A stretch of 34,287 nucleotides of DNA from a virus, in IMG/VR virus record IMGVR_UViG_3300046692_000196, positions 1 to 34,287 of that record. One strand, written 5' to 3'. Positions 1-34,287 of this stretch are shown piece after piece; positions within the stretch are counted from its first letter, which is position 1, and the number at the start of each line of letters is the position of its first letter. The notes beneath the pieces are model-generated. The model worked only from the letters and a program-made list of their open reading frames with translations, made no database searches and had not been told where the DNA came from. The translations under genes and the position numbers were made by a program.

Positions 1-28
1 CGAAACGTTTGCGTTGGAATTCGTCCAT
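1..28 (-). CDS. start of a leftward early gene, cut by the window edge
   Basis: Only the first nine codons are present. An ATG at 28 reads MDEFQRKRF leftward out of the window, and a good ribosome site (GGAGG, 5 bases upstream) precedes it. Direction and spacing match the other genes of the leftward early operon, so I take it as the next operon member. Function cannot be judged from nine residues. It shows that the phage continues left of base 1. Confidence 0.5.
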
Positions 29-74
29 GGTCGCCTCCGTGGCGAGCTGAGACCGCATTGATCAGATGCCCGCG

Positions 75-114
75 CAGGTGACCAAGCCCGTGCCGTGAAG
101 CACGCGGGCACCTG
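75..114. repeat. GC-rich hairpin between leftward genes
   Basis: CAGGTG at 75-80 pairs with CACCTG at 109-114, and the interior can form a second imperfect stem (GTGC at 90-93 with GCAC at 100-103). It lies between the end of the gene at 138-593 and the ribosome site of the gene starting at 28. There is no T-run on either side, so it is not a normal terminator. It could be an RNA processing or stability element, or chance. Confidence 0.3.
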
Positions 115-137
115 TCGATGCGGTCGTTATGTTTGAG

Positions 138-593
138 TTATGCGGCCTTAGCGTTCATGAGAGAGCCGTAAGCCTCCAAAGCCAGTTCACGGGTATCACC
201 GAATGCATAGTTTTCAGAGGCCTGAAGATCTTCGAAGCCTTCGCCGACGACGCACCAAGCGTTTCCGTCTTTCATGACACGCACATTCCACCAAGGCTTC
301 TGGAAGCCATCAGTTCTGCATGTGTTGCAAGCCCATGTCCCGCCGTAGACGAAGCCCGCCGCATTGCATGAGCCGTGCGGGAAGGGATGGACGAAGTAAA
401 TCTCGCCCGCTTTGATCATTTCGTCTGCCTTCCACCAGCCCTGCATGCGCTCTGCTCTGTATGCGCCGTCAACGGAATTCGCAAATTCCACGCCTTGAAT
501 CCGGGAGTTGAAACCGCCGCCGAAATTGGCGTTAAGGCTGTTTTGATCGAACAACTCATAGGCGTATTGGATTTTTGAAGGATGCTTGCTCAT
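138..593 (-). CDS. hypothetical early phage protein (151 aa)
   Basis: I do not recognise a named family. The protein has 151 residues, is rich in aromatics, and has a CxxC pair (CNTC) in a Trp/Gly-rich middle section that could bind metal, although no second pair is obvious. The ATG at 593 is chosen because an AGGAG sits 7-8 bases upstream; a TTG two codons earlier is also open but overlaps the preferred ribosome spacing. It belongs to the leftward operon and follows a strong inverted repeat (619-690). Genes in this position of lambdoid phages act early on host functions or recombination, but nothing in the sequence shows which. Confidence 0.75.
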   Translation of the reverse strand: MSKHPSKIQYAYELFDQNSLNANFGGGFNSRIQGVEFANSVDGAYRAERMQGWWKADEMIKAGEIYFVHPFPHGSCNAAGFVYGGTWACNTCRTDGFQKPWWNVRVMKDGNAWCVVGEGFEDLQASENYAFGDTRELALEAYGSLMNAKAA

Positions 594-618
594 GCTCAAT
601 CTCCTTGCTGATTAACCA

Positions 619-690
619 AACACACAGAACTACCCACGCAAGAACGCGAACGGCCAAATAGGCAGCGGAGAATGGGTAGTGCGGTGTGTT
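619..690. repeat. 72-nt interrupted inverted repeat (15 paired positions)
   Basis: AACACAC (619-625) pairs exactly with GTGTGTT (684-690), and ACTACCCA (629-636) pairs exactly with TGGGTAGT (673-680). The two stems are separated by a symmetrical 3x3 internal loop and enclose a 36-base apex that can form small stems. It fills the gap between the leftward genes at 712-996 and 138-593, immediately upstream of the ribosome site of the latter. No T-run follows on either strand, so it is not an ordinary terminator. Confidence 0.55.
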
Positions 691-711
691 CGGGAGGGTG
701 TGGGATGGGTT

Positions 712-996
712 TTACGCGGTGGCTTTGGCGATGGCGGCGTCAGCGATCTTCAGAGTTAGCGAGTCAGGCTCGTAATCACCATCGATTACGCCCTGCATAA
801 GGTCGCGAAGTTCTTGCAGGGCTTCCAGCAGATCAGGTGCCGCAGCCATTAACTTGGCGTTGGCTTCCTTTTCCTCGTAGCCGCGAGATTCATTGGCTGG
901 ATGATCCCCGTCCGCACAAATAATCCGAAGCAGAGGAACGCCAACCTCAGCGCTTTGATATGCCCATGGGCCAGCCGTGAAATCTGATTTCCTCAT
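712..996 (-). CDS. small early phage protein with a GPW N-terminus
   Basis: A 94-residue protein with an N-terminal TAGPW motif and a conserved-looking middle (NAKLMAAAPDLLEALQEL) followed by a short acidic stretch and an Ala-rich end. This pattern recurs in many small early proteins of Pseudomonas and enterobacterial phages, and related TPGPW and AAANPA motifs occur in the Ea22-like protein at 6353-7102 of this same phage. GGAGATATCG directly before the ATG at 996 supports the start. Function is unknown; the Ala/Leu helix may mediate protein contacts. It is a member of the leftward operon. Confidence 0.75.
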   Translation of the reverse strand: MRKSDFTAGPWAYQSAEVGVPLLRIICADGDHPANESRGYEEKEANAKLMAAAPDLLEALQELRDLMQGVIDGDYEPDSLTLKIADAAIAKATA

Positions 997-1027
997 CGAT
1001 ATCTCCGCAAAATCTAAGGGCTGGGTG

Positions 1028-1255
1028 TCATTGGCATTTCACATGAAATACCGGCTCAGCCATCCACGCGGATGCTTGTGTCTCGTTCTGCAGCTTTATA
1101 TCTTCAACACTCTTCGCCATTCCTGCCGGCCCAACATTGAAGGGACTCTGAGTTTGGAAAAACCGCTTAGAGCGGCTAGTCAATTTCCCGCAAGCTGCGC
1201 AAGGTCCAGACTTCTTCCGGGTAATTCCAATTTCCAAGAAGCGCACGACTGTCAT
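1028..1255 (-). CDS. small Cys-containing early protein (75 aa)
   Basis: A 75-residue basic protein. A CAACG pair near residue 18 and a late His/Cys pair (HVKC) suggest a small zinc-binding fold, but the spacing matches no family I can name. The start is supported by AGGAGATTGCG immediately before the ATG. It sits in the leftward operon, downstream of two very small genes. Function unknown. Confidence 0.6.
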   Translation of the reverse strand: MTVVRFLEIGITRKKSGPCAACGKLTSRSKRFFQTQSPFNVGPAGMAKSVEDIKLQNETQASAWMAEPVFHVKCQ

Positions 1256-1316
1256 CGCAATCTCCTATTGCTCGCTCACTGGGAAGGCAGTGGCTACCTG
1301 TTGAATGGGGTGAAAC

Positions 1317-1415
1317 TCAAGACCACACCACCATCAGCCCCAACGCGATGGCATTCAGCGCTATAGCTGCAGTCAGTAACAACCATGCTTGGGGTGGGGA
1401 TGGGCTGGGGATCAT
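1317..1415 (-). CDS. very small membrane protein (32 aa)
   Basis: An ATG at 1415 opens 32 codons. After a Pro/Ser-rich start (MIPSPSPPQ), the rest forms one continuous hydrophobic helix long enough to span a membrane, ending in VVWS. A GGAG lies 8 bases upstream. It begins 22 bases after the stop of the preceding micro-ORF in the same direction. A clean transmembrane segment plus a good ribosome site makes it more than a chance frame. Function unknown; small inner-membrane proteins in early phage operons may modify host envelope or protease activity, but that is speculation here. Confidence 0.5.
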   Translation of the reverse strand: MIPSPSPPQAWLLLTAAIALNAIALGLMVVWS

Positions 1416-1437
1416 GGGGGTGCTCCGGGGTTTTGAA

Positions 1438-1518
1438 TTACAACTGAAACGGCAGCCGGTAGATCGCCATGCCGTCTTCGGTGTAGCCGACGAATACTGG
1501 TTCTTGTTTCTGGCTCAT
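1438..1518 (-). CDS. micro-ORF, first gene of the leftward operon (26 aa)
   Basis: An ATG at 1518 reads MSQKQEPVFVGYTEDGMAIY and ends six residues later. The ribosome site is strong (GGAGAAACACC before the ATG). It is the first plausible gene after the PL-like promoter, with a leader of nearly 290 bases. The composition resembles a compact folded peptide rather than random translation. A longer overlapping frame (1412-1693) has no ribosome site and was not accepted. Function unknown. Confidence 0.5.
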   Translation of the reverse strand: MSQKQEPVFVGYTEDGMAIYRLPFQL

Positions 1519-1803
1519 GGTGTTTCTCCAGTTTTAGAAATGAGTGGTTTTCCGAATGCCGCACGGGGTAGGCGCGGCATTTGTGAAACTCACTGCTCGC
1601 CTGAATCAGCAGGCGCTCCCAGCGACTCGCTACTGGCGCAGCGCTGGGGTGTCTCGGTATGTCAAAGAACTTGTTTCCAGTCGGTCCCTTCATGGGGCTG
1701 GGAGGTCACTGTCGCTGACCCCTGGCTATCTGGCGGCTTCACCAGTCGTGTTGAGGGCCGGTTGAGGCCCTGGCTGCGCGGTGTTCTGCGCTGCGATGGG
1801 TTA
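1519..1803 (-). other. non-coding leader of the leftward operon
   Basis: About 285 bases lie between the PL-like promoter and the first small gene. I see no well-supported gene. The only notable structure is a 6-bp stem (TGCCGC at 1557 with GCGGCA ending at 1579) with an 11-base loop. No lambda-type boxA or boxB is obvious, so an N-like antitermination site is not shown here. Confidence 0.4.
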
Positions 1804-1832
1804 ACATTACGCGCTGTAATAATCATCGTCAA
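1804..1832 (-). promoter_or_regulatory. PL-like leftward early promoter
   Basis: On the minus strand, TTGACG (1832-1827) and TAATGT (1809-1804) are separated by 17 bases. The -35 is one base from consensus. One candidate operator overlaps the -10 and spacer and a second overlaps the -35, so repressor binding would block RNA polymerase. It would drive the genes from 1518 to beyond the left edge. Confidence 0.6.
1806..1820. promoter_or_regulatory. candidate left operator 1
   Basis: A perfect palindrome, ATTAC-GCGCT-GTAAT, covering the spacer and part of the -10 of the leftward promoter. The same half-sites occur at 3028-3042 over the rightward promoter. This is what a shared CI/Cro operator looks like. 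Confidence 0.65.
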
Positions 1833-1845
1833 TACTCAAAGTAAT
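1831..1845. promoter_or_regulatory. candidate left operator 2
   Basis: AATAC-TCAAA-GTAAT has one mismatch to the ATTAC-N5-GTAAT pattern. Its centre lies 25 bases from operator 1 and it overlaps the -35 of the leftward promoter. Confidence 0.55.
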
Positions 1846-1851
1846 AAATAT

Positions 1852-1866
1852 TTTTGGCGGCGTAAT
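1852..1866. promoter_or_regulatory. candidate left operator 3 (degenerate)
   Basis: TTTTG-GCGGC-GTAAT keeps one perfect half-site and two matches in the other. Its centre is 21 bases from operator 2. It is weak alone but occurs at the spacing expected of a third site. Confidence 0.3.
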
Positions 1867-1906
1867 AAAATGTCGCCGCGTAGTTGGCTGGCCGAATCGC
1901 AGGCAT

Positions 1907-1930
1907 GAAAAAGCCCGCGCTGGGCGGGCT
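1907..1930 (-). terminator. terminator of the cI operon
   Basis: Read on the minus strand, a 7-bp stem (AGCCCGC with GCGGGCT, 5-base loop) is followed by a T-run. It lies 20 bases after the stop of the membrane gene at 1951 and before the left operators, so it would end lysogenic transcription before it reaches the leftward promoter. Confidence 0.8.
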
Positions 1931-1950
1931 ATAGAGGTTTTGCTGGGCGC

Positions 1951-2247
1951 TTACAGGACAGAGAATACGGCAGCGACTATCCCGGTCGCGACAATCATGC
2001 AGGCCGCGTACAGAGCCCATGAAAGGAACATATCCTTGCCGTCACGGGTCGCTATTGCCAGATCAGAGAATGACGACAGGCGACCTTCTGCGAAGCGCAT
2101 CGTGACCGCAAAGGCGATGAATACGCTGGCGAACAGGAGCGGGACCGACACCCACAAACCGTAAGGCCTCGGCATGACGCCTGCTGGAATCATCGCGACA
2201 TACCCCAGCACGACCAGCAGCACGATAAACGCGATGGCCGCCTTCAT
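1951..2247 (-). CDS. three-helix membrane protein co-transcribed with cI (rex position)
   Basis: A 98-residue hydrophobic protein with three predicted membrane helices: about residues 3-22, 30-50 and 75-97, with a charged loop (RDGKD) before the last. Its ATG shares one base with the stop of the repressor gene (TAATG), so translation is probably coupled to that of cI. A terminator follows it at 1907-1930, so the pair forms one lysogenic transcript lying between the left and right operator sets. In lambda the same place holds rexA and rexB, and RexB is a membrane protein. There is no sequence similarity to RexB that I can see. By position, I infer expression in the lysogen and a possible role in superinfection exclusion or envelope change. 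Confidence 0.75.
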   Translation of the reverse strand: MKAAIAFIVLLVVLGYVAMIPAGVMPRPYGLWVSVPLLFASVFIAFAVTMRFAEGRLSSFSDLAIATRDGKDMFLSWALYAACMIVATGIVAAVFSVL

Positions 2248-2960
2248 TATCTTCTTCTCGGCGAACGCCGGACGGTTGACCACCAGAAAACGCGGCCGAG
2301 CATCACCACCTGGTCCTGCCAATCCTCAGCCGTCATCAGTTCGTCGGGATAGTCGTCACTGTTCTCGCTGCGAATCCTGACGCCGCCGTTCGGCATCCGG
2401 TGCAGGTATTTGGTGCGCAGCAGCCCGCCGTGGTTGAACACATAGATCTCGCCATCGATGATCGACTTGTCGTCCATGTCGAACCCGATGGTGGCGCCGT
2501 CCAGTATCAGGCGCTCCATGCTCTTCCCCTTGATCCGGGCACAGGCTGCGCTCTTGCAGTCCACCCCAGCGGCTCGCAGGGTGGCATTACTGAAGCGCAG
2601 TTTCCTTTCCGCTACCTCTACTACTTCGGTCATTCCGTTTCCGCCAGCGAATTCAACCTCTACATAATAGGGCACTTCGCACTCGTCGTTATCGACTGGA
2701 TCACCGTCGTCCCATCCTGACAGCTCCCCGATCAGCTCCATGTTTGACTCGACGCGAACAGGTTCCGCGACGGAAACCGTCATTGGCGGGAGTCCGAGAT
2801 ATTTAAGGACTGCCGAAATCACCTCAAGTGAGGGCTCACGCCTGCCGCTCAACCAGTGCGCAACACCACCCTGGCTCACACCCATGTGTTCAGCCAGCGT
2901 CTCCTGAGTAATCCGGCGCTCTTTCATTCTGGCCTTTGCCAGTTCGTACCATGTCTTCAT
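2247..2960 (-). CDS. cI: CI-type prophage repressor (HTH plus S24 peptidase)
   Basis: A 237-residue LexA/CI-type repressor that would bind the operators flanking it and keep the lytic promoters off. Residues 10-45 form a helix-turn-helix (TQETLAEHMGVSQGGVAHWL). Residues 100-225 are a peptidase S24 domain with the expected dyad, Ser147 (GKSM) and Lys184 (RTKYLH). A likely RecA-stimulated self-cleavage site is Ala105-Gly106, about 40 residues before the serine as in lambda CI. The ATG at 2960 starts the HTH domain at the right place; a longer upstream frame runs through the operators and is unlikely. No ribosome site precedes this ATG, and a possible -10 (TAATGA) lies only 7 bases upstream, so the mRNA may be leaderless as for lambda cI. 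A membrane gene follows with a 1-base overlap. Confidence 0.93.
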   Translation of the reverse strand: MKTWYELAKARMKERRITQETLAEHMGVSQGGVAHWLSGRREPSLEVISAVLKYLGLPPMTVSVAEPVRVESNMELIGELSGWDDGDPVDNDECEVPYYVEVEFAGGNGMTEVVEVAERKLRFSNATLRAAGVDCKSAACARIKGKSMERLILDGATIGFDMDDKSIIDGEIYVFNHGGLLRTKYLHRMPNGGVRIRSENSDDYPDELMTAEDWQDQVVMLGRVFWWSTVRRSPRRR

Positions 2961-2969
2961 TCGCAAATC

Positions 2970-2984
2970 ATTACGTCCTGTAAG
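2970..2984. promoter_or_regulatory. candidate right operator 3 (next to cI)
   Basis: ATTAC-GTCCT-GTAAG has one mismatch to the palindrome. It lies 10 bases before the cI start codon and overlaps the presumed cI promoter -10, so occupancy would shut cI, as OR3 does in lambda. Confidence 0.6.
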
Positions 2985-2995
2985 GCTCCCCACCA

Positions 2996-3010
2996 GAGAC
3001 AGCCTGTAAT
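2996..3010. promoter_or_regulatory. candidate right operator 2 (degenerate)
   Basis: GAGAC-AGCCT-GTAAT has one perfect half-site and a degenerate partner. It lies 26 bases (centre to centre) from the cI-side site and 32 from the cro-side site, just upstream of the cro promoter -35. Confidence 0.4.
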
Positions 3011-3015
3011 GCTGC

Positions 3016-3044
3016 TTGCGACATTTCATTACCCAAAGTAATAT
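3016..3044 (+). promoter_or_regulatory. PR-like rightward early promoter
   Basis: TTGCGA (3016-3021) and TAATAT (3039-3044) are separated by 17 bases. The start point would fall near 3051, giving a short leader with a GGAG ribosome site before cro. The -10 overlaps a perfect operator palindrome. It would drive cro and the replication genes. Confidence 0.75.
3028..3042. promoter_or_regulatory. candidate right operator 1 (next to cro)
   Basis: A perfect palindrome, ATTAC-CCAAA-GTAAT, overlapping the -10 of the rightward promoter. It is identical in both half-sites to the left operator at 1806-1820. Confidence 0.7.
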
Positions 3045-3069
3045 CCGTGCAAGAGTACGGAGAAACCCT

Positions 3070-3294
3070 ATGTCCAACCTGAAAACGATCCGCGAAAAAG
3101 CCGGTGTAACCCAGGCCGTTCTGGCTCAGATCATCGGAATGACGCAGGGCGCAATCGCCCACTACGAGAGCGGCCGCCGCAAGCCGCCGCTTGATGAGTG
3201 CCGGCGGATCGTTGCTGCGCTCAACACCAATGGTGCTGACGTGACCCTGGACGACGTGTTTCCGCCAGCAGAAACCAATCAATCAGCAGCTTGA
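3070..3294 (+). CDS. cro: Cro-like HTH regulator
   Basis: A 74-residue protein made almost entirely of one XRE/Cro helix-turn-helix domain (TQAVLAQIIGMTQGAIAHYE, about residues 14-33). It is divergent from the repressor and is the first gene of the rightward operon. A CGGAG lies 8 bases before the ATG at 3070; an upstream in-frame ATG at 3016 lies within the promoter and is not used. By position and fold it should bind the same operators and prevent cI synthesis during lytic growth. Confidence 0.88.
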   Translation: MSNLKTIREKAGVTQAVLAQIIGMTQGAIAHYESGRRKPPLDECRRIVAALNTNGADVTLDDVFPPAETNQSAA

Positions 3295-3322
3295 ACCCTT
3301 TCCAATAACCGAGGAGATACCG

Positions 3323-3511
3323 ATGTACGCCAACCCCCGCCATCTGCATGACCGAGAAATAAAGGTCCGCGTCGACGAGGACACTTTCGAGTTGATTCAG
3401 GCGCTCGCCAAGTTCCACAGAACTCAGCGCGCTGTTCTTTGCCGGGACCTTCTCGAAGCGCAGCTGGCTGCCCTGGCTGCTGAGGATACAAGCGAACACA
3501 ACGCGGCCTGA
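3323..3511 (+). CDS. small ribbon-helix-helix-like regulator (62 aa)
   Basis: A 62-residue protein whose core (REIKVRVDEDTFELIQALAK) looks like a beta strand followed by two helices, the Arc/CopG/MetJ plan. GAGGAG precedes the ATG. It lies directly after cro, where lambdoid phages place cII, but it shows no CII-type HTH. It may be a DNA-binding regulator of the lysis-lysogeny choice or of early transcription. Assignment is from predicted secondary structure only. Confidence 0.6.
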   Translation: MYANPRHLHDREIKVRVDEDTFELIQALAKFHRTQRAVLCRDLLEAQLAALAAEDTSEHNAA

Positions 3512-3529
3512 AGGCCCGCAGGAGGCCTT

Positions 3530-3709
3530 ATGCCTATCGAACAGGTGGGTTTGGATCAGGGCCTGATGGATCAGCTGGAGCGTGAGGCAGAGAAGAGGGG
3601 AATAACCCCCGAAGAACTGGCAGCAGAGTTGATGCGTCGGGAACTGGCGAACCGCACCAAACCCCGGAATCCGCGGGGAGTTGTAGCACCGTTTCACCGT
3701 AAAGCCTGA
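3530..3709 (+). CDS. second small helical protein after cro (59 aa)
   Basis: An ATG at 3530 with a strong ribosome site (AGGAGG) opens 59 codons. The segment LMDQLEREAEKRGITPEELA resembles the helical half of ribbon-helix-helix proteins; the C-terminus is basic and Pro-rich. It follows the previous small gene by 18 bases, in the same direction. Two consecutive small RHH-like genes in the cII interval are unusual for lambda but are seen in other phage families. Function not shown. Confidence 0.6.
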   Translation: MPIEQVGLDQGLMDQLEREAEKRGITPEELAAELMRRELANRTKPRNPRGVVAPFHRKA

Positions 3710-3723
3710 ATAGGCCCTGATAG

Positions 3724-3738
3724 GTCCGAAAGACGGAC
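3724..3738 (+). promoter_or_regulatory. boxB-like hairpin (5-bp stem, 5-base loop)
   Basis: GTCCG-AAAGA-CGGAC is a perfect 5-bp stem with an A-rich pentaloop, the geometry of lambda boxB (nut) RNA. It lies in the leader between the small early genes and the O-type gene. No boxA is obvious and no N-like gene was recognised, so the role is uncertain. Confidence 0.3.
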
Positions 3739-3740
3739 AC

Positions 3741-3765
3741 AAAAAAGCCGACGGTCAAGGTCGGC
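3741..3765 (-). terminator. possible terminator hairpin before the O gene
   Basis: A 6-bp stem (GCCGAC at 3747 with GTCGGC ending at 3765) has six A residues on its left, which read as a T-run on the minus strand. In the plus direction only AATTTC follows, so termination of the early transcript would be weak. It could act like a lambda tR1 or block antisense transcription. Confidence 0.4.
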
Positions 3766-3794
3766 AATTTCGTACAGCAGATGTGAGGAAGATC

Positions 3795-4619
3795 ATGACA
3801 AACATCGTCTCATTTGACAAGTCCCGAGGGTTCACCCGAATGGACAACCAGATTATGGATGGCCTGATGGCTATCGATCTGCCTGGGCGAGAGCTGAAGG
3901 TGGCGCTATACATTGCCAAAGCCACTATCAACTTCCAGGCGGGCGCTGTGCGCATCAAGGCTACCGACGTAGCCAAGGCGACCCACATTCACCCTGACGT
4001 AGCCTCCAAGGCCATCAGCCACCTGCTGAAGCGCCGAGTCATTCATCGCGAGGGTGGTTCGCGTGGTGAAATCAGTATTTGCGACCCGAAAGACTGGGTG
4101 TATTTCGAATGTCCGAATCGGACCATACGGTCTGACTCGGATGATATGAGCCGAGTCGTCACATTTCCGAGTCAGACCAAAACCGACGACTCCCTTCTTT
4201 ATTCTAAGAAACAAACCCCTATACCTCTTCCTTCGGAAGAAGGTATTACCCCCTTGACGGAAAACGTCCCTGCCAAAGCTGAGCGGAAGACTCCGTTCGG
4301 CAAGGCAGCCATGCTGGCCGACAACCCGCATAACCTCGATGAATCCCTGATCGCTGATTACCTCGCTGTTCGCAAGGCGAAGCGAGCACCGGTTTCGGCC
4401 CGCGTCTGGTCAGCCCTGAACGCGAAACTCGGCCAGTGCATGGCGTTCGGAGTGTCTCCAACTCAAGCCATGACCATCGCTGTCGACAACGGCTGGCAAG
4501 GGTTTGAGGTCGACTGGATCACCAAGCGCGCTGCCAAGCCTTCGCTCTCGGCGCCACAGCGTACAGAGCCAGACTTCGACAGCACCGCATGGGCGGAAGG
4601 GCTTGTGGTGAGCCCATGA
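3795..4619 (+). CDS. O-type phage replication initiator
   Basis: A 274-residue protein that would bind the phage origin and start theta replication. Residues 10-100 match the phage replication protein O N-terminal winged-helix domain: FTRMDNQIMDGL, then a helical DNA-binding region and a beta wing ending in DWVYFE. Residues 110-165 are low-complexity and polar, as in lambda O, where iterons lie inside the gene. The C-terminal part would contact the P protein. The ATG at 3795 has an AGGA five bases upstream; an upstream GTG is open but overlaps the ribosome site. It overlaps the next gene by four bases (ATGA). Confidence 0.85.
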   Translation: MTNIVSFDKSRGFTRMDNQIMDGLMAIDLPGRELKVALYIAKATINFQAGAVRIKATDVAKATHIHPDVASKAISHLLKRRVIHREGGSRGEISICDPKDWVYFECPNRTIRSDSDDMSRVVTFPSQTKTDDSLLYSKKQTPIPLPSEEGITPLTENVPAKAERKTPFGKAAMLADNPHNLDESLIADYLAVRKAKRAPVSARVWSALNAKLGQCMAFGVSPTQAMTIAVDNGWQGFEVDWITKRAAKPSLSAPQRTEPDFDSTAWAEGLVVSP

Positions 4620-5320
4620 AGTCCGTCGCGCAAGTCATGTCCAGTATGTCCAACCTGCCAGCGGCTCCGGCCAGCGAGCCTGTCGTGGTTACTCTGGAAA
4701 CCGCCGAGGTCGTGAACAACCTGTTTCGCCGCCTTCGCGGAATCTTCCCTGCGTGGCGTCAGGCTTGGCCCTCGACCGATGCACTGGATGCCGCTAAGGC
4801 CGAGTGGATCAAGGAGTTCGCCGCTGTAGGTATTCGCTCGCTGGAGCAGATCGAATTCGGCGTCCAGAAGTGCCGGAAGATGAGTAAACCATTCGCCCCT
4901 AGCGTTGGTGAATTCATCGCAATGTGCACGCCGACCGCCGAAGACTTCGGCATGCCTTCGAGTGCGGACGCCTGGCTTGAGGCTTTGATGGGGTCCTACA
5001 GCCACGAAGGCGTGCGAATCGCTGCCAACGAAACCGGGATCTTCGATCTGCGCTGCGCCAAGCAGGAAGACAAATCGCTGCGTGCTCGTTTCGACCGGGC
5101 GTACGCGATAGTCATTCGCCGCGCTCTGGATGGTCAACCGCTTGACGGGAAGATCCTCGCAGGTATCGGCCACGACAGCCAGAAAACCGCACTCGAATTG
5201 GCCGACGAGCTGGCCGACCAACAAATACAAGAACGAATCATTCAGCAAGGCATCCCGGTTGACGGCAAGTCCGCCCGCGCGCTGCTGATGGCGAAGTTCG
5301 GAAAGAGGGCTTCCCAATGA
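4616..5320 (+). CDS. P-type replication protein (helicase loader)
   Basis: A 234-residue protein, the length of lambda P (233), placed directly after the O-type gene with an ATGA overlap. The middle (FPAWRQAWPSTDALDAAKAE, then GIRSLEQIEFGVQKCRKMSK and FAPSVGEFIAMC) is typical of the phage replication P family, which brings host DnaB helicase to the O-bound origin. The C-terminus is helical and charged. Its start was placed at 4616 rather than at an upstream ATG because of the overlap pattern shared by the neighbouring genes. Confidence 0.85.
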   Translation: MKSVAQVMSSMSNLPAAPASEPVVVTLETAEVVNNLFRRLRGIFPAWRQAWPSTDALDAAKAEWIKEFAAVGIRSLEQIEFGVQKCRKMSKPFAPSVGEFIAMCTPTAEDFGMPSSADAWLEALMGSYSHEGVRIAANETGIFDLRCAKQEDKSLRARFDRAYAIVIRRALDGQPLDGKILAGIGHDSQKTALELADELADQQIQERIIQQGIPVDGKSARALLMAKFGKRASQ

Positions 5321-5511
5321 CAGTGCGTCTCGCAACCCCAGTGGAGGCGCGTCAGGCCCTCGAACTGGCAGTCACCATGACGAACCATCGAGTGCGCTAT
5401 GTGAGCGTTCCGGTTTTGGGTGACGACGATTACGACCAGATGCTCGCCCTGTCGATGTCGCGTCTTGACTCGCTCATCGATCGCGCAGAGGCAGAGGAGG
5501 CCCGCCCATGA
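5317..5511 (+). CDS. DUF1382-like early protein
   Basis: A 64-residue protein. The arrangement PVEARQALELAV, then RYVSVPVLGDDDY and a helical acidic tail fits DUF1382, a small family found in the early regions of lambdoid phages with no known function. It starts inside the stop of the P gene (ATGA) and overlaps the next gene in the same way. Confidence 0.65.
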   Translation: MTVRLATPVEARQALELAVTMTNHRVRYVSVPVLGDDDYDQMLALSMSRLDSLIDRAEAEEARP

Positions 5512-5693
5512 CTCCCAACCAACAAAAGACAATCGACGCCCTCAAGTCTGAGGGCTTCCAGGTCTCCCGGAACTACCACGACATGACTCTCATGACCAAG
5601 GGTGCGGATAACCGCCTTGTCCGCCATGACGGCAGCCAGCGTCGGGCCGCGCAAGGGCCTACCAATGTCCGACTGGTCAGGGGGTGCGTATGA
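5508..5693 (+). CDS. hypothetical small early protein (61 aa)
   Basis: A basic 61-residue protein starting with MTPNQQKTIDALKSEGF and followed by a beta-rich half. It resembles a small alpha-beta unit, but I know no family for it. ATGA overlaps on both sides place it firmly in the early operon. Confidence 0.65.
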   Translation: MTPNQQKTIDALKSEGFQVSRNYHDMTLMTKGADNRLVRHDGSQRRAAQGPTNVRLVRGCV

Positions 5694-6073
5694 CCGAGTT
5701 CAAGGAGGTGAAGACGGCCGAACTGACGGGCGCGGCGCTGGATTGGGCTGTTACCGGCACTGGTTGCCTGACGATTGAGCTCAACGGACTGCGGTTTGAC
5801 CGGCTTCACCGGCCGACCGTTGGCGGTGACTTCGAGATCCCATACCAGCCATCTACCAACTGGGCTCAGGGCGGACCGCTTATCTCGCGCTTCTTGATGG
5901 ACTTCAGCTGTGATCATCCGGAGACCATCGGCGCCTCGCTCTGCGACGAAAACGGCATGTACCTGAATGACCACATGGCGTATGGCCCCACCCACCTCAT
6001 CGCTGCTTGCCGCGCGCTGGTTGCCTACAAGACCGGCGAGTGGGCCTGCATCCCAAAGGACCTTCTCCCATGA
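5690..6073 (+). CDS. NinX-like protein (DUF2591 family)
   Basis: A 127-residue protein with the N-terminal signature KTAELTGAALDWAVTGTG and the later ISRFLMDFSCDHPETIGASL and AYGPTHLIAACRALVAYK segments. This pattern is that of phage proteins annotated as NinX or DUF2591, common in the nin-like region of lambdoid phages and of unknown function. The start at 5690 overlaps the previous stop by four bases. Confidence 0.8.
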   Translation: MTEFKEVKTAELTGAALDWAVTGTGCLTIELNGLRFDRLHRPTVGGDFEIPYQPSTNWAQGGPLISRFLMDFSCDHPETIGASLCDENGMYLNDHMAYGPTHLIAACRALVAYKTGEWACIPKDLLP

Positions 6074-6189
6074 ACGCCTCCCGAATCTGGATCGTCCTGA
6101 CCATCATCGTCGTGGTGGCCGGTTACGGCGTGCACCACAAAGTTCAGCGGGTGACTGCGCCTGCTCAGCAGGGAGCGTTGTTCAAATGA
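6070..6189 (+). CDS. single-pass small membrane protein (39 aa)
   Basis: A 39-residue protein with one membrane helix at about residues 6-21 (IWIVLTIIVVVAGYGV) and a basic tail. ATGA overlaps with both neighbours support it as a real gene. Function unknown. Confidence 0.6.
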   Translation: MNASRIWIVLTIIVVVAGYGVHHKVQRVTAPAQQGALFK

Positions 6190-6356
6190 GCGAGATCAAT
6201 GGTTTTACTTCTATCTTGGCCGCGATCTTGATCGGGCTCGTGGCGATGAGCTTAGGCGCGCATCTGCAGAGCCAGCGAATTGGCGAGCTTTGCGACAAAA
6301 AAATAGGCTTCATGGCTGGCGACAAAATGTACGAATGTCAGGAGCGCCGGCCATGA
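6186..6356 (+). CDS. small membrane protein (56 aa)
   Basis: A 56-residue protein with one hydrophobic helix (about residues 8-25, ILAAILIGLVAMSLG) and a polar C-terminus with two cysteines. It begins inside the stop of another single-helix gene and ends inside the start of the Ea22-like gene. The two adjacent small membrane proteins may act together, but there is no evidence beyond position. Confidence 0.6.
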   Translation: MSEINGFTSILAAILIGLVAMSLGAHLQSQRIGELCDKKIGFMAGDKMYECQERRP

Positions 6357-7102
6357 CCGACATTCAGAAACTGAAGGCGCTAGCTGAGGCTGCAACGCCT
6401 GGACCGTGGGTGAAAACTATAGACGGCGTAATGCCCGAGGGTGCGAAGTTTGGGATCTTTGGAAATCCAACTTCAGAAAATGGCGCCGCGAACCGGGAGT
6501 ACATCGCAGCCGCCAACCCTGCCGCAGTGCTGGAGCTGATCGCGGAGATTGAGCTGCTTCGCGAAGAATGCGAGGCGCATCTTGAATTGATCGGAAAGCA
6601 GGGCGCCGCTCACATGCATGAGAAGCTGGGCACGTTCGATGAATACCAAAATGCGAACGCCTCTCTTGCAAATGAGCGCGACCGGCTCAAGGCCGAGAAC
6701 GAGCGCCTCGAACTCGAAAACGAAGACACCCTGAAGAAATACGAAGAGGCCGTGGAAGGCTTCACAAAGCTTTCGGCTGAGGTCTTGGGCCTTCGCCAAC
6801 AACTGGCCGTGCCGAGCGATGTTCTGGCTGACTGTGAGGCGCTGAGGTTGGAGAACGAGGCGCTTCGTAAGGATGCCGAGCTCTCCAATGTCGGCCGGGC
6901 AAAGCTCGCCGGTGCTATGAGTCGGCTGCGGGCCAAACACAATGACTGGACTCTTCCTGATCGGCTGCCAGAAGCCGAGCTTGTTTGGTGTGGCTGCGGG
7001 GACGGCTATCCATCGACCAGCTACGGAGCCGGGTACATGGCGGCGAACGGTGGCGCGTGCGAGAACTGCCACGCCGCTCCGAGCAAGGAGGCGCAGTCAT
7101 GA
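6353..7102 (+). CDS. Ea22-like early protein with a central coiled coil
   Basis: A 249-residue protein. The N-terminus (KLKALAEAATPGPWVKTIDG, then EYIAAANPAAVLELIAEI) is the Ead/Ea22 pattern found in early regions of many phages. Residues about 75-195 are a long charged coiled coil with Leu heptads (RDRLKAENERLELENEDTLK). The C-terminus has a CGCGDG and CENCH pair that may bind zinc. Ea22 function is not firmly known; lambda ea genes affect host growth. ATGA overlaps on both sides. Confidence 0.75.
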   Translation: MTDIQKLKALAEAATPGPWVKTIDGVMPEGAKFGIFGNPTSENGAANREYIAAANPAAVLELIAEIELLREECEAHLELIGKQGAAHMHEKLGTFDEYQNANASLANERDRLKAENERLELENEDTLKKYEEAVEGFTKLSAEVLGLRQQLAVPSDVLADCEALRLENEALRKDAELSNVGRAKLAGAMSRLRAKHNDWTLPDRLPEAELVWCGCGDGYPSTSYGAGYMAANGGACENCHAAPSKEAQS

Positions 7103-7518
7103 TCGAGATCCTCATGCAAAACGCCCAAGACACCAGCCGCCTGTTCGGCGTGCTGCGCGGCACGGACTTCACCAAACCGAAGTTGATCGTGATCAAGGAG
7201 CCGGACCGCAACGGCGAGCAGAACAAGAAACTCCACGCCATGTTGGCCGACATCTCGCGTCAGGTTGAGCACGCCGGTCGGAAGTGGGACGTCACAGTCT
7301 GGAAACGACTCTGCACCGCCGCGTGGCTTCGCGAGAGTGGCGAGACCATCCAGATGATCCCAGCTATCGACGGGAAGGGCATCGACGTCCTGTACGAGCG
7401 CACGAGCAAGCTCACCGTGAGTAAGTGCGCCGAGTTGATCGAGTGGGTTTCCGCATTCGGCGCCGAGCACCAGGTGCGATGGACGCAGAAGGATCTGTGG
7501 GGTGGTCGCTATGACTGA
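7099..7518 (+). CDS. ninB: NinB recombination protein
   Basis: A 139-residue protein close in size to lambda NinB/Orf (146). Recognisable segments are KPKLIVIKEPDRNGEQNKKL, MLADISRQVEHAGRKWD and WKRLCTAAWLRESGE. In lambda, Orf is a single-strand DNA binding accessory factor that stands in for RecFOR in Red recombination. It lies just upstream of NinG, the usual pairing, and starts inside the preceding stop codon. Confidence 0.88.
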   Translation: MIEILMQNAQDTSRLFGVLRGTDFTKPKLIVIKEPDRNGEQNKKLHAMLADISRQVEHAGRKWDVTVWKRLCTAAWLRESGETIQMIPAIDGKGIDVLYERTSKLTVSKCAELIEWVSAFGAEHQVRWTQKDLWGGRYD

Positions 7519-7612
7519 GTTCGCAAAGGGCCTCATTCGGGCCATCGCCACCATGCTCGAGCACAGCTACCACTCGAACCCATGTGCGCATCAGTTCGGG
7601 GGTGGGATGTGA
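7511..7612 (+). CDS. very small protein between ninB and ninG (33 aa)
   Basis: An ATG at 7511 overlaps the end of ninB by eight bases and opens 33 codons (MTEFAKGLIRAIATMLEHSY and a His/Cys-containing tail) ending in GGGM. Its stop overlaps the GTG start of ninG. The continuous overlap pattern suggests it is translated; function unknown. Confidence 0.5.
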   Translation: MTEFAKGLIRAIATMLEHSYHSNPCAHQFGGGM

Positions 7613-8226
7613 TCGGACAGGTAGTGAAGAAGTCGCCGCCGGCTCGCCGGAAGAAACGCTGCGTGAATGCCGAATGCGGGACCGCGTTCATTCCTCAACG
7701 CCTCGGGCAGAAGGTGTGCAGCCCATCCTGCGCTCTGGCTGAGGCCAAGAACCCTGCGAATCAGGAGAAAGCCCGCAAGGCACTGGCGGAGCTGGACCGT
7801 CAGGACATCAAGGTACGCAAGGAGAAGCTGAAGAGCCGCGGCGATCACCTTCGGGAAGCCCAGCAAGCGTTTAATGAATTCATTCGTTGGCGTGACCAGT
7901 TGGCCGGGCACCGATGCATCTCCAGCGGCAAGCCATTGGACTGGAACGGTAACGCCGTAGATGCCGGGCACTACCGCAGTGTCGGCTCAGCCCCGCACCT
8001 GCGCTTCGACGAGCGCAACTGTCACGCCCAGAGCAAACAGGACAATCGGTTCTTGTCTGGTAACGCTGTGGATTACCGCCTCGGCCTCATTGCCCGCATC
8101 GGCCAGGCCGCAGTCGACGAACTGGAGTCGGATCAGTCGGTGAAGAAATACACCGTGGACGACCTGAAAGAGATCAAGGCCCGGTATCGGGCAAAGACCA
8201 GAGAATTGAAGGGGAAGGCAGCATGA
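7609..8226 (+). CDS. ninG: NinG/Rap recombination nuclease
   Basis: A 205-residue protein, essentially the length of lambda NinG (204). A basic N-terminus precedes a zinc site (Cys18, Cys23, Cys37, Cys41), then a charged helix and the family core with RCISSGKPLDWNGNAVDAGH and NCHAQSKQDNRFLSGN. Lambda Rap is a structure-specific endonuclease acting on recombination intermediates. The start is a GTG at 7609 that overlaps the previous stop (GTGA); the longer frame from 7582 lies in the preceding gene. Confidence 0.9.
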   Translation: MIGQVVKKSPPARRKKRCVNAECGTAFIPQRLGQKVCSPSCALAEAKNPANQEKARKALAELDRQDIKVRKEKLKSRGDHLREAQQAFNEFIRWRDQLAGHRCISSGKPLDWNGNAVDAGHYRSVGSAPHLRFDERNCHAQSKQDNRFLSGNAVDYRLGLIARIGQAAVDELESDQSVKKYTVDDLKEIKARYRAKTRELKGKAA

Positions 8227-8510
8227 AAGACGCAGACTTTCATTATTCCGACTGGCTTTTGACTGAGTGGGCGCGCTGGGTCCGAAGTGAGTTCGTAGGG
8301 TCGAGTCTTTCAAAGTCGAAGGGAGCTGGCGCCAGGCTAATGAATGACGACACTGCGCTAGCTGTTGATATGGCAGTGGCAAGGTGCAGCGATTCCACAA
8401 GGAAGCTGATCAAAAGGGTTTATCTCTGGCGAGATATTTCCATAAGCGAGTCAATTTTAGCGATGCATGTCCGGGCTTTCACTCAGGAGTACAGTCGCCA
8501 TGCTGCATAG
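8223..8510 (+). CDS. short Q-like late antiterminator
   Basis: A 95-residue protein with the WLLTEWARWV N-terminal motif and the LMNDDTALAVDMAVARCSDS segment typical of the small phage antitermination Q family, in which a C-terminal helix-turn-helix follows. It is the last gene before the late promoter region apart from the T5orf172 gene. Family members let RNA polymerase starting at the late promoter read through the early terminator (here 9068-9095). It is a little short, so the C-terminal HTH may be reduced. Assignment rests on motif and position. Confidence 0.65.
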   Translation: MKDADFHYSDWLLTEWARWVRSEFVGSSLSKSKGAGARLMNDDTALAVDMAVARCSDSTRKLIKRVYLWRDISISESILAMHVRAFTQEYSRHAA

Positions 8511-9009
8511 CGCTGATTTCGATGCGTACAGCTTCGATACGCTGGGCCGAAGGACGTTCAGGCCTTACACCAATCTCTCGGGCTTTAACAAGCAGATGCT
8601 TTTAGAGGTTGAGGAGTTTGAAGAAGTCGAGCGCAGACATGCCGCGGGCGAGAAATTCAATCTGGACGAAGAGACAAAGGCCAGGCTTGTTCGTGCGGTG
8701 CGATGCATGACGAACATCTATTTCATATTTGCCCCCTCGCAGATGCTTATTAAGATCGGGCAGGCGAAAGACGTAAACAAGAGACTCAGCTCCCTGCGAG
8801 GATCATCGCCTTGCGAGCTAAGGCTGCTTGCAACCGTCAGGAGCTATGGCGACTTTGAACATTTCCTTCACAAGAAATTAGCTACCAGTCGGGCTCATGG
8901 GGAGTGGTTCAGGCCGGACGAAAGGGTGCTTTCAGCTGTTGAAGCCGCTGTTGATGGTGGTGCTCGTCAGATATTGGGCGCCTTGCAAATAAATGTTGAT
9001 GCGATTTAG
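8500..9009 (+). CDS. T5orf172/GIY-YIG-type nuclease-like protein
   Basis: A 169-residue protein. Residues about 70-150 fit the T5orf172 domain, a GIY-YIG nuclease relative: IYFIF, LIKIG with Gln-Ala-Lys following, Arg95 in the first helix, the FEHFLHKKL helix with Glu120/His121, and HGEWFRPD. The N-terminal 65 residues match nothing I recognise. Such proteins are scattered in phages as standalone nucleases or regulators, and their role is mostly unknown. The ATG overlaps the Q-like gene by 11 bases. It is noticeably richer in AT codons than its neighbours, as is the Q-like gene, so the pair may be a later acquisition. Confidence 0.75.
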   Translation: MLHSADFDAYSFDTLGRRTFRPYTNLSGFNKQMLLEVEEFEEVERRHAAGEKFNLDEETKARLVRAVRCMTNIYFIFAPSQMLIKIGQAKDVNKRLSSLRGSSPCELRLLATVRSYGDFEHFLHKKLATSRAHGEWFRPDERVLSAVEAAVDGGARQILGALQINVDAI

Positions 9010-9024
9010 TAAAAAAGATATAAA
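8996..9024 (+). promoter_or_regulatory. late promoter (PR'-like)
   Basis: TTGATG (8996-9001) and TATAAA (9019-9024) are 17 bases apart, with an A-rich spacer. It overlaps the last codons of the T5orf172 gene. The start point would be near 9031. A terminator follows about 40 bases later, which fits a constitutive late promoter that needs Q to read into the lysis and virion genes. Confidence 0.7.
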
Positions 9025-9030
9025 AGCACG

Positions 9031-9095
9031 GTATTTTGTCACATCTTCGCTTTTGCGAATTAAGTCAAAGCCCGGCCAATGCGTCGGGCTTTTTT
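9031..9095 (+). ncRNA. predicted short late-leader RNA (6S-like)
   Basis: Transcription from the late promoter without Q should give an RNA of about 65 bases ending at the terminator. It contains a perfect hairpin near its 5' end (TTCGC at 9046-9050 with GCGAA at 9055-9059) besides the terminator stem. This matches the organisation of the lambda PR' transcript (6S RNA), though it is shorter. Confidence 0.45.
9068..9095 (+). terminator. early terminator of the late transcript (tR'-like)
   Basis: A 7-bp stem (AAGCCCG at 9068 with CGGGCTT) with a 10-base loop runs into six T residues. It lies between the late promoter and the first lysis gene and would be the target of Q antitermination. Confidence 0.85.
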
Positions 9096-9118
9096 ATGCC
9101 TGCAATTTGGACCGTTCA

Positions 9119-9427
9119 ATGACCGACGTATCTCGCATCGCTGACAGTACGGCGTTCAAGGTCTTTATGCCTCTGTTGCAAAATCTGCTGTCTGCGGCTG
9201 CGATTGGAGCGTTCGTCTACGTCCTTGGCGCGCTTGGCACGCTGCAGACCACTTTGAACAACTACCAGACCAGCCAAGCCCTGCTTGCCGCCCGTGTCGA
9301 CTCTCTGGAACGAACCCGCGAATCGAGTGACAAGTTCATCGATGCGCTGCGCACCTCTGATCAGCGTCAGGACTTCCAGCTCAACTCGATCACTGAAATT
9401 CTGAAAAGTGTGGGCCGTCCCCGGTGA
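9119..9427 (+). CDS. single-pass membrane protein with coiled coil, first late gene
   Basis: A 102-residue protein with one membrane helix (about residues 16-42) and then a polar helical region rich in Gln, Arg and Asp that can form a coiled coil. It is the first gene after the late terminator. The next gene, an outer-membrane type lipoprotein, starts inside its stop codon (GTGA). An inner-membrane protein with a periplasmic helix plus an overlapping lipoprotein is the plan of a two-component spanin. It could instead be a holin accessory. I know no family for it. Confidence 0.6.
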   Translation: MTDVSRIADSTAFKVFMPLLQNLLSAAAIGAFVYVLGALGTLQTTLNNYQTSQALLAARVDSLERTRESSDKFIDALRTSDQRQDFQLNSITEILKSVGRPR

Positions 9428-9675
9428 GATTCCTTCTCCTGGTAGCGCTCTTGCTCGCTGGCTGTATGCCTCGAGAAGCCATCCAGCGAGACCGGCCCGT
9501 GCAACACACCACAGTCAACCGATACACCTCAGCCCCAAGCGAGTGCCCAAAGCCAGCTGCATCCAAGGATGCCGAACTGCGCCGCGTGACGGCCAGCCGT
9601 GACGACTGGAAACGCTACGCCGAAAGCCTCGAAAAACTTCTACCCTCGGACGCCGACCATGCGCCTCATCCCTGA
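9424..9675 (+). CDS. small lipoprotein in the lysis cassette (o-spanin-like?)
   Basis: An 83-residue protein with a clear type II signal: a hydrophobic start and lipobox LAGC with the acceptor at Cys14. The mature part is polar, with a short helical region (ELRRVTASRDDWKRYAESLE). It starts at a GTG overlapping the previous stop and overlaps the holin-like gene by 17 bases. It is less Pro-rich than classical Rz1, and a separate Rz/Rz1 pair lies downstream. It may form an extra spanin pair with the previous gene, or be a lipoprotein of other function. Confidence 0.7.
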   Translation: MRFLLLVALLLAGCMPREAIQRDRPVQHTTVNRYTSAPSECPKPAASKDAELRRVTASRDDWKRYAESLEKLLPSDADHAPHP

Positions 9676-9865
9676 ATGGCGAAAGGCGTGGCGGTTTTCG
9701 AGTGTGCAAGCGCTGTTCCTGCTCCAGTTTCTGCCCGACACCGTACAGCTGTTCATGCACTACGACCCAACCACCACTGACCTGATCATCTACCGCACTG
9801 CATTGGTGATCGCACTGGTTGCCCGCATGGTCTACCAGCCGAAAGCGAGAGACGCCGATGCCTAA
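9659..9865 (+). CDS. putative holin
   Basis: A 68-residue protein with two hydrophobic segments (about residues 15-32 and 42-58), a basic N-terminus (MRLIPEWRKAWRF) and a short charged tail. Size, topology and location directly before the endolysin fit a small holin, which would depolarise the membrane and let the SAR endolysin act. It overlaps the lipoprotein gene before it and the endolysin gene after it. Assignment is by context; the family is not one I can name with certainty. Confidence 0.65.
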   Translation: MRLIPEWRKAWRFSSVQALFLLQFLPDTVQLFMHYDPTTTDLIIYRTALVIALVARMVYQPKARDADA

Positions 9866-10334
9866 CCGCAATCAGAAGGTCGGTGGTGCGCTCGTTGGTG
9901 CTGCCTTGACCGCGTCCATTGCATTGGTAGCGCCGTGGGAAGGGAAGTCGAACAGGACATACCTCGACATCGTTGATATCCCAACCATCTGTTACGGCCA
10001 CACCGGGTCAGATGTGAGATTGGGCCAGACGCTGACCGATGAGCAGTGCAACAGACTGCTCGGCGCCGACCTGCAGGAAGCGAACAGTGCCGTTTCGCGA
10101 TGCATCAGGGTCCCGCTCAAGGATAACGAGCGCGCCGCCTTTGTCAGTTTCACCTACAACCTGGGCGCTGGAGCATTCTGCAACTCCACTTTGGCCGCCA
10201 AGGTGAACGCTGGCGACATCGCTGGCGGTTGCCGTGAGATGGACAAGTGGGTCAATGCGGGTGGTAAGCGTGTTCAAGGTCTGGTCAATCGCCGGGCTGC
10301 CGAGCGCAATGTCTGCCTCGGCGGGACGCAATGA
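9858..10334 (+). CDS. SAR endolysin (GH24 muramidase)
   Basis: A 158-residue lysozyme that cuts the glycan chains of peptidoglycan. The catalytic triad has the phage 21/P22 spacing: Glu28, Asp37 and Thr43. Residues 7-27 are a weakly hydrophobic Ala/Gly-rich segment (KVGGALVGAALTASIALVAP) without a cleavage site, a signal-anchor-release sequence, so the enzyme would be exported by Sec and held inactive until the membrane is depolarised. The FTYNLGAGAFCNSTLAAKVN segment and the C-terminal RRAAERNVCL are family features. The ATG at 9858 is preferred over an upstream frame within the holin-like gene. Confidence 0.93.
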   Translation: MPNRNQKVGGALVGAALTASIALVAPWEGKSNRTYLDIVDIPTICYGHTGSDVRLGQTLTDEQCNRLLGADLQEANSAVSRCIRVPLKDNERAAFVSFTYNLGAGAFCNSTLAAKVNAGDIAGGCREMDKWVNAGGKRVQGLVNRRAAERNVCLGGTQ

Positions 10335-10804
10335 ACTGGCTGATCGGTGTCGTCATTGCACTGGTCATCGCATGCGGGATGCAGACCTATCGCCTGCAGA
10401 CCATGAAGGCCGCTCACGCCGAATACGTGGCCGACATCGAAGGCCAGGCCAGAAAGGCCAGCGAGAAGGCACGCGAAGTCGAGCAGAAACGCCAACAGTC
10501 CATTGATCAGGTCCGCACCGATGCAGCCAATCAGAAAGCACAAGACGACGCTCACGCTGCTGAGCTTGCTGCTACTGGTGACAGCCTGCGCCAACAGACA
10601 GCCAAGCTGCTCGCCGACCGCGCCACCCTCAATTCCATCCTTGCCGCAAGAGGCAAGACAATCAACGACCTTACCGATCTGCTCGCCCAGTTGCGCACAG
10701 AAGCTGACAACCATGCGGGCGAACTGGCAACAGCGCTTGACGCAAGTCGTCGGGCCGGATTCGCCTGTGAGCGATCGTACGACGCACTGAGAGATTCGAA
10801 ATGA
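10331..10804 (+). CDS. Rz-type inner-membrane spanin
   Basis: A 157-residue protein with an N-terminal membrane anchor (about residues 2-18, type II topology) and a long periplasmic coiled coil rich in Ala, Lys, Glu and Gln. It belongs to the Rz/DUF2514-like group. It starts inside the endolysin stop (ATGA). The o-spanin gene Rz1 lies wholly inside it in another frame (10521-10790). Together they would join inner and outer membranes to complete lysis. Confidence 0.85.
   Translation: MNWLIGVVIALVIACGMQTYRLQTMKAAHAEYVADIEGQARKASEKAREVEQKRQQSIDQVRTDAANQKAQDDAHAAELAATGDSLRQQTAKLLADRATLNSILAARGKTINDLTDLLAQLRTEADNHAGELATALDASRRAGFACERSYDALRDSK
10521..10790 (+). CDS. Rz1-type lipoprotein nested in Rz
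   Basis: An 89-residue frame inside the Rz gene. It has a basic start, a hydrophobic core and a lipobox VTAC with the acceptor at Cys23, followed by a Pro/Ser-rich stretch (PTAPPSIPSLP) typical of Rz1 o-spanins. Nested Rz1 genes are the lambda arrangement. The ATG at 10521 is the likely start because it places the charged n-region correctly; an earlier in-frame start at 10503 is less likely. Confidence 0.82.
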   Translation: MQPIRKHKTTLTLLSLLLLVTACANRQPSCSPTAPPSIPSLPQEARQSTTLPICSPSCAQKLTTMRANWQQRLTQVVGPDSPVSDRTTH

Positions 10805-11013
10805 TCAAGTACCAGGTGTTCGCAACCAACACGTTACACGCAATCGAAGCTGTCACCTTTTCTCAAGGGTCAGACCTGCGCTTCATTGGTGAGAAGGGCG
10901 CCATCGTTGCCGTGTTCACCTCCTTCGACTGGCTCAAGGTTGTGCCTGAGGAAGAGAAGCCAGCAGAGGAAGACACCTCATCGACCGAAACCCCAGAGTT
11001 GTCGGGGGAGTAA
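10801..11013 (+). CDS. hypothetical protein before terminase (70 aa)
   Basis: A 70-residue acidic protein: a beta-rich first half (YQVFATNTLHAIEAVTF) and a Glu/Ser/Thr-rich tail that is probably disordered. It overlaps the Rz stop (ATGA) and the start of the small terminase (TAATG). The position suggests a packaging or late accessory role, but no function can be read from the sequence. Confidence 0.65.
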   Translation: MIKYQVFATNTLHAIEAVTFSQGSDLRFIGEKGAIVAVFTSFDWLKVVPEEEKPAEEDTSSTETPELSGE

Positions 11014-11633
11014 TGACAGACAAGGTGTCACCTGACTGGGAGCGCATCGAGCACCTTTACCGTGCTGGCCTGCTGTCCATTCGAGAGATCGCCGCGGCCT
11101 GTGGCGTATCACACACCGCTATCAACAAGCGCGCCAAGGCCCACAGCTGGGAGCGAGACCTCTCGGCCAAGATCCAGGCCAAGGCCGATTCGCTGGTTTC
11201 CAAAGCAGAGGTTTCCAAACAGGTTTCCACTGAACAGTTGGCAACCGAGCGTGGAATCGTCGAGGCGAATGCCCAGGTCATTGCGAATATCCGCATCGGC
11301 CACCGCGCTGACATTGGCCGGTATCGCCGGCTGGCCAACAAGCTGCTGGATGAGCTGGAAGGGCTGACGGATAACCGTCAGCTATTCGAAGAGCTCGGTG
11401 AAATCCTGCACAACCCGGAAGACACCAGGTTAAGCGATGCGTACCGCAAGGTGATCGACCTGCCATCCCGCACCAAGACGCTCAAGGAATTGGGCGAGAC
11501 CCTGAAGAATCTGATCACGCTTGAGCGCCAGGCCTACGACGTCGGCGCCGAGCAACCGAATGACGACCGCAGCAAACTGACGGAAGAAGAACTTGATCGC
11601 CGAATCGCCAAGCTCTCAGGTCAGCAAGGCTGA
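11013..11633 (+). CDS. terminase small subunit
   Basis: A 206-residue protein. Residues 10-45 form a helix-turn-helix (LYRAGLLSIREIAAACGVSH, then TAINKRAKAHSW), as in small terminases that recognise the packaging site. The rest is helical and charged, suited to oligomerisation and contact with the large subunit. It directly precedes the large terminase and overlaps it by about 40 bases. Ending at KLSGQQG, it has a normal length for the family. Confidence 0.82.
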   Translation: MTDKVSPDWERIEHLYRAGLLSIREIAAACGVSHTAINKRAKAHSWERDLSAKIQAKADSLVSKAEVSKQVSTEQLATERGIVEANAQVIANIRIGHRADIGRYRRLANKLLDELEGLTDNRQLFEELGEILHNPEDTRLSDAYRKVIDLPSRTKTLKELGETLKNLITLERQAYDVGAEQPNDDRSKLTEEELDRRIAKLSGQQG

Positions 11634-13053
11634 GAAACTTGAGCTGCTGGCGCTGCTGGAAGAGAAAGCGCGTCGGGATGCTCAAAGGCGCCATCTGCTC
11701 CAGTTCGAAACCCTGTATGAGTGGCAACGCAAGTTCGTAAAGGCTACGGCTGACAACACCTCGTGCATGCTCATGGCGGCAAACCGGGTGGGCAAGACTC
11801 GCACCGGGTTGACGATCGATGCCATGCACCTGTTGGGTGACTACCCGGACGACTGGGAAGGTCACAAGTTCGATCATGCGCCGATGTGCTGGCTGCTCGG
11901 CTTCTCGATGGAGAAGACGCGCGACCTGCTGCAGACGCCGCTGTTCGGCACGCTGGAAGGCGGCAAGTGGACTGGCGGCCTGATTCCGGCGGATCGCATC
12001 GTTGCCCACCTGTCAGCCACTGGCACATCGGGCGCCATGCGTCAGATCACGGTCAGGCACAAGACTGGCAGCATCGCAACGGTGCAGTTCTGGTCCTACA
12101 GCCAGGGCCAACACGCGATCATGGGCGACAGCGTCGACTGGTATCACATCGACGAAGAGCCACGCGACAACGCAATTTACCCTCAGGTGCTGACACGTAC
12201 GGCTACCGGCGACAACGGCCAAGGCGGTCGCGGCATCCTGACGTTCACCCCTGAGAACGGGCGAACAGAGTTGGTCGTTCAGTTCATGGACTGCCCAGCC
12301 GAGGGCCAATACATTCAGCGCGCCACCTGGGCAGATGCACCGCACTTGACCGCTGACACTCAGCGCAAGCTGCTTGGCATGTACCCCGAGTGGCAACGCG
12401 ATATGCGCTCCAAGGGGATGCCATTGCTCGGTACCGGCTTGATATTTGACTTCGGTGACGAGGACATCAAATGCCAGCCGTTCCCATGTCCCGACCATTA
12501 CTGGGTCATCAACGGCATGGACTTCGGCTGGGATCACCCGCAAGCGCACGTACAGATCTGGATCGACCTTGAGTCGGATACGGTTTATCTGGCGCACGCA
12601 TGGAAGAAATCGAAGGTCACGCCTTCAACGGTGTGGGGCACTGTCAAGTCTTGGGCCAACCATGTGCCCACCGCTTGGCCATCAGACGGCTTGCAATCTG
12701 AGAAGTCATCAGGCGAGCAGCAGAAGAAGGCCTACGTCGACGCAGGCTGGACCATGTTGCCCACCCACGCGACATGGGCAGATGGCGGTGTTGGCGTCGA
12801 GATCGGACTCGTCGAGATGTACGAGCGCATGACCACCGGCCGCTTCAAGGTGTTCAGCCACCTGACCGACTTCTTCGAAGAGAAGATGAGTTACCACCGG
12901 GACGAGAACGGGAAGATCGTCAAGATCAACGACGACATCCTGTCTGCCACCCGGTACGCCTACATGATGCGGCGATTCGCCCGTCAGCGGTTCCAATGCA
13001 AGCCCGTCGAGCACGGCACGCACCAATCCGATTACGACCCATTCAATTCATAG
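11593..13053 (+). CDS. terminase large subunit (packaging ATPase-nuclease)
   Basis: A 486-residue motor protein. Residues 61-72 hold the Walker A motif (MAANRVGKTRTG) and residues 181-190 the Walker B with its catalytic acid pair (VDWYHIDEEP). The C-terminal RNase H-like nuclease has Asp310 in NGMDFGWDHP, Asp365 in WPSDG and the acidic NDDILSATRYA near the end. The protein pumps DNA into the prohead and cuts it. No ATG is available early; a TTG at 11593 with GGAAGAAG just before it is the best start and overlaps the small subunit gene by 41 bases. Confidence 0.92.
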   Translation: MIAESPSSQVSKAEKLELLALLEEKARRDAQRRHLLQFETLYEWQRKFVKATADNTSCMLMAANRVGKTRTGLTIDAMHLLGDYPDDWEGHKFDHAPMCWLLGFSMEKTRDLLQTPLFGTLEGGKWTGGLIPADRIVAHLSATGTSGAMRQITVRHKTGSIATVQFWSYSQGQHAIMGDSVDWYHIDEEPRDNAIYPQVLTRTATGDNGQGGRGILTFTPENGRTELVVQFMDCPAEGQYIQRATWADAPHLTADTQRKLLGMYPEWQRDMRSKGMPLLGTGLIFDFGDEDIKCQPFPCPDHYWVINGMDFGWDHPQAHVQIWIDLESDTVYLAHAWKKSKVTPSTVWGTVKSWANHVPTAWPSDGLQSEKSSGEQQKKAYVDAGWTMLPTHATWADGGVGVEIGLVEMYERMTTGRFKVFSHLTDFFEEKMSYHRDENGKIVKINDDILSATRYAYMMRRFARQRFQCKPVEHGTHQSDYDPFNS

Positions 13054-13062
13054 GAGGCGGCC

Positions 13063-13365
13063 ATGTGCGGCGGCGCTGCGAAAATCATCAAGAAGATCGA
13101 CCCACTGCGCGGCGGTGACGTGATCCTGGACAAGCTGGGCCTGCCGAACCTGCTGGGCGACAACGGCATTCTTGCTACGCCTGACGTGGCTCAGCCTGCT
13201 GCTACCTCGACCACTACCGCAGTCGGTGACGTGAACGCAGCATCCACGGCGGCGCGTGATGACGAGAAACGCCGTCGTGCTGCCGCTGCCGGTCTGTCCA
13301 GCACCATCCTTGGCGGCTCGACCGCTGGCACTACCACGGGCACCAAGACGTTGCTCGGGAGCTAA
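13063..13365 (+). CDS. hypothetical virion-region protein (100 aa)
   Basis: A 100-residue protein with an MCGG start, a basic first segment, a Thr/Ala-rich linker and a C-terminal Gly/Thr-rich end. It lies between large terminase and portal with a GGAGG ribosome site. Similar small proteins sit here in podophages of the BPP-1 type, but the role is unknown to me. The early cysteine is not a lipobox. Confidence 0.65.
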   Translation: MCGGAAKIIKKIDPLRGGDVILDKLGLPNLLGDNGILATPDVAQPAATSTTTAVGDVNAASTAARDDEKRRRAAAAGLSSTILGGSTAGTTTGTKTLLGS

Positions 13366-13368
13366 TCG

Positions 13369-15057
13369 ATGGAAGAGACACCACGTCAGCGCGCAGACAA
13401 GCGTCTTGCGATGCTCAAGAACGAGCGTCAACCATGGGAAATCACATGGAAAGACCTGTCCGACTACGTGCTGCCCATGCGTTCGAAGTTCCTGTACGAC
13501 GGCAAACCCCAGGGTGATCGCCGCAGCCGCAAGATCATCAACAGCACAGGGACCAAAGCGAGCCGCACGCAATCCGCCGGCATGGTGTCAGGCATCACTT
13601 CCCCGGCCCGTCCATGGTTCCAGCTGAGCACCGAGTCTGCTGCCGCGATGGAATACGGCCCGATCAAGGCCTGGCTGTATGAAGTCACCCAGCGGATGCG
13701 CGACAAGTTCCTCAAGTCCAACCTGTACAGCTCGCTGCCTGTCCTCTACTCGGAAATGGGCACGTTCGGCACGGGCGCCATGTCGATCGAGGAAGACGAC
13801 AAAGAGGTGTTCCGCTTCGAAGCCTTCACCGTCGGCCAGTACTACGTGGCAAACGGCGCGCGCGGCACGGTGGACACGTTCTACCGCGAATTCAAGATGA
13901 CCGTCGGCCAGCTGGTTGAGAAGTTCGGCAAGGACAAGTGCTCTGTACGTGTACAGGGCGAGTGGGATGCCAACCGCCGCGACTCGTGGGTTGACTGCCG
14001 CCAGGCCATTGAGCCCAACCGCTACCGCGAAGATGGCAAGATCGACAGTAAAAACCTGCCGTTCTCGTCGATCACCTATGAAGTTGCCTGCGAAGACCCG
14101 AAGAAGCTGCTGGAGCAGAAGGGCTTCCACGAGTTCCCGATTGTTGCGGTGCGCTGGGATCTTCTGCCAGAGGATGCTTACGGTACAGGTCCTGGTCATA
14201 TCGCGCTGCCGGACATCAAGGCCCTGCAGCTGTACGAGAAACGTTCTGCTCAGTTGGTGGATCGCGGGTCTGATCCGGCCCTGCAAGCGCCTTCATCCCT
14301 GCGCGGACAGCCAAGCTCGATGGTTCCTGGCGGCATCACCTACGTGGATCAGGTAGGCGGTCAGAACCAGATCGCGCCAATCTACGAGCCGAATGCAGGC
14401 TGGCTCAACCCGCTGGCGCAGAAGATTCAGGCGCTTGAGTACTCCATCAAGGAGTCGTACTTCGCCGACCTGTTCCTGATGATCAGCCAGCTCGACACCG
14501 TGCGCACCGCGACTGAGATCGCTGAGCGCAAGGAAGAGAAGATGCTGATGCTCGGCCCAGTGCTCGAGCACATCAATGACGAAGGCCTCGATCCTCTGAT
14601 CGATCGCTGCTTCAACATCATGCTGCGCCAGTCGATCCCGATCTGGCAGGGCATCGTGGACGGGGAGCCACTGCTACCGCCGCCTCCAGAAGAGCTGGAA
14701 AACCTTGAACTCAAGGTCGAGTACGTCTCGATCCTCGCTCAGGCGCAGAAAGCCTTGGGCGTGGCCGGGCTGGAACGCTTCTCGGCATTCGTCGGCAACC
14801 TGGCTGGCGTCGACCAGACAGCGCTCGACAAGTTCGACATTGACCAGACCATCGACGAATACGCCACCGCGACCGGTGTGGTGCCAACTGTGGTCCGTGG
14901 CGACGAACAGGTGGCGCAGATCCGCGAGCAACGCGCCCAGCAGCAACAGGCAGCTCAGGCTCAGCAACTCCTTGGCGCAGGCATTCAGGGCGCCAAGCTC
15001 CTTTCCGAAACCGAAGTCACGCCGAACAACGCGCTCGGCCAAATAGTCGGGGCCTAA
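13369..15057 (+). CDS. portal protein (T7-type head-tail connector)
   Basis: A 562-residue protein of the head-to-tail connecting family (T7 gp8-like). The N-terminus has the conserved WEITWKDLSDYVLP and STGTKASRTQSAGMVSGITS, followed by SPARPWF; further on are FPIVAVRWDLLPEDAYGTGP and the stem/crown helices. The last 70 residues are Gln/Ala-rich. It forms the dodecameric ring through which DNA passes. The start codon follows the previous stop by three bases. Confidence 0.92.
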   Translation: MEETPRQRADKRLAMLKNERQPWEITWKDLSDYVLPMRSKFLYDGKPQGDRRSRKIINSTGTKASRTQSAGMVSGITSPARPWFQLSTESAAAMEYGPIKAWLYEVTQRMRDKFLKSNLYSSLPVLYSEMGTFGTGAMSIEEDDKEVFRFEAFTVGQYYVANGARGTVDTFYREFKMTVGQLVEKFGKDKCSVRVQGEWDANRRDSWVDCRQAIEPNRYREDGKIDSKNLPFSSITYEVACEDPKKLLEQKGFHEFPIVAVRWDLLPEDAYGTGPGHIALPDIKALQLYEKRSAQLVDRGSDPALQAPSSLRGQPSSMVPGGITYVDQVGGQNQIAPIYEPNAGWLNPLAQKIQALEYSIKESYFADLFLMISQLDTVRTATEIAERKEEKMLMLGPVLEHINDEGLDPLIDRCFNIMLRQSIPIWQGIVDGEPLLPPPPEELENLELKVEYVSILAQAQKALGVAGLERFSAFVGNLAGVDQTALDKFDIDQTIDEYATATGVVPTVVRGDEQVAQIREQRAQQQQAAQAQQLLGAGIQGAKLLSETEVTPNNALGQIVGA

Positions 15058-15360
15058 ATGTTTGATGACGACGATATCCCGGGACAACGGGAGGCACAGC
15101 AGCGCCTGCAACAAAAGCGCCTCGATGACGATTTCCTCTGGCTCATGGAGTCGCAGCGAGGTCGCCGCATCGTCTGGTCGCAGATGTCCCGCGCAAAGAT
15201 GTTTCAAACCACCTTCGACACCCACGGCGGGCGCATGAGCCTGAACGAGGGAATGCGCCAGCACGGTTTGTACCTGCTCGGCGAAATCAATCGCCTGTGC
15301 CCTGAAGCCTATCCGCAGATGGTCCGCGAAAACACCCAGTACGAGGAAACCGAGCAATGA
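15058..15360 (+). CDS. Bbp19-like small virion protein
   Basis: A 100-residue protein starting directly after the portal stop. The pattern LWLMESQRGRRIVWSQM, then FDTHGGRMSLNEGMRQHGLY and CPEAYPQMVRENT fits the Bbp19 family of Bordetella phage BPP-1 and related podophages. The function is not established; the conserved place between portal and scaffold suggests a head assembly role. Its stop overlaps the scaffold start (ATGA). Confidence 0.75.
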   Translation: MFDDDDIPGQREAQQRLQQKRLDDDFLWLMESQRGRRIVWSQMSRAKMFQTTFDTHGGRMSLNEGMRQHGLYLLGEINRLCPEAYPQMVRENTQYEETEQ

Positions 15361-15983
15361 CTGAAGCAGCCGAAGCCGCCACCACCACTCCCGTAAGTGG
15401 CGCCGAGACAACGCAGTCGCAACCTGCTGTTACGCCTCCAGCGGTCGAGCCTGCTCCGGCAGTCACTCCACCTGCTGAACCGCCAGCAGCAGAAAAACCT
15501 GCAGATGCCAAACCGCCAGTCCCGGAGAAGTACGAGTTCAAGTATCCCGAAGGCTACCAGGTCGACGAGACCGCTCTCGGTGAGTACTCCGCTGCCTTCA
15601 AGGAGCTGGGACTGACCAACGAGCAGGCTCAGCGCCTGGTGGACATGGATGCAAAGCGCTCGACGTCTTCGACAGAGGCGGCCGTTGCAGCCCACAAACA
15701 GCAGGTTGAAACGTGGGTCGGTGAGCTGAAAAGCGATCCGGAGTTCGGCGGCGCCAAGTTCGAGGCGAACGTCGGTATCGCAAATAGCGCACTCGCTGCA
15801 TTCGGCTCGCCAGAGTTGACGCAGTTCTTCAAGGAGACCGGCTTGGGTAATCACCCGCTGCTGGTCAAGACCTTCCACAAAATCGGCACACAACTGGGCG
15901 AAGGGTCGATCCACAAGACGACCAGCAACCAGCCTGCCGAGCGTTCCATCGCGGAACGCATGTACCCCAATTACCCAAATTAA
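15357..15983 (+). CDS. capsid scaffolding protein
   Basis: A 208-residue acidic protein. The first 60 residues are low-complexity (Ala, Pro, Thr, Glu), then KYEFKYPEGYQVDETALGEY opens a helical region common to phage scaffolds, followed by charged helices. It lies between the Bbp19-like gene and the major capsid gene, the usual place. The scaffold would direct capsid assembly and then leave. The family is diverse, so this rests on composition, the YPEGY motif and position. Confidence 0.8.
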   Translation: MTEAAEAATTTPVSGAETTQSQPAVTPPAVEPAPAVTPPAEPPAAEKPADAKPPVPEKYEFKYPEGYQVDETALGEYSAAFKELGLTNEQAQRLVDMDAKRSTSSTEAAVAAHKQQVETWVGELKSDPEFGGAKFEANVGIANSALAAFGSPELTQFFKETGLGNHPLLVKTFHKIGTQLGEGSIHKTTSNQPAERSIAERMYPNYPN

Positions 15984-15995
15984 GGAGCGCCGCTC

Positions 15996-17000
15996 ATGGC
16001 CACCATTGGTAATACCGTACCGACGCTGCTCGACGTAGCGAAACGCATGAACCCTGACGGCGGCGGCATCATGCCGATCGCTGAACTGCTCACCCAAGAA
16101 AACGAAATGCTGCTGGACATGCCTTTTTACGAAGGCAACCTGCCTACCGGCTCACGCATCACCACCCGAACCGGCTTGCCTACCGTGATTTACCGCAAGC
16201 TCAACAGCGGTGTGCCGCCAAGCAAATCGACCACTGCGCAAGTGGATGAAGCCTGCGGAATCATGGAAGGCCGCGGCCAGGTCGACGTCGATCTGGCTGA
16301 GCTCAACGGCAACACCGCAGCCTTCCGCCTGTCTGAATCGTCGTCCTTCATGGAGTCCATGAACCAGACCATGCAGGTTGGCGCCATCTACGGCAACCAA
16401 GAGATCGTTCCTGAGTCGTTCACGGGCTTGGCTCCTCGGTTCAACACCGTAAACACCGCAAACGCCCAGACCGCCAACAACGTCATCGATGCCGGCGGTA
16501 CTGGTTCCACCAACACCTCGATCTGGCTGATCGGCTGGGGCGAGAAAACCGTGCACGGCATCTACCCGAAAGGGTCGAAGGCTGGTCTGGTGCACAAAGA
16601 CCTGGGTGAAGGTGACGCTTTCGATGTCAACGGCAACCGTTTCCGCGCACTGATGGACCAGTACCAGTGGAAAGCTGGTATCGCGGTCAAGGACTGGCGC
16701 TACATCGTTCGCATCGCGAACATCGATGTGTCGGCGCTGACCAAGAACGCAGCAACCGGTGGAGACATCATCGACCTGATGACGCAGGCGCTTGAACTGA
16801 TCCAAAGCCTCACCGGTGTGACTCCGGTGTTCTATGTATCGCGCCGCGTACGCTCCTTCCTCCGCCGCCAGACCGTGAACAAGGTCGCCTCCGGCACCCT
16901 GAGCTACGACAACGTGGCAGGCAAACCAGCGCTGATGTTCGGCGAAGTGCCTGTGCGTCGTGTCGATGCAATCCTCAACACCGAAGCCCGAGTGGTTTAA
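15996..17000 (+). CDS. major capsid protein
   Basis: A 334-residue protein in the place and size of BPP-1-type capsid proteins (Bbp17-like). Segments such as ELLTQENEMLLDMPFYEGN, LPTGSRITTRTGLPTVIYRK and the Gly-rich GNQEIVPESFTGLAPRFNT are typical of this podophage capsid family; BPP-1 shows an HK97-type fold. The ribosome site is strong (AAGGAG). A cement protein gene follows 10 bases later. Confidence 0.9.
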   Translation: MATIGNTVPTLLDVAKRMNPDGGGIMPIAELLTQENEMLLDMPFYEGNLPTGSRITTRTGLPTVIYRKLNSGVPPSKSTTAQVDEACGIMEGRGQVDVDLAELNGNTAAFRLSESSSFMESMNQTMQVGAIYGNQEIVPESFTGLAPRFNTVNTANAQTANNVIDAGGTGSTNTSIWLIGWGEKTVHGIYPKGSKAGLVHKDLGEGDAFDVNGNRFRALMDQYQWKAGIAVKDWRYIVRIANIDVSALTKNAATGGDIIDLMTQALELIQSLTGVTPVFYVSRRVRSFLRRQTVNKVASGTLSYDNVAGKPALMFGEVPVRRVDAILNTEARVV

Positions 17001-17010
17001 GGAGCTCACC

Positions 17011-17469
17011 ATGTACGTAGATAAGCAGGCTGAGTTTTCCGACAGCCAGGTGGTCACCGCGACCGCCATCTCGACCAACGTTTACGACCTGTTCCCGGTC
17101 GGCAACTCGGTCAACAGCAACGCCACCCGCGATATCGGTGTGGGCGAGGACGTCTATCTGGTTGTTCAGGTAGACACCACCGCCACTGCGGCAGGTGCCG
17201 CGACTGTTCAGGTCACCCTGGAGTCGTCCACCACCGCCGACATCGCCACCGCTCCGACGGTCCACTTCGCATCCCCGGTCTACGCCTTGGCGGCACTGAC
17301 TGGCGGCAAGACGCTCATGGCGTTCAAGCTGCCGGCCGACGCCTACAAGCGTTACATCGGTGTGCGCTACACCGTCGCCACTGGCCCGCTGACTGCTGGC
17401 GCGTTCTCCGCGTTCTTCGCGAAGGATGTTCAGGCATTCCGTGCGTACACCAAAGGCTACAACTTCTGA
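17011..17469 (+). CDS. Bbp16-like capsid cement protein
   Basis: A 152-residue beta-rich protein of the Bbp16 type. The start (YVDKQAEFSDSQVVTATAIS), the GVGEDVYLVVQVDTTATAAG segment and the end (FRAYTKGYNF) fit this family. In BPP-1 the equivalent binds the outside of the capsid and stabilises it. It immediately follows the capsid gene with a GGAG ribosome site. Confidence 0.85.
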   Translation: MYVDKQAEFSDSQVVTATAISTNVYDLFPVGNSVNSNATRDIGVGEDVYLVVQVDTTATAAGAATVQVTLESSTTADIATAPTVHFASPVYALAALTGGKTLMAFKLPADAYKRYIGVRYTVATGPLTAGAFSAFFAKDVQAFRAYTKGYNF

Positions 17470-17479
17470 GGGTTGAGTG

Positions 17480-17902
17480 ATGGCTAAGAAAAAAGAAGCT
17501 GGCCCGCGCAAGTATGAAGTGTTGGAGCCCAGCTACATCGACGACCGCATCTACCAAGCGGGCGAGCATGTCGAGTACGAAGGTCGGCCGGGCCCTAACC
17601 TGCGTTTGCTGGAAGGTCAGGAGGCTTACGAAGATCCTGATGTTGAGCCGGACACTCAGGCGATCGATCTCGACGTGCGTGAGAAGGAGTTAAATCTGCG
17701 CGAGGATGAGATCGCAAAACGAGAAAAGGATGTCGACGCCCGGGAGCAGCAACTTGATCAGATGATCGAAGATGCTGATGGCCGGGCAAAAGACCTCGAC
17801 GTCCGGGAACAGTCCGCTGTAACCAAAGCGTCCGAGCTGGACGCCCGCGAGAAGGATGTCGCGGTCAAGGAAGCTGCACTGGTCGACAAGGCCAAGAAGT
17901 AA
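17480..17902 (+). CDS. coiled-coil repeat protein between head and tail genes
   Basis: A 140-residue protein. The N-terminal 50 residues form a small beta-rich unit (KYEVLEPSYIDDRIYQAGEH). From about residue 58 it is a regular charged repeat in which LDVREKEL-like units recur (DVREKELNLREDEIAKRE, VDAREQQL, LDVREQS, LDAREKDVAVKE). Such a repeat forms a continuous coiled coil. It is followed by a terminator. It may be a head-associated or head-tail joining accessory protein; I know no named family for the whole. Confidence 0.7.
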   Translation: MAKKKEAGPRKYEVLEPSYIDDRIYQAGEHVEYEGRPGPNLRLLEGQEAYEDPDVEPDTQAIDLDVREKELNLREDEIAKREKDVDAREQQLDQMIEDADGRAKDLDVREQSAVTKASELDAREKDVAVKEAALVDKAKK

Positions 17903-17920
17903 CACCACCCGCAACACATA

Positions 17921-17946
17921 GGGGCCTTCGGGCCCCTTTCTTTTTG
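17921..17946 (+). terminator. terminator inside the late operon
   Basis: GGGGCC-TTCG-GGCCCC, an ideal 6-bp stem with a UUCG tetraloop, is followed by a T-rich run. It separates the head genes from the tail genes on the same strand. Unless antitermination by Q carries through, it would lower expression of the tail genes. Confidence 0.9.
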
Positions 17947-17959
17947 TCCGAGGGATCTC

Positions 17960-18598
17960 ATGCCAAGTGTCGTTGAAATTTGCAATATGGCCTTGTCGCG
18001 CATCGGCAATGGTCAGCGCATCGACAGCTTGACCGAGCGCAGCAAGCAAGCTGAAGAGTGCTCGCTGTTCTATGAGCAAACCCGCGACTGGGTGCTGCGT
18101 GACAAGCCGTGGTCGTTCGCGACCAAGTTCGTCAGCCTGGCCGAAGTCGCCACCAATCCCGACCCGATCTACCCCTACAGTTATGCGTTCCCGACCGACT
18201 GCCTGTATGCGCGGAAGATCGTGAACCAGATATTCCCTGTCGATTACTGGCCGTTTGCTGGTAATGACGTGTGCATCCCGCAACTGCAGCCCATCCCGTT
18301 CCGAGTGATTCAGGGCGAATCCACCCGTTTGATCGCCACATCTGTCACTCCGGCCACGCTCGAATACACCGTTCGCATTGACGACCCCGGCTTCTTCGAT
18401 CCCATCTTCGTATCTGCGCTGGCCTACAAGCTCGGCGTCGAGATTGCGCCAGCGCTGGCGAAAGACCCGGGCATTGCTGATCGGCTGGAAGCTGCCTATC
18501 GAGGTGTTGTCGATTCTGCCTTCGCGCAGAGCATGAACGAGGGTCAAGGCCAGCAGATGCCTGAGTCAGTATTCATCACCGGGCGCGAAAGCCGATGA
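17960..18598 (+). CDS. tail tubular protein A-like (T7 gp11-like adaptor)
   Basis: A 212-residue protein of the gp11/tail tubular A group. The N-terminus (VVEICNMALSRIGNGQRIDS), the EQTRDWVLRDKPWSFATKF segment and the C-terminal YKLGVEIAPALAKDP helix are family features. In T7-like virions it forms the ring joining portal and nozzle. A GAGGGAT ribosome site precedes the ATG. Confidence 0.87.
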   Translation: MPSVVEICNMALSRIGNGQRIDSLTERSKQAEECSLFYEQTRDWVLRDKPWSFATKFVSLAEVATNPDPIYPYSYAFPTDCLYARKIVNQIFPVDYWPFAGNDVCIPQLQPIPFRVIQGESTRLIATSVTPATLEYTVRIDDPGFFDPIFVSALAYKLGVEIAPALAKDPGIADRLEAAYRGVVDSAFAQSMNEGQGQQMPESVFITGRESR

Positions 18599-20907
18599 GC
18601 CAGAGCATTCAGCCATCGTTCAGTTCGGGCGAGTTGGCCCCGGCCACCTATGCCCGCGTCGACCTGAACCGGTATTTCACCGGGCTCAGAACGTGCCGCA
18701 ACTTCATGGTCATGCCGGAGGGCGGTGTTCGTAATCGATCCGGGACCAAATTCCTGGCAGAAACGAAGGTCAGCGCGCAGAAGTCGCGGCTGATTCCGTT
18801 CCAGTTCAGCACCGAGCAGACCTACGTTCTTGAGTTCGGTGTCGGCTACATCCGGTTTTACACCAACGGCGGGCAGCTGCTGAACGCAGGCCTGACGTAT
18901 GAAATCGCCTCGCCCTACGTCGAGGTAGACCTGTACGCGCTGAACTACACACAGTCGGCCGACGTGATGACGATCGTTCATCCCAACTACGCGCCTATGG
19001 AGCTCAAGCGCTTTGGCCCTACCAACTGGACGCTGACCGCGATTACGTTCGTGCCGACGATCCAGCCACCCACCGGGCTGTCGGGGATTCCCCGTACGGG
19101 TGGTACTGGCGACACCACTGTCTACCGGTATGTGGTCACCAGTGTGTCTACAGATGAGTCGGCGGAGGAGTCCCTGCCAAGTGCGCAGGCCAGTGTCACC
19201 AGCTGGGATAACAAGGCTGGCGCGGTTCTCACCTGGACCGCCGCGCCCGGCAGTGTCGACCACTACAACATCTACAAGGACAACAACGGGTCGGGGATCT
19301 TCGGCTTTATCGGCCAGGCCTCCGGGCTGACCTTCACTGATAACGCCATCGGCCCGACCAAGACAGACACTCCGCCGTCGTTCGATAACCCTTTCGCCAG
19401 TGGCAACAACCCGGGTGTCGTCGGCTATTACCAGCAGCGCCGAGTGTTTGGCGCCAGTAATGCAAACCCTCAAACGCTGTGGTTCAGCCGTGTCGGTGCA
19501 TACAACAACTTCGGCTTCTCCACTCCGACCAAGGACGACGACGCGATCACGGTCACGCTTGCGTCACGGCAGGTGAACCGCATCCGCGCCCTGGTGCCGC
19601 TCAAGGAATTGCTGGTGCTGACCTCTGGTGCAGAGTGGACCATCACCGGTGACGCGACAGGCCTGAAGCCCACCAACATTCAGGCTCAGGTGCAGAGCTA
19701 CATCGGCTCTGGAACTGTTCCGCCGGCGGTCTACGGTAACACCGCGCTTTACGTTCAGGCCCGCGGTCAGAAGCTTGCCGACCTGGCTTACTCCTACACC
19801 AGCGATGGATTTCAGGGGCAAGACCTAACCGTCTTGTCGTCCCACCTGGTGCGCGGGTTTGAAATCGAAGACATGGCGCTGGCCCAGGTGCCGAACAGCG
19901 TGCTGTGGATCGTGCGCAATGACGGGCAATTGCTGGGGTTCACCTACCTGCCGGCTCAGGAAGTGTTCAGCTGGCACCGGCATGACACCGACGGGTTCTA
20001 CGAATCGGTGGCATCAGTGCCGGAAGGTGACGAAGACGCGGTGTATTTCATCGTGCGCCGAATCATCAACGGCGTATCGCGGCGCTACGTCGAGCGCCTC
20101 GTCTCGCGCCAGCTCAGCGTACCCGGCGAAGACACTGCGCTAGATCGGTCGTTCTTCGTGGACGCCGGGCTCACCTACGATGGTCGAGGGCCAACATCTG
20201 CCGCAGTTACCCTGACTGGCGGAACAGACTGGAAATACCCTAATCCGCTGACCCTGGCTGCGAACACATCCACGTTCGTTGTAGGGGATGTCGGGACAGT
20301 CATTATTCTGCGCGGCTCAGACGGTCAGATTGTCCGCTTGACCGTGACCGCCTACACCAGCGGCACAAGCCTCACCGTCACGCCAGGGTCAATCGTGCCT
20401 GAATCTCTGCGTAACCTCCCGGCGGCGCGCTGGGGCAGGGCTCGGGCAACGTTCAGCGGGCTGTCCCATCTTGAAGGAAAGACCGTCAGCATCTTTGCGG
20501 ATGGAAACGTGGAACCTCAAGCCGTGGTTGTCAGTGGTGCTGTGTCGATCCAGCGCCCTGCGATGCTGGTACATATCGGCCTACCGTTCCTGAGCGACTT
20601 TGAAACGCTCGACATGACACTGCAGAACCAGCCCAATTTCCTTGGCGTGCAGAAACGCGTCAACGAAGTGACCGTTATCTGCGAGGAGAGTCGAGGGATT
20701 TTCGCGGGCACTGACGCCGATCACTTGTACGAGAACAAGCAGCGCAATACGGAAAACTACAACGACCCGATCCGCTTGCTGACGGGTCAGGCCGTCATCA
20801 CGGTCGCCGGGCAGTGGGAGCAGCCAGGTCGCGTGTTCATCCGTCAGCAGGATCCACTGCCGCTTAGCGTGTTGGGGGTGCTCTTCAATGTGCAAGCCGG
20901 TGGCTAA
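18595..20907 (+). CDS. tail tubular protein B-like nozzle with FN3-type insert
   Basis: A 770-residue protein that overlaps the adaptor gene (ATGA). The N-terminus (FSSGELAPATYARVDLNRYF, then GLRTCRNFMVMPEGGVRNRS) and the beta-propeller-like middle (VPNSVLWIVRNDGQLLGFTY) match nozzle proteins of T7-like and related podophages. Residues about 180-250 look like a fibronectin type III domain (VYRYVVTSVSTDESAEES, then DHYNIYKD and GLTFTDNA). That domain is probably exposed and may aid host contact. The protein would form the distal tube of the short tail. Confidence 0.85.
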   Translation: MSQSIQPSFSSGELAPATYARVDLNRYFTGLRTCRNFMVMPEGGVRNRSGTKFLAETKVSAQKSRLIPFQFSTEQTYVLEFGVGYIRFYTNGGQLLNAGLTYEIASPYVEVDLYALNYTQSADVMTIVHPNYAPMELKRFGPTNWTLTAITFVPTIQPPTGLSGIPRTGGTGDTTVYRYVVTSVSTDESAEESLPSAQASVTSWDNKAGAVLTWTAAPGSVDHYNIYKDNNGSGIFGFIGQASGLTFTDNAIGPTKTDTPPSFDNPFASGNNPGVVGYYQQRRVFGASNANPQTLWFSRVGAYNNFGFSTPTKDDDAITVTLASRQVNRIRALVPLKELLVLTSGAEWTITGDATGLKPTNIQAQVQSYIGSGTVPPAVYGNTALYVQARGQKLADLAYSYTSDGFQGQDLTVLSSHLVRGFEIEDMALAQVPNSVLWIVRNDGQLLGFTYLPAQEVFSWHRHDTDGFYESVASVPEGDEDAVYFIVRRIINGVSRRYVERLVSRQLSVPGEDTALDRSFFVDAGLTYDGRGPTSAAVTLTGGTDWKYPNPLTLAANTSTFVVGDVGTVIILRGSDGQIVRLTVTAYTSGTSLTVTPGSIVPESLRNLPAARWGRARATFSGLSHLEGKTVSIFADGNVEPQAVVVSGAVSIQRPAMLVHIGLPFLSDFETLDMTLQNQPNFLGVQKRVNEVTVICEESRGIFAGTDADHLYENKQRNTENYNDPIRLLTGQAVITVAGQWEQPGRVFIRQQDPLPLSVLGVLFNVQAGG

Positions 20908-21364
20908 TCTGGTCGACGTCAAGGCGCGCCATGTGACTGCCTTGCTCGCGCATGTCCGTGAAGCGGATCGAGTCGAACTTGAGGCGATTCGCGGCTGGTC
21001 GGTGGAACACGAACTGATTCACGCGATCGACAAAAGCTCGCGTGCCCGGGCCTGCATCTGCGACGGGAAAGTGCTGGCGATCTTCGGCGACGTGGCTCAC
21101 GACTCAGTTTATGGGCTGCCATGGATGGTCAGCTCGACATGGATCGAAGTCCACCGCCGCGCCTTTCTGGCCGAGTGTGTGGATGTCGTTGCCGATATGC
21201 GCACTCGCCATCAGCGGCTGATCAACTTCGCCGACGTGCGAAATACCCAGGCTGTGCGCTGGCTCAAGTGGCTGGGATTCACCTTTCTGCCCGCCATTCC
21301 TTACGGCATGAACCAAGAACTCTTTTACCCATTCGAGATGGAGGGCACTGCATGTGCGCAGTAG
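20888..21364 (+). CDS. T7 gp13-like protein with GNAT-type fold
   Basis: A 158-residue protein overlapping the nozzle gene by 20 bases. It resembles the T7 gp13/DUF2833 family: residues show an acetyltransferase-like layout (RACICDGKVLAIFGDV, then VHRRAFLAECVDVVADM and NTQAVRWLKWLGFTFL). In T7, gp13 is needed for assembly of the internal core; an enzyme activity has not been shown. Context with gp14- and gp15-like genes downstream supports this. Confidence 0.78.
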   Translation: MCKPVANLVDVKARHVTALLAHVREADRVELEAIRGWSVEHELIHAIDKSSRARACICDGKVLAIFGDVAHDSVYGLPWMVSSTWIEVHRRAFLAECVDVVADMRTRHQRLINFADVRNTQAVRWLKWLGFTFLPAIPYGMNQELFYPFEMEGTACAQ

Positions 21365-21825
21365 CGGCAATTCCTTTTGCCTTGATGGCAGCGCAGGGCG
21401 TCATGGGTGCGAAGTCTGCAAACGAGGCGGGCGCGGCTCAGGCCTCGGCTGATCTGCAGAACGCTGCATATTCTGACGCAGCGGCAAACGATGCGATCAA
21501 GCGTGGCGCTGTTGAAGAAGATCAGCAACGTCTGGCCACTACGGCCGCCATCGGCACCCAGCGCGCTGGTTTCGCTGCCAACGGGATCGACGTCAACAGC
21601 GGCACCGCTGCAAACATCCAGGACGACACCGCTCAACTGGGTGAATTCGACGCCCTGACGATCCGAAACAATGCTGCGCGCGAGGCGTGGGGCTACAAGA
21701 CCCAGTCCGATACCTATCGCCAATCGGCGAAAACCGCAGTTCAGTCGGCCAAGAACAATATGTTCGGCTCGCTGCTGGGCGCCGGTGCTCAGGGTGCTTC
21801 CGCCTACGCCAAGCTGGGGAGATAA
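21352..21825 (+). CDS. internal virion protein, gp14-like
   Basis: A 157-residue Ala/Gln/Asn-rich protein that starts with MCAVAAIPFALMAAQGVMGA, an N-terminal hydrophobic segment, followed by helical low-complexity sequence and a Gly/Ala-rich end. It has the composition and place of T7 gp14, which is ejected into the host outer membrane and forms part of the DNA channel. It overlaps the gp13-like gene by 13 bases. Confidence 0.75.
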   Translation: MCAVAAIPFALMAAQGVMGAKSANEAGAAQASADLQNAAYSDAAANDAIKRGAVEEDQQRLATTAAIGTQRAGFAANGIDVNSGTAANIQDDTAQLGEFDALTIRNNAAREAWGYKTQSDTYRQSAKTAVQSAKNNMFGSLLGAGAQGASAYAKLGR

Positions 21826-21826
21826 G

Positions 21827-23917
21827 ATGCCTACCGTTCCCCAATACCGCAGACAGGTTCAGCAGGCAGCCCTGCCAAACGTTCGTGCGCAGGCTCAGGT
21901 TGTCGACACCCAGGGTCTTGAGCGAGGAATTTACCAAGCCGGCCGGGCAGCAACCGATATCGTTGAAGAGCAACAGCAGCGCGCCGACACCGCATCCTTG
22001 CTCGATGCAGACAACAAGCTCACCGAGTGGCAGAACAACGCCTTTTTCAACCAGCAGGATGGCGTCTACACCCGCAAGGGCAAGAACGCGCTGGACGTCA
22101 CGAACCAGACCCTCGACCAGTTCGACAAGTACCAGCAGGAAGTCGGGTCTTCTCTGACCAACGACCGCCAGCGCGCGCGATTCAACCAGATCGTGCAGTC
22201 GCGCAAGGGCTCGATGTCGCAGGACCTGAACCAGTACGAGTTCAAACAGAACCAGCAGTACATGAACGACACGGACAACGCGTCGATCAAGCTGTCTCAG
22301 GACTCCGCCGCGCTGAACTTCAACGATCCCAACAAGGTGGGCTACTTCCGTCAGAAGGCCATGGACGTGATTGCCTCCCAGGCTGATCGCAATGGCTGGT
22401 CACCGGAAGAAACCCAGCTTCAGCAGTTGGGCGCCAGCAGCCGCTTGCTCACCGGGGTGATCGGACGGCAAGCCGAGCAGGACCCGGCCGGGGCCAAGAA
22501 GTATCTGGAAGCCTCCCGCGAGGGGATGACGGCTGATGACCAGCTGAGGGTGGGCAACGCCATCCAGACCGAGGAGCGCCGCCGCGAGGCCGAGGCCCGG
22601 CAGCGTGCGGTGGAAGCCCGGCAGATTCAGGCCATCAACCGCATGGAATTGCGCGGGCGCGTAGAGGATGCAACCGCGGCCTACACGCAGGGTCTGGACT
22701 TCAAGAACCCTCCGAGCATGGCTGACTTCAAGGCTGCGTACGGCGACAAGGCCGCAGACGAATACGACAGTTTCAAGAAGGTGCAGGACGTGGCGCCCGC
22801 CATTCGCGAATTTGCACTGGCAACCCCCACCGAGCGCCAGCAGTTGCTGGACAAGTTCCAGCCCGGCAAAAGTGGTGTTGTCGGCGAGGGGTTCAAGGAA
22901 GACTCCCAGATCTACCAGCACCTGGCGACTGTGGGCTCGACGCTGATCAAACAGCAGCAGACTGACCCGGCCGCGTACGTCGCGAAATACAGCCCCGTCG
23001 TGCGTAGTGCATTCGATCAGGCGCAGCAGGCAGGAACGCCAGAGGCTTACCAGCGCTACGCCACAGTCACCACCGCCGAGCAAAAGCGCCTTGGCGTCCA
23101 GCAGGTCAAGCTGTTGCCCGACGCCGCTGCCGAGCAACTGGCCGTGTCGTTTAACCAGAAGATCGCCGAGGGTGGCAGCGATAACGCCGCGCAACTGATC
23201 GAGGGCTGGCAGCAGTCGTGGGGCAAGAACTTCCCGACGATCATCCAGCAGATGGGTAACAAGCTGCCGGCTGAGGCTCAGGTGATCGCCACCGGCCTGC
23301 CGAAAGACATCGCTGAACGGATGGCCTCGGTGGCGCCGATCAAGGATTCAGACCTGAAAAAGCCGCTAGAGAAGGGCCAGGCAGACGAGATTCAACAGTC
23401 CGTGTCGTCCGCCATGCTGCCATTTGCCGAATCTTTACAGGGTCAGACCGGCGGGATTTCGACGTACAACACCATGTACAAGGCTGCCGAGCGAACCGCT
23501 ACCTCTTATGTTCTGCAGGGAATGAGCCCCAAAGACGCAGGGCAGAAGGTGGTCAACGGAATGCTGAACGACAAGTACGACTTCTTCGGCTCCTACCGCG
23601 TGCCGAAGACACTGAACACCGAGGTCATCAGTTCCGGCGCAAACATGACGCTTCGCGATCTCAAGCCCGACGATCTCGCGCCGCTGCCTGGCCTACGCGG
23701 TGTGGCCGACGACGAGAACAAGCGCCAGCTTCATGAGGCGGTGGTGAACGGCGGGCAGTGGGTTCCCAATAACGATGAGACCGGCCTGAACCTGACGGTT
23801 AACGGTTACCGCGTTCTCGGCAAAGACGGCAAGCCACTGACCAAGACATGGGGTCAACTGCTGGAGAAAGGCGCGAACAAGCCTGCCTTTGAGCCCTCGA
23901 TCACAGGGGGTTATTGA
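21827..23917 (+). CDS. internal virion protein, gp15-like
   Basis: A 696-residue, highly helical and charged protein rich in Gln, Ala and Asp. T7 gp15 is 747 residues. The order after a gp14-like gene supports a gp15-like role in the ejected channel across the periplasm. The start at 21827 has only one base between it and the previous stop (21825), and no ribosome site of its own stands out, so coupling with the upstream gene is likely. An open frame begins earlier (21671) but lies within the gp14-like gene. Confidence 0.75.
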   Translation: MPTVPQYRRQVQQAALPNVRAQAQVVDTQGLERGIYQAGRAATDIVEEQQQRADTASLLDADNKLTEWQNNAFFNQQDGVYTRKGKNALDVTNQTLDQFDKYQQEVGSSLTNDRQRARFNQIVQSRKGSMSQDLNQYEFKQNQQYMNDTDNASIKLSQDSAALNFNDPNKVGYFRQKAMDVIASQADRNGWSPEETQLQQLGASSRLLTGVIGRQAEQDPAGAKKYLEASREGMTADDQLRVGNAIQTEERRREAEARQRAVEARQIQAINRMELRGRVEDATAAYTQGLDFKNPPSMADFKAAYGDKAADEYDSFKKVQDVAPAIREFALATPTERQQLLDKFQPGKSGVVGEGFKEDSQIYQHLATVGSTLIKQQQTDPAAYVAKYSPVVRSAFDQAQQAGTPEAYQRYATVTTAEQKRLGVQQVKLLPDAAAEQLAVSFNQKIAEGGSDNAAQLIEGWQQSWGKNFPTIIQQMGNKLPAEAQVIATGLPKDIAERMASVAPIKDSDLKKPLEKGQADEIQQSVSSAMLPFAESLQGQTGGISTYNTMYKAAERTATSYVLQGMSPKDAGQKVVNGMLNDKYDFFGSYRVPKTLNTEVISSGANMTLRDLKPDDLAPLPGLRGVADDENKRQLHEAVVNGGQWVPNNDETGLNLTVNGYRVLGKDGKPLTKTWGQLLEKGANKPAFEPSITGGY

Positions 23918-25656
23918 TGCCGATCTATGCCGGTGACGCCCCGGCGCTCGACAGGCGCACGCTGCTCGACATCCCGTCAGACTCTGGTGATGTGTTCGGC
24001 GCCGCGTTTGATAGTGCGCTGAGCACCAACCCGACGAACTCGCTGTTCCGCATCGGAGATTTGTCCGAAGCCACCAACCCTTCGCCCGTGATCGACCCGG
24101 CCGGCAATGCCGTATACGGCCCAGAGATTCCGAAAATGTCGGCCGACCAGGCGCGGCAGAAGGTTGAAGGTGCAGGTCTTGACATCAAAATCCCGGATGA
24201 GGGCATCCGCCCGGGGGCTCTGGATATTCTGATTCAGCGGCAGCGCGAACAGATATCCCGCCAGCAGATCCTTGCCCGCTCCCCAGGTGGAAGTATTGGA
24301 ACGCAGATCGCCGCCGGTCTTGCCGCCTCAGTTCTGGACCCGCTTAACGTCGCGACCGCGTTTGTCCCAGTGGTCGGCGAAGCCCGATACGCCCAACTGC
24401 TTGAAAGTGCCGCTACTCCACTGGCGCGGGCAGGTGTGCGGGCAGGAGTCGGCGCAGCAGAGGGCGCGGTGGGTGCCGCCATTGTCGAGCCCCTGCCATT
24501 GCTGGCGGCTGCTCAGGACCAAACCGATTACGGCCTATCCGATTCTCTGGCCAACATCGCATTCGGCGGAATTCTCGGTGGTGGCCTGCACAGTGTTGGC
24601 GGCGCGGTGTCTGATGCGCTTCGCCGCCGGATTGCAACTGAGTCTACGGAGACGCCAAGAATTGATGAGGGGGCGCCGCCGGCGCCAACAGCAGCAGCCT
24701 CACGATCCACGGATTTCGCGCGAGCCTTCGACGAAAACCCAGACGTCGCACTGCGCGATACCCTTTCCCGTCAGATCGAATCCGACCAGGTCGCCATCCG
24801 CTCCAGTGCGGAGCGGCAGGCCATTGATGAGATACGCCCAACGCTTGATGGCGAGCGGATAGGGAATGTTGCCGATCTTCGCCGCGAAAGCCTCGGGCTG
24901 ACTCAGCGTGACATGGCGCTGGACGACACCTATCGGGACCGCGCCAAGGAGTTTCAGGGTCAGCGCATGAGCCGCAAGCAGGCCGAGCGCGCTGCGCGGG
25001 AATCCATTGCTTCCGAGCGTGAGCAGATCCGTTCTCGGCAGAGCGAAATCAATACCACGCTTGAGCTCAACAAGGCCGGCGAGCTGAGCCGCGCTGACCG
25101 TAATGCACTTGATCGAGGAGAAATCCCCGAGCGCCTTCGTCCTCAGATTGAAGCCCGCACCAAGCAGATTATGCGTGGATTTGAGCTGAAACCTCTGGGC
25201 CCAGCCGTTCGCACTGCCCGAGAAACTGCTGCGTTTGCTGACTACAAAGTCCGCGAAAGCGCATTTCGCACAGCCGTTGCCCAGTCAATGACCGGGCGCG
25301 ACATCGAAGTGCAGCACATTTTCGACCTTGAGGATCCACTGAAGTCACAGGCGGCGATGGACAAGGTCCGCCAGCCTCAGGCGCCAAAGGTCGATCAGGA
25401 AGGGCAGGCTGCCAGCGCGCGCGCCAATGACCAGCTCAAACCAGTCGATGATCTGGACGAAGCCAAACAGGCGCTCGCCGACGATCAGGCGCTGGTGGAT
25501 GACCTGCTCAATCAGTTGCCCGAACAAGATCGCGCTTCCATTGCCGAGTTTGGCAAGGACGAAGCCGACGCTGCAGCTGCCCAGGCGGCCAAGGCTGAAC
25601 AGTATTCCAAGGCCTATCAGGCTGCCGCACTCTGCGACATAAGGAACGGAAGATGA
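23917..25656 (+). CDS. large internal virion protein, first of two (gp16-like region)
   Basis: A 579-residue protein. Residues about 120-230 are Ala/Gly-rich and hydrophobic with possible membrane-inserting helices (IGTQIAAGLAASVLDPLNVA, GVRAGVGAAEGAVGAAIVEP). The rest is Arg/Glu/Gln-rich helix. I see no lysozyme-like transglycosylase motif, which T7 gp16 carries at its N-terminus. It starts inside the gp15-like stop (TGATG) and ends inside the start of the next gene. The pair sits where the single gp16 gene lies in T7. Confidence 0.7.
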   Translation: MPIYAGDAPALDRRTLLDIPSDSGDVFGAAFDSALSTNPTNSLFRIGDLSEATNPSPVIDPAGNAVYGPEIPKMSADQARQKVEGAGLDIKIPDEGIRPGALDILIQRQREQISRQQILARSPGGSIGTQIAAGLAASVLDPLNVATAFVPVVGEARYAQLLESAATPLARAGVRAGVGAAEGAVGAAIVEPLPLLAAAQDQTDYGLSDSLANIAFGGILGGGLHSVGGAVSDALRRRIATESTETPRIDEGAPPAPTAAASRSTDFARAFDENPDVALRDTLSRQIESDQVAIRSSAERQAIDEIRPTLDGERIGNVADLRRESLGLTQRDMALDDTYRDRAKEFQGQRMSRKQAERAARESIASEREQIRSRQSEINTTLELNKAGELSRADRNALDRGEIPERLRPQIEARTKQIMRGFELKPLGPAVRTARETAAFADYKVRESAFRTAVAQSMTGRDIEVQHIFDLEDPLKSQAAMDKVRQPQAPKVDQEGQAASARANDQLKPVDDLDEAKQALADDQALVDDLLNQLPEQDRASIAEFGKDEADAAAAQAAKAEQYSKAYQAAALCDIRNGR

Positions 25657-28202
25657 CCCCATGCGTTGATGCTGTCCGGGCAGCGGCCGGTGATATCGAA
25701 GATCAGGAAATCGTTGAAATCTTCGAACTGCTGCGCGGCCGGGCGAAAGAACTGATGGCGCGCGACGGTGCTTTGGGCATGGAGCGGGCAACTCTTCAGG
25801 CTGCTGACGAACTGGCAAAACAGGCCGAACACGCCGCGATCATCGAAAAGCGCAATGCCTTGATCAATGTCCGCCGCCGAGCCGAACTGGTGTCATTTAT
25901 ACGTCGTGATTTCTCTGACCGCCCGGACCTTGGTGTTGAATCCTTTCTGGTGGGCACCAACCTCGCCCGGCAGGGATCGCGGCTGTCGGTCGCTGCCGAA
26001 CAAAAGGCCCTTGGTGATGCATACATCGGCGGGATGATTCACGACCTTGAAAGCTCTGACCTTCTGCCGGTGCTGACCCGCGGTGATTCTGATCAGGATA
26101 TCGCCGACGCGCTGTGGCGTCTGGGCAAGGACATGGACACCAAAGGGCTCAACCCTCAAGTGGTCGAGATCGCCAAGGTAATCCAGAAATACCAGGAGGC
26201 CACCCGCCTGGACGCCAATCGCGCGGGAGCGAGCATCGGCAAAATCCCCGGCTACGTCACGCGCCAGAGTCACGACTCTGCAAAACTGGGTTCGGCAGGG
26301 TTTGAAAAGTGGATGACTGACGTCCTGCCGCGTCTTGATCCAACGACCTTTGATGGCGTTGCGGACCCGACCGCATTCCTCAAGGGCGTGTTTGACGGGC
26401 TGATTTCCGGTGACCACCTCAAATCCGACACCGGAGCAATTCCCAGCGGGTTCAAGGGTCCGGCCAACCTTGCCAAGAAGCTGAGCCAGGAACGTGTTCT
26501 GCACTTCACCGACGGCGTGGCGTGGCATGAGTACAACAACCTCTACGGCACCGGCAACCTGCGTGAGGCCGTATTGCGCGGGCTCGACCTCTCCGGCCAG
26601 AACACCGCACTGATGCGCAAGCTTGGAACGAATCCGGAAGCCAACCTGAACATGGCGCTGGATATCATCAAGGAAGACGTCCGCAAAGGCGGTGATCCTG
26701 AGGCGTTGAAGAATTTCAACGAAGCCCGGCGCGGGGTGATCGACAATCGCTATAAGGAAGTCAGCGGTCAGACCCGTATCGCCGGGAGCGCTTACGCCGC
26801 CCGCATATCAGCAAACGTCCGGGCCTGGCAGTCTCTGTCGAAACTCGGCGGCGCCCTGATTTCCAGCTTTACCGACCTTCCCGTGGCAGCCAGTGAGTTC
26901 CGGTACCAGGGCCGCAGCTACCTTGGATCGCTGGGCGAAATGACGTCTGGCCTTCTGAAGGGTCGCGGGAGTGAGGAGCAGCGCAAGATCCTGTCCAGTT
27001 TTGGCGTGTTTGCCGACTCAATGCGCGGCGAGATTATGCGCCGCTTCTCGGCCGACGATTCGATGGGCGGGAAGATGAGCCGCGGAATGTCGTTGTTCTT
27101 CAAGCTCAACGGCCTGTCGTGGTGGACTGACGCCAACAAGGCGAGCGCCGGGCTTATGATGGCTCACGACCTTGCCCACAACAGAAGCAACGTCTGGAAC
27201 AAGCTTGATCCACAGTATCAGCGGGCGCTGTCTCTGTATGGTCTCGATTCCGGCAAGTGGGATCTGCTGCGCGGCATGGAAACGCGCATGGCCGACGGCA
27301 AGGACTACATGACCACCGACGGCATATCCAGCATCAGCGATGAGCGAATCACCCAACACCTTCAGGACCTCGGCCGACCAGTGAATGAGGCCGCAATCCG
27401 GGAGGTTCGTGAAGATCTGGACCGCAGCCTGCGCGCCTACGTCAACGACCGGGTGAGTTACGCAGTGCTCGAGCCTGATGCCCGTACTCGATCAATCATC
27501 AATCAGGGCACTCGCCCAGGCACCATCCCTGGTGAACTGATCAGGTTCATGACCCAGTTCAAGAGCTTCCCTGCTGCTTATATGCAGAAGACCATCGGGC
27601 GCGAACTGTATGGGCGCGGCTACACCCCGACGCCATTGGGGCAGGGGTATCGCGGCAGCAAGGACTTTCTGTCTGCCCTGAGCAATGGCAACGGCGAGCG
27701 ACTGGCAATTGCTCAACTGCTTCTGTGGACCACGGCCTTCGGCTATCTGTCGATGGCGTCTAAGGATGTGTTGAAACAGCGCACCCCGCGCTCCCCTGAA
27801 GATCCAAAGACGTGGATTGCCGCAATGGTGCAGGGCGGCGGTCTGGGTATTTTCGGTGATTACCTGTTTGGCGAGGCCAGCCGCTTCGGCAACAAGCCCC
27901 TCGAATCCGCCGCCGGCCCCGTGCTGGGTACCGCCGCAAGTGCGATCGATCTCTGGTCGAAGCTGCGCGAAGGGGACGATGCCGCCTCGTCAGCATTCCG
28001 CCTCGCGCAGAACAACACCCCCTTCCTGAACCTGTTCTACACGCGCATCGCGATGGATCACCTGTTCTTCTATTCGGTACAGGAGGCCATGAACCCGGGA
28101 TCGCTGCGTCGAAACGAGCAGAGAATCCAGAAAGAGAACGGCCAGCAGTTTCTGGTCAAGCCGTCTCAAAGCTACCTCGATCCGCTTGGAATCACCCGAT
28201 AA
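25653..28202 (+). CDS. large internal virion protein, second of two (gp16-like region)
   Basis: An 849-residue protein overlapping the preceding gene (ATGA). It is mostly helical. The C-terminal half holds hydrophobic stretches (LGGALISSFTDLPVAASEFR; ALSNGNGERLAIAQLLLWTT; AMVQGGGLGIFGDYLFGEAS) and a conserved-looking PGELIRFMTQFKSFPAAYMQ motif common to large core proteins of podophages. Together with the 579-residue protein it roughly equals T7 gp16 (1318). It likely forms the inner-membrane part of the ejected channel. Confidence 0.7.
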   Translation: MTPCVDAVRAAAGDIEDQEIVEIFELLRGRAKELMARDGALGMERATLQAADELAKQAEHAAIIEKRNALINVRRRAELVSFIRRDFSDRPDLGVESFLVGTNLARQGSRLSVAAEQKALGDAYIGGMIHDLESSDLLPVLTRGDSDQDIADALWRLGKDMDTKGLNPQVVEIAKVIQKYQEATRLDANRAGASIGKIPGYVTRQSHDSAKLGSAGFEKWMTDVLPRLDPTTFDGVADPTAFLKGVFDGLISGDHLKSDTGAIPSGFKGPANLAKKLSQERVLHFTDGVAWHEYNNLYGTGNLREAVLRGLDLSGQNTALMRKLGTNPEANLNMALDIIKEDVRKGGDPEALKNFNEARRGVIDNRYKEVSGQTRIAGSAYAARISANVRAWQSLSKLGGALISSFTDLPVAASEFRYQGRSYLGSLGEMTSGLLKGRGSEEQRKILSSFGVFADSMRGEIMRRFSADDSMGGKMSRGMSLFFKLNGLSWWTDANKASAGLMMAHDLAHNRSNVWNKLDPQYQRALSLYGLDSGKWDLLRGMETRMADGKDYMTTDGISSISDERITQHLQDLGRPVNEAAIREVREDLDRSLRAYVNDRVSYAVLEPDARTRSIINQGTRPGTIPGELIRFMTQFKSFPAAYMQKTIGRELYGRGYTPTPLGQGYRGSKDFLSALSNGNGERLAIAQLLLWTTAFGYLSMASKDVLKQRTPRSPEDPKTWIAAMVQGGGLGIFGDYLFGEASRFGNKPLESAAGPVLGTAASAIDLWSKLREGDDAASSAFRLAQNNTPFLNLFYTRIAMDHLFFYSVQEAMNPGSLRRNEQRIQKENGQQFLVKPSQSYLDPLGITR

Positions 28203-28231
28203 CCCACGGAAGCAGTAACAAGGAGTAGGGC

Positions 28232-28519
28232 ATGCCGACCATTATTTCAGGATCGTCACCAGCCACGTCAGCGCCATTGACGCTTAACCAATCTTTGAAA
28301 ATGTCGTTCCAGCTCGCCGTTCAGGGAGCAGGGGCGGTGTCGTCCACAGCTGTGATCGAGGGGTCTCACGACGGGCAGGGCTGGATCAACATCGCCACCC
28401 TGAGCGCCAGCGGCACGAACTACGGCACCGACGGCGGGACGTTCGAAACGTTCTTCCCGCAGGTCCGCGCCCGACTCACCGCCGTGAACGGTACGGCCAC
28501 TGTTTATTGGGGTAGCTGA
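28232..28519 (+). CDS. hypothetical small tail-region protein (95 aa)
   Basis: A 95-residue beta-rich protein (VIEGSHDGQGWINIATLSA, then FFPQVRARLTAVNGTATVYW). It resembles a small jelly-roll or Ig-like unit. It lies between the internal virion proteins and the tailspike with an AAGGAG ribosome site. It could be a minor tail or spike accessory protein; no family is recognised. Confidence 0.6.
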   Translation: MPTIISGSSPATSAPLTLNQSLKMSFQLAVQGAGAVSSTAVIEGSHDGQGWINIATLSASGTNYGTDGGTFETFFPQVRARLTAVNGTATVYWGS

Positions 28520-28520
28520 A

Positions 28521-28922
28521 ATGGACCTGACTCCCAAATCGATCTTCGGCCAGATTCTCAGCAGGCTTTCTCAGCTGACGAATGATGCCGGTTTCGCAGA
28601 CGCCGGAATGATCAACAGCACGATCGTTCCGCGTTACGCCAAACAGCACGCAACCCCGGCAGGAACTCCAGACTCTCTCACCGTGACATGGCCGGTCGGG
28701 CGATTCACCTCCGTTCCGATCATGCCCGACCCTACCGTGGTGATCACCGATGCGAACTTTCTGTACAAGGCCCAGGTAACAAGCTGCACGATGACCGGCT
28801 GCACGATAAAGATCACCCGTCAGGCTGTCGCCCTGAGCATTTCACTCGGAGCCCTGACCCTTAACCCGCCGGTAACGGCCTCGGTGCAGGTCAACGTCTT
28901 CGCGATCCAGCAAACCGACTGA
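28521..28922 (+). CDS. hypothetical tail-region protein (133 aa)
   Basis: A 133-residue protein that starts two bases after the preceding stop. A helical start (LTPKSIFGQILSRLSQLTND) precedes a beta-rich part (SVPIMPDPTVVITDANFLYK; TGCTIKITRQAV). It may be a small spike or tail-adaptor protein. A terminator follows at 28940. Confidence 0.6.
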   Translation: MDLTPKSIFGQILSRLSQLTNDAGFADAGMINSTIVPRYAKQHATPAGTPDSLTVTWPVGRFTSVPIMPDPTVVITDANFLYKAQVTSCTMTGCTIKITRQAVALSISLGALTLNPPVTASVQVNVFAIQQTD

Positions 28923-28939
28923 CAAGAATCCAGCAAAAG

Positions 28940-28963
28940 AACCCCGCCAAGTGCGGGGTTTTT
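28940..28963 (+). terminator. terminator before the tailspike gene
   Basis: AACCCCGC (28940-28947) pairs with GCGGGGTT, with a CAAGT loop, followed by TTT. It sits about 20 bases before the start of the tailspike gene, with the spike ribosome site just downstream. Confidence 0.85.
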
Positions 28964-28983
28964 GCATTTTAGGAGCAGCCATT

Positions 28984-31152
28984 TTGACCGTATCCAACAC
29001 AACCAGCGTCGTTCAGTACAATGGCAATGGCGCGACTGTTAACTGGCCTACCGGGTTCAGGTTCTTCAAGAACACAGACCTGGTAGTGACAAAACGGTCT
29101 GTTGCAGGCGTAACCACAGTACTCACACTGAACACGGATTACTCCGTCTCGGGTGCGAACTCCCTTCAAGGTGGATTTGTTACCACCACCAATGCCCTCG
29201 CTGTGGGCGAGTTGCTCACCATTGCGCGGGTACTTACTGTTCAGCAGCTCACAGACCTGCGAAACCAGGGCGAGTATTTTGCAGAGATCCACGAAGACGT
29301 TTTTGATTACCTGACGATGCTGATTCAGCAGACCGGGGAAAGCGATTCTCGGGCTCTGCGACATCCGCGCGACAGCGAGCACTACCAGGCCGAGGCGCGC
29401 AGGATCGTCGACCTGGAAGATCCGGTGGATGCTCAGGATGCCGCAACGAAAAACTGGGTCGGGAAGTTCGTCGACTCTGTGAGCGGACTGATCAACAACA
29501 CCCTCGGCATCGCCTATGACGGCGGCAACCTGTTCGACTACCTGCGATTTGGGGTGGCTCGTACCGTCGATTCGATTGACGCACTCAAAGCCTTGAGTGG
29601 CTCCAGAAACCAAAGGGCATTCGCCCTCGGATTCTATGGCAAGGGGGACGGAGGCGGAGGTGAATACTTTGCCGTGCCAGGCGACACGACCAGCACCGAG
29701 ATTGCGGGATTTCTGGTGGTGGGTAATGACGGCACGCGCTGGCAGCTGGTGTACACAAACGGCGTGAGCATCAAACAGCTCGGCGCCAGAGGGACATGGA
29801 ACGGAACTACCGGTGCTGATGACACGGCAGCAATCCAGCGCGCCGCCAACCTGGGTGTTCGCCGGATAACCGTACCATCGCTGCCCGCCGGCTTCTCCTA
29901 CCAGACGACTGCGCCAATCCTGGTCACTCTTTCATTTGCGATCTTCGGCGACAGCGTGGAAACCCAACAATCCATTGGCACTTTCCAAAACGTGCGCGGC
30001 GCCGGATCTTGGTTCCACTTCAACCACCCGGGCCGAGGTTTCGATATTCAGCGCGGCACGGCTGGCTTCCAAGGGGTAGAGCTGCGCGACATTGGCATGC
30101 TGCGATCGCACACCGTAACGGCTGGAACATTTGTGCCTACCGTCTACGACTATGACGTCTATGTCTCCGATTGTGCAGACTTCAAGATGTTCAACGTGTG
30201 CATGCTCAACCCTTATCGCGGGCTTTTCGTCACCAACGGCCAGCAAGGCCGTGTATGGATCGACAAGTTGTACGGCCAGCCGATCATGAACGGTATCGTT
30301 CTGAAACTGACCTACGACTGCCCACGGCTGCTCAATGTAAACTGGTGGCCATATTGGTCTTTTCACTCAACTGTATGGGCATACCACAAACTTAACACCG
30401 TCGGGCTCACCACCTGGCGGGCTGATGGTCTGTTCATCGAGAATTATTTCAGCATCTTCCACCGCTTCGGCTGGCAGGTTTCTGGCGATGTGACCAATGG
30501 CACAACGTTCAAGGCCAAGGTCTCGGGCATGTTCCTGGATAACTGTGCATATGGTTATTTTGTGGATTCCACCGCTCGCGGGCACACGGCATCGATCGTC
30601 AACCTCAGCATTCAGATGGATCCAGCTGTTGTTGATACCGGAGCAAAGCCTGTGTTTGTCGTACCAGACTCCTGCGACATCGATATCATCAACCTCTCGA
30701 CCAGCATTTCCATAGCAGAAGCTGTTCGCGTCTCAGGTCCGTTCTGTCGCGTCGGCCTGCATAACCCGAAAGTTTATGACTGGGCGAAAGGCGTGGCTGC
30801 AGCGGCGATTATCAACGACTCAACAGATTCCTCGATCGTCGTGACGGGACGGAAGATCTTCGACCTCGGCGGCTCAAATCCGATCTATTCCGGATCTGGC
30901 AAAATCATCGCCGATGTTGCATCAGGCAGCTTCTCTGGCACCACCAACGCATCGGGCGACGTCGTAATCACCCACAACGGCCGTGCAACCACCAACATGC
31001 AAAGGCTTCAAGTCAAATCAGTAGCATCCTTGAACCCGGTATGTACTGCTTCCGGGATCAATACGATCACCGTCAGGGTATTCAACTCGGCAACAGGTGC
31101 TGGGCTTGCGAGCACGGCGGTTCTGCTGGATTGGCAGGTGGGCATGGGCTAA
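28984..31152 (+). CDS. tailspike (beta-helix receptor-binding protein)
   Basis: A protein of about 722 residues. Residues 1-170 form a podophage spike/fibre attachment region (SVVQYNGNGATVNWPTGFRF; LTIARVLTVQQLTDLRNQGE, then HEDVFDYLTMLIQQ). Residues about 259-620 look like a right-handed beta-helix; this part opens with the usual IKQLGARGTWNG and DDTAAIQRA motif of pectate lyase-type spikes. The enzyme, if any, would cut a surface polysaccharide. The end is a small beta domain. No ATG is available: a TTG at 28984, 8 bases after AGGAG, is preferred, with ATT at 28981 as the alternative. Confidence 0.85.
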   Translation: MTVSNTTSVVQYNGNGATVNWPTGFRFFKNTDLVVTKRSVAGVTTVLTLNTDYSVSGANSLQGGFVTTTNALAVGELLTIARVLTVQQLTDLRNQGEYFAEIHEDVFDYLTMLIQQTGESDSRALRHPRDSEHYQAEARRIVDLEDPVDAQDAATKNWVGKFVDSVSGLINNTLGIAYDGGNLFDYLRFGVARTVDSIDALKALSGSRNQRAFALGFYGKGDGGGGEYFAVPGDTTSTEIAGFLVVGNDGTRWQLVYTNGVSIKQLGARGTWNGTTGADDTAAIQRAANLGVRRITVPSLPAGFSYQTTAPILVTLSFAIFGDSVETQQSIGTFQNVRGAGSWFHFNHPGRGFDIQRGTAGFQGVELRDIGMLRSHTVTAGTFVPTVYDYDVYVSDCADFKMFNVCMLNPYRGLFVTNGQQGRVWIDKLYGQPIMNGIVLKLTYDCPRLLNVNWWPYWSFHSTVWAYHKLNTVGLTTWRADGLFIENYFSIFHRFGWQVSGDVTNGTTFKAKVSGMFLDNCAYGYFVDSTARGHTASIVNLSIQMDPAVVDTGAKPVFVVPDSCDIDIINLSTSISIAEAVRVSGPFCRVGLHNPKVYDWAKGVAAAAIINDSTDSSIVVTGRKIFDLGGSNPIYSGSGKIIADVASGSFSGTTNASGDVVITHNGRATTNMQRLQVKSVASLNPVCTASGINTITVRVFNSATGAGLASTAVLLDWQVGMG

Positions 31153-31164
31153 CCCTAGGCCCAA

Positions 31165-31191
31165 CAAAAAGGCCGGCATTGCGCCGGCCTT
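31165..31191. terminator. convergent terminator between spike and acyltransferase
   Basis: AAGGCCGGC (31169-31177) pairs with GCCGGCCTT (31183-31191) around an ATTGC loop. The A-run on its left becomes a T-run on the minus strand, so it mainly ends the acyltransferase transcript. The strong stem may also slow the late transcript. Confidence 0.75.
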
Positions 31192-31207
31192 GCTCATCGT
31201 CATCGGT

Positions 31208-32389
31208 CTAAATGACGGCGGGAATCGGTGTTGCAGCGAGCTTCTTGTGCATGAACCGTTCTTCAATGAATTTGTAGCTGTAGCAGGAAATGGTCGTTGC
31301 CACGAGCATCATGGTGAAGCAAATCAGCAGCATCGACGTCCAGTTTTGTGTGTCATGGAAATAACGAGTGACGATCTGCATCGTGTAATAGTTTATTCCC
31401 AGATGCCACAAATAGAACGAGTAACTTACTTTCCCAACCATCTGCATCGGCGCCCAGGTCATGCGATCCGGAAAACCCTTCGACAATACAAAGTACATGA
31501 ACACCGGGAACATGCAGAACAGCATGTAAGGAACGCGAATGTTCTTTTGAACGATCTCCCCACGGAACAAGTACAGCAGTAGAAAAGCAATGCCGATGAG
31601 CAGCAGATAGTTACTTGCAGTTTTTGAATTTAGGAATTTGAAGATTCCGGTCTTCCGGTTTTCGATCTCTACAGACAAAGCGCCAAACCAGAACGCAAGG
31701 ATGAATACGATGTCTGTGGTTCCATTGAACAGATCCAGTGGATTGAAAAACGCCACGGAGACAAACAGGACAAAAGCGGTTGTCACCGAAAATCTATTGA
31801 AGGTCGCCAAGATCGGGATCACCAGGTAGAACAACCATTCCCAGCGCAGCGTCCAGATGCTATTGATCCTCAGGAACATGTCTTTTGAAAATACGTCATT
31901 CACGTTGCCTATGCTGTTCACCACGGTGCTGAAGCCAAACCCGTAGTTCCTGACCAAGGCTGTGAGCTGTGCCGAGCTAGGGATCTGGAAGCCAGAGGTC
32001 GCCCAGTCAAGGAGCATGAACGTAGAAATGACAACGAGGTAGGCAGGCACCAGTCGAAGAATTCTTTTCTTGTAGAAGGATTCAGCCCTATAACGATTGT
32101 TCCGGATTTGCGACCAGAACAAATGACCGGTCAGCATGAAGAACAGCAGCACCCCAACTTCACCCATAGTGGCTGCAAGAACCTGCTTAGGCGCAAGGCC
32201 AAAATACATGGATGAGTGAGCGCCAAATACCAGAAATGCAGCCATCCCGCGCAACACTTCAAGCGAGTTAGAAAACCCTTTTTCTGACTCTGTTTCGATT
32301 CCTATCTTCATGCCAATTCGTCTTGTTATAAGGCAAGAGAATAAATACATGACCATGGTTATGAGTGGGTACATGAACTCGTTAAACAT
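31208..32389 (-). CDS. O-antigen acyltransferase (OafA/Oac type)
   Basis: A 393-residue integral membrane protein of the acyltransferase-3 family, with about ten helices. The catalytic-type motif is EVLRGMAAFLVFGAHSS with Arg47 and His58; other family marks are GEVGVLLFFMLTGHLF, RRILRLVPAY-like KKRILRLVPAY, and SYSFYLWHLGINYY near the end. Members transfer acetyl groups to cell-surface sugars. In temperate phages such genes change the host O-antigen and block reinfection. It is markedly more AT-rich than the virion genes, faces the other way, and has its own terminator. An AGGAGAGG precedes the ATG at 32389; Met27 is an alternative start that would drop an extra N-terminal helix. Confidence 0.9.
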   Translation of the reverse strand: MFNEFMYPLITMVMYLFSCLITRRIGMKIGIETESEKGFSNSLEVLRGMAAFLVFGAHSSMYFGLAPKQVLAATMGEVGVLLFFMLTGHLFWSQIRNNRYRAESFYKKRILRLVPAYLVVISTFMLLDWATSGFQIPSSAQLTALVRNYGFGFSTVVNSIGNVNDVFSKDMFLRINSIWTLRWEWLFYLVIPILATFNRFSVTTAFVLFVSVAFFNPLDLFNGTTDIVFILAFWFGALSVEIENRKTGIFKFLNSKTASNYLLLIGIAFLLLYLFRGEIVQKNIRVPYMLFCMFPVFMYFVLSKGFPDRMTWAPMQMVGKVSYSFYLWHLGINYYTMQIVTRYFHDTQNWTSMLLICFTMMLVATTISCYSYKFIEERFMHKKLAATPIPAVI

Positions 32390-32406
32390 ATTCCTCTCCT
32401 GACTTA

Positions 32407-32592
32407 TTATGACTTGTCGTCGCCGTCTTTCTCTGAGACCTTTCTCTTTCTTATTTCGTATTCATGCCAAATCCAGACACCTATCGCCATCCAGTCGATG
32501 TATTCCCAGTCTTGAGCTCTGGAGTATCCGGTCAAAAGCAATATCAGCGAAATGACCCCGATGATCCTGATGAATATGTCTACAAATATCAT
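32407..32592 (-). CDS. small membrane protein upstream of the acyltransferase (61 aa)
   Basis: A 61-residue protein with an N-terminal membrane helix (about residues 2-20, IFVDIFIRIIGVISLILLL) and a second amphipathic or short membrane segment (EYIDWMAIGVWIW), then a charged tail. It lies 18 bases before the acyltransferase on the same strand, so the two are probably transcribed together. The ATG at 32592 is chosen because a GGA lies at a normal distance; a TTG at 32619 is further up. It may help the acyltransferase or act separately. Confidence 0.6.
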   Translation of the reverse strand: MIFVDIFIRIIGVISLILLLTGYSRAQDWEYIDWMAIGVWIWHEYEIRKRKVSEKDGDDKS

Positions 32593-32664
32593 GTGAGTTC
32601 CAGGACCTTGGCTGATCAATCGTAAATGTGGCGGTGACGACGCTCAGATCTGTGAGGACAGGCG

Positions 32665-32736
32665 GCGAGCTGTGCGATGGTTGACGGACCGGATGAAGGC
32701 ACCGGCACGCCACAAGGGCGTCCACCGCACAGTCGC
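32665..32736. repeat. 72-nt inverted repeat (11 bp with one bulge)
   Basis: GCGA-g-CTGTGCG (32665-32676) pairs with CGCACAGTCGC (32726-32736) with a single bulged G. The interior holds another perfect stem-loop, ACGCC-ACAAG-GGCGT. No T-run adjoins it, so it is not a terminator. Confidence 0.55.
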
Positions 32737-32750
32737 CATAACACAAGCAC

Positions 32751-32771
32751 AAAAAAAACCGCCTACGCGGT
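32751..32771 (-). terminator. terminator of the integrase transcript
   Basis: On the minus strand, ACCGC-GTAG-GCGGT is followed by eight T residues. It lies about 145 bases after the integrase stop and before the acyltransferase unit on the same strand. Confidence 0.75.
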
Positions 32772-32857
32772 CGGATGCGCCTTCAGATTTGGGCCGTCAA
32801 ACCCAGTCACCGATGTGCGGCGACCGGCGAACAGTAATGATTGCGTGGGCTAGCGTC

Positions 32858-32893
32858 AAGAAAAAGGGGGAAGGGGAAGGGGAAAAGAGAGGA
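32858..32893. repeat. 36-base polypurine run with G-blocks
   Basis: Every base from 32858 to 32893 is A or G on the plus strand, with G5, G4 and G4 blocks separated by AA. It lies just downstream of the integrase gene. Confidence 0.7.
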
Positions 32894-32916
32894 TGAACGT
32901 TGGCAGGACGCCGCGC

Positions 32917-34104
32917 TCAAGTCTTTCCCTTGGCGGCCTTTGTGATGATGTCCGCCCATTCCTGCATCATGTCCCGGCGCTGCTCAAGGTACGTGGCATG
33001 GTTGTAGACGTCGCGGATGATGCTGGTGTCCGCGTGCGCCAGTTGTCGCTCGATCCAATCCCGGTTGTAACCCTTGTGGTTCATCTCGGTTGAGAACAGA
33101 TGTCTGAATCCGTGCGGCGACTGTATGCCGGTCAAACCGCACTGCTCGATCACCCCGTTCGCATAATTGGTGCCGATCGGCCGCTTGTTGTCGGTCCGGT
33201 TCGCAAACACATACTGCAGATGCCCGGTTAGGGGAAGCATGGTCTTCAGTAGCTCAACTGCCTGCGTCGGGAGGGGCACGGCATGGTTACGGCGCATCTT
33301 CATTTTGCTTGCCGGTATGGTCCAGGTGGCTGAGTCCAGATCGATTTCCGACCATTCTGCGTGCCTGACCTCGCCTGGGCGTGCTGCTGAATAAAGCATG
33401 AGCATGAAGGCCGACTTGATCTGCTGGCCAACATTCGCAGCGTTGATCGTCGCCAGCGTCTTCGGCAACTCGCTGATGGGCAGAAACGGGTGGGGCTGAT
33501 GCTGCCCGATCTTCTCCGTGACTGCGTGCATTTCTGCCGTGGGGTTGATTGTGATAACTCCGGTTGCGATCGCGTACCGAAAAACCTGCCCCATCAGCTG
33601 CCGTGTCTTCACTGCGGTCGCGACGGATCCTCTCTTCTCTATCCGGCGGACGATACTCACAATGTCCGAACGGGTTATCGAGCTGATCTGCCGACTACCG
33701 AATACCGGCAGCCAGTCCAGTTCCATGGCGTTGCTGATCACCCGCAAGGTGCCCGGCGTCAGCTTTCCTTTGCGGAAGGCGAACCACTCCTCATACACGC
33801 GGCGGAATGTGTAGCCGCTCTCCTCAAGGGCCTGAACCCTTTTCTCCTTTCTCGATTCGCGCGGGTCAACTCCCTGCGCTACCTCTTCGCGGGCTTCATC
33901 ACGCCGCGCTCGTGCCTCTTTTAATCCAATCTCTGGGTATGTGCCCAACGATATGCGGACCTGTTTGCCCAGCCAGGTGAAACGGAAGTGCCAGCTCTTC
34001 ACGCCGCCTGGTGCGATGTACATCGTCAATCCAAGCGAGTCGGCGAGCGTATAGGGTTTGTCCTTGGGTTTTGCCTGTCGAAGTGCGGTATCAGTGAGGG
34101 CCAC
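32917..34104 (-). CDS. int: P4-type tyrosine integrase
   Basis: A 395-residue tyrosine recombinase that would insert and excise the phage at att. The N-terminus is the DUF4102 arm-binding domain (LTDTALRQAKPKDKPYTLAD; YIAPGGVKSWHFRFTW). A SAM-like core-binding domain follows (about residues 100-190). The catalytic set is complete: Arg242 (ARPGEVR), Lys268, His331 and Arg334 (HGFRH), His357 and Tyr372. The GTG at 34104 is preferred since AGGGA lies 8 bases upstream and family members start MALTD; a TTG at 34134 is open but has no ribosome site. The 5' end faces the right window edge, so att is probably there. Confidence 0.93.
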   Translation of the reverse strand: MALTDTALRQAKPKDKPYTLADSLGLTMYIAPGGVKSWHFRFTWLGKQVRISLGTYPEIGLKEARARRDEAREEVAQGVDPRESRKEKRVQALEESGYTFRRVYEEWFAFRKGKLTPGTLRVISNAMELDWLPVFGSRQISSITRSDIVSIVRRIEKRGSVATAVKTRQLMGQVFRYAIATGVITINPTAEMHAVTEKIGQHQPHPFLPISELPKTLATINAANVGQQIKSAFMLMLYSAARPGEVRHAEWSEIDLDSATWTIPASKMKMRRNHAVPLPTQAVELLKTMLPLTGHLQYVFANRTDNKRPIGTNYANGVIEQCGLTGIQSPHGFRHLFSTEMNHKGYNRDWIERQLAHADTSIIRDVYNHATYLEQRRDMMQEWADIITKAAKGKT

Positions 34105-34287
34105 CAGTACATTCCCTGTGGGGTTATCGGTCAATGTACTGGATGATGTACTAACTGTCGTGTCTTGGGAAGGTTTGGGATGGTACTAGGCGGTACGCCA
34201 AATCAGCGCCTTTGCGGGCTGAGGCTGTGCTTCTGACATGTGCCGGTTTGGGAGGGGAAATAAGAGTGGAAACCTTGAAGATTTCCA
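34105..34287. other. integrase upstream region, possible att/arm sites
   Basis: No gene is seen. GTACT occurs at 34136-34140, 34148-34152 and 34183-34187, the first two within repeated TGTACT, and GGTTTGGGA is repeated at 34172-34180 and 34245-34253. In P4-type systems the attachment site usually lies on the 5' side of int, so these may be arm-type or regulatory sites. No tRNA gene is visible before the window ends. Confidence 0.35.

Follow-up and report, generated by a model that had tools for sequence, protein, structure and literature searches.

The window, by which we mean the whole 34,287-nucleotide stretch of DNA that was analysed, is a Pseudomonas prophage, and the product of orf98, a small gene directly behind the cI repressor gene, is probably made in every lysogen and probably helps to keep rival phages out. 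Our main reading, to which we assign a probability of roughly 0.45, is that orf98 is an accessory lysogenic-conversion gene representing a small, new family of inner-membrane proteins expressed in lysogens, with single-component superinfection exclusion as the most likely function. Repressor-operon cargo made by lysogens is, as a kind, already known. As far as our searches show, no library searched has a name for this particular family, and its relationship to a membrane protein of the Pseudomonas chromosome (see below) is undescribed.

The layout of the cI locus is summarised in Table 1. Reading of the open reading frames on the minus strand gives orf98 as 98 codons followed by a TAA stop. 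Its ATG (2247–2245) shares a nucleotide with the TAA stop of cI (2249–2247), which creates a TAATG junction at 2249–2245 (minus strand). Between cI and the terminator there is no gene but orf98, and the overall order is cro / O_R / cI / orf98 / terminator / O_L. The start inside the cI stop codon, the terminator behind the gene and its location between the left and right operator sets had all been claimed in an earlier note on this DNA, and each of these points was confirmed. The repressor itself carries an A-G cleavage-type motif (RAAGVD) and has the conserved Ser and Lys residues.

Table 1. Features of the cI locus in the window (TM, transmembrane segment)
Feature	Position	Strand	Basis
orf98, gene for a predicted 98-aa three-TM inner-membrane protein	1951..2247	-	ORF, hydropathy, AF2
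cI repressor, 237 aa	2247..2960	-	HTH_3 (Pfam E 3e-12) and Peptidase_S24 (E 3e-18)
Intrinsic terminator 3' of orf98, t_imm-like	1912..1930	-	AGCCCGC-CCAGC-GCGGGCT-TTTT
Left operator set O_L	1805..1877	.	palindromes ATTACGCGCTGTAAT (1806) and AATACTCAAAGTAAT (1831), third related repeat (1862)
Right operator set O_R	2969..3043	.	copies (2970, 3028) and related repeats (~3003-3032)
Probable leftward early promoter pL, inside O_L	1801..1837	-	TTGACG-17-TAATGT, read from the sequence
cro-like HTH gene, divergent from cI	3070..3294	+	ORF; DNA similarity to the phiPSA1 cI-cro region

With no more than one mismatch allowed, the palindrome ATTACNNNNNGTAAT is confined to four places in the whole 34 kb, namely at 1806 and 1831 in O_L and at 2970 and 3028 in O_R. 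Two further matches have two mismatches each, and the resulting total of six at ≤2 mismatches is not unusual, as 19 of the shuffles reached it. The weight of the operator assignment therefore rests on the placement of the four best copies; O_L and O_R are also paired by additional repeats. The element read as pL was not reported by a consensus promoter scan, and its assignment as the leftward early promoter is given here as probable. The folding energy of the terminator is by itself unexceptional (z −1.1 for a 54-nt stretch). In relatives a GC hairpin with a T-run is found at the equivalent position, with a different stem sequence. The GC3 of orf98 (0.72) is close to that of cI (0.70), with comparable values for the structural genes. 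Because of this match, and because homologues exist, one of them at the equivalent place behind cI in another phage, orf98 is taken to be more than a chance ORF.

Another region of the window, beside the integrase, contains a C4 antisense RNA (RF01695) with an a1/b1 target (RF03163), located upstream of two ORFs, a 70-aa membrane ORF and an acyltransferase-like one (32658–32837, minus strand, with 32407–32619 and 31208–32389, minus strand). C4 RNA usually controls an antirepressor. The acyltransferase-like ORF is possibly involved in O-antigen acetylation.

Hydropathy divides the orf98 protein into hydrophobic segments at residues ~1–27, 28–55 and 73–98, with a charged loop at 51–73, in agreement with the three membrane helices proposed earlier. 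Following the positive-inside rule, the topology is probably N-in/C-out, which would leave this loop, with the conserved G55, in the cytoplasm. The AF2 model, calculated from the single sequence, consists of three long helices, with a further short helix over residues 60–69, at low confidence (pLDDT 68.5). A structure-based homology search, which the earlier note had suggested as a check, was run on this model and gave no match (best E 2.2 for viral structures and 4.5 for the PDB), as is expected at this pLDDT. A sequence search of the PDB gave no match, and no family was matched in Pfam, PHROG, NCBIfam or PADLOC. Near-matches to SUR7, CopD, phrog_9343 and CbiQ in the first three of these libraries all had E ≥ 0.05 and were rejected as hydrophobicity noise. 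Within the profile libraries searched, orf98 is unmatched to any known exclusion family, and the PF14373 (Imm_superinfect) profile is absent from its Pfam list at E ≤ 10.

A holin reading of orf98 was rejected. A holin expressed in the lysogen would be lethal, and a separate lysis cassette at ~9.6–10.8 kb makes such a role unnecessary. Delimited by eye at 9599–10804 of the window, this cassette comprises a holin-like ORF, an endolysin and Rz with an embedded Rz1 frame.

Homologues of orf98 were found by whole-genome searching combined with inspection of cI neighbours. By tblastn no match was obtained in phages up to E 10 or in plasmids up to E 0.1, scanning of the genome and viral contigs for peptide patterns likewise gave none, and the family alignment contains no stretch conserved enough for a pattern search of viral contigs. 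The Pseudomonas phages vB_PaeP_FBPa19 and FBPa42 encode a 99-aa three-TM homologue 33 nt past cI, with a terminator next. This protein shares 31% identity with orf98, at a score 13 SD over hydrophobicity-preserving shuffles. The operators of FBPa19 are of the ATATCC type and differ from those of the window, so that members of the family occupy one and the same slot in phages of two different immunities.

A second homologue, of ~101 aa, is present in 63 of 400 Pseudomonas genomes (best E 1e-7). Identity to orf98 is mostly 24–29% over residues 1–91, with a similar hydrophobic layout, and the membrane core aligns without gaps at 28% identity (z ~12 against shuffles). The neighbouring genes, among them an rmuC-like gene and a FadL-type porin gene (names assigned by eye), are common to all twelve genomes examined (L036–L047), and owing to this shared neighbourhood the gene is regarded as chromosomal rather than as part of a prophage. 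Outside Pseudomonas the family is nearly absent, with hits in 3 of 245 genomes of the order, one of them strong. Direct comparison of the FBPa19/FBPa42 protein with the chromosomal family gave no detectable similarity, and the two are linked only through orf98, whose full-length similarity goes beyond hydrophobicity towards each of them (z 12–13 against FBPa42 and the chromosomal family). We take orf98 and the FBPa19/FBPa42 gene to be a small family in Pseudomonas phages, with the chromosomal membrane protein of Pseudomonas as its relative.

The closest cI found is that of phiPSA1 (74% identical). The DNA match between phiPSA1 and the window covers positions 2246–3302, from cI to cro, and ends at the cI stop. 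Past this stop phiPSA1 has a terminator at once, followed by the TGCCTGCGATTCG stretch that the window also has and by an O_L closely resembling the window's, with no gene in between. The prophage locus L048 has the same empty site. On the basis of the sequences of loci L005 and L048 and of the survey of post-cI regions, orf98 is therefore either a ~300 bp insertion that separates the cI stop from the terminator or a gene that the others have lost, and in both cases accessory. As in accessory (moron-type) genes, its presence varies between close relatives and its placement allows expression in the lysogen. We considered, and gave up, the idea that orf98 is strictly tied to the podoviral type of virion. 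Flu_PA14_4 shares capsid genes with the window, and together with Tr60_Ab31, HB2107-3I, YA3 and MPK9 it belongs to a set of phages that share capsid or terminase genes and lack orf98.

The survey of the post-cI slot took in ten annotated phage records and 30 genome loci, a second, partly overlapping set of 30 genome loci, and 125 viral-contig loci. Removal of duplicates left 79 distinct downstream sequences in the viral-contig set, 33 of which have an empty slot, defined as a terminator within 60 nt. At the viral-contig locus L204 (2177–3431), a PF14373 protein with an alanine-proline repeat and a zinc-ribbon-like tail is found 29 nt past cI (E 4.6e-14), with a divergent HTH gene in front; "Superinfection immunity protein" is here the name of the family and not proof of activity. 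The similarity of orf98 to this protein is weak (4 SD) and not enough to count as a match to an exclusion family. Another candidate cargo, at the Pseudomonas genome locus L072, is an 80-aa three-TM ORF 6 nt past cI that is unrelated to orf98. Two-TM proteins adjoin cI in TC7 (L014, 3354–3977), with a sub-threshold SLATT_1 match (E 0.09), and in Shamal (L124, 14552–15175). Putative small lipoproteins, one weakly BamE-like, lie +20 to +26 nt past cI at L203, L206, L219, L244 and L245, and soluble ORFs fill the slot at other loci. The slot between cI and the terminator is thus a site of variable, optional cargo, and the occupied slots include proteins without an evident exclusion role. Both these proteins and the many empty slots count against the exclusion reading of orf98. 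The "rex position" assigned to orf98 in the earlier note is supported in this sense, and the lambda record shows the same gene order on the same strand.

In the mechanism we propose, orf98 would most likely share a maintenance-promoter transcript with cI and be translationally coupled to it, and its product would be made throughout lysogeny and switched off on induction. At the inner membrane the protein may interfere with, for example, the genome entry of rival phages beyond the reach of the cI repressor, a step that is drawn from slot-mates and precedents only. The earlier suggestion that orf98 may be a new exclusion protein expressed in lysogens is made plausible by guilt by association, considering these slot-mates and the RexAB system of P. 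putida prophage P1. A more far-reaching version, in which the new exclusion family is related to the conserved Pseudomonas inner-membrane protein, has been plugged into the cI-operon slot, and mimics or displaces a host protein used in DNA entry by incoming phages, is considered quite unlikely.

The kinship with the chromosomal protein can also be read differently. Sharing ancestry with the protein encoded beside the rmuC-like gene, orf98 might bind the partner of that protein and alter the envelope or physiology of the cell, with any exclusion being secondary. Such a role is favoured by the gap-free alignment of the membrane core at 28% identity, the near confinement of the chromosomal family to Pseudomonas and its strictly conserved neighbourhood; the 72% divergence of orf98 argues for a changed one, and on balance we regard this explanation as unlikely. 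Alternatively, the gene could be cargo without a role in phage defence, either neutral or of some other benefit to the lysogen. This would be in line with the very diverse slot contents, putative lipoproteins and soluble proteins included, but homologues occupy this slot in phages of two immunities, which suggests that position has been selected for, and the idea appears improbable.

The overlap of stop and start codons would tie the synthesis of orf98 to that of cI, and the coupling could accordingly be regulatory, with orf98 feeding back on repressor stability or induction. Still, phiPSA1 and L048 do without orf98 while having the same cI type and operators, and the family is also found under the immunity of FBPa19, which makes a tuning function very unlikely. 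A RexB-like effector, depolarising or permeabilising the cell on infection and thereby causing abortive growth arrest, would fit the operon position, which equals that of lambda rexB and of P. putida RexB, a membrane protein likewise encoded by a cI operon (PMC12894663). Conversely, orf98 as the sole gene between cI and the terminator has no RexA-like partner, three TM helices are predicted rather than four, and the alignment with lambda RexB is at shuffle level (z 1.3, with 11% of shuffles as good). We thus hold a RexB-like action to be rather improbable. Pfam gave no Rex family at E ≤ 10, in keeping with the lack of Rex similarity stated earlier, and judged by sequence orf98 is not a member of the RexB family.

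With orf98 a family without a name is defined, and its position has predictive value, as repressor-coupled genes should be made in the lysogen. The empty site of phiPSA1 and the FBPa19/FBPa42 homologue under another immunity provide a clean test of the slot as an exclusion-cargo site in Pseudomonas phages. Moreover, the link to a conserved host protein could expose a host factor on which phages depend.

Among the systems available for comparison, the FBPa19/FBPa42 gene is like orf98 in size class, in its three TM segments and in occupying the slot before the terminator, but it is separated from cI by a gap where orf98 overlaps it. The chromosomal protein is homologous over residues 1–91 and belongs to a conserved chromosomal gene beside the rmuC-like gene. 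PF14373 proteins (T4 Imm type) are, like orf98, small membrane proteins, with the L204 member in the same slot, and differ in that orf98 has no match to the profile. HK97 gp15, a superinfection exclusion moron, is a single small membrane protein made by the prophage; unlike orf98 it has 62 aa and is located among the tail genes, and the two show no similarity (z −1.0). The lambda genes rexA and rexB share with orf98 the location between cI and the immunity terminator, on the cI strand and between O_L and O_R, as well as a membrane protein product, whereas lambda has two genes, with a RexB of 144 aa, and orf98 stands alone. In P. putida prophage P1, RexAB (PP_5643/PP_5644) are cI-operon genes that act in phage defence, with RexB as the membrane protein (PMC12894663). 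They resemble orf98 as Pseudomonas prophage cI-operon cargo with a membrane effector, and differ in being two-component, in having two further genes between the repressor and RexAB, and in their four-TM effector (PMC12894663). One-component entry blockers are represented by T4 Imm, HK97 gp15 and P22 SieA (see also PMC11436027). As a single small membrane protein without a RexA-like partner, orf98 resembles these one-component entry blockers more than the two-component RexAB.
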